This document shows positions 1 to 64,000 of a DNA stretch of 64,000 nt, in pieces (position 1 is the stretch's first letter; the number at the start of each line of letters is the position of its first letter). Source of the DNA: Owenia fusiformis. Lineage: Eukaryota; Annelida; Polychaeta; Sabellida; Oweniidae. Location of the stretch: contig CAIIXF020000010.1 in assembly GCA_903813345.2 (NCBI GenBank), positions 17,125,181 to 17,189,180 on the forward strand. The letters run 5' to 3'. The notes beneath the pieces are model-generated. The model was not told the origin of the DNA, did no database searches, and saw only the letters and a list, made by a program, of their open reading frames with translations. The position numbers were made by a program, and so were the translations under genes.

Positions 1-855
1 AGAGAGTGGGGACTATAACAGTGATATAATAATAATTATAATTATCAACTTATTTTAATAAAATTAATGTATATTTTATATATTTGTTATCATGTTTTAT
101 TATACTTACTTATTTTAATAAAACTAATGTATATTTTACATTTTTGTTATGTTTGTTATCATATAAAAATGCACATTGCCTTTTAAACCCAGAATCAAAA
201 TATTGTGCTTTCTTATAAAAGTAATTTGACGAATGAATTGACCTTTTCATTAAAAAGCATTAAAATGACATTCAATGTACATTCACTAAGAATGTGTCTA
301 GTGTTCACTTTAGAAAGGTGCTCACTAATACAGGTTTTACTATATTCATTGCACAATTTCTTAAAGAAGTTTCTTCATAATGGTACACTTTTTGTATTCA
401 TCATGACTAAACAATCTTAAGGTATTCTTTTCACAGTTTATCATCAATGAATTTGATTGTTAAAGTTGTTAAAGTGACTTTCTTACACTTCAGAGGCCGA
501 AATTGGGGATTTCAAGAAATACTTTCCAAGAAAATAGTCTAACCTTTCTATTAGGATGGTTTCAGGTGCCAAAATTATCTGATCCATGAATATAGATCAT
601 TTTGAGAATTGGAAGCAAGAATTTTGTTTTGGAAGCCATGTTTTTTTGACAGTCATGACAGGAAGTAGATTCTCAAAATGAAAACTGGATTAACAGCATT
701 GATTCTGAATTTGGCTTAGAATATTTACTCAGATATGTATTGTAATATTATTACCATGATTATTGACTACTATTTAATAATTGTGGTGTAGAGGAAAAAC
801 ATTTTTCTGAAATTAAGAATGAATACTAAAAATGCATCATGAATGTTGAGCTGAG
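1..855. other. Non-coding left flank (presumed DDX49 intron)
   Basis: No convincing coding exon is visible on either strand. Positions 48-165 hold two copies of an AT-rich 60-bp direct repeat (ACTTATTTTAATAAAA...). Positions about 275-347 resemble the end of the CAGTGAAACC/GGTTTTACTG inverted-repeat family seen elsewhere in the window (TTCACTTTAGA...ACAGGTTTTACT). Because DDX49 exon 4 ends with a good donor at 1357 on the minus strand, this stretch is probably intronic. Confidence 0.5.
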
Positions 856-925
856 GCCGTGGCAGAGTGGTTAGGGAATCAGTCTTGCATCCTTGATTTT
901 GCAGGTTCGAATCCCGGCCGTGGCA
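856..925 (+). tRNA. tRNA-like Pol III locus, probably degenerate tRNA or SINE head
   Basis: The 70-nt segment has a near-consensus A box (TGGCAGAGTGG, 860-870) and a consensus B box (GGTTCGAATCC, 904-914). Its two ends, GCCGTGG (856-862) and CCGTGGC (918-924), pair over 7 bp with two G-U wobbles, followed by discriminator A925. A T-rich Pol III terminator follows at about 934-947. The loop region contains TTGCAT, so a TGC (Ala-type) anticodon at 886-888 is possible. However, the T stem has mismatches (GCAGG against CCCGG), the D stem does not close, and the anticodon stem is irregular. I therefore read it as a decayed tRNA or the tRNA-derived head of a SINE rather than a functional tRNA. Confidence 0.45.
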
Positions 926-1357
926 TATCATGTTTTCTTTTTTTCTTTATTTCTGAGCCACAATATTTTCTCTATCTCATTTTTTATAGCACAGTGTCAT
1001 ATTTATTACTTTTTGGGGATTTTAAATTTTAGGTAAAATGTCTATGTGTGGCTTTAACAGAATATTGCTCACTCTATTTGAATATGAACTGAATGTGAGT
1101 TTATACCAGGACGAGCCACCATATTAATCAATATATTTTACACAAATGGCAGCCATTTTGAATTGGCTAGCCATATTGAAAATTTCCTCATAAGACATCA
1201 GCCTTTAAAATTGAAGCACAATCTGTCAACCAGTATTTGACCTATGTGCTTGACAGACAGATGAACAAACAAAGAACAAACAGATGGGTGGGTTGTCTAC
1301 ATATAACAAGGCAATACATAGTACTATGTAGTAAAAAAGCTTTACACAAGGACTTAC
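926..1357. other. DDX49 intron 4 (5' part), nothing else seen
   Basis: AT-rich sequence following the donor of DDX49 exon 4 (GTAAGTCC on the minus strand, ending at 1357). It contains the tRNA-like terminator and short ATGGCNNCCATTTTG-type motifs that recur through the window's interspersed repeats. No exon is recognised. Confidence 0.5.
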
Positions 1358-1479
1358 CAGAAATCGTATCTTCTTAAAGCTCACATGTTGTGTGTTTTCA
1401 ATATGGTCTGCCAGGCGTCCAGGGGTTGCAATGACAATATGGGGCTTCTGTGATAGTTCAATTCCTTGTAAGACAGAAT
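1358..1479 (-). CDS. DDX49: DDX49 exon 4 (motif Ib)
   Basis: The 122-nt exon, not a long ORF on its own, encodes [18 protein letters not shown], then [17 protein letters not shown] and KKIRFL. The acceptor is CTTGTAG|ATTCTG and the donor CTG|GTAAGT. In DDX49 the next residues are VMDEADRLL (motif II), expected in the next exon to the left. Confidence 0.92.
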
Positions 1480-2836
1480 CTACAAGTATAAGAGTATAAA
1501 TACAGCTAAATGAATCAGTGAGTTAGGGACTATTTACATGGTTGAAAATTTTAACAACACCATTTATCTATTCATTTTATACAGTATACTTCACAACTGA
1601 TTCTTATTTTAGGTGATTTTTGTATGCTCTGCGAACAAGCATTTACTTGATGTAAAACCAAAATCTCAATCCATCAAATTTAATCCATGATTCTGATTTA
1701 TTCTTTAGCTCAATCATACATTTACCTCTTCCCCCAGTGATAACAATCACCTTTATTCCTATAGGTTTTCCCAAAACATTGAACTGTTCGGCTATCTGGA
1801 ATGCGAGCTCTCTGAAAATAAACAATATTGGGCTAATGTATAATTTTCTTTACCCAAGCAGGCCAAGATGGGTAAAAAGTGCGTAAAAATCCATTGTTCT
1901 CTTTGCAGTGGCTCTGACCAAAAGTATATTTATTGCATAAAAAAATTTATGACATGCTTTTCCATGAGTAAGTCAAGAGATATTAAAACAATGCTTCACT
2001 CAAACTTTTCTATACTACAGTACAAACAATATGCTTACCTTGTAGGTGTTATGACGAGTCCAAATATACCATATGGATCTTCACAAAGCTTCTGGAGAAT
2101 TGGGAGAGCAAATGCCGCAGTTTTGCCACTTCCAGTCTTTGCACACCCAATACAATCTGAACCTATAATACATATAACCTGATAAGGCAAAGAACTGGGA
2201 TAGTGCCTGATAAATAGGGGTTATACATTATATTTGATCCAATTCGAAGACTAATACTTCTGCGCTCCAATGCTTGTTCAGGCCATTGAAAACCCTTGTT
2301 CAGGCAGTGTTTCTACCTCCATCTAGACCACAGGAGCTCCTAGCACTATGGTATGAGATGCTTATGTCAGATCTGAGTCATTTATATGTATATAATATAA
2401 ATGACTCAGATCTGACATAAGCATCTCGTATCATGGTACTACAAGTTCCTGTGATCTAGACTATTGGTATATTAGTTCCCCTTCCAACATCTATTTCGGA
2501 AGGAACATTCTATTTAGTTCGAAAACCCACGGCTTATTTGTCATGTAGACTAGATCGTATCGGATTTTGTATTTTTTAATTTTTTTTTAATTTTATTTTT
2601 CTAAAAAAAATATTTTGGAACGATATCCACAGCATAAGCGACCTACCATCCAGTATTTTCGGTACACAGAAATGTTGAATGGGTGATGGTCTATGCATCC
2701 CCAAAGCGTTTACTTGGTCAACAAGCCAATCATTGAGCCCAAGGCCAGCGAAAGTTGAATTTTTAGTTTCTTCGCTTTCCATTTTCCATGTGTTGAAACG
2801 ACTGATTGACGATAGTTCCATTTCCGGTCTATTCAA
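1358..2836 (-). CDS. DDX49: DDX49 / Dbp8-like DEAD-box RNA helicase, 5' four exons (partial)
   Basis: An ATP-dependent RNA helicase of the DEAD-box family; its yeast counterpart Dbp8 acts in 18S rRNA maturation in the nucleolus. Four minus-strand exons, 2647-2836, 2039-2162, 1726-1811 and 1358-1479, join in phase. They encode in order the Q-motif region ([13 protein letters not shown], then RPSPIQ), motif I ([11 protein letters not shown]), motif Ia ([14 protein letters not shown]), the GG motif (ITGGRD) and motif Ib ([13 protein letters not shown]). The order, spacing and extra residues match vertebrate DDX49 closely. The DEAD box itself (motif II) and the C-terminal helicase lobe are not in the window and must lie beyond position 1. 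Two starts are possible: ATG at 2836, or ATG at 2782 (MESEETKN), which better matches the short N terminus of other DDX49 proteins. No frame break is seen. Confidence 0.93.
1726..1811 (-). CDS. DDX49: DDX49 exon 3 (motif Ia)
   Basis: The 86-nt exon encodes [19 protein letters not shown] and [10 protein letters not shown]. Acceptor TTTTCAG|AGAGCTC and donor G|GTAAAT are both clear. The split Arg codon at the start joins in phase with exon 2. Confidence 0.92.
2039..2162 (-). CDS. DDX49: DDX49 exon 2 (Walker A / motif I)
   Basis: The 124-nt exon encodes [15 protein letters not shown] and then [18 protein letters not shown], the ATP-binding P loop and the following helix. Acceptor TTATAG|GTTCAG is chosen over the nearby GTTCAG|ATTG because it keeps the residues between ILDG and DCIGCAKT. 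The donor is AG|GTAAGC. Confidence 0.92.
2322..2460. repeat. Long near-perfect palindrome (foldback element) in DDX49 intron 1
   Basis: Arms 2322-2387 and 2395-2460 are reverse complements with no indel around a 7-bp centre. The inner 38 bp differ at only two places; the outer part (TCTAGACCACAGGAGCTCC against its mate) is more diverged. It lies wholly within the intron 2163-2646. It may be a MITE core or an inverted duplication; no target duplication is evident. Confidence 0.85.
2647..2836 (-). CDS. DDX49: DDX49 exon 1 (Q motif)
   Basis: Encodes the N terminus through VPKILDG and ends with a donor G|GTAGGT at 2646. F and Q of the Q motif (FAGLGL...PSPIQ), which contact adenine in this family, are present. 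In-frame ATGs lie at 2836, 2821 and 2782; I favour 2782 by homology. Beyond the donor the frame stays open for about 23 codons, but that is intron. Confidence 0.9.
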
Positions 2837-3940
2837 ATCAAAATACAGTTAATTAAAACACTATAAACCAGATCAGTTGATTGAAAGCTTACAATTTATC
2901 TATTTTCAAGTACTTTATGTCAACTAAACAGTGCAAAGATGCTGATATTTGAAAATACACATTTATTATGTCGTAATTTGAACTTGTGAGGTCAGAGTTC
3001 AAAGTTGACTCCTCTGCCTCAGATCAAAACACAGAAACAGGTGGGTGAATATTCTCTACATAAAACTCATAAATGATAAAAGAGAGCACATTTTCTTTGC
3101 TTATAATAGATGCATGTTTTATTAATGAAAGTTATCTCAACGTTTTGACAACTAATACTGAGACAGATCTTGTAAATGCTGTAAAAATGAAGTTTTGAAT
3201 ATGAGTTCTCAATTCAAAACATGATACATTTTGTAATTTGTCACTGAGAGAGACAAGCTTGGCATAAGCTTGCTGGTCTTGCTTGTTTGTAGCTGAGAGG
3301 GGCCCAGAGTCAGAAATCTAAATTATTTTTGTATCGATCCTACAATTTAGACTTGACTCTGGGAGTCTGGGATTCAGGTCAATTAGAAATTTCAAGGGAA
3401 GAGACTGTAAAATGGAAGCGATCTTGCAGGCCCAGCCAGGATTTGCCAGGGGTTCACTTTTATAAAAATTCCTGAGGGGTTAACTTTTGAAAACTTTGGC
3501 CCAAAAAGTGCCAAAATCACTTGACAAGTGCATAGAATGGTGAAAAACTGCATGATTTTTAAAGAATTTTTGGCAAGGGGAGGGGGGACCACTGGCGGAT
3601 CCAGAAGCTAACCAGGGGGTCCACATTTCAAATTTGAAAATAGGCGGAAAACATTTTTTGACTCCCCAAGGGCCTTAAAAGGCCTAAAAAGGCCAAGTAA
3701 TGACCCAAAATGCCCAATTAATTAGGCCCTACAAAATTTTTGGGGCCAAAATTGTTTGCGCTTCTGCCGATAAGCCCAGATAATTGTGGATTCAACTACA
3801 CGAAAAGAATGCTATTAAATACCCAGGAATCTATTGAAGTAGCCTAAGTGTACGAGGCGTAGAAAATTCTCCCATGTTGTAATCCTACAGGCAAAAGATT
3901 GAGACATTCTCAGGACTATGTAGTCCTGGCACGGGATAAT

Positions 3941-4080
3941 CAGGGGTTTCATTAACAGCAGGCAACAGGCAATTTTCAGGACCTTTTCAACTTTTCCATG
4001 TTAAATTTATGATTTCCATTAATTTTGCCTGTTGTTTTCATTTATTTAACCTGTTGTGATGGATACTAGTGAAGCTCCTG
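3941..4080. mobile_element. Short MITE, CAGGGGTTTCA family (copy 1)
   Basis: Starts CAGGGGTTTCATTA and ends TAGTGAAGCTCCTG, an imperfect terminal inverted repeat. The interior (GCAGGCAACAGGC, then TTTCCATGTTAAATTTATG) is shared with the copy at 63019-63180. Non-coding. The termini starting CAG are hAT-like, but no clear 8-bp duplication is seen here. Confidence 0.6.
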
Positions 4081-4256
4081 AATATTTACATGTTATGTTC
4101 TTTATGATGAAAGGAATCACCCAACAATCAACTTGTGACCTCCCATCTATAGGAGTAACCAAGTTTTGTATTAATGATGAGTTTTGTCAACATTTTGAAA
4201 ACATGAGCATCCTCTGCTTCTGTAGATAATGAAAAGTGCATCCTGGTTCAGTTTAC

Positions 4257-6212
4257 TATCCCATCGAATGATGTTTTGGGGAATATTTAGAGAACTGCTC
4301 TGTCCATGCATCCATCCATCTGGGCAATAATTCAAATACCCTCGGACTAATATCATTTATATTTTATTTTATATTATATTCCCATGTGAGTTCAAATACT
4401 GCTCAAAGACATGAGTCCATAATGTAAATGTGTATTGAGAAAACTGTCGCTGATTTGTCAAATCGACAGACAAATGACGTCATTGAATGGCATTTTCAAA
4501 ATTTTCTAAAAACAGTTGGAATAATATTGTGTTATTATGTTTTAATTTCTTGCATGGTAACCAATATCATAACTTGTTTTTTATATCAAGATAAAGATGT
4601 AAGGAAAATGTTAACATTGGTGAAAACATAACAACATGTAGTTTTTGGAAACTCGCCATGGAAAGTGTGGACAGATGAAGATGTTAAGCAAGAGACGTAA
4701 TTATGTCTGTAATCTCTAAGCTTTGGGGTTTTTCCTCCTCTTATTTTAGGTACAATATATTAGGCTGTAATATTAATATGTGCAAAAAAATTAAAAAGTT
4801 CAAATTTCATTTATCTCTGAATTGTGACTTATGTAAATTAATTACACCTACCTTGGCATATGTTTTGACAATATTCTGTGTTTTTCAGCCTTACCTGAAG
4901 GGGCCATGAATGGGGATGGGGACGGGGTTTGAGAAAACTGGACATTTTGTTAAAGGATCGGTATCGATATGGTGAACTTTTTGAACACACGTTTCTCTTA
5001 AACCAGTCATCAAAGAATTCTGAAAATTTTACACATTGTCAATTTAATGATCATGTTTTGAATGGGAACAATATAATTTGAAATAGATATATATACTTTT
5101 CTCTATATAATGTATTATGAAAACACATCTGACAATTGGTATCATATGTTCGGAATGAAATGAAACATCTATCCGAACCTCATTGGAACAAAATGGAACA
5201 CAACGTGTTTATGTCTCTCAATGTTGTAATAATACAAGGGACATTTTCGTTGATTTCAAAGTTAATAAAATTAAAGGTTTATCTTAGTTTTTATCTATTT
5301 CGCGGGTTTTTGTTTTAATTTCTTGAATTCTTTTTGTTAAATTAACCAAAATTTCCTTTGTACAACTATAATATTGGGAAGTCTAAGAAAATGTTGTATA
5401 TGCTATTTTGTTCAAACAAGCTTCGGAAAGATACTTTATTTCATTCTCAAGAAATGGTAAAAAGGAACAAAAAAACAATTGTACTAAAAACAAAAAATGT
5501 TAACAAAAACAGTTATATAAAATATATATCAATTATTTTTGCATTAAATTGCTGTCAATCAGTCAACATTACATACAGGACTGTGTTATTTTACAGAATG
5601 TTTTCAATAATTATTTTAAGAGAAAAACATTGTTGAATTCAGTTCTCCATATCGATACCAATCCTTTAAGGTTTCTCTGAAGCTTTATTATATTCAAATG
5701 GAAAGCAATTTAGAGTAGATTGCTAATATTGAATCTTTTTTTGATTGGGCCCCTTAAAATTCAAAATGGCCACTAATGTGGCCGATTTCGCAATGGTTTT
5801 TCAAAGATTTGCATCTATTCAAAGTATGGCTCTATTATACTCAATTTTGAAGGGATTTTAAAGTAGATCACAATTATGGTATTGTTTTTCTTATTCATGC
5901 CCTATAAAATTCAAAATGGCTGCCTAGAGCAGGAATTTGCTATTACATAGAGATCTTTTCAAAGTATGGGAACTGTTACATATAATACTATATTTAGATC
6001 TCAAATGTTGATTTGAATCGTGCCTTTGAAACCCCCAAGTGGTCACCCATATGCTTTAATGGTGGAAATTCTGATATTTCTCTAATGCATGCCTTTTAAT
6101 ATCATGCCAATTAAAATAGCAGTAGTAGAGTATAGGGCAGTAGATGGTAAATACTACATTTTGATATAATAATATACAGATTAATGAATATAGTGTTTAT
6201 TGGGATTTGCTA
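4257..6212. mobile_element. TATCCCATCGAA-family element with later insertions (copy 1)
   Basis: The left end (TATCCCATCGAATGATG, followed by CATCCATCCATC and GGGCAATAATTCAAATACC) matches the left ends at about 17073, 24202 and 61592. The right end at about 6198-6212 (TTATTGGGATTTGCT) resembles the right end of the 17-kb copy. It is longer than the others because other repeats, including 4422-4745, have inserted. The boundaries, especially the right one, are approximate. Confidence 0.4.
4422..4745 (+). repeat. Interspersed repeat shared with 47476-47790 (copy 1)
   Basis: Matches the later copy over about 320 bp, for example GTAAATGTGTATTGAGA, ACAAATGACGTCAT, AACCAATATCATA and AGACGTAATTATGTCTGT in the same order. 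Short ORFs within it are not conserved between the copies, so it is non-coding. Confidence 0.65.
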
Positions 6213-6750
6213 CTCCATGGAGTTGCCGACTTATTAGTTTATATCTTGGCCTTTTTACTGTTCTGTCTTGTTAGTGAATATAAATGAGTTTTGCTATTCT
6301 ATATCCCCAAAAGAGGGACATCTGATCGCAGTAGAAAAAATTAATAAATACCATATATGCTGCATACTACTATAGCAATACAAACATGCTGAGATTATTT
6401 TTCTTCCTTGTTGTACATCAACATAATATTGGCTTGTTTATTTATTGCAGAAAAGCATATAGGACAGCTGTATCTATTTTACTTGCATAAAACCTGTTAT
6501 TACACACTACTTGTGTGTTAATGTTAATGAACCTGTCATACTTATGCTAGTGTTAAATGTCATTGCCCCATTCTATAATGTAGGAGTGATGATTTGATGA
6601 GTGTTCACCTTTGGGTCATAAAAATTATGTGGTATCGGACTTTAGAAAATTGGTTAACATACAAGGTGTCAATTTCCCGCCTCTTCAGCCAAATCCTTAA
6701 TAGGTGGTACCTAGTCAGTGTGATATACCATTGGAAAGATCATCCAAAGG

Positions 6751-7343
6751 AGGAGGGAAATTAGTGCAACAGATTTAAGATAGTCATATGTTTGATTTTG
6801 GCTATTCTCTGAGGATTTAAACAGGTGCATAATATGTTAGATCAATGCATTACCTCCAGGAAAAGCACTCATAGAGATGATGAAATAATTTCGACTCTGA
6901 GACAGGGGAGGTGCAAACAACCCACCCACATGTTTTTTCTGAAATGTAATTCCTACAGGGGTTTTAAAGATATCTATTATGGGTGACCAAAATTAGCTGA
7001 AAGCCAGGGATTTCATGAGTTTTTTCTATGGGAAAATAACATGGGAAATATTGTTTTCCACTTTATCTAAAAGGAATCACTTATTCCTTTAAAGGGGTTA
7101 ACTGTATGTCAAAACACAATATATTTATGCAAGAAAAAATATAAAAACCGGAGTGGAAGGGGTTGAAAATCAGGAAAACATTTCAGAAAAAACATGTGGT
7201 TGGGTTGTTTGAATCTACCCTGCCTCAAAGTTGAAATTATTTTATCATCTCTAGTAGTGCTTTTCCTGGAGGTAATGCATTGGCTTAACATATGCACCTG
7301 TTTAAATCCTCAGAAAATAGCCAACTGCGCTAATTTCCCTCCT
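6751..7343. repeat. Large inverted repeat (foldback), about 200-bp arms
   Basis: The left arm (6751-about 6950) begins AGGAGGGAAATTAG and includes GGATTTAAACAGGTGCAT, CATTACCTCCAGGAAAAGCA and CATGTTTTTTCTGAAATGT. The right arm (about 7170-7343) carries the same blocks in reverse-complement order and ends CTAATTTCCCTCCT. Arms are diverged and differ by a small indel near the outer end. Non-coding. Confidence 0.75.
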
Positions 7344-7841
7344 ACTTTATGTTAACTCACCAACTCTCAAGTAGTTTAGATGAAACTTACCTATATTTTC
7401 ATGTGTCCTTATAGTTAGTGTGCCCTCCAGCAGCTTTTATTGAGTCAAATAAGAAAGATATGTCCTCAAAAATACTTCAAAAATATTTTTTCACTTTCTC
7501 TGTGTTACAAAAATGTTTTTACCACTATCCTTGCATCTCTATTTTTTATACATATATCCCTGTCCCTTTGGGTAAATTCAATGCAATATACATATCACTG
7601 GCGGATCCAGGGGGGGGGCATGGGAGATTTGTAGGGTCTTAAAAAATTGGCCTTTTTTGTTTTAGGCCAAATTATCACTGAATGGGCCTTAGATTTTCAA
7701 AATAAAATATGTTTTAGTTTTGGTCTTGTTATTCCAACCCGCTGTCTGTCCATTTGTTCATCCATCCATTCTTCTGTAACTAGATGATACTACTATTGGC
7801 ATATTATCTATTATGTGATGTTCAAAGGGATGATTCATCTT

Positions 7842-8500
7842 TATGTCCCTTCTGCATAGTGTGGGGCCATATTGTTGGCCTAGGTGTGTCTGTCGGTCTG
7901 TCTGTCTGTGTCTGTCTGTCCATCCATCCGTATGTCCAGCAGTTTTCTCCAAAACCGCAACAGACATCACCTTCAAATTTTCAGGGATAATTTATGAGTG
8001 CTATACAGATGTGGATGAAAAAAATTTGACTAGTTACCTACCTTATATTTTGTATCATATTAGTTTTTTAATGAGTTTTCTATTTAGTAGGGATCCTGTG
8101 TTGTAAAAGCCTATGTTTCTGTTAACAGTAGTTGTATGCGTTTTCAGTTGAACCATTTCACAAATCAATTTCAAATTTTCAGGGATGATTCTTGAAAATC
8201 TAGGACTTATTAGGTTTTCCACATTCTTGGAAAAATTTAAGGCAGTATTTTCAATTTTCCATCCTAAAATCATGTCTGTAAAGTTTTGTTTACTCATTTT
8301 CAGGATAACCATTTGACAGATCGATCTAAATTTTTCAGGAATGATTTTTGGTATGAAAATCTAGAACAGTTTTTCGGCATTCTTAGGTAAATGTAAAGTC
8401 AGCCATTTTGGATTTTTCGTTCTAAAATCTTATCTGTAAAGTCTAGTCTATATGTTTTCAGGTTAATTGTTTGAGGGATCAATTTCAAATTTTCAACTGA
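7842..8500 (+). repeat. GTGGGGCCATATTG-family repeat with internal ~165-bp tandem units
   Basis: Starts CATAGTGTGGGGCCATATTG, followed by TGTCTGTC/CATC microsatellite and TTTTCTCCAAAACC. The same head occurs at about 51424-51560. Downstream, a unit of roughly 165 bp (CAATTTCAAATTTTCAGGGA...TCTGTAAAGT) is repeated about three times to 8500. ORFs on both strands here derive from the simple repeat. Confidence 0.6.
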
Positions 8501-9267
8501 TTAGTGTTTAGCTTAGTGATTAGCATTCAGGATGAAAAATTTGCAGTATATATAATAGGATCACTCATTGGTGGGGACAAGTTATACACTTCTGTGTTCT
8601 CGTATAGAATATGTTTTGCTTGGTGGTCTACTCTGAGGAGTTTTTTCTTATCGGATCTATATTGTTAAGATACTTGTATTGACAAGGCAATATAATGTAA
8701 CAAAGTTCATTTTCTACTTTTAGCAACAGCTTTTATCTTTTATATCTCTTTCTTTCTTTATATTTTTCCTCTTTTGGAAGCCTTTTGCAAATTGTAATTG
8801 ATTATTGAAGATTTGGCTTTTATTGTTCACTTTTATTTCTATTGCTCGTATCGTGACAGAAATATTGTTGCTCAAATCGATATTCAAAGAAGTGCATCTT
8901 GGGACTCCTAGTGTTGACCTCTCATCATGCTGTTGGATTTTTCAGGAATGGTGGAGAGAGGGCATCATGTATATTTACATGTAAGAACATAGTTTGGGAT
9001 ATTTGGGCTTTATTTTCCTTTTTGCTGTTTGTACTCTTGGTTGTTTCATTTTCTTGGACTTTTTTGTAACACTTAGATTAGTCCTTGCCTTTTAGCAGCT
9101 GTGCAAACATATTTCCTTTTTTAGGATTACCAACAAACCTAAAAATCTAACGATTTTCATAAAGTCTGGACTCTCAGATATTTTAGAAAATACATTAAAA
9201 GGGAATATCATTCCTCAACTAGTTTTAACTACCACAAAAAGTTAATTGTCACATTTTTTATTGTCCA

Positions 9268-9440
9268 ACTGTTTTCGGTGATTGGTGTTAAGGCACTCGG
9301 CATTTAGCGGTTGGTGTTTGATGGTCAGTGTTCAGTGGTTTGTGTTCGGCATCTGTAACAAATGACAGGTGGTGACATTTTCCATGTTTGTGCCTTATTG
9401 TCATTTGCTGCCCCTTCAGTTCACATGGTGAGCTATTGTT
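9268..9440 (+). repeat. GTGGTGACATTTT-family interspersed repeat (copy 1)
   Basis: Contains GTGTTCGGCATCTGTAAC and CAGGTGGTGACATTTT, shared with 29231-29385, 53738-53880 and the host repeat in 62592-63200. Non-coding. Confidence 0.55.
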
Positions 9441-10026
9441 ATTTTTAATTGATTATTTATTGGCCTATTATAACATGTATATGATAGTGCCAAAGTGTCT
9501 ATTTCTTACTAAATGAGGATAATCACCTCATATATGCCAGATTCATCAAATAAAATATAGAATTCTGTGAAGCAGTATGAATCTTAAAAAATGATGTGAT
9601 CACTAATGCACAGTAATAATAGAGATTAGGTTTTATCGTGGAGGCTGGTTCAATGTTAATAGGGTTGCTACAATCAATAACATTGTACCGGCTGGGTATA
9701 CACGATTCAGGCTTGAGTTAATATATACATGTAAAAAATAAAAGAATAGAATATATTATATATTCTTTTATTGACTCTTATGTATGTCAGTCTCTCCGAC
9801 ACATGGGTCACTATACAGTTATTTACATGTGTTTTATATACAAATATACAGTCATAAGCAAAATGGAAAAATACAAAAATCATTACATCATGATTCTAAT
9901 GTAGTGTTGATATATACATTCAGACTGAAAACACCTTTTCAAATAGGCTTGACAAACATAATTGCTACAAAATGTACATTCTATGATACAAACTAAATTT
10001 ACAAATATTTACAAACTTATACAATG

Positions 10027-13000
10027 TTAAAGACTGGATATGAATGCTCTTACATTGTTACAATCTATGAGGAATTTGGCAAAATATTTTAATATTTTAA
10101 TTTTGCTGTTCATGATCTCCTTTATTAAGAATTCAGGCATTAAGTTGCTAATAGGAATATTTTCAGCTAGTATTTTGAAGAATATTGCTCTCTGGTTTGT
10201 ATAAGAAGGGCAGTAAAAAATTAAATGTAGTTCATCCTCTATTTGATTTAGGTTACAATTTAAACAGAGTCTATCTTTTAGTTGTATCTTTTGTCCATTT
10301 TTCTTTTTGTGTCTACCAATTTCAATTTCTAATTTGTGGTTACTTAGCCTTATTTTGCATAATATGTTTCTAAGTTTGCTGTTTTTTATCATAAGGTAAG
10401 GCTCTTTTTTGAATTCAACTTTGAATAAAGAATATGTTCTTAGGCATGGGTTTTTTGAGTGATCGTTGATTAGAGCAAGCCATTGGTTTTTGTAAAGAGA
10501 TCTTAATTTATTTGATACTTTAAGATGAAGTGTTAAATATGATTGAATGTTAATATCAGATTTTAAATGATTATCCCACATATCTTGTAAATCACATTCT
10601 TTCAAAATATTTTCGATTTGTGACACCCATGATTTCCCACCGCAATGATAGATTTGAAGGTTCTGTTGATACGCTATATTAAGTTTGTGTTGAGATTGAA
10701 GAGTTAGTAATCGACACCAATATTTTATTTTTTGAACTTTCATTCTTATAATGAGGGGATACCTTCCAAATTCACCAAGTATTGCTAGATTTGAAGTTTG
10801 TGTTTTAACATGTAAAAGTTGCTTTAAAAATCTCAGTTGTAATTTTTCTATGATCTCAAAACTTTTAGATTGTGTAAGTACTTCATTACCATATTCAAGT
10901 ATTGGTAGAATCAATTTATCAAAAAGATTTAGTGCTACATCTACTGGTAGATTACCTAATACTTTGTAATAACCTCTTAGTTTAAAAATGGCTTTTGTTG
11001 CTTTTTGAGCTAAATGATTTGAGTTTGATTTGTGATTTTTGTTGGATAGAATGCAGCCTAAATATTTATACTCTGACACTTCTTCAATTATTTGGTTTAG
11101 GATAGAAAAGTTAATTATAGGTGTATTTTTCCTCTTTCCAAAGACAAGAACTTTAGTCTTTTTACAATTTATAACAAGACGCCAAGAATTGCAGTAATTT
11201 TCAAATGCATCCAAAAGTTTTTGTAAATAACTAGGATTTGGTGCACAGAGCACAATATCATCAGCCCATGCAAGATGTGTTATTGAAAGATCATTGATGA
11301 AGGCACCATATTCAGTATTTAGAGCATCCTTTACATCTGATATGAATAATTTGAAGAGGAAAGTACTGAGGGTTCCGCCTTGAATTATACCCACCTCATT
11401 TGTGAATGTATCGGTGATACCAGCATCAGTTCTAATGCAAGATTTTGATTTAGAATACATTGATTTAATGATGTTTAACATATTGCCTGTGATACCTCTT
11501 TGAATAAGTTTATATATGAGCATGTTTCTATCAATTAAATCAAAAGCTTTTTTCAGATCAATAAAGCAACAATATAAGGGCTCTCTGATAAAGACATGTT
11601 TTTCTATCAAATTATTTAAAATAAATAGATTATCAGATGTTCTACTAAATTTTTCATATGCACCTTGTAGTATGTCCTGTTTATGATTAGATACCGTATG
11701 AAATTCTAGTCTATTATGAAGAACACCTTCAAAAATTTTTCCAAGTACTGGTAGTACATTGATTCGTCTAAGTGTATCAGGGTCACTTGTTTTCTTAGTT
11801 TTGGGGATTGGAAAAATTAAGCCAAAAGCCCATTGTTCAGGATACTCATTTGTGAAGAATATATTGTTAAATATTTGGGTGATTATATTATTAAGGATAG
11901 ATTTCGATGATTTGATAAATTCTCCAGGAATACCATCCAAACCAGGGGACTTGTTAATTTTGATATTTTTGATTGCTTGATCAACTTCTTCATTAAGTAT
12001 TGGAGTATTAAGAATACTAGTTGGATCGTTTGCATACATATTTTCATATTTTTTGTTACTGTCAAAAGTGTTAAGAAAATCAATAATCTTTTCATTGTGC
12101 TTATCATTAAAATTATATTGTGTAGGAGGTTTGGCTAATTTGCTGAAGTTTTCAAACATTGCAGATGGAGATGCTCTTATTTTGACACATTCTCTGTTGG
12201 CTGTTTGGGTTGAGTTTAATAAATTCCAAAAGTGAGTTGGGTTATGATTTAGGCTATATAATAGATCATTGTACATTGTGTTATGAAAATGGCGCTTGCA
12301 CTTTTGCTTGTGACTTTTATATTCTTTATGTAGAGCACTTGTTTCTATTCCTGATTTTTCTGCTATGTGAATATTTGATTTCAGGCTCTTACATTTTTCG
12401 TCAAACCATTTATTTGCTGGAAATTTGGTGGTTTTATTTGTTAATTTTGTTTTGACAAAAACACCTTCTGCTGCAAGTGAGAGTGTTAAACTGAGTTTAT
12501 CAACTATGTGATCTATTGGACAATCCTGGTCTTTTAAGTCAAGTGATATTTCATGGAGTATAGAATTACATAATGGTGATTTCAGGTTTGATAGAAAAAC
12601 TGTCGATTTTGATTCATCCCATTTAAACTTAGCAATGTTAGTATATAAATCTGTTGTACAATTAATATTTGAGTTGCATGAAGTAGACAGTTTTGGAGTC
12701 AGTATAGAAAATGAGATAGGACAATGGTCTGATTCTGGTAATTTTGCCTGAATTTTAAAGTTTTGTATGTTCTTGAGAGCCTTTGATGATCCAATTACAT
12801 AATCTACCACACTAGCACCATTAGGTCTGATGCAGGTGTATTTTCCAATATTTTTGTCTTCACCCACTCTCCCATTGGCTATTTGCATATTTGTGGTCTT
12901 ACATAATTCTAATAGTTCTTTGCCATTTGTTCTAAGAATTTCTTGATTATTTATATCATTTGATGCCCTGTCAGTAAAAAATGAAGTGCTATTGAGTATG

Positions 13001-13623
13001 GGTAAAAGGTAACTGAGTTCACTGTCAGATCCAAATATTTCTGTTTCATAATCTGCCTTTATCCCCGTTCTTGCATTAAAATCTCCACATATATATATGT
13101 TTGAGGTACTACATTGTGCTATGGCTATTTCAGTCTCTAGAATCTCAAAAAAGTCCAGTGTATGAAAGCATGATTTCTTATGGGGAATATAGACAGTGGC
13201 TAGTAAGATGGGGTCATTATTTGGAATATTGACTTTTATCCATGAGAGAAAATCATATTTTTTGTCTAATATCTCAATATTGTTACAATATAGATTATCT
13301 TCTATCAAAATACCAATACCACCCGAATGCTTCTTATTGCTCTTTGTTAACTTAGCATGATTGATAAAATGGTACCCTGGTATGAATATGTTATCCTTAG
13401 GATTGATCATGGTTTCTTGTAGAAATATAATTTTATGGTTTTTGATTAGATTTTCAAAAATATCTGGGTCAGTCAGTTTATCACTTAGTCCATTAATGTT
13501 CCAACATAATATATCAATGTTCTCATTAGAATTCTCATTTGTTGAATCTGTGAGGTTGCAAGGGTATTTTGATTTGCCTGTAGTCTCTACCTCAGTTTCA
13601 GTATTCATAGTATAGTGACCCAC
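10027..13623 (-). CDS. LINE ORF2: AP endonuclease - reverse transcriptase
   Basis: About 1,198 codons counted from a GTG at 13623; the first ATG is at 13608 (MNTETEVE), the more likely start. The N-terminal APE-type endonuclease (about residues 35-305) has CWNINGL, FLQET, YICGDFNARTG, the VVDYVIG segment and SDHCPISF, the expected catalytic and DNA-contact motifs. The reverse transcriptase (about 540-860) has KSPGLDGIPGEFI, a conserved INVLPVLGKIFE segment, CCFIDLKKAFD, IIQGGTLS and the catalytic AWADDIV (Asp 788-789), then KTKVLVFG and YKYLG. Near the C terminus a CxxC...H...C cluster (C1120, C1123, H1133, C1138) follows the pattern of CR1/Daphne-like elements. It nicks target DNA and copies the element's RNA by target-primed reverse transcription. 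Every key residue I checked is present. Confidence 0.95.
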   Translation of the reverse strand: MGHYTMNTETEVETTGKSKYPCNLTDSTNENSNENIDILCWNINGLSDKLTDPDIFENLIKNHKIIFLQETMINPKDNIFIPGYHFINHAKLTKSNKKHSGGIGILIEDNLYCNNIEILDKKYDFLSWIKVNIPNNDPILLATVYIPHKKSCFHTLDFFEILETEIAIAQCSTSNIYICGDFNARTGIKADYETEIFGSDSELSYLLPILNSTSFFTDRASNDINNQEILRTNGKELLELCKTTNMQIANGRVGEDKNIGKYTCIRPNGASVVDYVIGSSKALKNIQNFKIQAKLPESDHCPISFSILTPKLSTSCNSNINCTTDLYTNIAKFKWDESKSTVFLSNLKSPLCNSILHEISLDLKDQDCPIDHIVDKLSLTLSLAAEGVFVKTKLTNKTTKFPANKWFDEKCKSLKSNIHIAEKSGIETSALHKEYKSHKQKCKRHFHNTMYNDLLYSLNHNPTHFWNLLNSTQTANRECVKIRASPSAMFENFSKLAKPPTQYNFNDKHNEKIIDFLNTFDSNKKYENMYANDPTSILNTPILNEEVDQAIKNIKINKSPGLDGIPGEFIKSSKSILNNIITQIFNNIFFTNEYPEQWAFGLIFPIPKTKKTSDPDTLRRINVLPVLGKIFEGVLHNRLEFHTVSNHKQDILQGAYEKFSRTSDNLFILNNLIEKHVFIREPLYCCFIDLKKAFDLIDRNMLIYKLIQRGITGNMLNIIKSMYSKSKSCIRTDAGITDTFTNEVGIIQGGTLSTFLFKLFISDVKDALNTEYGAFINDLSITHLAWADDIVLCAPNPSYLQKLLDAFENYCNSWRLVINCKKTKVLVFGKRKNTPIINFSILNQIIEEVSEYKYLGCILSNKNHKSNSNHLAQKATKAIFKLRGYYKVLGNLPVDVALNLFDKLILPILEYGNEVLTQSKSFEIIEKLQLRFLKQLLHVKTQTSNLAILGEFGRYPLIIRMKVQKIKYWCRLLTLQSQHKLNIAYQQNLQIYHCGGKSWVSQIENILKECDLQDMWDNHLKSDINIQSYLTLHLKVSNKLRSLYKNQWLALINDHSKNPCLRTYSLFKVEFKKEPYLMIKNSKLRNILCKIRLSNHKLEIEIGRHKKKNGQKIQLKDRLCLNCNLNQIEDELHLIFYCPSYTNQRAIFFKILAENIPISNLMPEFLIKEIMNSKIKILKYFAKFLIDCNNVRAFISSL

Positions 13624-13628
13624 TCTGC

Positions 13629-14387
13629 TTATTGCACTACATTTCTGTTGATCCAGATAGGGTCCAAAGAATCCATTTGATTTGTATTACTGTTATTGGA
13701 GCAATGCTTTGGTATGTTAGTGTCATTGAAATTTCGGGTTACATCGTTAGGGTACAGAGTTTTGAGTACATTCCTTGCTACATGCTGTCGTCCCTTAACA
13801 TTGAAGTGTAGCCCTTGTCTCCCTAGGATGCTCTTGTTATAGTCAGTTGTATTGATTCTAATGAAGTGTATGTCTTGCTTCTTACATTCTGATTGGGTAG
13901 CTGAGTTTATGGCGTCAATCTTGGTGTTGAGCTTGTGCGAGGCTGGTTTATCTCTCCGATAAGGTATTTCTACGACAGCTGTTTTGGTCTTGTTTGTGTT
14001 ACTAGTTGTTTTGAGGGTAGTGATTAGAGACTTCATTTTAGATATTGTTGTAGTTGTATTTTCGACGGTGATATTGTTGGTTCCACATTGTACAACCACA
14101 GTGTCAGGTTTCATTCGGCAAACAGTTTCAGGAATAGTGGAGTTGATAAATTCTATGGTTGCTCCTCCATGAACATTCCCAGTGGCAACGATTTTTTGGT
14201 TTGATTGACTGTTTATTGCTGCTGATATACCATAGCCATTACTGGCTGCAATGTATAGCATTTTTGGTGTTTGTCTTGGTGTTGGTTGTACAGATTGTTC
14301 ATCTTTATTTTCCTCTTGTATCTGTTTTGAATTATCTTTCTGCAAGTCATCAGTTTGCCATTGTGTAGCGCTTTCAGCAGTTTTCAT
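13629..14387 (-). CDS. LINE ORF1, 5'-truncated: coiled coil plus SGNH-esterase-like domain
   Basis: 252 codons from the first ATG, but the frame is open without an ATG for 48 more codons to 14531. Those codons encode a Lys/Leu/Ile/Glu-rich coiled coil (for example KLQIEKLKKEII), so the ATG at 14387 is internal and the true start has been lost. The C-terminal half resembles SGNH/GDSL hydrolases: block I-like MLYIAASNGYG (about 43-53, lacking the usual Asp of GDS), block III VVVQCGTNNI (97-106), and block V GLHFNVKGR (192-200, catalytic-type His 194). Such esterase-type ORF1 proteins are known in CR1-group LINEs and are thought to act in the RNP. The stop (13629-13631) lies 20 bp before the ORF2 ATG, compatible with termination-reinitiation. 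Confidence 0.8.
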   Translation of the reverse strand: MKTAESATQWQTDDLQKDNSKQIQEENKDEQSVQPTPRQTPKMLYIAASNGYGISAAINSQSNQKIVATGNVHGGATIEFINSTIPETVCRMKPDTVVVQCGTNNITVENTTTTISKMKSLITTLKTTSNTNKTKTAVVEIPYRRDKPASHKLNTKIDAINSATQSECKKQDIHFIRINTTDYNKSILGRQGLHFNVKGRQHVARNVLKTLYPNDVTRNFNDTNIPKHCSNNSNTNQMDSLDPIWINRNVVQ

Positions 14388-14574
14388 CTTGGACTGGAGC
14401 TTACTATTGAGTTTATCATTTTTCTTGGTAGTTGATATAATTTCCTTTTTCAGCTTTTCTATTTGTAGTTTTTGCTGTTTGCATATGTTGTTGCTTTTCT
14501 CTAAGGAAGCCCTAAGAGAGGTTATTGTTTCTTAATTGATCAATTTATCTTACCTAATATTATTATGATGTCAA

Positions 14575-15250
14575 TTGTATACAGTTAAACCTGCAATTGT
14601 AGATATGTCTCTGTCATATACAGTCAAACTTGTTATAGAAACCTAGTTTAGCCTTATATAGTTAAATCTGCATTGTGGATATGTCTCAGTCATGTAAAGT
14701 CAAACTTGTTACACAAACCTTGTTTAGCCTTATACAGTTAAACCTGGATTTTGGATATGTCTCAGTCATATATAGTCAAACTTGTTACAGAAACCTAGCT
14801 TAGCCTTATATAGTTAAACCTAAAATTGTGAATATGTCTCATTTATGTACAGTCAAACTTGTTATAGAAACCTAGCTTAGCCGTATTCGGTTAAACCTGC
14901 ATCGTGGATATGGTTCAGTCATATCAATCAAACTTGTTATAGAAACCTAGTTTAGCCTTATATAGTTAAACCTACATTGTGGATATGTCTCAGTCATGTA
15001 AAGTCAAACTTGTTACACAAACCTTGTTTAGCCTTATACAGTTAAACCTGGATTTTGGATATGTCTCAGTCATATATAGTCAAACTTGTTACAGAAACCT
15101 AGCTTAGCCTTATATAGTTAAACCTAAAATTGTGAATATGTCTCATTTATGTACAGTCAAACTTGTTATAGAAACCTAGCTTAGCCGTATTCGGTTAAAC
15201 CTGCATCGTGGATATGGTTCAGTCATATACAGTCAAACTTGTTTTTATAG
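14575..15250. repeat. 76-bp satellite with 304-bp (4-mer) higher-order structure
   Basis: About nine copies of a 76-bp unit (GTTAAACCTGCATTGTGG, ATATGTCTCAGTCATATACA, GTCAAACTTGTTATAGAAAC, CTAGTTTAGCCTTATA). A variant block recurs at a shift of 304 bp = 4 units (ACACAAACCTTG at 14711 and 15015), so four-unit blocks were amplified together. The element ACAGTNAAACYTG in each unit resembles the termini of the CAGTGAAACC MITE family. The array starts about 40 bp from the truncated 5' end of the LINE. Confidence 0.85.
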
Positions 15251-15326
15251 AGACCTAGATTCTTGTATAAGACTATGCCTTAGATATGCACCTGTGATAA
15301 GGGATTATGTCAAGATATACAAGCCT

Positions 15327-15533
15327 TTAGACAAATTTCATTTCTGGGCCTTTCACAAGCACTTTTACAGCATTTTTGTCGTACGGATTATTTTCTTCCC
15401 ATTCACAAGTGACAATATCCCTTAGGGTAGCTTCATATTTATCATAGTAATCATGAAATCCTCGTATTGTTGAGTCTATTTGGTAAACCTCAGAGATGTT
15501 ATTTGATTCAGCCGCCATAACATACTTTCTCAT
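15327..15533 (-). pseudogene. HIRAN-like domain fragment
   Basis: A 68-codon frame. After MAAESNN it reads IDSTIRGFHDYYDKYEATLR, then CEWEENNPYDKNAVKVLVKG and stops soon after (MKFV). The spacing between RGFH..Y and the E-x-x-N-P-Y-D-x-x-A-V core matches HIRAN-type nucleic-acid-binding domains found in SNF2-family ATPases and in many stand-alone invertebrate proteins. The usual end of the domain (a VGH.P-type segment) is missing: the frame stops just before it. It may be a first exon whose partner I cannot find or, more likely, a broken copy. The downstream side runs into the 76-bp satellite. Confidence 0.45.
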
Positions 15534-17072
15534 GTGTGCTGCGCAAACTTTGATTCGCGGTAGTTATTATGACGATAAAATAAAAGTCAAAACTTTTACC
15601 TGATAAATATCGCAATATTTCTTTATTTTACCAATAGTTGGTCCTTTAAAAATGTAATATTATGGTAAATGAATGACACAAGACATGATTTGGCGTGAAA
15701 AAACAGTAAGTAAGATAATATTCATTTCAAACCAGGCTTCGAATTCTGATTTTCACATATTATCGCCCAATCAAAATGATAACTTATATGTGCGCTTATT
15801 GGGACTTTATTGGTTTGATTTCTCTCCAATTCCATGGTATTTCACCTCAATTTCACAAGCGCACTGTGCGCCAATAGGCGATAATACAGTAAGTATATGT
15901 GGGAAATATAAATAAATAAATATGAACTTTTATTTAATTTATGAAACCCAACAGGGCACAAATGAAATTATCAGAATTATCAAATTTATTGCTAGAGTAT
16001 TAGATAATATTGATATTATCAAATTTCTCTCTATATGTGATAAAATCAATATTATCAAATATCGCTATTATCTGCTTATGGTAATTCCTTCAGTCCAAAG
16101 TTTTTGTTCTTTTGTCATCTTTTTTCAGTTTTATTGATATCATCATTTTTATCGCTAATGTAAAAGTGGATCCTCAAAACCTAAATGTCTCTACCGTTCC
16201 AAAAACCCCTTTGAAATACATTAAAGTACTATCAAGACTAGTTGAATAATTTACTCTGGTATTTCTCAGAAAATCTTTTTCAAAATCCATTGTTAAAAAA
16301 AATAAAAATAAAAATTGTTGATGGTTTCTTGGATATGTGGACCAGCCTAATATATTGGACCCTGATATATTTGACTTTAGCTTTTTCTTGGAAAACACGC
16401 TTCGCATGTAGATTAGAATTTAACATCTAGAAAAGCACTATATGTCAATTTGTCAGAAAGCTTATTGTTTAGTGCGCTACCATCTCGCAAATGAAATGCC
16501 CTTGTTGCCTTTGGTTTTATCATAAACTAGAGTGAGAAAAACCTTAACAAACAACACATTGAATAAATAGGTGTGTGGTTTGTATTATAAATTATATGAT
16601 GAAGAAAGGAAGTCAATCACATTGTTCAGATTGCTGTATGAGGATAAGAAAAATAAGCTTCGTCAGATTGAGAGTTACAACGTTGGATCACAGCAGGTTT
16701 ATCAGAGAAGCTGAGCTAATTACATCAGTCACTGTAGCATCCGTACTATGGGGAATATTACAAAAAGGTTAAAGCCTTCAAAGACAATCGTTGTTTTGTA
16801 ATATTCAAGGTTTGCACGTCTTGAATCGTATAGGCTCAAATAAACCTCTGTTACATGCAAAGATTGAGTCCATAGAGGATACAATGAGTTTTCATAGAAT
16901 TTGAAATATAATGATTTGTTGGTCTTTAGAGAGCTCAGGTGTATGTTTCAGGTGTATGTTTAGCTGCAATGAAAGATATTATATTTTTAGTTATCTTTTC
17001 TTTCCTCTTGTTTGTCATGTGCGTTTCTTTCACCAAATACGATATCTTCATCATTCTAGTAAGTGTATTTTT

Positions 17073-17849
17073 ATCCCATCGAACGAAGTTCGGAGGGATA
17101 TAGGGAATGGCTCCGTCTGCGCAGTCTCAAGTCTGTGGACCCTGAAGAAAGATAACTAACACCGCAATCAAATCAAGACAAAGAAAGAAGAAAATGAATG
17201 AAGAAACCAACGCAGCAACAATCAATGATGTCCATACGTCCATCTGTCCGTCCGGGCAATAACTCAAATACCTTTGACCCGATTTTGACCCTATGGAAGT
17301 AGAAGTTCTGCTCGAAAGCCGATTTTCAAAATGGCAACTTATTCAAAAATGGTGGCCATTTTAGTGCCGATTTTACAGTAATTTAAGTACAATATCTAAA
17401 ACTGTAATAGCAATATGTTTTAAATGTAAAAAATTATATAGGACATTAGTAAAGCTAGAAATGAAAATCTAAAAGAAGCACATGGCAGCCATCTTGAAAA
17501 ATGGCGGCCTTTACTCACTATTTTACGGTTTTTGCTTTAACTCCAAAAGTAGTGTAGCGATTTTGTTCATATTTTGTATGTGAATACTATAAGCATGGTA
17601 CATTGTCTAATGACACTATTGGTAGAAGGCGGCCATTTTTCAAAATGGCCACCATTTTATCCTATTTTACAATAACTAGAAAAGTAGTAGAGCGATTCTG
17701 TTCATATTTGGTATGTGATAACTACAAGCATGGCACACTGTCTAATGACACTTGTGGTAGAAGGTGGTCATTTTGAAAAATGGCTTCCATTTTTGCTATA
17801 TACTTTAATTTTGTTTGTAAAAATGCCAGCTTTGGCTGTTCGATGGGAT
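17073..17849. mobile_element. TATCCCATCGAA-family non-autonomous element (copy 2)
   Basis: Terminal inverted repeats ATCCCATCGAAC (17073-17084) and GTTCGATGGGAT (17838-17849) match perfectly over 12 bp. The interior has CCGTCCGGGCAATAACTCAA, repeated AATGGCGGCC motifs, and a tandem pair of about 135-bp units (TAGTGTAGCGATTTTGTTCA... and TAGTAGAGCGATTCTGTTCA...). It has no transposase. Fairly well preserved compared with copies at 4257, 24202 and 61592. Confidence 0.7.
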
Positions 17850-20800
17850 TTGCTACGCTTTGGCATTGCTTTTATCTAGTTTTTTATTAGGATCGCTTTT
17901 GTAACAGCAGGATACAAATAAAATGTATATGGTACTGCCAGGCATTACAATTAAAGGGTAACACATATTGTTTAGCAAATCAAATGCTCGTTTTTTGTGT
18001 TGCTCACCCTTTAGTATAAGTTACTGCTTTAAAGGTGCAACAATTAGTGCATGGGGTTCATTCAACGATCATCGACCAGTGTCAAAATATATCTAAGTTT
18101 GGATATATCATCAAGACTAACACATATTTTCATTATCTACAAAGAAACCCCCCGGATGAACATTATTTCAGCTGATATTCCTCTTGAAATGTGGTGGATC
18201 TTAAAATCTATAAGTGGGACTCCCTTTATAGAAGCTTTGAACTGAATTTACACTTCTTAATGCTGAAATTAAATAGTTTATACATACATTTTAAGAAAAT
18301 AGGTATGTCAAAGAAGGTTTTAAGCCAAATATTGACCTGATAGCTCAGAAAAAATAAAAAATTTCGAATTTTCTAGTCCTTGTTGCCCCTTTAAAACACC
18401 TCTGCCTGTTTATGTAGGAATAGTTTAGTAAAGATCGTCACACATTTATAAAAGGGAGGTTTTCATTTTGACAAATCAATTTCACATTTTATGAGTGAAG
18501 TTTCAAGATCTTCTATTTGTGTTTAATAGGAAAAATTGGCATCTAGATTTACTCATCACGTAATTCCACACATCATGGTCTCATACCATATCCTGTAAAT
18601 GGAAATGAAATAAGGCAGTTTGGATTGTACAAGGATTCATATTGGCTGATGCACATGTATCCTTTGCAGAGGCTATTTCACTCTCCCGATGTTAACATAA
18701 TCATTGTAAATGGATAACTTTATCTTTGAGACGATTACAATAAACTGGAATTTGCAAAACTCCCCCAATTTCTTAATAAAAATAGACTGATCCAGTAGAT
18801 TCGCCTTAGAGCCGCCATATTGTTTTTATAGGGGAAGCACTATTATCATAAACTAAAACATGTAATTCTGTCTGGGGGTTATATACACATTTTAAAAGAT
18901 CCCTTTCACATGCATTTTTCATACTGTGTAAGGTTGACTCTTTATGTTTTGAATAAATCACTTTGAGTTCTTCAAATGAATAAGGTCCTTAAAGAAGTGT
19001 ACGGTGTACAGTGTTCAGTGAACACCTATAGAGCCACAAGAATGTCTTCATTATTTGTAGGTGTTCACTACAGAGAAGTGATTTTATACAGAAGCCAGTG
19101 GAATATGTGCTGAGAAGAGATGTTCACTAATTACTGGTGTTCACTAGAGAGAGGTGTTCACTTAGTTTTATCGTAATTCATAGGATTTGCTTGTCTGTAA
19201 AGCAGCTCTGTAGTTCTTTTCAGTTCTTTTCAATTCCCCATGAATCTGGCCATTGTTGTTGATCCATATTCCCATTGGCACCATTTAGCAATAGATTAAG
19301 TAAGAAGTAATACTACATCATTCATTCAACTGATAACAAGGTGTGTGATGTTATAGCAGTGCCAAATTAAAGCTCAATATGCTGATATAGGGCTCTATTG
19401 AATAATTCTCATCACATTTTGAAAAAGTGTTTATTGTTTTCATCTTTTTCTGCTTGTTGGGTGGATGTATTGTTGGTTTCCACATAAATCTAGTCATTAA
19501 AATTCCAGGAGAACCGCTTATCTATTTAACTTGAAGTTTTTACAGATGCAAGAGCAGACTTAGTGCCAATATCTGATTAGGTGGCATGCTAGGTACATTT
19601 TGTACATTATTTTGTATATTAACAGCCATTGCTCTCCAAAGTGAGATATATATCATAGTACGTCTTGTTTTGTTTTGAAACTGCATAATGCTCTGATCTC
19701 ATATGAGGTCCTGATCTGATGGGAGCCATTCAGAATCAGATTTAACAGAGTCTCGTTTCATCTAAAGATTGTGAGCAAGGGATAGTAGTGACTGTGGATC
19801 CCACAATGAGTGGGAGCGGTAACAACTGGCACGCAGTATGATAATTATTATTATGTACATATAGTGCTAAATGTCATTAATCATCTACATTACATAATAG
19901 GCATCTTCTATTGTCAATAGCCTGGAGAGTTAATATCAACCAGAATGAAGAACAGGGTTGATGGTATTTAATACTTGCTTTATGGATGGATCAATAGATG
20001 GCACAAGGAGTTTTGGTCGCGCTTGAATGCTTAAGCTTTATATGAAGAAACTGACAAAAATGATTTCTCACCATATCAAATATTTACAATTGAATTAATG
20101 TAAAACTCATTCAGCTTTACTAGAAAGTAACTGAAAATCAAGCCTTTCTCGTTGAAACTGATAGAGTAATATCTCATTCGAGTATGTCAAAAAATTAAAC
20201 AAGATTTAGGTATTTTATGTTAAAGTCACGCCTCTCTCCGAAACGCAATCTTAGGTTGTTCCCGGGTCCCTGGTAATATTTTGTGCTTTAATGAGAAAAT
20301 ATACAATAATGAACAAATGGAGCAAATACTGTGAAGAAATACTCACGATAAAGATGTTAGTTTGACGACTGTTCATTCAATTGCTCAGAAGTTCGCTGGT
20401 AAACTATCTTCGAAGATTTCTGAATTTAGAATGTCATGTGACTAACTAAAAAGAAATTTAAATAACTCCGCTTAAATTAAACATGCGTATAACTACAAGG
20501 ACTTTAGACATTTCGAAGCTGTTAGTATTTTACACATCTTTCCAAATACAAAATGTATAATGATAATTTCAATTGACAATTGTGAACACTTACAGAAAAA
20601 TAAAATTAATTTCATTATGGTTTAACCCCCTCCTCCCAAAAAATGTTGCATTTGGCTTTCACTTAAATTTTTCTAAAATCAACAAAATTCTTCCGTCCCT
20701 TTCCCTCCCCTCCCCTAACAAAAGTAACCTTGTTATTCAACAACTGTAAATATTTTGACATGATCGCTTAGGTTTAATAACTAGTATCAATGCTATATAT

Positions 20801-21636
20801 CAATGTATATAGGTATTAATAGCAGCAATATAGTTTTTTGCATCTAGCAATAACCACGTCATATGGGGGCTTATAATGCTCCTAGTGTCTCGCGGCTGGG
20901 CCTTGAACTATCTGTGTGATTGTACTAATGTGTTACATTAATCCAGTTTTAAGCAATAAAAGTACCAGGCATGTTCAACTTATTCCCTTTGGAGGATGAA
21001 TATCTAAAATAAATCAATTAATGGAACACAGGTTTAATAAACAAGTCGATGCCTTGGTACTTCATACCTATTCCAAATGTGAAGTTACATAATTTAGACA
21101 TGCGTCTATTGCTACAATGTTCGATTTCATACTGGGTGTGTCACTTCAGGTACTAGGCAATTTTCAAATTAATTTTATTACAACTTTTTGTCAGCGGTTA
21201 TTGCTATGTTAGAGTTTATTTTATTGAGAGAAAGTGACATTGTACTTTTAGAGATTATTGCACTTAGTTATATTCTTGTATTCCCAGTATTTTTAATGTT
21301 AAAAATGGATTGGCTGAATTGTCATGAATTGGCAAAATGTTGAAAAATCTTAAAAACTAAATTACTCAAGATTATAAAATTCATAATTTTAGGGTAAACC
21401 ACAGTTATCCAACAAGAGCATTCAGTTTCCTGCCATTAGAGTTTTAGGTTAATCCAGATATGGGTAATATGTTCAGTTATTAATATAATCTGTTGAACAT
21501 TATATATTTTCACTTTTCATTTTATAACATGGACTTTAGGAGGAATCTATGGGCCTCTCAGTTAGATGCCATATTTGAAAAAAATTAAGTTATGATTTAT
21601 AAAGTGATATATTGTTTATAAGCATAAGTTTAGTTA

Positions 21637-22355
21637 GTACCCCGGACAGGTTGTATGATGCAGTCGTTTTTTACTCTATATTTGAGATAGAACAACCATA
21701 GAGATAGCCCAGATAGAGGAGGTCAATCTTCTTGTCAATGGACATGATTTCAACCCGATCGAAATGTTCAATACTGTCCAAAATGAAGTAAAACATTACG
21801 AATCTCCAATTTGAAGTATTCTTGGCATTAGATCCTTCAGAGATGTTAATATAACTGTGTCAAAATTTATCATGAAATTGTCAGGGAGACCTGACATTTT
21901 AAAAGCATGGTACAATTTACATGCCACGGACTTGCATGCTGAGTGATGGTGGCGGGGAAACCCAGTGGAGAAAAAGGTGCGTTTTCAGAGAAAACGTGAC
22001 CCAGAGTGACAAGTTTTTCATTGGCCTAATGCATTGTTATAATATTAGGCCTATTGAATATGACAAAAATGAATTACAATAATCAGCCAGAATTAATATG
22101 GCATCAAATACCTCTGGAAAGACTTTAGGCTGTCAAAAATAGCTAGACAATCTTTGAAATGACGTTAAAAGTTTAATTGTTCAAGCAAAACCTGAATTTT
22201 ATTGACGGTGGAGTGTTTTTGAATAAAGCCTATCAAAATCATAAAATTAGGATAATTGTCTCCAGAATAAAATGTGAAAAATTCAATAAGAATGGTTGTT
22301 CTATTGCAAATATAGAGTAAAAAAATGACTGCATCATACAACCTGTCCAGGGTAC
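21637..22355. mobile_element. Non-autonomous DNA transposon, ~65-bp TIRs, TA duplication
   Basis: The left TIR begins GTACCCCGGACAGG and the right TIR, read inward, GTACCCTGGACAGG. Both continue TTGTATGATGCAGTC, then TTTTTACTCTATATTT and ATAGAACAACCAT, with few differences over about 65 bp. A TA flanks each side (21635-21636 and 22356-22357), as in Tc1/mariner-type insertions. The 719-bp interior shows no transposase-like frame, so this is a MITE-like element mobilised in trans. Confidence 0.8.
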
Positions 22356-24201
22356 TATTTATGTTGGGTGTGGGCAGTGCTGTTGATTGTAATATATATG
22401 ATTCATATATTATGATATCATGCTATCTTTATATAGCATTCCGTGGGCAATTATTTGATTCTAACTATATGTAAAGATTATGTAATCCAATAAAATTTGT
22501 AATATTTTATTGCCTACATGTGCCTTACTTTTTTTCTTTTCTTCATATAAATCTACCACGTTAAATGTACATTAATTCACCACTTTGTGATTAGTTAAAT
22601 GTGGGCTGTCTTCTGATCTGATTCATGATTTCAACTTACTTCATTTTCATTATTTTCTTGAATGTGGGAATAGCAATATGAGTTGTTTTTTAAGTAGGCA
22701 AAGATATATACGAGTAGAAGTAAACAATGTATAAAATTGCTGTAATAGTTAAATTCTCTATTATTGTAATGATAATCAAAATTATTGGTGAATTGCAGCT
22801 ATTTTAGGGTTTAGTAAAGTCTCTTTTGAGTTCAGTTTTCAAATTATTATTTTTATTCAAATATTTATTCTCTCAATTAAAAATTATATACATGTATATT
22901 GATATCACTAGACAGTTTGATAAGTGTATCAGTGTGAAAATGTTGCATATCCCAGGAAGTAAAGAATGCCATTAAATTTTAAGCAATCTTAATAAGTGAA
23001 GAATCTTAAAAGTTGTTTGGATAAATTATTTTTCCCTGAGTGAGAAGATGATATTAAAGATAAGGATTTTAGGGATTTTAGTAAAAATACAATGGCTAAA
23101 CTGTGTACATGTATATGATATAATATATGAAAATGGAATTTGATTTATAGATAGTTTAGTCTAATTTTAGTTCAATTTTGTATATTGTACACCAATATGT
23201 CATTGTTATGACATCAGAGATTTATTTGAAAAAGAAATATATAGAATGAAATGATATAATAGGTGTATGAATTATCAAAATGAACAATTGGTATATCGTG
23301 CTGCAAAGTACCCTGCGTGCAGAGTCTAGTTAGAAGCTCTCTTTTAAGAAGTGAAGTCAAACGAATGCAAAGGGTAGCTGCAAAGCATTAAGGCTTGTGT
23401 GCTTGACTTGAAGTGAATAATAGAAATGTTGTCAATCATTTAAAAAGCTTTCTCTATGTCAGAAAGAATTCATATAATGTTATATTAAAACTATCAACTT
23501 TATCTGACGGATCAAGTAGCGATCAAGATCAATGAAATGTTGATTGTAGTAAAGTAGCCCTTGAAAACCTGTTTTATGTCATGTATGCACTGTTTTCATG
23601 GAAATGGTTATAACTTTCTTATAACCTTATGTGACATGCCCCTTTGGGATAGACAAGGAAATTCAGTTTTTGAATGTCTTTTGGGATCGCCTCTTTGAAA
23701 ATTTGTACCCATTCTTCATACTTAGGCTGATATCTCAAAATAATTTTCAGTTACAACAAAAATTAAAAATCAAAATAGCCGCCTTTATGTTTTCATGGAA
23801 AAATCATATTGATGTATGACTTTGTTAATTTGACCAAAATTATTACATCATGAGTCCTTACCCATTATGAAATAATTGGAAAATATATTTTATTTGTTTG
23901 TATTCGCCTCTCCAATTTCTATATAGCATCACGAAGATCAATTTAACGTAAACAGGAAATGGAACTAAGACTTATCTTGTTTGTATCGGAGATAGAGAGT
24001 AATATGACATTACTGATGAACCTCCCCCACCTATTAAATACCTGATTTACTTGTAGTATTGCTGTTTGTTTGTATTGTGTTTTGCTACCTTTCAGCTCAA
24101 TTAGGAATTTGATACTTTCGGTAGATGAGAGGTTGTTATTGTTGATAACTGCATGTGTATTGATATATTCAGTGGATTTAACAGAGAACTAAGACAATGG
24201 G

Positions 24202-24916
24202 TATCCCACTGAATAAAGGTTGAGTAGGGATAAAGAGAAGCCATTAGTCTGTCCATCCATCTCTCTGTATGTCCATCCAATCATTGATGTATCAATAGCT
24301 CAAAAATACTGGTTGTTTAATTTTAATGTAATAGTCTATTGCCTATTATATGAGTTTAAAGGAATTCTAGGCGATAAAAAAATAACAAAATATTGCTTCT
24401 GGGACAAGATCAAACTACTTTTACAAATTCTTTACTCCACCTATTTTGTAATTTAACAGTCAACAGAAGTATACATACCATATTTCAGCTGATATCAAAA
24501 AGAAGGAAGAAGGAATTTATAATATGGCTGCTCAGTTCAAAATGGCTACCATTTTTTTGTTATTAAAAGTATAGATATTGGATTTTGTTTAAATTTTAAA
24601 GACTAATGTATTGTTTAAAAATAACTTCTAATTGAAAAGGAGCTTGCAAAAATCATTATGCTGAAAAGAAAATATTGCAATTAAATGTTGAAAAAATATT
24701 TCCCTTGCTTTCACCTTTTTTGTTGAAATATAGAACAACTGCACCTCTAGGCTATTGGTTCAAAATAGCATGCCCACTTTGAGTTATATATCATACATGT
24801 ATACTGAAGGTGTATTTTTGCGAAACTGAAACACGTCACCTGAGTGGTAATTTCAATCATAAAAATCCAAAATAATGAGTGATTTGATTGTTAAGATTTG
24901 TTTTGTTCAGTGGGAT
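24202..24916. mobile_element. TATCCCATCGAA-family element (copy 3)
   Basis: Starts TATCCCACTGAATAAAGG and ends GTTCAGTGGGATTTG, an inverted repeat of about 11 bp. The left interior has the same CCATCCATC tract and the AATAGCTCAAAAATAC equivalent as other copies. Size (about 715 bp) is close to the 17-kb copy. Non-coding. Confidence 0.6.
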
Positions 24917-27900
24917 TTGTTGTTCCTCCGTAGTTGCTGTGTATCTAGATTGAAAATAATCTGATGACGTCTTTGCCGACCTTAGGTTGTTTCATGTCAA
25001 CAAATTAATAGTATCTGAAGATTAACAAATACAAAATGATCTCCTAGCAATTGGCCAAATTAAGGTTTAAAAGATCATTCATCTGTGAATGGACCTTATT
25101 AAGTCAACACAGAATAACAAAATACGAAACTTCCTTATAAGGTCAGTTGAGGAAGCTTTATAATACAAAAACATGGTCTTAGGACAAATAAGAATTCAAA
25201 AGATTTCTTGATTCTTTTATATGCTTTACACATATAATGTTTCCCATGGAAAAAAGAACAAAGGGAAATCTTGGATGAGGATAATTAAAGATAATGAAGG
25301 TTCCCAGGAATATAGTATAATCTATTTATGATTCGGATTGGTCATTGGAAGGTAAACAATTTAGGGCATTCATCTTAATTGTGATTTCTATCATTGATTG
25401 TTTCCTGATAGAGGCTGTGACTCTAAATGTCGAGTGATCAAAAAGAAACAAAATTTGATACACATAGGCAAGGTGAGTAAATGTGCATCATGATAAACAA
25501 TGACATCTCATTTCTTCTCAGTCCTGTCATTGATTCAGGTGAAACAGAAAGATGTTATTGAGGATAAAGAATGGTCAATGTGGACTATTTACGTATATAA
25601 CATTTGTTATTATATCAGGGAAGTCTTTCCTGTGACTGATTCTGTTGATACTGGTACATGTATTTGTTGTTGATTATTGATCAAATGCTGAGAAACAGGG
25701 TTTCTCCTGAGGGATTACAGGGAGAAAGAGGGATATGGATACACATACATGTACATGTATTTGCTTTTTATTGTACCAAAAAGGTACAATATTGACATCA
25801 GCATGGCGGATGGGTGGCTTTCACTTTTCTTTTATCACGATTCCAGAAAAACCACTTAATGGATTTACTTCAAATTTCACACATGTTTCAGATGTGAATT
25901 GCAGATGAAGTTCATGCTCTCACTAGTAGCTGTTATTTTTTCATATTGAAACTCAATTGGTGTCATTTAGATCATGTCAGCAACAAAACCTTATCTGGCC
26001 TTGTCAAAGAATAGAAATAACTACTAAAATCTGGGAATCGAGGTAGAAAAGGGTAAGTATGATGTCATATGCAATTTACTTAGGAGATAATCCCAAGGAA
26101 ATATTCTGTATTATCTGTGCTGCTTACTGAGATTGTCCCCTCCATACCAAGATGATCAATGGGGACAATCTCAATAGCAACAGATTGGCACAGCACAAGA
26201 ACTGACCAATCAGAGGGCTTCATTTTACAGATCATATAATAAAAATACTTATTAATGTTTCAGTGATGATGGTAATTTCCCTCAGTTACATATACATGTA
26301 TAAGTATATGTGGGTTGATATGCATCAATTGTTTGTTAAATTGATATCACACCAGTGTGCTTTAAAATATTAGTGAAATGAATAATCTCAATTGGACTAA
26401 TGTCAATTCTTAAATGCAACGCATGTGATAGATATTTCAAGGATGTAGAATGAGAATATTTGGTAGGGGCTCTAACCTCCTCCCCCACCCACAAATAAAA
26501 AACTTTCAATGCTAAAGCAACTCCTTTTGTAATGTAAAGGGTATATGAAAATCCAGTGGGCAGAGGGCCAAATTTTTTCTGCACAAGCGCGAAAATTTTG
26601 TAAAATAATGCTCAGTTGTTATCTAAATTTTCCAGTTTATGTTTTGAGGAGCAAAAAAGGTAGGTCCACATTTTTTAAGAGAGGAGGGCAGGTTGGGTCC
26701 CCCCCTCCCCCAGCTACAAACCTGTTGGGCTACTTACTATGTGTTAATAGTGATGAGTAATAGCTTAATCCCAGATTTAAATACCATCTTTTAAAGATAG
26801 TCTATTGACATTTGGCAAGTGAAATAATGCACATCATGAATTCAATCAGCCCTTGACTTAGAGAACTGCTTGTTCAGATTATTATAGTTACATATCGATC
26901 AGACTTAAAAAAATATGGTGATATTATATATTAACCTCTTCACTACCCAAAGTGACATGAATTCTTGTCACAAAAGAATTAACCTTGAGACCTAGCATGA
27001 CAAGATAATCTGTTAAAGAATTTGGCACTGAAATTGCTCCAGTATTGACTATATTAATCCAGTCTATATACATTGTTGTAAAATGCGTAAAGAGGAATGA
27101 TGCTTTCTTGGTTTACCAAATTGAGCATCTTCGTTTTGTGTATTATGAAGCAAAAACATGAAGAAATTAAAATAGCTGTGATTGTCTTGATGTTCAAATT
27201 AAAAATTCCCTTCTACACCTCATAGACTGATGATAGGGAATTGATAAAAATCTTAAAGCAGGCTTTGATGTGTCCATTTCAAATATTGAAGAATATGAAA
27301 ATTTGATGCCTTTAGCATGACCTTCTGCAGCGTTGTAATAAGTTCAAAGCAAATATGTACTCTACAACATAAACTCATTTATTTTAATTTGAAAAATTCA
27401 TTATTTCATGAGAAATGAGAATTGGTGAATATCTAATTATCTGACACGATTAATATTTACACTGATTTTCCTGCAACATTTATCAAATTGCAAAATATCT
27501 CTGATATTAATGAAAACACTTGGATACTTGATGCACTGGCTTCTACTTTACTGTGAGTCAATAACGCTCATTATGGCGGGGAAGTTTCTACTCTTAGAGG
27601 CTTGTTAGAAAATGTTCCAATGTTTAATATGCAAAAGCCATGTACAAGTATGCATTTAGTGCAGGCATGTGGAAGCATAGAGGATTATTAACATTCTCTG
27701 AAAGGTGTTTCATTGTACAGAAGAGACGTATCTTACATCAAGTAATTTAGGGTTGGATATCGTAGATTCTCATGGAGTTAATTGCAATTTGAACAAGGAA
27801 TGATTGGTATAAGAGATTTGATGTACACGTAGATGTAATTTTTATTTTCTTGATTGTTATCATTACATAAAGAGATAGGGGTCCATCCTGGATCTCCCAT

Positions 27901-28759
27901 GGTTGGACCTTCTTTAAAAAAAGTAAAATATCATATTGGTCAATCAGTTATTAAAAGGAAACAAAGTATGAGAATAGTTATCAAATATTCTAATAATATC
28001 GTTTATAAGGGCTTACTTTTTAATGAAGCTAATGACGTAAAAAACGTGGTATGACCAGGCCAGATTGGTGACAGTTTCTGCAAGGGCATATGACTTTTCT
28101 GTCGCCATCATGTTTCTTGCTGATCCGTCGCAATGATATTGGACATGTAGTAGTTCATACTACAGGCTGGAAGCAATTAACATGTTGCAGATGATTAGGT
28201 GATCTCGCGACTTCTAGTTTCTCGGAAATTTTGAAAAACTACATCTTTAATAATGATATTCCTTACACAGCGTTAAGAACTGGAATTGATGTGTAATTCT
28301 TATAAATATTTCAGATATTATGAGGGGTTTAATTGTTAAGTGTAAACTGCCATTGATTTTATCTATGATTTTACTTTTTTCAGTTGGATATAATTAAACA
28401 AGGGAAAGAGAGGCTTAATACCGCAAGCAGCTAGATTATTCCACCATGTAAGGTGTCAGATGGAACAGTGCTCAGGACAAGCAATAGGTGACAGAGAAAC
28501 TCTATTTTAGGATAGTAACCAGAGGAACATTGCACATCATAAAAGTTTTACGTCACCACAGACTGGCCATCAATTACCAGGCAATATGGAACTGCAGGAT
28601 CGAATATCAGAGGATAGGAGAAACTAAGACAAATAACAATGGCGGCCTCAGATTAATAATAGATCACCATAATGAATCTGTGTAAATAATCTATAAATCT
28701 AAACAATAAGGGGGAATTGATTAGCATGTGAAGAACAGAGATTCGTTAATTTAGATAGA

Positions 28760-29023
28760 ATGCAGAAAGCGGTCCGAATAAATGAGACACAACTCTTGTA
28801 TCTTGCCGAAAAAGCTCGACAGGAGAATTCAATCAATGGAAACTTGTACAAGAAAAGCGCAGATACTGGAAAATGGCAACAAAGATGGTTTGCGTTATAT
28901 CAAAATCTTTTGTTTTACTATGACAGCAACACGTCATCTCGACCATCCGGGGTTGCGTTGCTAGAGGGTTGCTATTGCGAACGATTGGTGGCACCATCTA
29001 AGGGCAAGGAGAATGAAAAACAG
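28760..29023 (+). CDS. RASGRF: RasGRF exon 1 (PH1, first part)
   Basis: Encodes residues 1-88: MQKAVRINE..., then [20 protein letters not shown] with [24 protein letters not shown] and ENEKQ. This is the first half of the PH fold. The donor is CAG|GTATTT (phase 0). The frame stays open past the donor to 29071, but that tail is intronic. Confidence 0.95.
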
Positions 29024-32000
29024 GTATTTATTTTTTATAATAGAAATGAGTTTGTACGAGATTTGCCATAGTTACCATGCAACCATTGTAGCCATATAGA
29101 AAATGGCTGCTTTTTAAACTTCATTTTATCAGAGATAATATTTGTAAGTGATGTTACCTTCCTCCATGTTAACTATCTGTTTATTAGGGCCTACTGAGTA
29201 AATATAAAACCTAAATTGTCAAATATTTTTATTATGTCACCACTCGAAGTGGTGACATATTGCTGTAGTCTACAACTTTTTGTGGATTTGTTGTTCAGTC
29301 ATTGGCATTCGGCGATTTTGTATCAGTAACAAATGGCATGTGGTGACATTTTGCACATTAATGCCTCATTTTTTACTTTTTAGGATTTTAGAGGGTTCAT
29401 GAAATTTGTCTTAGCCATTGCCAATTTTTAGTACAAAACTGATCATTGTTAACAGTCATATAGCCTTTGCCAATTTTTAGTAAAAAACTGATCATTGTCA
29501 ACAAACAGTTAACATGATTGGCTTTACATGATTTTTCTCTCCCAATGGACAAATGTAAAAATAATTAGCTTAGAGCTAGCAGTCTCATTCAGGGGAACAT
29601 ATGATCCAGGAGACAAGAAAATGGGTTTATCTTAAGAAGCATAAAAATGCCTTTCCAATGAGCCATGGCTTAGGTCTTAAAATTTTCCTTATCTTAAGAA
29701 GCATAAAAATACCTTTCCAATGAGCCATGGCTTTTTCCTTAAATCTAAGAAGCATAAAAATACCTTTCCAATGAGCCATCAGGCATCAGAAATTTTCCTT
29801 ACAGATATACCAAAAGGACAGATTTGAATTTAGCACATTTTCCTCGTAATCTTGGGCACATTTTTGGAGCTCTGTAGCACAATTTTGATTTTTGTGATGA
29901 GACCAGTTTTCCTGTATTGAAGCTCATGTAGGAAATATTTGGGTAATATGGGCCGATTCTACTGTCAGCCCATATTTAAGCCCATACTGTATCGGGTTAG
30001 ACAGTCAATGCTGTCAATGGCTGGTCCTTTTATGTATGTAAATGAAGCTTAACAATTGTATTGATGATTGATCAATCTAGTATGTATGTCATATTGTGTA
30101 AATCAAGGCACCGATTTTAATTTACCAGTGTATATATATAATGTATCACTCTGTGATGTAATATTGTTATACATACTACACATGTTCATCCATCATGCAA
30201 TTTATGTGATCTCCTAGAAATGTTTGAAGAACTATACTGAGACTCAAATATAAATGATAAAGACATCATTAAAGACATTTAAAAGACAAGAGGACTTTTT
30301 ACAATTGAAAATGGGTAATATATGGTTTTTGAACTTGCAATATAAGTTTAATAAAAACCCAGATACATTATTCTGAACTTAAAATGGTTCAATCTCCGAA
30401 AGAAGGTTGACAAAAGAGGCTAATTGAACATTATTTTGAAAGACTTAAATGGGTAAAGCGTTGGCTTTTATTGAAGTATGCTGTTACAGTTTCCTTGTTA
30501 GTTTAAGTAAGAGTCAATTGCCTTACTTATTGCATGAGTATCTCTTTAACCTCTTAAATCTCAAGCTCTTAAATCGGTTGAAACCAGAGAATTTTTTAAT
30601 TTTTGTCACCTTTTGACATTTTACTACATACCTATACAACTTTAGATTCTCAACATAGTAAAATTAGACTGCAGAGATCATTTCTATTCTACACATTTAA
30701 AATGTAAATTGGATGAAAATTGTTCAAATAGAAGCAATTTAAGTGGAAAAAGTTTTGACATATTTTCTTGGCACTCAAGGTCATTTCTGAGGTGACGAGA
30801 AATCTCATCACTCCAGGTAGTCAAGAGGTTAAACAAATTCTGATCATGAAATTGAAAATTGAAGATTAATTTAACTGAAAATAAAATATTTATAGAACTG
30901 AAAATAAAAGATAAGTGGAATTCAAAAATAAAATACTTGTATTAGTAGCACTGAAATAATAGAATTGTAAATAGAAATAAAAGATCAATAGAACTAAAAA
31001 ATTAAAAGAACTTAAATAAAATATAATTAAAACTAAAGATAAAAGCTTAATAGAACTAGAAATTAAATAAAAGAACTGAAAATAAAAGATTAAAAGAACT
31101 AAAAGTAAAAGATTAATAGAACTGAAAATAAAAGATTAATGAAAGTAATAGACAAACCATGAGATAGAGAGAATTTATTACAGATAATTCTTTATGATAT
31201 TCCTTCAGAAGTTAAAAGATTTTGAGATAATGAAACTGACATTTTCCATTTAGAAAATCGTGATGATTTGCAAGGTCATGATGATTTAGAATACTCATCC
31301 CTTTGTTGGGTATTTTTTCTTGTTATTGTTAAATTAAAGCAGCGCTGCATTCTATTTTATATACATGCAATATTTCATAAAGGTCATAAAGCACTGTGGG
31401 GATTTATCAAGCTTTCACCACTGGTATTTCATTTTATAATGGAATTGTATGCGTATCAATAGTGCCACTGTGGTTGTGTTATTTTATTGTTTAATTGTTA
31501 TTAAGTCACATTTTATATAGATTATCTTTTCCGGATTTATTAATTGTTTAATTGACATAATTGTTCAATAGACATCCGGTGTCTGTCTAGGCCTTCAATT
31601 AAGGGACTTTTGAAAGCCCTTGGTATTATATACACCAACAATAATCCTGTTGGCTGGTGTCAATGGCAACACAACATAACATTGGGGTCCCTCAGAATAT
31701 AAAGTATGACCTTCAAAAGCACTGATTTTTGTCACCTCGTGTGTAAGTTATTAGAATTAAATTATGGCACAAACTTAAGACAAATTGTGGCACAAACTGA
31801 GGACAAATTGTGCCACAAATGGAGGACAAATTGTGCCACAAATTGAGGACAAATTGTGGCCCCAAACAGTTGAATTAATGCCTTACTTCAATGAATGCAT
31901 TATGCATTTTCTACTTTAATCACACAGATATATTGTAAGTACTCTGAAGGTGAATTCCTCCTGCAGTACTGCAGTACACTGAAGGTGAATTCCTCCTGCA

Positions 32001-35000
32001 GCATGTTTTAACCCATTTAAAGGATCTTAAAAAGATCTTAATTGTTTTTATTAAAGAGGACAGGTTGGGAGACCAATATTGATATCAATGTACATCCCCA
32101 TGACCAAAATATAGATAGAGTTAGATATGATGTCTTATAAGTGTGATGGTTACATACGTTAACATATAAACATATTGGAGAAAGCTGCCACATAGGCCTG
32201 AATGAAAAGTTAATCCATAATTTAACAGGAATGCTTCGATGCAATATAAGTTACAGATTATATGATGTTCTTGTTGATGTCAATGTATGGCAGGATGCTA
32301 GCTAGACTCTCTTGTTAGGCTTTCAAACTGAGGCAAAGTGCCTCATTCTAATTTGCTTCAAGCTCATTTGCCTCACCTCAGCAGCTAAATGAAACTTCAG
32401 TGAAACCTGAAAATACCTCTAGAAGTGGAACACCTCTGTTAGTGAAACACTTTTCAGAGTCCCAGGACTAACTGACTTAGTGTTGAATAACCTCTTTAAG
32501 TGGAACATATCCCAAGTGGAACCAAAGGTGTTCCACTTAGACAGGTTTTACTGTATTCCTAACTGCAATTTTGAATTCTGAAAGAATAAAATAAAACATA
32601 CATGTTATCACTACTTAAGGATTTAGCACTTGACATTTTAAATGGTCAGAATCAGGAGAGGGAACAGCTATTACATTTTCCTTCAGAATGGTGGAAGGTC
32701 AATATTGATTTTGATATTTTTAGTTTCCAACAAATGAAAACCAAAGTACCATTAACATTCAGTTTTGACATTTAAATGATTCCGAGCATGTATGACATAG
32801 AAACTTCGCAACATGAATTGTTTTTATTTCATGTGAAGCTACCACGATTGAACAATAAATTGTATTGCTACCTCTAAGGCCAGGGTTATTGTTGTGCAAT
32901 TCATGTTACCATTCTGTAAGAAGTAGAATATATATCGTTCAGTCATCGAGTCCAACCATGATTTAGGAACTGTAAATCGGACTGTAGGGTTCATATGCTT
33001 ATACTTGTATATCACATAAGTTTGACATCGTAGAAAATTCCAAAAATTTCTAAGCTGAATGTTCATTGGCAAAAAGTCTTTTGTCCACCATTTTGAAGTA
33101 ACAGGTAACGGCTGTTACTTTCTCCTGATACTAACCATTCATAGTTTTGGGCTCACATTAATAAGCACAGCAATTTCAATCTTCACACAGGAGTATTCAA
33201 CAGTTCTGATGATTGTTGCAAGTAATATGTTCATATAAGGTTCTTTAATACAGAGGCAAGCCACTTTTCTTTTTGTTTCATATCAGTATGAATTTATCAC
33301 TCATTTTCAGCCCCATTGATCTTCTGATAATTGATAATTTTTCACTCTTGTAATTAGTTACATGATCCCTATAACACTCTGTTTAGAGACAATCCACTGT
33401 GAGTATCTATACTGATAAACATGATAGTGCCATGCGCTACATCCTGCCCAATCCCATTTTCTAATGAAGTATTGGATGGTTTCTAATAGATGCTGATGAT
33501 GCAATGTAATAATGCTGATAAGTAACAATGGACACTTTTCAATATGTGTTGCTATATAGAAACAACCACATAGGGTTAGGGTTACAATTAGTATACTAAG
33601 GATCATAGTGAATGTAGTATCATAATATATGACAATGATTTGTTATAATGAGTGCATTTAATTATAAAATTATGGGTCAAAGCAAGCAGAGTATCATAAT
33701 ATTATGGGTCACAGTGAGTACAGTAATATAATATAATGGGTCACAGCTTAGTGCAGTAATGCAATATAAAAGGTTACAGTAAATACATGTATAGTAAAAT
33801 AATATTATCCGGCCTCATAAACTTCCACCAACACAAACATAAGTTCTGAACTCATAAACTACGTTCCTTGCACTCAAACCATGATTCTTACATTGCAAAC
33901 GTGAAATCTTTAGTCACGCACTACCATTTCCTCACTCCCGAACGTGTTTCTACACTCGCGCAGAGATTATGTGCTCGCGAACCACTATTTACTAGTGGTT
34001 GGAAGAGCACGGATCTCTGTTTGTGATGTGAGAATCATGGTTCGAGTGCAAGGAACGTAGTTCGCGAGGTCAGAACTGATGTTCGCGTTGGTGGAAGTCT
34101 AAGAGGCCTTATTATGGGTCACAGTAAGTGCAGTTATGCCATTTAACGGGTCACAGTAAGTACAATAATATAATATTATGGGTCACAATAAGTGCAGTAA
34201 TGTAATATTATGGGTCACAGTAAGTGCAGTAATGTAATATTATGGATCACAGCGAGTGTAGTAATGTTATATAAAGGGCTTCAGTAAGTGTAGTTATGTA
34301 ATATTATGGATCACAGTGAGTGTGGTATCATTAAATTGGGCAGAGAGATTATTAAGTCTTGAAAATTTGAAATCAGAAATATAAAGTTCATCACATAATA
34401 ATTCCCCTATTATATTATTGTATTATCATTGTCAATTTCTAATTTCCAAGAATACTACACTCCCTTATGATTGCAACTACAGTTTCAGCTCGCAACATTT
34501 TGATAGACTGGTTCTACTCTTAATAATGCGTTACTGTACTGGTCCTAATCATAGTTATATTTTGCTGTTATGGTACATTTCTAAGCAATATTTTGCTCAA
34601 CTTTGCCTTAATAATACTTTAGTTTACTGGTACTAATATTAACAATACTTTGCTGTAATGATACTACTCTTAATAATACTTTAGTTTACTGGTACTAATA
34701 TTAACAATACTTTGCTGTAATGATACTACTCTTAATAATACTTTAGTTTACTGGTACTAATACTTAAAATACTTTGCTATAATGATACTACGTTTAATAA
34801 TACTTTACTGTACTGGTGCTAATATTAACAAACATTGCTATAATGATACTACTCTTAATAATGCTTTAGTTTACTGGTACTAATATTAACAATACTTTGC
34901 TGTTATGATACTACCCTTAATAATACTTTACTGTACTGGTGCTAATATTAACAATACTGTACATGTACTTGGCTTCACTGATAGTGTTTTTGACACTACC

Positions 35001-38000
35001 TAAATGTTTGCAATACTGCACTATGAAATTAAGTAGATACCTCTAAACTTCTAGTAAACTAAATACCAATAAACTTTGTTATATTCTGTACTAGTGACTG
35101 GTCTCATACCTACTTTACTGTAAGACTTCTAATCTAAGCAATATTTTCCCGTAAGGGTTACTAATCTTGAAAGTACTGCACATGATTGATGAATATGTAT
35201 AATGGCCTTTAAACAGATAATATCTGATCACCAAGGATCCTAAGCTAATTTAAAAGCTGATCAACATCTATCACATTGATAGGTTATTCTAAGGTAAACT
35301 ATTTTTATGGTACTTAGGCTATCAGCATGGTATAAAAATGATAAAAAATATGTACCTGGATTATATTGCCCAGGTGGCCAATTACAGATCAGCAGAGATT
35401 CTGTTTATGACAATTCCATGTAATAAAACAGATTATTGATTGAGTACAATTAGTGCCCATTTATACATGGAAACGTATTGGTGTTGATTATTTTGTATTT
35501 TTAACTCTAGGAGTATAAGCATTCTCCCGGATGTCCAGGCACCTGCAAAGCACTATATAATATTATAAAGATGAATATAGAGAAGAGGCTACCTGCAATT
35601 CACAGTTGACACTCCCAATTGTTATTACCTTTTTTATTCTGCCAGGTGTTCGTTATTAAAATAAAAATGGCGAGGGATGAGTTTTTTCCCGATGTAATTT
35701 CACTAATTAATCTGAACAGAACCAGCACTTCTCACTCTCTCTCTCTCTGAACAGCATAACAAATGGTATAATGAAGTGAAACAGCACTTCTCTCTCTCTC
35801 TGAACATTATAATGAAATGCATTAGCATTTTTCTCTAAATAGTATAATGAAGTAAAAGAGCAATTCTCTCTCTGTACAGTATAATGAAGTAAAATAGCAC
35901 TTCTCTTTGACCATTCCAATGGAATGAAACAAGACTTCTCTCTCTGAACATCAAAATGAAGTAGAACATCACTAATCTCTGAACATTCCAATGAAATGAA
36001 ACAGCATTTCTCTCTGAACATCATAATGCAGTAAAACAACACTTCTCTCTTTGAAAATCGAAATGAAGTAAAACAGCATTTCTCTCTGAACATTCCAATG
36101 AATGAAACAACACTTCTCTCTCTGAACATCAAAATGAAGAAAAACAGCACTTACCTCTCTGAACATTCCAATGAAATGAAACAATACTTCTCTCTGAACA
36201 TCAAAATGAAGTAAAACAGCACTTCTTTTTGAACATTCAAATGAAATGAAACAACACTTCTCTCTCTGAACATCAAAATGAAGTAAAACATCACTTATCT
36301 CTGAACATTCCAATGAAATGAAACAGCATTTCTCTCTGAACATCATAATGCAGTGAAACAACACTTCTCTCTTTGAACATCGAAACGAAGTAAAACAGCA
36401 TTTCTCTCTGAACATTCCAATGAATGAAACAACACTTCTCTCTCTGAACATCAAAATGAAGTAAAACAGCACTTACCTCTCTGAACATTCCAATGAAATG
36501 AAACAATACTTCTCTCTGAACATCAAAATGAAGTAAAACAGCACTTCTCTCTCTGAACATTCAAATGAAATGAAACAACACTTCTCTCTCTGAACATCAA
36601 AATGAATTAAAACAGCACTTCTCTCTCTGAACATTCAAATGAAATGAAACATCACTTCTCTCTCTGAACATCATAATGAAGTGAAACAGCACTTCTTTTT
36701 AAACATTCAAATGAAATGAAACATCACTTCTCTCTCTGAACATCATAATGAAGTGAAACAGCACTTCTTTTTGAACATTCAAATGAAATGAAACAACACT
36801 TCTCTCTCTGAACATCAAAATGATGCAAAACAGCACTTCTCTCTGAACATTCCAATGAAATGAAACAGCATTTCTCTCTCTAAACATCATAATGACCTGA
36901 AACAGCATTTTCTCTCTGAACATCATAATGAAGTGAAACAGCACTTCTTTTTGAACATTCAAATGAAATGAAACAACACTTCTCTCTCTCTCTGAACATT
37001 CAAATGAAATGAAACAACACTTCTCTCTCTGAACATCAAAATGAAGTAAAACAGCACTTCTCTCTCTGAACATTCAAATGAAATGAAACAACACTTCTCT
37101 TTCTGAACATCAGAATGAAGTAAAACTGCACTTCTCTCTGAAGATTCCAATGAAATGAAACAGCATTTCTCTCTCTGAACATTATAATGAAGTGAAACAG
37201 CATTTCTCTCTCTAAACATCATAATGATGTGAAACAACACTTCTCTCTCTGGACAGTATAATGAAGTGAAATAGCTTGTCTCTCTCGTTAAAAGTTTGAA
37301 GTGAAACAGCATAGAATAATGAAGGAAAACAACATTTTGTTCACTGAACAGTATAATGAAATGAAAGAACATTTCTTTCTCGGTATAATGAAATTGAACA
37401 GCATTTTTCTCTCAGAACAGTATACTGAAGTGAAGCAGCATTTAATGAAGTGAAGAATATAAAACTTTATTGGGCAATTTTATGAACTTTACTGGTTTTG
37501 CAATAACTCTTATTTTAATGTTTACTTTTTAATATTGAGAAATCAGAGCATAACTGGTCAATAAGCTTTTAGTAGGTTAAATATTAGAAGGTCACTTAGT
37601 ACCATTTATCTCTACATGATATGTGGGAAGTCTGTATCTGTTGAATGAAAATATTATGTCAGATATAATGTATATTGACTTGTTAAATATCCCTGGGCTA
37701 AATCTATTAAATTCTGTCAGAATGATCATAAAATCACATAGCTCCTTGCATGTAAATTAGATCTTACTATTGCTAATAGGTAATGGCAATTCACTTAAGT
37801 GTCTCTTTCTATGAGGAACTCACGAGTGTCTTATTTTTTCTCTTACGTATATTGTCTCTTTTAACGTTAATTTTGAGTGATCTAAGATTCATGGTAGATA
37901 TCTCATAATTCTGTTTTTTTATTGTGGCTCTATTTGTTTGGCTGGTAGTAATATACTTAAAGGATTGTTTACCTATTTACTAATATTTTGTGTTCTTGTG

Positions 38001-41000
38001 ATTTTATGGTAATTTAGCTGCTATTATGGGATTCAAAAAGGGTCTATATCCAAGTCAAAATACCTTTTGGTCCTTAAACACCCTTGGATTTGAGCCTAGT
38101 TTCTACAAAAAATTAAAGAGCCTTATTCTTTCAATGAATCAGACAATTTTCGAAAACAAAACCCAAAATTAAAGGGGAGATTACAAAGAGGCTTAAAATT
38201 CAAAATACCAGCGAAAAATGACACTTCAGAATTGATAATTGAATAGGACAGTTCTATAATTCCTCATGAAATCTGTCACTCATTGACATTAGCTCCTTTT
38301 ACCAATGCAGAGTTAAGCTATTTTCTACTCCCAGTGGGAATTGTCTACTGACATATATATGTCCTTCCTAATGGCCCCTCAGCTGCACTAAAAAAGTAAT
38401 TCACTCATCCGGTTCTCCTATGTACCTCTACAAATGTGTATTGCTAACATAGAGAAGCAATTGTATCAATTGGAGTCAATGGAGAAAGTAGCCCAGCTAC
38501 AAATGACCCTCTTTTATTTATTACTATGGCAACCTTGTGTCATCATGTTTCATTTATATCAAATTCTAATTAGTTATTATTTATGTCAATGATCCCTACT
38601 TTGTTACCAGGATGATAGATCCATCCTGGTAACAAAATAGATGAACATCTTACAATTCGAGAAATGTTAAGATTTGTTTATTTTCATTATGCAGCTCCAC
38701 TTACAAACTTGAAACTATAGTTTAATTCATTGTTTTTGACACTACCTATCATGTTTATAAAGACTTATGCACGATATTCTTCTATTTGTCACCAGGATGG
38801 ATTGTCCTAGTTACCAGGTGGGAACCAGTGTAAGTGTCGTATTACCCAGTTCAACAGAGGTCTTTTATATGTGATATGTAACTATGACGTTCTTGTTTAG
38901 GTATAGGGCCTCCCAAGGCAAGCTTTACCAGCAAAACTCAACATATTTCGATCATTAGTTCATATTGGTATAATTCTGCGTGACAATGCCGCATATATTT
39001 TACTATAATAGATTGACATAAGAAGAAAACATCAGATCATTTTGTCATTAGATAAGATACATACAACTCCAAAAATACTGTTCACTGCTCTTTATATATA
39101 ATAGGAATTTGAACATGGAATAAATGACAGCTACTTATGAAGGCATAAAATTCTGTGACTGCAATGCTGATTAGGAGCTAGATTCTGATCAATCTATTCT
39201 CAGTATTCTGATTAGGTGGTTAGATCAAAAGGGTAGATCAGAGTGTCAAGACTCAATAGGGTGCTCCCTTTTAAAGAAGTGGAATGAAAATGTTCACTAA
39301 AAAATGACAAAAATCAACAGCATTTACCATGTTTCAGAGGTAACTTAAAGATCAACTGTATTTTGCTATTTCTGAGAGGTACAAAGAAATCAACTGCACT
39401 TTTTCCATTCCTCATAGGTAAAAAGGAAATCAAATGCATTTCAGAGGTAACAAAACATAAACTGCATTTTCCCACTCCTCATAGGTAACGAGGAAATCAA
39501 ATGCATTTCACAGGTAACAAAAAATAAACTGCATTTTCCCACTGATCATACGTAACAAATAAATCAAATGCATTTCAGAGGTAACAAAAAATAAACTACA
39601 TTTTCCCACTCCTCATAGGTAGCAAAGAAATCAAATGCATTTCAGAGGTAACAAAAAATAAACTGCATTTTCCCACTGATCATAGGTAACAAAGAAACCA
39701 AATATATTTCAGAGCTAACAAAAAATAAACTGCATTTTCCAACTCCTCATAGGTAGCAAAGAAATCAAATGCATTTCAGAGGTAACAAAAAATAAATTGC
39801 ATTTTCCCACTCCTCATAAGTAACAAAGAAATCAAATGTATTTCAGAGGTAACAAAATGTAACATAAATTGCATTTTCCTACTTCCCATAGGTAACAAAG
39901 AAATCAAATTTATTTCAGAGGTAACAAAACATAAACTGCATTTTCCCACTCCTCATAGGTAACAAAGAAATAAAATGCGTTTTCCTAATTCTCAGAGGTA
40001 ACAAAAAATGCCACTGTATTTTCCTATACCTCGGAGGTATTATCTTCATCTTATTTACATTTACCAATGTGTTATGACAGAGCTTCCATTGCTTTATCCA
40101 GGTCTTTCAGCTATGTGTAAGAAGCTGTAAAAGTCAATATAGGGAAATCTGATAGCTTTCTAACATCTACCCTGGCTTAGTTATATTCTCTGCTACTTCC
40201 CCACCCTAGAACACAATTTTCTCTATAATATTAATTTTTTTTTATATTAAGAGTATATTATTGAATGTCTGTTTACTTTATTCCATGTTATTCCTTGTAG
40301 TTTTACTTAATTTCATGTTTTTTCCATAACCACCAGATAATGTTATTTACAGGGAGATCAATATTAGAACAACAATAGGCAAGCCTTGTCAATGTTCCTT
40401 TTCATTTATTTTTATTCCTGTTAAAGCGAGAGATTGAATAGTCTCGTATAAAACCCCGGTTTTAGTGTCACTGATCTTATTCACTTCTTGGAAGTTAAAA
40501 TCAGATAAAATGCAATCATACATTATTATAGCTAGTGTATGATTATTTGAATCATTTTGCTCTATTGTTGGAGCTTCTGCTTTATGGTTGTAGTCCTTGG
40601 TACCTATTATGGGGCATTTTATATATCATTTTTAAACCCAATTGTGTATTTTGTTGGACCTTTTACAATAATAGACCCTTACAGGGTATGTACTAATGCT
40701 GGACCTTTTATGTACCATTTTTGAAATCCTCATCATTTTCAGTTACTACTGACTGAGTGGGTAGGGGAATCTCTCTTTAGATCAGGAATATTGTTGATTC
40801 CTTAGCTTTATGTCGATAATTACCATTATAGATTAACAATTAGGAGAGCCTTCATCTTTGACTTTTATCATTTAAGATCCAACAAGAGAAAATTACATTT
40901 TCTGATTGGAACACATGCATATCCAATTTCCCTGTTCGATTGAGCAGTATAAGAAGGTTGATCGAAAATAAACTAACTGCATTTGCTATTTCAATATTTC

Positions 41001-44000
41001 TCAAGATCTCATGAAATGTTCATTTTTCCATATATTTTATAGGAGATTGGTAAGTAATAGAGGATGTGATGAGAAAATCGTGTTGAGTATTTTGCCTTAA
41101 GAAGCTGGCTTATATTTTCAAAAATTTTCAAATGGTCAGATATTCAAGTAATCTTTTTTCATATTTTCATACACAAACTTTCAGAAGAATTTGGCACTTA
41201 GCTTAAATTTCAAATTATAATAAAGAAAAAAATTTCAATTGTATATTTTCATAATTCTTTCTTTTTGATATCTTTACCTATTAAAGTGTAGCAGATTATA
41301 TAGAGACCTCACTCGGATAATCACCTCAATCAAATTGTTATAGAGCGGTGAAGCCATAAAACAGAATAATCTTCTCTGATATTATTTCTGTTCTACAGAT
41401 TTTATCTACAGAATCATTTATTGAGAGTTCATTTCTTCCTTTAATATCTTCAGGATTCTTAATAAACACCCTTTCAGGTCCACCCCTATGGGCACCCCTA
41501 TCCCATACATTATTACCCCCATACATTTACAGGATATTCAACCATACTGAAAACAGAATTTGGACCATAACAAATGATCCCACTTTTTCTGTTTTTAATC
41601 ATGCTAATTTATCTACATCGTTTATATTATTTTACTCCGGGAAAGAAGTTTCTGGAAGAGCACCTAAGATTACAAGGCAAGTAATATACTACTGTGGGCT
41701 GATACGCAGAATGCTATTGTTCATATAAAATTATCGTCATCAGTTTCTGATCCCAAGAATATGATGCTGATCTTATATGAAATAAAATGGAAACCGCAAG
41801 GAATGCCTATGATATGAATATATAAGTCACATTGCAGACAGATTCTGACAGCTCTGTAGTTTTACACGAAGCAATACTTAAAAGCCACATACGTTATCGA
41901 GCTTAGAAATACATGAAAATCAGCTATAGTGATATTTTATATTGCATGTATTATAGCTAAGATGGTGAGTTAGTGACGTCAGAGTATGGTGTCTCTTAAC
42001 AGTGTAATAATACACCTGAGAATGTAATTCATGGGAGCACAACATCATATTATTATACCATAAGTGATACATTTATAGTCTTCTTCAGTGCCTCCCACAT
42101 ACATTGACGATTAGTCCTGTATTACGTCTTTGGATCGCTGTTCAAATTACTTTACCTTTACCAGGACTTGGACTAAGATCTTAGAGAGGCTAAGAAGCTG
42201 CCCTCCCAATCCCAAGGCCGATCCCCCTAGAGGATATTTTGAAAGCAGAAGTGTTGAGATTTTCATAATAATCTTTTGCTACCTTTCTTGTTGATTTAAT
42301 GGTTCGCCCTGAATACTACCTGTAATAAGTAGTGTTTTTATGGCCACTCAATGTGTGGTCAATCTATGGTCAATCTCTTGTATGTTTATGACTGAAAAAT
42401 GCAATGATTACACAAAGTATGAACTTTTTGATATAAAGTCTACATTGAATTCGTTTGCACTTGTTATATAGGACTCAAGTGTCAAATTAAATCTATTTGG
42501 AATGCCGAGAAGTATATCAAATCGCTAAAACATAATTCAATTTACTTCGATTTCCATATTGCCTCATATGTTTTTCTTGTTATAATACTCGTGTATGTAA
42601 TTTTACTTCGCACATTGTAATTCTCTATTCAACCTGTCAAGCTGTGTGTTTCCCTTTAAATGGATCATAATTTATCGGATGAGCACATTTTAGCATGGAT
42701 TTAAGCATTCTGTTGTCATTCATCGGACAATTGGATTGTGTATCGTATCAGGCAAATTCTACACTTACTTATGGTTGCGTTCTAACTTCATGGGTAAAGA
42801 GCCTGGTTTTTAAATTGTTCTCTACTGAATCCTGTGACGATGTTGACTTTTTGCAGTAAACGAAACATGATAGTTATCATTTTTTGGCTATAGAAAGATC
42901 ACTTAATGTGGTATTGACTCTAATTGCTCTCTTGTTCAAAGTATATGCCTCCTAATTGTGCTGTTGGTTTTATATTTAATGATTTCTACACATTTAGAAT
43001 TGTTACTGCCAGGTATTGTGATGCATCAGTCTAATTTTATCAATATTGTTTGTGATTCTTAGATATTAACAATAAATTCCTGAAAGAAAATTAAAATGGC
43101 TGCCATTTTTACCGCATAAAAATTCCCATTGGATCAAAAACTTAAAATGGCCACCATTGTTTTTACAGAAAACTACTTCCAAAGCCATAATCATTGTCTA
43201 GATAAAGCATTGATTCGTGTAAATATGTTAACATTTTGTGCAAGGAATGATGTAAGGTGTTTGCATTTTGCATGGAAAATAATTTTTGAGTATATAATTC
43301 AGGAGTAACTGTTTTTCTATGTAATTATCAACAGAAGTATAATTCATAACATCCTGTGAGCTCCCCACCCACGGTATATTTTTAGACAATTTAATAGCAA
43401 TTATTTGACTTTCATCAATACCAAAATCATAAGAGCAAAATAAACAATATGTTCAGTATAGATATGGCTTGATATGAATCATATTGGACATAACTTTCTC
43501 AGGCAATCTATATGTCTAAAATACATGCAAACAATGCTATTAACAATGAATGAAAACCTATTATTCTCAACACAATGCTATAATTATCTTTAAAATATAT
43601 GTATATGAGATAAAATCAAAAATATTTATTTGTTCCGAAAGTCAGAACAGACAGTTAAACAGTACAATAAAACCTGTCTAATTAAATCCAATGCCACGAG
43701 TGTTCTTATTGTGAGGTGTTCCGATGAGAGAGGTTTTCGGATCGGTAATTCAGATATTGAAGTTTCCCTGTATTTCTGTAGACTTTACTCACAAAGCATA
43801 CTAAAAGACAATTGATTTACCTCTTTGAGGGATTATTCTCTCATCAGCTCATCCCAATGGCTTAATCCAAGAAATTCTTGATTGTATTAGAGAATGTTTT
43901 ATATACCATTAGGATTTAGGATATTATTCAGAGATAAACATTCCTATAAATTTCATGTTTTATTTTGTGAAATAATGTGAAATATATTATGAATTAATAC

Positions 44001-47000
44001 TTATGAAGAAACCATGACAATCAGTATTAACTATCAGTAAAAAACAGGCATAATTCAACGAGAAATAACTTGTAAAAATATATGTCCTGAATAGAGAAGA
44101 ACATAGTGTTTTCTAGAAGGGGTTATGCATGTAATCGTAGTCATTGCTTAAATGGTTTACACTTATCCAATTTAAGATACAAAAATCTTTTCCAGCCATA
44201 TTTCATTTAATTTTGATAAATGAGATCTGCATCTGCCAATGAAATCAATTATGAAAATATTTGAATGGAAAATTGAATGAATAAATAAGGGAATTGATTG
44301 ATATCTGTAAAGTCCATGCGGTTAGATATATTTTTCTAGTTACTATTAGTTTTACTGTAATATCTGCTAATAGATTATTTTATGTGTCAATCTGAAAGCG
44401 ATAATGCCATGGTATTTTATTTGCATTGTGAAAAGTATAATGTTATCATTTGAAACATGTTGAATGAAGAACAATATATTTTTGTTGTGTAGATATTTCA
44501 AGTACTTAGCATAAGTGGGATTGGTTTGGTGCTTCTATATGCAGTCCCTACGTAAATGTCCAAGTCAATCAGTCAAATTATTCATTCAACTTGGCCTACT
44601 TAATTAATGCAATGGAAAAATAAAGTAAGCCACATCCTGTTGTCTTCTAAGTTTCTCATCTATTATTTAAAGAAGATTTTTCATTTTTTGACTTTTGAGA
44701 ATTCTCTCAGCCTATTATCACTTGGAAGAGAAGTCTCTTATCCTGAAAAAGGAGTCTCAGATATTATTATTAGTCTCATCCTGAAGGAGAATTAGTCTCT
44801 TATGCTGAAGAAGGAGTCTCAGATATTATTATCTCCTAAAGGAGAAGTCTCCTATCCTGAAGGAGAAGGCTTTCATATTATTATCTCCTGGAGGAGAAGT
44901 CTCTTATCCTGAAAAAGGAGTCTCAGATATTATTGTTTCCTGAAGGAGAAGTCTCTCATCCTGAGAGAATGCTCAGATATTATTATCTCCTGGAGGAGAA
45001 GTCTCTCATCCTGAAGGAGAATGCTCTCATATTATTATCTCTTGAAGATGTCTCTTATCCTGAAGGAGGAGGCTCTCATATTATTATCTCATGAAGAAGA
45101 AGTCTCTTGTCCTTAAGAAGAAGGCTCCCTTATTATTTTCTCCTGAAGGAGAAGTCTATCAGCCTGAAGAAGGCTCAAAGATTATTTTCTCCCTAATAGG
45201 AGAAGTCATTTATCCTGAAGGAGAAGGCTCACATATTATTATTCTCTTCTGAAGGACAAGTATCATCCTGAGGGAGAAGTTTCACATATTGTCTCCTGAA
45301 GGAGATATACATGTATATTAGACATTTTAAGTCAAAAAATATGAAAAGAATTTTGCATCTAGTTTAGATCCTTATAAGAAGCTTGTATAGACATTCATTC
45401 ACCAGAATCTGAGCAATCATCTTGTACTGTAAACATCAAGGAGATGCTGCAATCAGATGTCTAGTGGTTAAATCCCTTTTACTGAGATCCCGATTTTATA
45501 GAAAGATGTTTCAAGAGTCATCATCTCAAGTCAATATCAGAACTTAATTAACAACTCATCAAGCATCCATAAAAGAAATCCACATCCAACGAACTCAAAA
45601 GTCAACTCATTTTACGTCAAATTGTTTTATTTTAGCACGAGGAACAAGTTCTTACATATACCATGGGCTTTCAACTTGAATAATTGAAAGCCCATGCATA
45701 TACAAAAATTAACTTCCTGTCTCAGGACTTCAAAATCAATGCCCTTGGGATTGTCTGAACTTTGGCAAAGTGCTTTTACAGATATGCATGTATGTCACAG
45801 CCTATCAGCTTAGTGTATTTCAATGCATTAATTCAAGGTATATGATCAACTGAGCAGACACATTATTTTTGTACTATTTTACAGAGCATCATGTTTCATA
45901 ATGAAGTGACCAGTGCCATTGTTGGTAAAAGAGTGAGGTCATCACAGTGCAATGTGGTTTTATAAAGAACTGGACTATGTTATTTTTTATAAAGGAGCGA
46001 TATATTTGAATTGCAATGAAACATATATTGATCATTTTAATTTTTTGGACTTTAAAGCATTACTTCGACTATGTTCTAACCCATCTTGATATTGTACTCC
46101 GGCTCTGCCCTCATGCATTATGTGTATGGGTTAAAACAAAGACACATGCTTTTATATTTTCAATAAAGAATGATACAGGATCCTTTATTCCTTAGATATA
46201 TTCTTTGGAGACTTTGTTCAGGGCCTGTCTGTTGGATATGTCAGGAAAATCCAAAAATCAGAATTCCTTTTAAATTCAGAGAAATTATAGTCAGAAGTTA
46301 ATTGAGAATGTTGTGTCATTTCCTGTTGTTTGAAATGCTTTCCGACAAATCAAACCTCATTAGATTTTCTTTTACATTTGTACTTGCCTTTTTGTATCTT
46401 ATCAGAATCTTAAATAGTCACACTCTCTAGCATCCCATTGTCTTAAAAGATGCAATAGCCGGAAGTCTGGAATAATTCCTTAGAAAATCTCCAAAATAAA
46501 TCGTTGGTACATCAAACCTGCCTCGAAGAATGGCTACGACCTGAACTTACTTTTGTCAAAATACTGGAGCCTGATAAAAATCAATCACCTAGATATAGAC
46601 GAAAGAAGTTTCAGTTACGTTCGACTGCAACAGCAAAATTGAAGCTGAGCTAAACGGTTTTTGTTTGTCGTAAGATTGACCTAATTTAATTACGCCATCT
46701 TGCGAATGAATCATTGTTTTCGTGTCATATGAATCGTTGTTTTGTGTCACGTGACCTACCTTTAGACCTTTTGCCACCTATCATAAGTTATTCGAATTAA
46801 AATGAAATTTTTCGAACCAAGAAGAAAATTTGCACAAAAATTATAAACTCCGCTTGACATAATCTTTGTCACTCTATCGTCTTCCTGATGAGACACAAGC
46901 CATAAGAAGTATGTATATTAGTTGTTCAACATGTTCAATTGTGTTAATATTTCCAGGCACTCAACCTTTAAATTATATTTGGATTCAAGCATTCTGGTGT

Positions 47001-50000
47001 GTAAAGTCACTGAAAATAATACTTCTATGATCAAATACAAAAATTAAGTAATGCTTTATTTGATAGGAAACAAGTCATTACTGAATATCACATTATTATC
47101 CAGAATACATAGTCAAAGCATAACATAAAAATGATAGTATTGTCATCAAGGAGAACTTCCAGAAGCAGACGATCCTGGTAGAATTAACAACACTATGAAG
47201 TCCAGAAAAGTAATTAGATAAGTTAAATTGATGAGTTTCAACTGGTCTATGCTTAGCAGGCATTAAAGAACGCCCAAGTCCAATCTAAGTTATTGAAACA
47301 GAAAGATGCGATGAGGAGACATACTAAATTGAAAATGGTAGTCAAGAAAACCAAGCAAATATACTTGCAATATTAATATACACATAATGCTGTAGAACGG
47401 GGTGCCAAGCTTGTCCATGGAGTTAATTCAGAGGGGGAGAAACACCAGGGTTCAAAGATGACATACGCTTATAATGTAAATCTGTATTGAGATGACATCG
47501 TCGCTGATTGGTCAAAAGTCGACAAACAAATGACGTCATCAATGGCGGTTTCAAAATGCCCTTCGAATAATATTATGTTCATTTCTGGCGTATTAACCAA
47601 TATCATAGCTTCTCATTTCACATCAATTAGATAAAGAAAGGTGTACGGAATATACCTATCAATTAAAACATCCCGTCGAAGTGTAGTATTTGATAACTGA
47701 TGAAAATTGGAACGAATGAAGGTGGTATTAGCAAAAGACGTAATTATGTCTGTCATTCTTTAAACTCTGGGGCTTTCCCTCCTCTTGAGTTAATTGTTAG
47801 TCAAATGTCTGCACTGTGTGCAGCTGTATGGACAACTGTGCCTCTCTCACCTTTAGTAAAAGTCATAGTAATATTATTGAAGGTTCTTTTACTCCCACTG
47901 TATTTAACCAGCTGTATGTACAAGTTTAAATATAGCTTTTACTATTGAAAATTTTACAAGAGAAATAATACATATGTTAATAATTAATGTCATATTTGTA
48001 GTAATATATGCTATAAATGTGCAATAAAAAATCAAATAATTTGAATGCATTATCATTCCGTGATTATGCTTATTCATGAAAAACATATGCGGTACAATGT
48101 TTCATAGATGAAGCACATGTACAGGGTGGTCCAAAAAATTAGAACATTACATAAAAATATAGAAAATTTATTTCTCACACCAAAATATTACTGTGCATAT
48201 TTCTATCTAATATACAATAGCTGTAAAGTTTATACATGCAGCCCGTCATGTTAAATGATTGAACAAGCCAATGTTTGATATGACCCCTCTTCTCCTGAAT
48301 TACAAGTCCAAGCCTGGGACTCAGTTTTGAAATAATTCATTCAATTTGCTCTTTGTTTGTTTTCCTCCAAGTTATTTTGATAAAAATCTTAGCCTGGCTA
48401 AACTTCCAGTGTTTGCCTTGGATGGAATGGTGACATGTTGAACATTTTTTTTTATTCAAATTGATGGGTATCAAGCATATATTGATGGAATTGTTGGGTG
48501 TCTTACTGATGGAATATTCTCCAGAAAGAGGCCAGGGGAGTCTGTTTTAACTGGTAAATGAAGCCCTTCCCCTTATATCAATTGTAATAAATTATACAAG
48601 TATATCTTATAAGGGGAGGCATCAAAAGTTCAATGTCGGATTGGAAACTAAATAAATCTAGTTTTGATTCTGACCCCCCCCCCCCCCTTCCCCCCAAAAC
48701 TAAATACCATGAAAGTTGATCGCTGACTTCCGGTTTGAGAATTTGAAAAATTATTGCTAAACACGATCTAGTTTTCGTTAATTCCTATCTTAATTTGTGG
48801 CTTTTAACAACTATTGATAGAATAGAATCCTTTGGAATGATCTTGGCGAAGAAAGCATCAGGTAAAATTTATTTTTAAACCATTCCAAGGCATTCTGAGT
48901 CAAAATTGCCAAAAATTTGAAATGTTGAAATTTGTCGGATAGCAAACTGAAATGGGTTTGAACCCCCTCCCCCTAACTAGATTTATTTAGTTTTCTATCC
49001 GACATCGAACTTTTGATGCCTCCCCTAAAGGAGTCTGTTTCCCAGAACGCAAATGATATATTTTATGTGGTTAGAGTTGGTCTTTAAATATCCTATTGTC
49101 CCTCGGAATTAAACCCATATTGAATCCCTCCCAGTAAATAACCTCTATATATCCAATAGCTACACTGCCATGATTAATATCAGATGCTCTTCAGTCAATA
49201 TCACATTGTCCATCAGAATAAAACCTGTTTACCAATAAATCCTATGATACTATCACTTCCCAGTGAATATATAGGTCTAGAAAAATTGCCCTCAAACAGT
49301 TGTATTCACCTGGTCATCCCTGTATTGAAATCATATTCACCTGACTGTCCCCATATTTTATTTTCTGGTGTTTTTATATGCATGATGTGGTATCAAATAG
49401 AATACATATAATTTTGACAACATTTTGGTTTATCTCTATTTTACAATTTCTGTCTGATAACATAGGCTATATTACTAATATCCGAACATATTAATAAAAT
49501 AAATGATTTCCGACAAATGAGACCCTATTCTGGGATGTAACTCTATATTCAAAATTATCAATAACTGTTTTAATAGACCATCACTGTTAGCCTTGAATGA
49601 ATCTTCGCTCAGAGGAAGTATCAAATGATTTGTCAGACTAGCTATAAAAGATCACGTCCTCACCATCCTTATTCTGTTTGTCTTCTCTACTCTGCATTTA
49701 TCAGTAGATTAGTACTTTGCGAGCACAAGCTTTTAGACGAATCTCAGAATCTTATCATAAAAGGTTAATCTGAAAATCTCAATACTGATATCTACATGAA
49801 TTCCCCTAGTGAAAAATAAATATATTTGTATTATTTTGAATTTATGTATCAAAGACATTTTACAATGTAGACGCATGGTTTAAAGTGGCAACTAAACAAA
49901 AATTGTTGAAAATTTTTTATTTTAATGCTTACTTCGTCTGATACGTGCTAGCATGGTAGAATATTCATCAGATTTTGCGGAGACATAAAGTAATTTGTCT

Positions 50001-53000
50001 CTCATTGAATGTTAACACCTGTCATGGGCAATAATTAGAATATTTAGGCATCAAGAGAAATATAAATTGTTTAAGGATAGCTAGGGGAGATTTCCATTCA
50101 ACCAACTGACACCCGTCATATTGTTCTTTTTTGCAACTAGCTATTGCTCAGATGCAATAAGAATAATTTCCTGATCTAAGATCAAGTGTTATTCTCTTAT
50201 ACATATTTTCATTATATTAAACACATAAACAACTGATTGTCAGATTTATTATCAAACACATGTGTTAAAATTATATTTGGAGAAAAGGCTTCATTATAAA
50301 ACACATGTGTTTATTATTCATGTAAGGTTTTCATTATAAAACACATGTGTTTATTATTCAAGTGGGGTCTTAAAAACACATGTGTTTATTATTCTAGGGA
50401 GGTCTCTATTATAAAACACACATGTTTATTTCACGTAAGGTCTTTATTATAAAACACATACTTTAATTATTGAAGAAAGGTCTTCATTGTAAAACACATG
50501 TGTTTATTATTTTAAGTTTTCATTATGAAATCCATTTTTTGATGATTGAAGTATTAGGTGTTTAATATTACAATATGCATGTGTTTTTGATAAACACCTT
50601 ATCTTAATCTCAATAGAGACCTTCCTTTTGTCGACATGTCCTCTGTCATGCAATGCCAGCCCACAACTTATATGCGATTACCGTACATGAAAGAGTAGCT
50701 CTTGACGCCTAATGAAATAAATTAGCACAATTCTCTACACAGGCATGCTATAACGACGTTTGCCATATCAGCTTTGCAGTTATTAGGACATTATTACTTT
50801 CTTCAGTATTCTCTATGATTTAGGGAATTGATCAGCAAAACCAGCCATGGTGCACTGGGAATTGGAATAACAAATACAAATTGCTTTAAATTGATCATCT
50901 TTTCATATGGAACGATTCAAGATCTAGACAAGTGGAAATCAAGCGCTTCTCATTTGTCAAAACTGCCAATTTTAGAAATGAATTGTTTTCTGTCTCGAAT
51001 GTCCTGAAGAAATTGGTCTTGCATAATTTGTTATGGTAATTCCTAAGAAAATTCCATTTTGTACCTGGGGACTTCTACATTGAATACAAAATAGGTTTAA
51101 AATTTGAATAGAAATAATGTTATATTTGCATGATGTTATTAGTTACAATACAGGAGTCTATTGACATATCAATTAAATTGATTGAATCTATCTTATCAAT
51201 GAACAATGAAAATTATTATATGGGCAAAACAATAGATGTAATACATATTAGCAACATTGTATTATTTTAAGTATGTCAGATAGTATATTATGTATATCAT
51301 GTATTGGATTGTATTGTATTTTGGTTACCACCATATTTTGGCAAGCAATACCCCATTGGTATAAATACAGAGCCAGAGACCTCTCCTTGGCGGAGTCCTG
51401 AGTACATACCACAGCCTTTTTATGTCCCCACCACATAGTGTGGGGCCATATTGTTGGCCTAGGCGTGTTCATCTGTCAGTCCATCCGTCTGTCCATACAT
51501 CCGGCAGTTTTCTCCAAAACCCCTACAGATATCACCTTCAAATATTCAGGGATAACTTATGAGTGCATTCAGATGTGGAAGAAATTTTTTTAACTCGATA
51601 TGTACTTCCTGTCGGCCATTTTGAAGTCAAATGCTAAAATCCTTGTCTGCTAGCTTTAAGAAAAACGGCTTCACAATTGCTTTTAAAACTTTAACATATT
51701 GTTCAGCTCTCTTCATTCTACATCTGATTAGGTTTTGGACCTGTTAGCTCAGTCATGGCAGCCATTTTGAATGTCTTAAGAAAAATTAGCGAAAAGTTGC
51801 ATTTTTAGTTTGAACAACATGTAATCATTGAGGAAAATAAAATGAAATAGATTTGTACAGCATTATGATTTAATCAACAAAAGAACCTCTATTTTCTTCT
51901 TATTGCTCGCGATGTCAGCAGGAACTTGCTCGCGATTTTGAGAATTAACGTTGTCACCGTGTTTATTAATCATTATTATATTATTCTAAACAACATTTCC
52001 TTCTAAAACTTCTATTGAAACACTACACTCAGGAGAGTTACTAAATTAAGTTCTGTATCATGTCGTGCTTTGCTATATCTCTTCAGTATTTCTCCCATGA
52101 TCATACTGGCATTCAAAAACCGTTTATGTAACTTAAGTGAGGAATTAAATCGATGATTCTGTTGTCTTCTGAACTATTTGTTCGCAAATATTTACATTTT
52201 CTTAAACATATGATACTGATACACGTTTGTATTAAAAATGTTGTTGGAATTCTGCTAACAACGTGTGAAATAAGGAAAAAAGAAAAATCGTAACTTTGAT
52301 GTTCTAACGTTTTGTAACCAAAATGAACCGTTTTGGTAACCAGCGTAATCGAGTTGATCACCAGTGACATTGACAGGGTCATCCAATAGTGTTCCATTTG
52401 AGTTTCAGACAGATTCAACTAACACTTTTTGATAAATCATGAAATTAAGTGACTATTGCAAGTTTCTAGCATCGAAGTCAATGGTAATGTGGCCCAAGCA
52501 AATCAAAGACAAACAAGGGTGACATCTATTCTGTAAGCTTTATTCAGCTATACGATTGAATGTACAGATTTCAATGAGGTACAGTGAAACCTGTAGGATG
52601 TAACACCTCTCTGTAAGGAACACCTTTTATGGAACAATTTATATATTATATCCTCTCTATAAGGAACATCAGTCTACAGTAGAAACTGCTATAAGCAGAG
52701 AACCTCTGTTGTAGAACATCTAACTAGTGTCCTGCAACCCATTGGCTCTATGTTAAATAACCTCTGTAAGTGGAAAGTACAAGTAAACACTTTTTCGTAG
52801 CCCCAATGACATTCCGCTTAGATGGATGCAAACTTAACTATTTTGGTCAGTACAGAGTGTGTTCCATTTGTACAGTTACTGCACTTACTATCGCATCTTA
52901 ATGGTCAGTATACACTTCTATCAAGACTTGAAAGTGGATGGGACACAGCCTGGTTAGATTTTTCCAACAGATACATTATTTAACAGACTTGGATTACTTT

Positions 53001-56000
53001 GAAGCCACATGGGCAATTATACTGAGATACACCCAGGGGCCATTCCTGTGTCTCTATAGTGCTTTTAATTACTTCATTGGTAAAATCCAGGCACTTGTAA
53101 TATCCATAGAGTTACAATGATTCTCTCTGTTAAAAGTTCATTTAGGGTCATACTGTCCTGATCAGGTCATAATAAAGGGACCTAATATTACAGGTGCCAT
53201 ATTATATTGTATACAAAGGAGCTGTCTAAGGGCATGAATATACTTCAATGGTATGTCCAATACACAGGGTGAAAATAAACTCTTAATGAAATTGCAGAAT
53301 AGCAAATATTATTATCCTCTAGTTGCCAATAGCGAGTATAGGAGATCAGAATGCTCCAGCATTAATTTGCAATAAAATACAAAGTCTGAGCGAGACTTAC
53401 GTTTTTGCTTGATAATGAACACAATGAATATAAGAACATTTTCGTGATCAAAAGATTCAGTCTTATATCTGAAACTCAGTTTTATTCATCAACTGCATTA
53501 GTTTAATAAATCACTAAATAATATATGTAACATAAATAAGAATTATTTTGGATATAGGATTTCTTATATTTTATTTATTTATATACTAGTATAAATGAAG
53601 CTGAGTGAAACCCCTGGGGGAAAACATACCTATTTACAGTTGTATTTGAATGGATGTTATCACGAAACACAAACTATCTTATACTATATAAGGATCCATT
53701 CCTACATAAGAATTTAACTACAAATCACAGCCTTTTATATTACTGCCAGATGTGGTGACATATTGTTATAGTCTCTAACTTTTTGTGGATGGTGGTTAGC
53801 GGTTGATGTTTGGCAGTTGACAGTTGGCATCTGTAACAAATGGCAGGTGGTGACAATTTGCATGTTATTGCCTTATGTACCAGTTGGTTGCGCACCACTC
53901 ACTCAAACCCCATGCCAAACAAGTTAGTCAGTCTTGTCGTTCTATTCGTTTTAAAAATAGTAATGAGTGAATTACAAAATGTTACAATATCTTTACCCTG
54001 GAAATACAAGATGATTTAAAGCAAATGTAATATCTTATTGTAATATTGATAAGCAAATAGGCAGAGAAAAAAGGTGGGAAATTATGGGTACTAGATTAGA
54101 TTAGACTAGTGTGGTTAGATGCCTTATAAAAAAGAATATGATGGAAAATTGTGTGATTTCTATGATATTATGAATATTGTATATGTTAATGTAACTGCTT
54201 TCAAAAAATAATAAAAAAAAGAATGAAATTTCAGGTTAAAAATAAGTAAATGAATTTATCGTGTAAAAATAGTGCATTCTCAATAGGAGAAAGATTCAAG
54301 CAAGCAATTGAAATACAATAATATCTTTTATGTGATGTCCCTTGATAATATCTATAGCAGAGACATACAATTAAGAGAATTGTAAAAATACTATTAGAGA
54401 ACCTCACCGAGTTGTGATAATTCTACAGTTTATTGACACCTTGTGGATTCTTATAGCCAATACAGTTGTCATGGTAACCAATACATAGACTACAGTAATC
54501 TGACAATACAAGTGCCACAGCTACACAGGCCTTGTTATGATGGTGTTATTTTTATTATTGTGTTTCTTTACTTGAGAATATGACAAATGAAGCGCAGCTT
54601 TATATTTTACATATGACACACATATTGTACATTATATTTTGCATAAATGATTACTAAAAGACAATACCTGCACCATTTAAATCAATGGTATATAATTTAT
54701 TCTTATATGTAGGAGTTAATATTTGGAATCCATTATACATGTACACGTTTGTTCTAAAGATCAATTGTTTTATAGATGGATTAATAGATGGCAGTTGTGT
54801 TTTTTGTCAGATTTGATAAAGTATACAGGGTGTTTCAAAATAAATTATACTGACTTAAACACAAAATAACTATATTAGAGAGATGAAAGAATATTCTTGA
54901 AATTTGGTCATCTGACAGACACATATCATAAACAGTCTTCATTCAGTTCTAGAGAAAAGCCCGTTTCGGTACCATCACCCATACATGTATTTCAATATTG
55001 TACTGAGATATTGTACTGAGATAAACATACAATAACCCTGTGAATGATAAAGAAGCCGCAACCTGTACTATCCCTTGGAATACACATACCAGTTCCAGTG
55101 TTAAGATTGTCTTCATTTATATATTTTCAGTACATATTCTGCATATATTATCGTAAAGAGGGCCAGCGTCAATATGAATTGAGAACAGATACTGAATCTG
55201 AGTGCAATGCCTGGGTCGATGGCATAAAACAGGCAAGGTAAGTTCTTCAAAATTTCAAATAATTTTTTTGATGTAATTTATTAACAAACTCAACAACTTG
55301 CATCAGTATTTAGTATTATTAAAAAGTTATTATTCAGTATTAAGGAAATGGGAGCTGGGTGTCTATCATTGAATATATTTGATTTTATTACAATACTAGG
55401 AAATGTGTCAACATTTACCTTGCATGTAATATACGTATAAATACCTATAAATCTATATATATTTCCTATATCTTCAGTTCAGTAATCTATATATTGTATA
55501 GGTTTTAAAAGTTTTACGAAAATAATCCACTTCATATGTCTAATTTTCTAAATTTCATTTTTTTCTTCCTTATTTAATGAAATGTACTCGATCTTGGTCT
55601 GTATGAATGTTATCAGCTTCTTATATATTAGGTGTTTGTTTTCTCCAGTTTCAGTATTGTCTTAGAACAAAAAGAGCAATTGGAGCAGAAACATCTACAT
55701 CTTTTACAAATCTTGGAGAGTGAGAGGCAGGGAAAATGGCACTATGTACAACAAACTGAGGAACTCACCACTGAAGTTAAGAAACTAAAAAACGAGGTAA
55801 TCATTTCCAGATTCGGCATCAGAACGACCTTTTGTGGGATGTGGGTTCTCTTCATTTTTTAAATGTTTGCTAAAATTGATTAAAAAGTGCAATGAAATGA
55901 GGAGTGGTGCTATTAAAACAAAATGAATTGAGCCTATATCTAAAAGATTTTTTAAAAGAGGGAGTAGTACAAATTTTAACTGAGTGGTGAAATTTGGTTG

Positions 56001-59000
56001 TGGTACAGTTAAATATTGCCTTATTGGGATAAGTTATACTCTTGTGTGTCTTGTCTAATAGTAGGTAGTTACCAGTTTCACCACCAGGTGGCTCATTCGG
56101 GTCAGGTAGCGTGGCGGGTAATGTAGAAAGTTCCCTTTAACTTAAATTACACCTGTTTTAGTGGTTCAATTTTCATATCACCCGTAATGCAAATTAAAAT
56201 ATGTTCAGTAAAACAAAATGTTATCTGTCCAATACAAGAAAAGATATTTCACTTTTTGTGATTTTGTAACATGGGGTCTAAGGGGAATCTCCCCGAATTA
56301 GAATAATTTATTTTCAAAGTTGATAAACAATTTTCGAAATCATATTTCTAGATGTTCTTTTACATGTACATGTAGATTTCAAATATGACATTACTTTGAC
56401 TGATTTTTGAATAAATAATGACGTAAAGCAAGATTATTTCTACTCACATCTAGTCTATTTGAACATATAATTACGAAAAATACAAACATGTTAAAGTATG
56501 TGAACAAACCCTCAGTCTATGTATATTTTTGTGACATGCATATGGCATGTATGCTTCCACACTGGTGTATTTGGACAGCATTACTCTGCTAATGTAGTGT
56601 GCACTGACTCTATTCCAGTTGAAAAACTGTAAAAATGAGCACCGCCCATCCAATCACAAAGTCGATGATGACACGGATGAAAGTGATGAAATTAAGAAAA
56701 TCAAAAAGGTAAACTGTAAAAAGGTAAAAAGACAGGATTTTTTACTTCTGAAAAATCGTGGTCAGGGACTAGGTGAAGTTTTGAACTACCATTGTTGAGC
56801 ATTCACACGTACATACCCAAGTATTCTGTATAACGATGAAACTATAACAAGACAAAGATTCTCCTCTACTTCTATTGACCGCTTGGTTATACTGTTTGAA
56901 AAATTGTTGCTCCAATTTTTTACAAGGAGTATTTAATATATAAAGGATGCATTTTTAATGCAGTCACCTGTGTGATGTAAAAAAGTGTAAGCATCAATAT
57001 TTCACGTAAGCTTAAAAAAGCATCAATATTTCACGTCATGATTATACTCTGAGCTCTACTCTATTGTAAACATAAGCTGCCTTACCATATGAAACACAAG
57101 TCCCTTACAAACAATTGATCCCACAAACAGCTCACAGGATGATCAGTGCATAATTGTTACCCATTTATGATCACCCCTCGTATAATTCTTTGCAATAAAG
57201 CGCCCTCCTTTGTTAATATTCAAATATGCTCTTCATGGTAGTTCAGCGCTGCGTTTTTATGGCATTTATCTTGCGTAACATTAATCCTGTTCACGACCAT
57301 GGTTGATGCATGCACAGTAGACTAGCAAAGCTTTAGCAAATACAGATTGACAGATTTACCCCTACCCCTTGTTGTCACATAATTACATATGGAGAAAATT
57401 TGTGTTTTATTTTCTTCAGTGAAAATTTAACACTAGGGAGGAAAGCACTTTAATAAGTACCCGATGCTCTATATTAAAGATTAATAGTCCTGATGCATGG
57501 AGAGACTGTGTTGTAACCCCTATCTGTATTTGCTATTGGCACGCATGATTGAACCTAGACTAGTGTCACTGTAATGTATCATTAAATCATGTGACTTAAT
57601 GGTAGACAGTAGTGTATAGAGAGGTGGTGGTTTAAGGGGACCAGGTCAAAATGTTGATGTTGTCATAAAATATGATTAATCACATTTCAGGTTGCCCCCT
57701 CCCAAGAAATTGCAATCAAATATTTATTGCATTTTCTGTACCTATTGCTACCTGAGACTAAACACAATGTAACATTGTCTGTCACATAGATTTGTACCAT
57801 GTTATTATAATGCACCTACTATTGTTGAGATGCTCCCTTTGTACTGATTGTGTAATGAGACTTTGATTGTATGATTTCCAAATGCTGTTTGGCATTGCGA
57901 ATTCTGATAGTGCAGTTGCATATATTGGTTGTGCAGTTGCATTATTTTGTTGTGTAATTAAACATTGCGAATTCCAATTGCGCAGTTGAAAACAGGTTGT
58001 GCAATTGCATTATTTGATTGTGTAATTTCCAAACTCTGGTTGACATTGCGAATTCTGATTGTGCAGTTGCATACGCTGGTTGTGCTGTTGCATTATTTGA
58101 TTGTGCAATTTCCAAACTCTGGTTGACATTGCGAATTCTGATTGTGCAGTTGCATACGCTGGTTGTGCCATTGCATTATTTGATTGTGCAATTTCCAAAC
58201 TCTGGTTGACATTGCGAATTCTGATTGTGCAGTTGCATACGCTGGTTGTGCTGTTGCATTATTTGATTGTGCAATTTCCAAACTCTGGTTGACATTGCGA
58301 ATTCTGATTGTGCAGTTGCATATACTGGTTGTGCTGTTGCATTATTTGATTTTGCAAATTTCAAACAATGGTGGCATTGCGTATTCTGGTTGTGCAGTTG
58401 CATTATTTGATTATGCAATTGTCAAACACTGGTTGGCATTGCAAAATCTGATTTTGCAGTTGCATATACTAGTTTTGCAGTTGCATATACTGGTTCAGTT
58501 GCATTTACACTGGTTGTGAAATAACATTCTTTTTGTTGATCAGTTGTAAATTCTAATTGTGTGGCTGAATCACTGTGTATTGCATTTGAATCCTCAGTAC
58601 AGGTTAGTTTATTCCTCTGCAGGTAATTATGTACAGTAAAACCTGTCTAAGTGGAACCCTTTGGTGCCTTTAAAAGTGTTTCAGTTAGGAGGTGTTCTAC
58701 TTATGGAGTTTCGTTTACCAATAAGTAAGTTGATCTTGGGACCCTGGAAATGGTTTCACTTACAAAGGCGTTCCACTTCCAGATGTGTTCAACTTCACAG
58801 GTTTCACTGTACATGTAGATAAATTCTACACTTAAACAAATTCAGTAAAAATAACTTTTGTATGTTCTTTCACGGTATTACATGCTATAATCTAGAATAA
58901 CTATATGTCTATTCCAGGAATACATGTATCTTAGTTAATTGGAATAACAGCATTGGTATTGATTTTAAAATTTAGAATAGAGTAATAGTTTAAGGTGAAA

Positions 59001-62000
59001 TTGCTTATTCCACATGGGCAAATGGGCATTGGGATATTTTCAGTATCCTATATATTATCTTATTATTGTCAATATCTTTCTTTTTGGTGAAAATGATAAA
59101 TTATCAATCGATGCAATTATATATTTACTGACATGTTAGGGGGCATTTCCAAAGATCGATGTCAAAAAGTTAACTGTATTTGAATAGCTATGGGGAAGCG
59201 GGCCATTAGCCTTAAAAGTTGGGTTTCCATCTTTGTTCCCAGGAATTTTATTTGAACAATTTTTATTTGTTAGATATAAACTCGGAATTCTACAGTGAGA
59301 TACAATACAAGAGATAATCTTCTGCTGATACTATATAAAATACAGATTGGAATAATTAAAGAAAAATGACTATTACATATTATGTTAGATGTAGTGTGAC
59401 TCAATGCAGTGATGCATATCAACATTTCTCAGTTATGAGAGGAAGGGTGGGGGTTACATATTAACTGTTCAAATACAGTTAGTACCCATACATTGAACAT
59501 TTGAGATGCTATAACATCTTAAACAACGGCATATGGAATCAAACTGAGATGTGTAGGGTACACTAGAGTACATTACCAGAGTTTTTCAACTAGAAAAATT
59601 CCTTAATCCATTGTAGCAAAGAATTTGTGACAATGAAGTAAAAGAACAATAGACTTCGGAATCCTTAATATTATGACCTCCCACAGTAATATACCCTGAT
59701 ATATGATAAAGAAAAAGACTTCTTACAGGTACAGAGTTTCTTTCGAGGTTGGCTATGTAGACGTCGTTGGAAACAAATTGTAGATGAATACATCAGGTCT
59801 GAACATGCAGAGAGTATGCGTAAGCGGAATAGTATTGTGTTCGGTATGGTGGAGTGTGAAGAAGAATATGTTCAGCAACTTTCTACACTTGTCTCATGTT
59901 TTCTACGTCCTCTCAAGATGGCCGCCAGCTCTAAGAAGCCACCGATTACCCATGAAGATGTCAATTCTATATTCTTAAATAGGTGAGAATGTATCCAGGA
60001 CTCCAGGGTTTGTATAGTCAATACAATGAAAGGCCAGTGGAAACCAAAATTAATTTGACTTTGATTAAATAAATTATGGAAAAACAGGAAATTTCAAAAT
60101 GGCTTTGAAAATTGCTAAAATAGTCAGGAAAAGAAATCATGACAAAAAAGCCAGAAAATGCGGGAATTTACCACTAGAAATGTGTATCATTATGCCCAAT
60201 TTATGGGGATCGTCTATAAAAACTACATGTCCAGTGGTTTGTTTCTGCTTTCCATTGATAAGTTTTCCTTTTTATTAATTTTAAGAATATGAATATTTAG
60301 TTAACTTTAAATTAAATATGATATGGTATATAATGTTTTTCTTTTCAGTGAGACAGTATTATTTTTGCATCAGATATTCTATAAAGGCCTCATGGCTCGT
60401 ATGGAAAACTGGCCAACCCTAGTTCTCGGTAAGTTAACTATGTTTTTATTAACCAACCATTGCTTTGTATATATGTATAGAGGGAAATGTTTGACATGTT
60501 GCTCCTTTTTTCAGGGGATCTATATGAAAAGTTTCCCCCTATATTTGACATGTTGTTCTCTTTATTTTAGGGGATCTATTCGACACATTGTTCACTATAT
60601 TACAGGGGTTCCATTTGACATGTTGATCCCTATATTTCAGGGGATCTATTTGACATGTTGCTCCTTATATTTCAGGGGATCTATTTGATATGTTGCTCCC
60701 TATATTTCAGGGGATCTATTTGACATGTTGCTCCCTATATTTCAGGGGATCTATTTGACATGTTGCTCCCTATATTTCAGGGGATCTATTTGACATGTCG
60801 CTCCCTATATTTCAGGTGATCTATTTGATATGTTGCTCCCTATATTTCAGGGGATCTATTTGACATGTTGCTCCCTATATTTCAGGGGATCTATTTGACA
60901 TGTTGCTCCCTATATTTCAGGTGATCTATTTAACATGTTGCTCCATATATTTCAGGGGATCTGTTTGACATGTTGCTCCCTATATTTCAGGGGATCTATT
61001 TGCCATGTTGCTCCCTATATTTCAGGGGATCTATTTGATATGTTGCTCCCTATATTTCAGGGGATCTATTTGACATGTTGCTCCCTATATTTCAGGGGAT
61101 CTTTTTGACATGTTGCTCTCTATATTTCAGGGGATCTATTTGACATGTTGCTCCCTATATTTCAGGGGATCTATTTAACATGTTGCTCCCTATATTTCAG
61201 GGGATGTATTTGACATGTTGCTCCCTATATTTCAGGGGATCTATTTGACATGTTGCTCCCTATATTTCAGGGGATCTATTTGACATGTTGCTCCCTATGC
61301 TGGGCATATATCAGGAGTATGTACGCAATCATCATTACAGTTTGCAAGTTCTGGCTGAGTATAAACAAAAGCTGGAGTTCAATTCCTTGCTCAAACGATA
61401 CGAAGAGAAACCAAGCTGTGAAGGGAGATCCTTAGAAACCTTTCTTACATATCCTATGCACCAGGTAAATTTTTTTATTAATTAAATAAATGATAATTAT
61501 CAATGAAATGATGGAGGATAGTGGTGGATTTCTGGAGAGCTGCAAAGTACGTATGAGCATGGGCCACTCTTAAAATTACTTGTAGTTTTCATGATCCCAT
61601 CGAATGAGGTTAGGGGGATGTAGAGAATCGCTCCATCCATCCATCCATCCATTCATCCTTCCATCCATCCAACTGTCTGGGCAAAAACTCAAATACTGTT
61701 AGACTAATATTGTTTTTTATATTATATGCCTCATGTGAGTACAAGTTATGCTCGAAAGCTGATTTTCTTTATTGATAATAACTTCACTGTTTTTACTATA
61801 TTCTAGATACCTCGCTATATAATCACCCTACATGAGCTTTTGGCTCACACTCCGCATGACCATGTTGAAAGAAAAAGTCTTGAGTTTGCCAAGAGTAAAC
61901 TGGAAGAATTGTCACATGTAAGTACCTTTTTATCATACTTTTTCAATGGGATACTGTATAAGTTGTATTTAATCCGAGTGGTTAATATGCCAAATGGTCA

Positions 62001-63647
62001 AATTTTATCATTTCCTAATTTTAATTTTTCAAATGACAAGAAATTTCCCATTGGATAACATTATGAAGATAATATGTTCGGCATGGGGCAATAGACAAAT
62101 TAAATGATAAGGACAAATTAGCACTTCTGCAGTATATGCATGCCTCTATGTGATCGGGCATCACATAATTCTTGTTATTGCAATTTCAGGAAAATTGATT
62201 ACCTGTACCAGTATTTTGAGCTGCTGTTGTGACCCACATTTAAATTTTTATGTCATTAAGACCTGGATGATAAACACGTTAGTCAATAAAACATGTGACA
62301 TTCCTTGTCTCACTTGAATTTGAATTTAAGAAACCTAATAGACGCTGAAATAATTTGCAATAAGAAAAATACTGTATGCGTTACATTTAATTCAAAAAGT
62401 CAATTTTATAATTCTTACTTGTAGATCATGCAGGAGGAAGTGAGTGAAACGGAAAATATTCGTAAAAACCTTGCTATTGAGAGGATGATTATCGAAGGCT
62501 GTGATATTCTTCTAGATGTAAACCAGACCTTTGTTAGACAAGGTAATTAAGTCACTATGGTAAAGGACAAGAGATTTTTCATATCAATATTTTTATGTCA
62601 CCACCACAAGTGATGACAGATTGTTATAGTCTCCAACTTTATTGTGAATGGTGTTCGGTGGCTTAGTATTCAGAGTTTGGCATTCACAGTGATCAAATAC
62701 TGACGTTATTTTGATCAAGTACCGGGAATCACTTTTAAATAGAAAATCCACGCTCTCTTGATTTTTTTGTAAAACACGTTTTCTTGAAGAGCAGAATAGA
62801 AGTACTTAAAATTATCAGAATTTTCTAATTTTTTCAATGGTGATACTAGGGAGGCTGTATTACTATTAAGATAGATATACTGCATCTGGACACATCATTT
62901 CGTACAGTACACTCGTGATCAGCGCTCGTAGCGGTGCTCAAAATTTTGTCACTTTTTGATCACTGTGATTCAGGGTTGGTCATCTGTAATAAATAGCAGA
63001 TGGTACAGTGACATTTTGCAGTGGTTTCATTAGCAGCAGGCAACAGGCGATCTTCAGCGGTTGTTTTCACAAAATTGCCTATTTTAGGGACTTTTCCATG
63101 TTAAATTTATGATTTCCATTAGTTTTGTCTCTTGCTTTTATTTATTTCACCTTTTGTGGGAAGTTGTAGTGAAACCCCTGATAATGCCAATACTTAATTT
63201 TATGTTGCCACCACTAAGAAATGGTGACATGAAATAGTTATTATCTTTAACAAATGTTACATTTTTGTAATCATTTGCATTAATTACATGGTGGTGACAT
63301 TTAGTCATCGTGTTACTGTTTCTGCATACGTTCATTGGAAATAAATTCAAATAAAATACAAAACTTGACATAGAACAAATATTTATGATGTTTATATGAA
63401 GGTGTCATAAAAGACGTAAAGTGTTCCTTTAATTATTTCACTTTTCATTTTTACTTTTGATGTTTTAATTCCAGGATCCCTTCTACAGGTGCTCATAGAG
63501 AAACCAAAATCTGGGAGAGGTCGGCTCAGTCCCTTCAGTCAGACTTTTAAAGAATCGAAAAAAGAAATTGTGCGTCAAGTTTTCTTATTTACAAACCATT
63601 TGTTAATCACCATGAGAGCAAATAATGGGAGACTACATCTTGCCAAG
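28760..63647 (+). CDS. RASGRF: RasGRF-type Ras/Rac guanine nucleotide exchange factor, first ten exons (partial)
   Basis: A large exchange factor that in animals links Ca2+/calmodulin signalling to Ras (through a C-terminal CDC25 domain) and Rac (through the DH domain), at the plasma membrane of neurons and other cells. Ten exons join without a frame error to 513 codons: 28760-29023, 55131-55237, 55649-55796, 56619-56708, 59729-59982, 60349-60428, 61271-61464, 61807-61917, 62425-62542, 63475-63647. In order they encode PH1 (about 22-123), a coiled coil (about 130-175), the IQ motif ([14 protein letters not shown], 204-217), the DH domain (about 237-425) and the start of PH2. Order and spacing match human RASGRF1/2. 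The start is the first ATG after an in-frame TGA at 28718 and gives MQK..., as in vertebrates. The Ras-GEF half lies beyond the window. Invertebrates usually have one such gene, so paralogue 1 or 2 cannot be assigned. Confidence 0.95.
29231..29385 (+). repeat. GTGGTGACATTTT-family repeat (copy 2)
   Basis: Begins TTATGTCACCACTCGAAGTG, then GTGACATATTGCTGTAGTCT, and ends GTGGTGACATTTTGCACATT. Matches 53738-53880 and the host sequence of 62592-63200. Confidence 0.65.
29627..29790 (+). repeat. ~60-bp tandem triplicate
   Basis: Three copies of a unit containing TTAAGAAGCATAAAAATRCC and TTTCCAATGAGCCATGGCTT. Confidence 0.8.
30880..31145 (+). repeat. Degenerate ~25-bp AT-rich tandem array
   Basis: Repeated GAACTGAAAATAAAAGATTA with many variants and variable spacing. 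Confidence 0.7.
31759..31866 (+). repeat. ~23-bp tandem repeat
   Basis: About five copies of ACAAATTGTGCCACAAATTG with AGG links. Confidence 0.75.
32398..32553. mobile_element. CAGTGAAACC-family MITE in RasGRF intron 1
   Basis: Starts CAGTGAAACCTGAAAATACC and ends GTTCCACTTAGACAGGTTTT plus ACTG, an imperfect terminal inverted repeat. The interior is rich in AAGTGGAACACCTCT motifs. Related copies: 58634-58809 and 52582-about 52836, with fragments at 275-347 and 43660-43745. The ends resemble short hAT-derived MITEs; no clean 8-bp duplication. Confidence 0.65.
33630..34345 (+). repeat. ~32-bp satellite, split by a foldback insertion
   Basis: Unit AATATTATGGGTCACAGTAA followed by GTGCAGTAATGT, present on both sides of 33811-34108 (33630-33810 and 34109-34345) with the same orientation. 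Confidence 0.85.
33811..34108. mobile_element. Foldback/MITE-like element inside the 32-bp satellite
   Basis: The left arm starts GGCCTCATAAACTTCCACCA and continues ACTACGTTCCTTGCACTC and ACCATGATTCT. The right arm is its reverse complement (AGAATCATGGT, GAGTGCAAGGAACGTAGT, TGGTGGAAGTCTAAGAGGCC). About 80-bp arms are easily aligned; weaker pairing continues towards the centre (AACCACT/AGTGGTT). Satellite sequence flanks both sides, and ATTAT occurs just outside each end. Interior GC content is higher than the surroundings. No coding frame. Confidence 0.8.
34505..34970 (+). repeat. ~62-bp satellite
   Basis: Unit TTAATAATACTTTAGTTTAC, TGGTACTAATATTAACAATA, CTTTGCTGTAATGATACTAC, repeated about six to seven times, the first copies more diverged. 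Confidence 0.85.
34971..35715. other. Intron 1 sequence between arrays, nothing recognised
   Basis: AT-rich single-copy-looking sequence; no exon, TIR or array seen. Confidence 0.5.
35720..37450. repeat. Minisatellite, ~38-39 bp unit with CT tract, ~320-bp higher-order repeat
   Basis: About 44 copies of a unit (TCTCTCTCTGAACATCAAAA, TGAAGTAAAACAGCACT) with alternating subtypes (ATCAAAATGAAGTAAA and ATTCAAATGAAATGAAA). A block starting GAACATTCCAATGAAATG at 35981 recurs at 36303. Because stop codons are rare on the minus strand, several 90-166-codon frames exist there with repeating peptides such as FRERSVVSF and [11 protein letters not shown]. Copies shift frame with CT-tract length, so these are not genes. 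Confidence 0.95.
37451..39316. other. Intron 1 sequence with a short palindrome pair
   Basis: Mostly featureless. At about 38601-38636 a perfect 15-bp-stem hairpin TTTGTTACCAGGATG / CATCCTGGTAACAAA is followed at about 38789 by a related TTTGTCACCAGGATGGAT. No exon seen. Confidence 0.55.
39317..40030 (+). repeat. ~67-bp satellite with fused acceptor/donor motifs
   Basis: About nine to ten units: CATTTCAGAGGTAACAAAAA, ATAAACTGCATTTTCCCACT, CCTCATAGGTAACAAAGAAA, TCAAATG. Each unit has two AG|GTAAC sites. The second follows a 15-20-base pyrimidine-rich tract (TTTTCCCACTCCTCATAG|GTAAC), which has the form of a recursive-splice site. It lies within RasGRF intron 1 in sense orientation. Confidence 0.85.
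40031..44689. other. Intron 1 sequence, few recognisable features
   Basis: Contains a CAATAAAACCTGTCTAATTA fragment of the CAGTGAAACC MITE family (43660-43745) and AAAATGGCTGCCATTTT-type motifs at about 43095. Otherwise AT-rich with no splice-supported exon. Confidence 0.5.
44690..45310 (+). repeat. ~55-bp degenerate tandem array
   Basis: Repeated CTCCTGAAGGAGAAGTCTCT, TATCCTGAAGGAGAAGGCTC, AGATATTATTATC with varying lengths; each unit has a short CTCCT-GAAGGAG self-complementary core. Confidence 0.85.
45311..48121. other. Intron 1 sequence with one hairpin and a dispersed repeat
   Basis: A stem of about 14 bp (CATGGGCTTTCAA / TTGAAAGCCCATG) lies at about 45661-45697, and the repeat 47476-47790 is listed separately. 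No exon seen. Confidence 0.5.
47476..47790 (+). repeat. Interspersed repeat shared with 4422-4745 (copy 2)
   Basis: Blocks GTAAATCTGTATTGAGATG, GTCGCTGATTGGTCAAAAG, ACAAATGACGTCATC, AACCAATATCATAG and AGACGTAATTATGTCTGT are collinear with copy 1. Confidence 0.65.
48122..48370 (-). pseudogene. Tc1/mariner transposase C-terminal remnant with its terminal repeat
   Basis: On the minus strand the frame reads [19 protein letters not shown], then WLVQSF, the pattern of the C-terminal end of Tc1-like transposases (PRLxxVIxxxGGHxKY). About 120-240 bp downstream, at 48122, lies TACAGGGTGGTCCAAAAAAT, a typical Tc1/mariner terminal sequence. An in-frame stop just upstream (QIE, then stop) and absence of the DDE core show it is a dead fragment. 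It sits in RasGRF intron 1, antisense. Confidence 0.55.
48613..49025. mobile_element. PIF/Harbinger-like MITE, ~50-bp TIRs, TAA duplication
   Basis: TIRs GGGGAGGCATCAAAAGTTC (left) and GAACTTTTGATGCCTCCCC (right), continuing with AATGTCGGAT and AACTAAATAAATCTAGTT with few changes. TAA on both sides (48610-48612, 49026-49028) fits the TWA target duplication of PIF/Harbinger elements. The 413-bp interior has a C-run at about 48676 and no transposase. Confidence 0.82.
49029..50244. other. Intron 1 sequence, nothing recognised
   Basis: AT-rich; no array, TIR or splice-supported exon identified. Confidence 0.45.
50245..50525 (+). repeat. ~40-bp array with palindromic ACACATGTGT core
   Basis: About six copies of CATTATAAAACACATGTGTT TATTATTCATGTAAGG, spacing 35-45 bp. 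Confidence 0.8.
50526..55130. other. Intron 1, last part: dispersed repeats
   Basis: Contains a GTGGGGCCATATTG-family head (51424-51560), a degraded CAGTGAAACC MITE (52582-about 52836), a TGTCACC-family copy (53738-53880), and a lone TACAGGGTGTTTCAAAATAA terminus at about 54829, typical of mariner-type ends. No exon seen. Confidence 0.5.
53738..53880 (+). repeat. GTGGTGACATTTT-family repeat (copy 3)
   Basis: GTGGTGACATATTGTTATAG, CTAACTTTTTGTGGATGGTG, GTTGGCATCTGTAACAAATG and CAGGTGGTGACAATTTGC follow the family order. Confidence 0.65.
55131..55237 (+). CDS. RASGRF: RasGRF exon 2 (PH1, last part)
   Basis: Residues 89-124, after a 26-kb intron. Acceptor ATATTTTCAG|TACATA. Encodes [20 protein letters not shown] and then [14 protein letters not shown], with the conserved Trp of the C-terminal PH helix. 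Donor AG|GTAAGT (phase 2). Confidence 0.93.
55649..55796 (+). CDS. RASGRF: RasGRF exon 3 (coiled coil)
   Basis: Residues 124-173. Acceptor TTCTCCAG|TTTCAG is preferred over a second AG six bases later (TTTCAG|TATT), because it restores the same length as human ([11 protein letters not shown] against ASYRTLATEHE). The tandem acceptors could give a two-residue alternative form. Encodes [14 protein letters not shown] and [13 protein letters not shown]. Donor GAG|GTAATC. Confidence 0.9.
56619..56708 (+). CDS. RASGRF: RasGRF exon 4 (linker before IQ)
   Basis: A 30-codon exon, residues 174-203, found by joining rather than as a long [21 protein letters not shown] then [12 protein letters not shown]. 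The acidic [14 protein letters not shown] end matches the NDEDSDIKKIKK stretch before the IQ motif in vertebrates. Acceptor CTATTCCAG, donor AAG|GTAAAC. Confidence 0.9.
57890..58520 (+). repeat. 83-bp tandem array in RasGRF intron 4
   Basis: About seven copies, the central ones nearly identical: TTGCGAATTCTGATTGTGCA, GTTGCATACGCTGGTTGTGC, TGTTGCATTATTTGATTGTG, CAATTTCCAAACTCTGGTTG, ACA. The unit is not a multiple of three, so the staggered ORFs on both strands are artefacts. Confidence 0.9.
58634..58809. mobile_element. CAGTGAAACC-family MITE in RasGRF intron 4
   Basis: Begins CAGTAAAACCTGTCTAAGTG and ends TTCAACTTCACAGGTTTCACTG-type sequence; interior GTTCCACTT and GTTTCA motifs. Shares termini with 32398-32553. 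Non-coding. Confidence 0.7.
58810..59728. other. RasGRF intron 4, last part, nothing recognised
   Basis: AT-rich sequence up to the exon 5 acceptor; no repeat or exon identified. Confidence 0.45.
59729..59982 (+). CDS. RASGRF: RasGRF exon 5 (IQ motif and start of DH)
   Basis: Residues 204-288: the calmodulin-binding IQ motif [14 protein letters not shown], then [20 protein letters not shown] (DH helix 1 with the conserved Glu), [20 protein letters not shown] and VNSIFLN. Acceptor TTCTTACAG|GTACAG, donor AG|GTGAGA (phase 2). Confidence 0.95.
60349..60428 (+). CDS. RASGRF: RasGRF exon 6 (DH)
   Basis: Residues 288-315: [20 protein letters not shown] then NWPTLVL. Acceptor CTTTTCAG|TGAGAC, donor CTCG|GTAAGT (phase 1). 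The following intron (60429-61270) is almost entirely the 35-bp splice-site array. Confidence 0.95.
60490..61293 (+). repeat. 35-bp tandem array of duplicated exon-7 3' splice sites
   Basis: 22 acceptor-like AGs: 60514, then 60570 and every 35 bp to 61270, the last being the true acceptor of RasGRF exon 7. Each unit is GGGATCTATTTGACATG followed by TTGCTCCCTATATTTCAG, that is, the first coding bases of exon 7 (DLFDMLLP) fused to the intron's pyrimidine tract and AG. A branch-point-like TTGAC lies 22 bases before each AG. Most units differ by 0-3 bases. Units starting at 60816 and 60921 read GTGATC, creating CAG|GT. The first unit(s), 60490-60605, are more diverged and one is spaced 56 bp. Confidence 0.97.
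61271..61464 (+). CDS. RASGRF: RasGRF exon 7 (DH core)
   Basis: Residues 315-379: [53 protein letters not shown] and TFLTYPMHQ. The split Gly codon (G + GG) joins exon 6 only when the last AG of the array (61270) is used. Using 61235 shifts the frame to a stop at 61433-61435; using earlier AGs meets TGA in the third unit. Donor CAG|GTAAAT. Confidence 0.95.
61592..61790. mobile_element. TATCCCATCGAA-family fragment in RasGRF intron 7
   Basis: ATCCCATCGAATGAGG, a CATC microsatellite (61629-61670), CTGGGCAAAAACTCAAATAC and ATGCTCGAAAGCTGATTTTC match the left part of the family. The right end is missing. Confidence 0.6.
61807..61917 (+). CDS. RASGRF: RasGRF exon 8 (DH)
   Basis: Residues 380-416: [23 protein letters not shown] and [15 protein letters not shown], the long DH helix containing conserved Leu/Lys contacts for the GTPase. 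Acceptor TATTCTAG, donor CAT|GTAAGT, both phase 0. Confidence 0.95.
62425..62542 (+). CDS. RASGRF: RasGRF exon 9 (DH-PH2 junction)
   Basis: Residues 417-456: [39 protein letters not shown]. Nearly identical to vertebrates. Acceptor CTTGTAG|ATCATG, donor CAAG|GTAATT (phase 1). Confidence 0.95.
62687..62967. mobile_element. MITE with CAGTGATCAAA termini, inserted in a repeat
   Basis: Left end CAGTGATCAAATACTGAC, right end GTCACTTTTTGATCACTG, inverted repeats with about 4 mismatches. ATTCA occurs directly outside both ends (62682-62686, 62968-62972). No coding frame. Confidence 0.65.
63019..63180. mobile_element. CAGGGGTTTCA-family MITE (copy 2), inserted in a repeat
   Basis: Starts CAGTGGTTTCATTAGCAGC and ends TAGTGAAACCCCTG; the interior matches copy 1 at 3941-4080. 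It interrupts the host family between GTGACATTTTG and ATAATGCC. Confidence 0.7.
63475..63647 (+). CDS. RASGRF: RasGRF exon 10 (start of PH2)
   Basis: Residues 456-513: [40 protein letters not shown] and [18 protein letters not shown], the first strands of the second PH domain. Acceptor ATTCCAG|GATCCC, donor AAG|GTAAGA. Apparent coding past the donor is intron. Confidence 0.93.
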
Positions 63648-64000
63648 GTAAGACTTCATTTCATCTTCTTGTATGTTGCCATTATCCCAGTGAATAAAGT
63701 TCAGTGGGTTGAAGCCCGCAATACATACATTAGTCTATATACATGTATGTCTATATGTGCTGGTAATAACTCAAGTTACAATTGTACAATGAAATTCTTC
63801 ATGTATTGTTGGAAGATGTATTAAGTGAATGAGAAATCAGGAATTTTCGTTGACTTGAGATCTGATTTAATCAAGCTCTTTAATAAGCTATGCAAATCGG
63901 AAGTATTCAAAAGCAAGTCATGATATGAATGAATCTAGGGCTCTAGACATCATCCACTCTGTTTCATCCTTCTTCACACTAAATTCAATATACATTGTGT
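63648..64000. other. RasGRF intron 10, start
   Basis: Contains a left end of the TATCCCATCGAA family (TTATCCCAGTGAATAAAG at about 63686). No further exon in the window. Confidence 0.55.

Follow-up and report, generated by a model that had tools for sequence, protein, structure and literature searches.

Relation to known boundary arrays

Minisatellite-like duplications of intron-exon boundaries, termed mirages, have been described in lancelets, where splicing was reported to be regular (PMC3087553). The lancelet cases include Adh3, the globin genes BflGb6 and BflGb9, TnC and PGBD5 (PMC3087553, PMC3902484), PGBD5, Adh and TnC being mirages according to PMC3902484. The array analysed here precedes a RhoGEF-domain exon of a RasGRF-type gene; its unit spans the intron-exon boundary and the splice signals lie within the units, which are two of the features that mark a mirage in PMC3087553, beside regular mRNA splicing and a copy number unstable between haplotypes. 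Common to the lancelet cases and those reported here are minisatellite-like arrays across the boundary, located on the 3′ or 5′ side of the exon and containing an AG or GT in many units, as well as a normal mRNA to which no copy contributes except the one continuous with the exon body, as predicted here from protein alignment. The BflGb6 unit likewise consists of the intron end and the exon start. In contrast, it is 150–160 bp long and present in 3 or 6 units, whereas the RasGRF array offers 22 acceptors with a unit of 35 bp; the units of Adh3 measure 10–72 bp, as cited in PMC3087553 and PMC3902484. The RasGRF array also differs in belonging to another, presumably non-lancelet genome. An annelid is suggested by twelve large contigs (C1 of 62 Mb, C2–C12 of 32–42 Mb) and by three matches to PF16915 (Eryth_link_C), a domain typical of annelids, which lie within about 15 kb of each other on C6; COX1 gave no match. 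The kind of structure is already known from lancelets, and the RasGRF array is a member of it with many short units.

More distant systems share single features. The human ABCA7 gene harbours in intron 18 a VNTR (PMC5954066) with a 25-bp unit that has a donor-like GT at its beginning; one unit can be retained, resulting in a frameshift. However, the unit is intronic and not described there as an exon-boundary copy, and the main effect is skipping of exon 19, which rises with VNTR length. Extra splice signals also arise where exon DNA with splice sites is tandemly duplicated and an intron is gained (PMC3087553, PMC2812944), but the RasGRF array lengthens an existing intron and creates no new one. 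The exon-4 duplications of earthworm metallothionein, one of them inverted and all absent from the transcript (PMC12783039), offer a loose parallel only. A search of the open-licence literature found neither boundary arrays as a common feature of annelid genomes nor common mirages outside lancelets.

Architecture and sequence history of the array

The window, i.e. the whole stretch of 64,000 nucleotides analysed, corresponds to C10:17125181–17189180 of an assembly of 498,259,871 bases in 525 contigs. The array (60490–61270, plus strand) is placed between an exon ending at 60428 and the body of the RhoGEF-domain exon ending at 61464, and comprises 22 acceptor AGs which end at 60514, at 60570 and then every 35 bp up to 61270. 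The 22 tandem acceptors of the original prediction are confirmed by the AG positions, and TRF reports a single array (60542–61298) with a period of 35, 21.6 copies, 93% matches and 0% indels. The 35-bp unit GGGATCTATTTGACATGTTGCTCCCTATATTTCAG is composed of the first 28 bases of the exon and the last 7 bases of the intron; scores and positions also bear out that the exon's own acceptor and first coding bases were multiplied and that each of the 22 AG units contains a full acceptor. Pairwise alignment resolves the 56-bp step (60515–60570) into two units in which one 14-bp deletion removed an AG, and the AG at 60531 inside the second unit is not acceptor-like (weight-matrix score −11.66). A branch-point motif had been attributed to each unit, which is slightly too strong, as 15 of the 22 units contain the exact TTGAC and 20, the large majority, a yUnAy-type match. 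At the AGs of 60815 and 60920 the bases GTGATC follow directly, so that AG abuts GT. The array extends over about 0.8 kb with units differing by their own substitutions, and a DNA search of the whole 498-Mb genome detected no second locus of the 35-bp unit.

The units most unlike the consensus are the first ones at the 5′ side, at 60570, 60605 and 60640 (9, 6 and 3 differences), although the unit at 60955 also deviates at 3 positions; a rank trend of divergence along the array was not significant for 20 units (P 0.21). The 19 units from 60640 on contain 18 substitutions, and all of them lie outside the last 7 positions, where 3.6 were expected (P 0.018). Several of the 18 recur in two or three units, and the bias is a weak hint because shared substitutions reduce the number of independent events. 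The substitution-free last 7 positions and the preservation of the 21 upstream AGs could reflect a constraint on the decoys.

The gene and its exons

The first coding exon found (28760–29023, plus strand, its end read by eye) encodes a PH domain. The RhoGEF domain starts in the exon 59729–59982 and is followed on the same strand by the exon before the array (60349–60428, donor GTAAGT from 60429), by the 194-nt array exon (61271–61464; exon 7 of the original prediction), which is in frame only from the AG at 61270, and by the exon 61807–61917, in which the RhoGEF domain goes on. Pfam assigned the PH and the RhoGEF domain, the latter read through the last AG at 61270, and in the best three chains aligned the RhoGEF sequence matches that of BCR without an indel at the 61270 junction. 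RasGEF matches at C10:17211632 and 17212724, on the plus strand and about 22 kb beyond the window, complete the order PH, RhoGEF and RasGEF on one strand. The designation RasGRF-type rests on this order, the three parts belonging to a putative single gene which we take to resemble the known RasGRF proteins more closely. A different exon elsewhere would have spoken against the original prediction, but none was seen. The search for further exon copies returned matches above noise only from the three exons of this gene; within the reach of this search the exon looks single-copy, and no further copy of exon or repeat was seen elsewhere in the genome. Exon lengths around the array range from 80 to 254 nt, those of the introns from 342 to 842 nt.

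Tandem arrays (TRF score 50 or more) cover about 16% of positions 28000–64000 and 11% of the whole window. One of them, at 39311–40040 in an intron of the RasGRF-type gene, is built of units in which a pyrimidine-rich stretch with a terminal AG is fused to GTAAC; AGGTAAC is present 13 times, and the array resembles repeated acceptor-donor pairs without an exon. On the minus strand at 10027–14531 the window contains open frames of 1219 and 300 aa resembling a non-LTR retrotransposon (endonuclease and reverse transcriptase recognised by eye).

Reading frames and acceptor quality

When the two upstream exons were joined to each array acceptor and translated, all 21 upstream acceptors led to a stop inside the enlarged exon and only that at 61270 stayed open. 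From 61235 the frame runs into TAG at 61433–61435, 29 nt before the exon donor and with more exons following, and the stops of the other 20 decoys lie at least 181 nt upstream of that donor. Splicing to the last AG would give an exon of 194 nt, splicing to a decoy one of 229 to 950 nt. Translation and the indel-free RhoGEF alignment hence agree with the earlier statements that only the last AG keeps the frame and that 61235 leads to this stop. Because the stops precede the exon donor and further exons come after it, decoy-spliced products should be targets of NMD.

Acceptor quality was rated with a weight matrix. It was built from 80 kinase and kinesin regions of this genome, each contributing its best-looking acceptor, and this choice makes it lean towards good sites. 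Scores of the 22 array sites range from 4.89 to 8.47, equivalent to the 41st–86th percentile of the 80 called acceptors, and the three other acceptors of the RasGRF-type gene score 1.28, 8.66 and 3.51. The median array score is reached by only 9 of 1893 other AGs between 28 and 64 kb of the window. The array acceptors score like normal acceptors of this genome, and better than chance would give.

Boundary arrays at other exons

Tandem arrays repeating an exon boundary were found at 7 of 100 sampled exons and 8 of 200 match edges, in a small sample of author-selected regions, some of which are neighbours in one gene and not fully independent. The sample consisted of 60 kinase regions (L049–L108, the match plus 300 nt on each side) and 40 kinesin regions (L109–L148, 250 nt on each side). 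Five arrays lie on the acceptor side, in L055 (86 bp), L088 (51 bp), L135 (29–33 bp, 9 acceptors), L142 (110 bp) and L145 (154 bp), and three on the donor side, in L055 (71 bp), L072 (54 bp) and L139 (57 bp). L135 is the nearest twin of the RasGRF array, with short units of few intron bases plus the exon head and with all eight decoy AGs intact. Arrays near an edge but not across it (L103, L085, L086, L089, L104, L140 and L144) were left out of the 8 of 200, as were a duplicated acceptor of a neighbouring exon (L112) and a donor-side array without exon bases (L035).

An outer acceptor leads to a stop in the translated stretch in 3 of 3 cases in L055, 4 of 4 in L088 and 7 of 8 in L135. In L142 both outer acceptors do so, one of the two lacking the AG, and in L145 the single outer acceptor reaches a stop, as does its real acceptor, 85 residues in. 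The copies read in the donor arrays of L072 and L139 are open, and a wrong donor choice would therefore insert residues. Decoy donors are kept in 4 of 4 copies in L139 (GTAGG), in the only one in L055 (GTAAGA) and in 1 of 3 in L072 (GTAAG).

Outside the 100 regions, a kinesin exon on C2 (23266359–23269174) was noticed by its repeated rows in the family search, its head and acceptor being present 18 times at a spacing of 158–159 bp. In the stretches read (L149, L150), 9 acceptors are all intact, the last copy continues into the exon and every copy but the last contains an in-frame TAA; in L149 the outer acceptors lead to a stop in 3 of 3 cases. Related structures without exon bases were also encountered. 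Directly after the donor of a kinase exon, presumably LATS-like, L035 (C11 near 19329697, positions 667–1472, coding on the minus strand) contains about 35 copies of a purely intronic 23-bp unit beginning GTAAGTAATGAT. At 1900–2220 of L043, the intron downstream of a kinase exon's donor contains a series of CATATTTCAG-like acceptor motifs to which no exon is joined, and a 59-bp tandem unit with a donor-like GTGAGT was observed at C1:14327226–14327408 among the hits of a control pattern.

A genome-wide enrichment of acceptor words in arrays was considered and rejected. TTTCAG triples at 30–60 bp spacing number 7925 versus 2552 for the reversed pattern, but the control TTTCAC also yields 4592 triples, which leaves no clear excess; as single words, TTTCAG and TTTCAC occur 415 versus 270 times in 277,100 bases. 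Nine TTTCAG arrays from C1 were inspected for repeat structure only.

Probable tolerance, proposed exon definition and alternative readings

Of the flank bases of the sampled regions, 6.3% lie in arrays with a TRF score of at least 50, or 3.9% without the seven array regions, compared to 4.0% of the edges (8 of 200) and 1.8% of the exon-core bases. At a score of at least 100 the core coverage amounts to 328 bases, which belong without exception to boundary arrays and come from six of the seven regions; arrays lying wholly inside a sampled match were absent at this threshold and a single one was found at score 50 (L142, score 62). Boundary-crossing arrays are not visibly depleted or selected against in this small sample. 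Such a lack of depletion would be expected of a spliceosome that dependably selects the copy continuous with the exon body. Junction arrays are thus probably a mutational habit that splicing tolerates.

Consistent with these data we propose, with good though not full confidence, that the RasGRF array is a mostly silent passenger which arose by tandem duplication across the boundary and in which the exon-proximal acceptor wins by exon definition. In this scenario, a duplication of 7 intron and 28 exon bases would have grown into a 35-bp minisatellite of the lancelet mirage type, in which an AG may draw its branch point and pyrimidine tract from the copied exon head preceding it. The acceptor closest to the exon's own donor would be chosen, defining an exon of 194 nt instead of 229 to 950 nt, and the 21 decoys would leave with the intron such that the mRNA is correct. 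Rare use of a decoy would generate a premature stop and probably end in NMD. We infer each of these elements, i.e. the duplication history, the use of the last AG, exon definition and NMD, from the genomic sequence. The needed site is the last one in acceptor arrays and the first one in donor arrays, in both cases the one nearest to the other end of the exon, which fits exon definition and not a first-come or shortest-intron choice. Exon definition is plausible for exons of 80–254 nt between introns of 342–842 nt, and a tolerance by other mechanisms is possible. For the genome at large, we see about even chances that several percent of the coding exons carry arrays with mostly intact yet ignored decoys and that the innermost site pair wins.

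The 21 decoys with intact AGs, acceptor-like scores and early stops throughout, together with the substitution-free acceptor core of 19 units, might also be read as a regulatory arrangement, in which a sizeable decoy use dependent on copy number leads via stops and degradation to an adjusted dose of the Ras/Rac activator. The length-dependent effect of the intronic ABCA7 VNTR on splicing and expression provides a precedent (PMC5954066). The lancelet mirages, however, reportedly leave splicing regular (PMC3087553), and arrays of this kind are common at exon boundaries of unrelated genes, with a density close to that of the flanks, as would be expected for passengers. This recurrence favours tolerance over a device specific for RasGRF; a tuning of Ras/Rac activator dose by spill-over, as originally suggested, thus finds no support and we regard it as unlikely. 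More improbable still is a first-come choice or intron definition, by which an early acceptor would be used and most transcripts would be broken, leaving a hypomorphic gene or one rescued by another exon arrangement. The first AG would indeed create a short intron of 86 nt, but translation through the last AG yields a conserved RhoGEF domain, RasGEF matches follow downstream and no other copy of the exon was found among the matches above noise.

An assembly artefact, with only one or few units at the true locus, has very little probability in view of the distinct substitutions of the units, the array length of about 0.8 kb and the similar architecture at other loci. The least credible reading treats 60815 and 60920 as zero-length exons of a recursive splicing process, for which CAG followed by GTGATC at two units would be suited; GTGATC fits the general donor consensus poorly, and in 20 of the 22 units no GT follows the AG.

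Implications

Studies of how the spliceosome chooses among equal acceptors usually rely on short artificial duplications. The RasGRF array offers a natural test in which 22 complete and nearly identical acceptors follow one another every 35 nt, and the other exons add matched acceptor-side and donor-side sets. Invariable use of the innermost site would mean that position outweighs sequence in splice site selection; otherwise, the arrays would act as adjustable controls of conserved signalling genes. What makes the arrays interesting is less this single gene than their recurrence and the test of exon definition that they permit. Exons bearing arrays would mislead gene annotation and copy-number calls. 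If the pattern holds across the genome, mirages would extend beyond lancelets and be no rarity, and nature would have provided a large experiment on exon definition in which the competing sites are matched in sequence.
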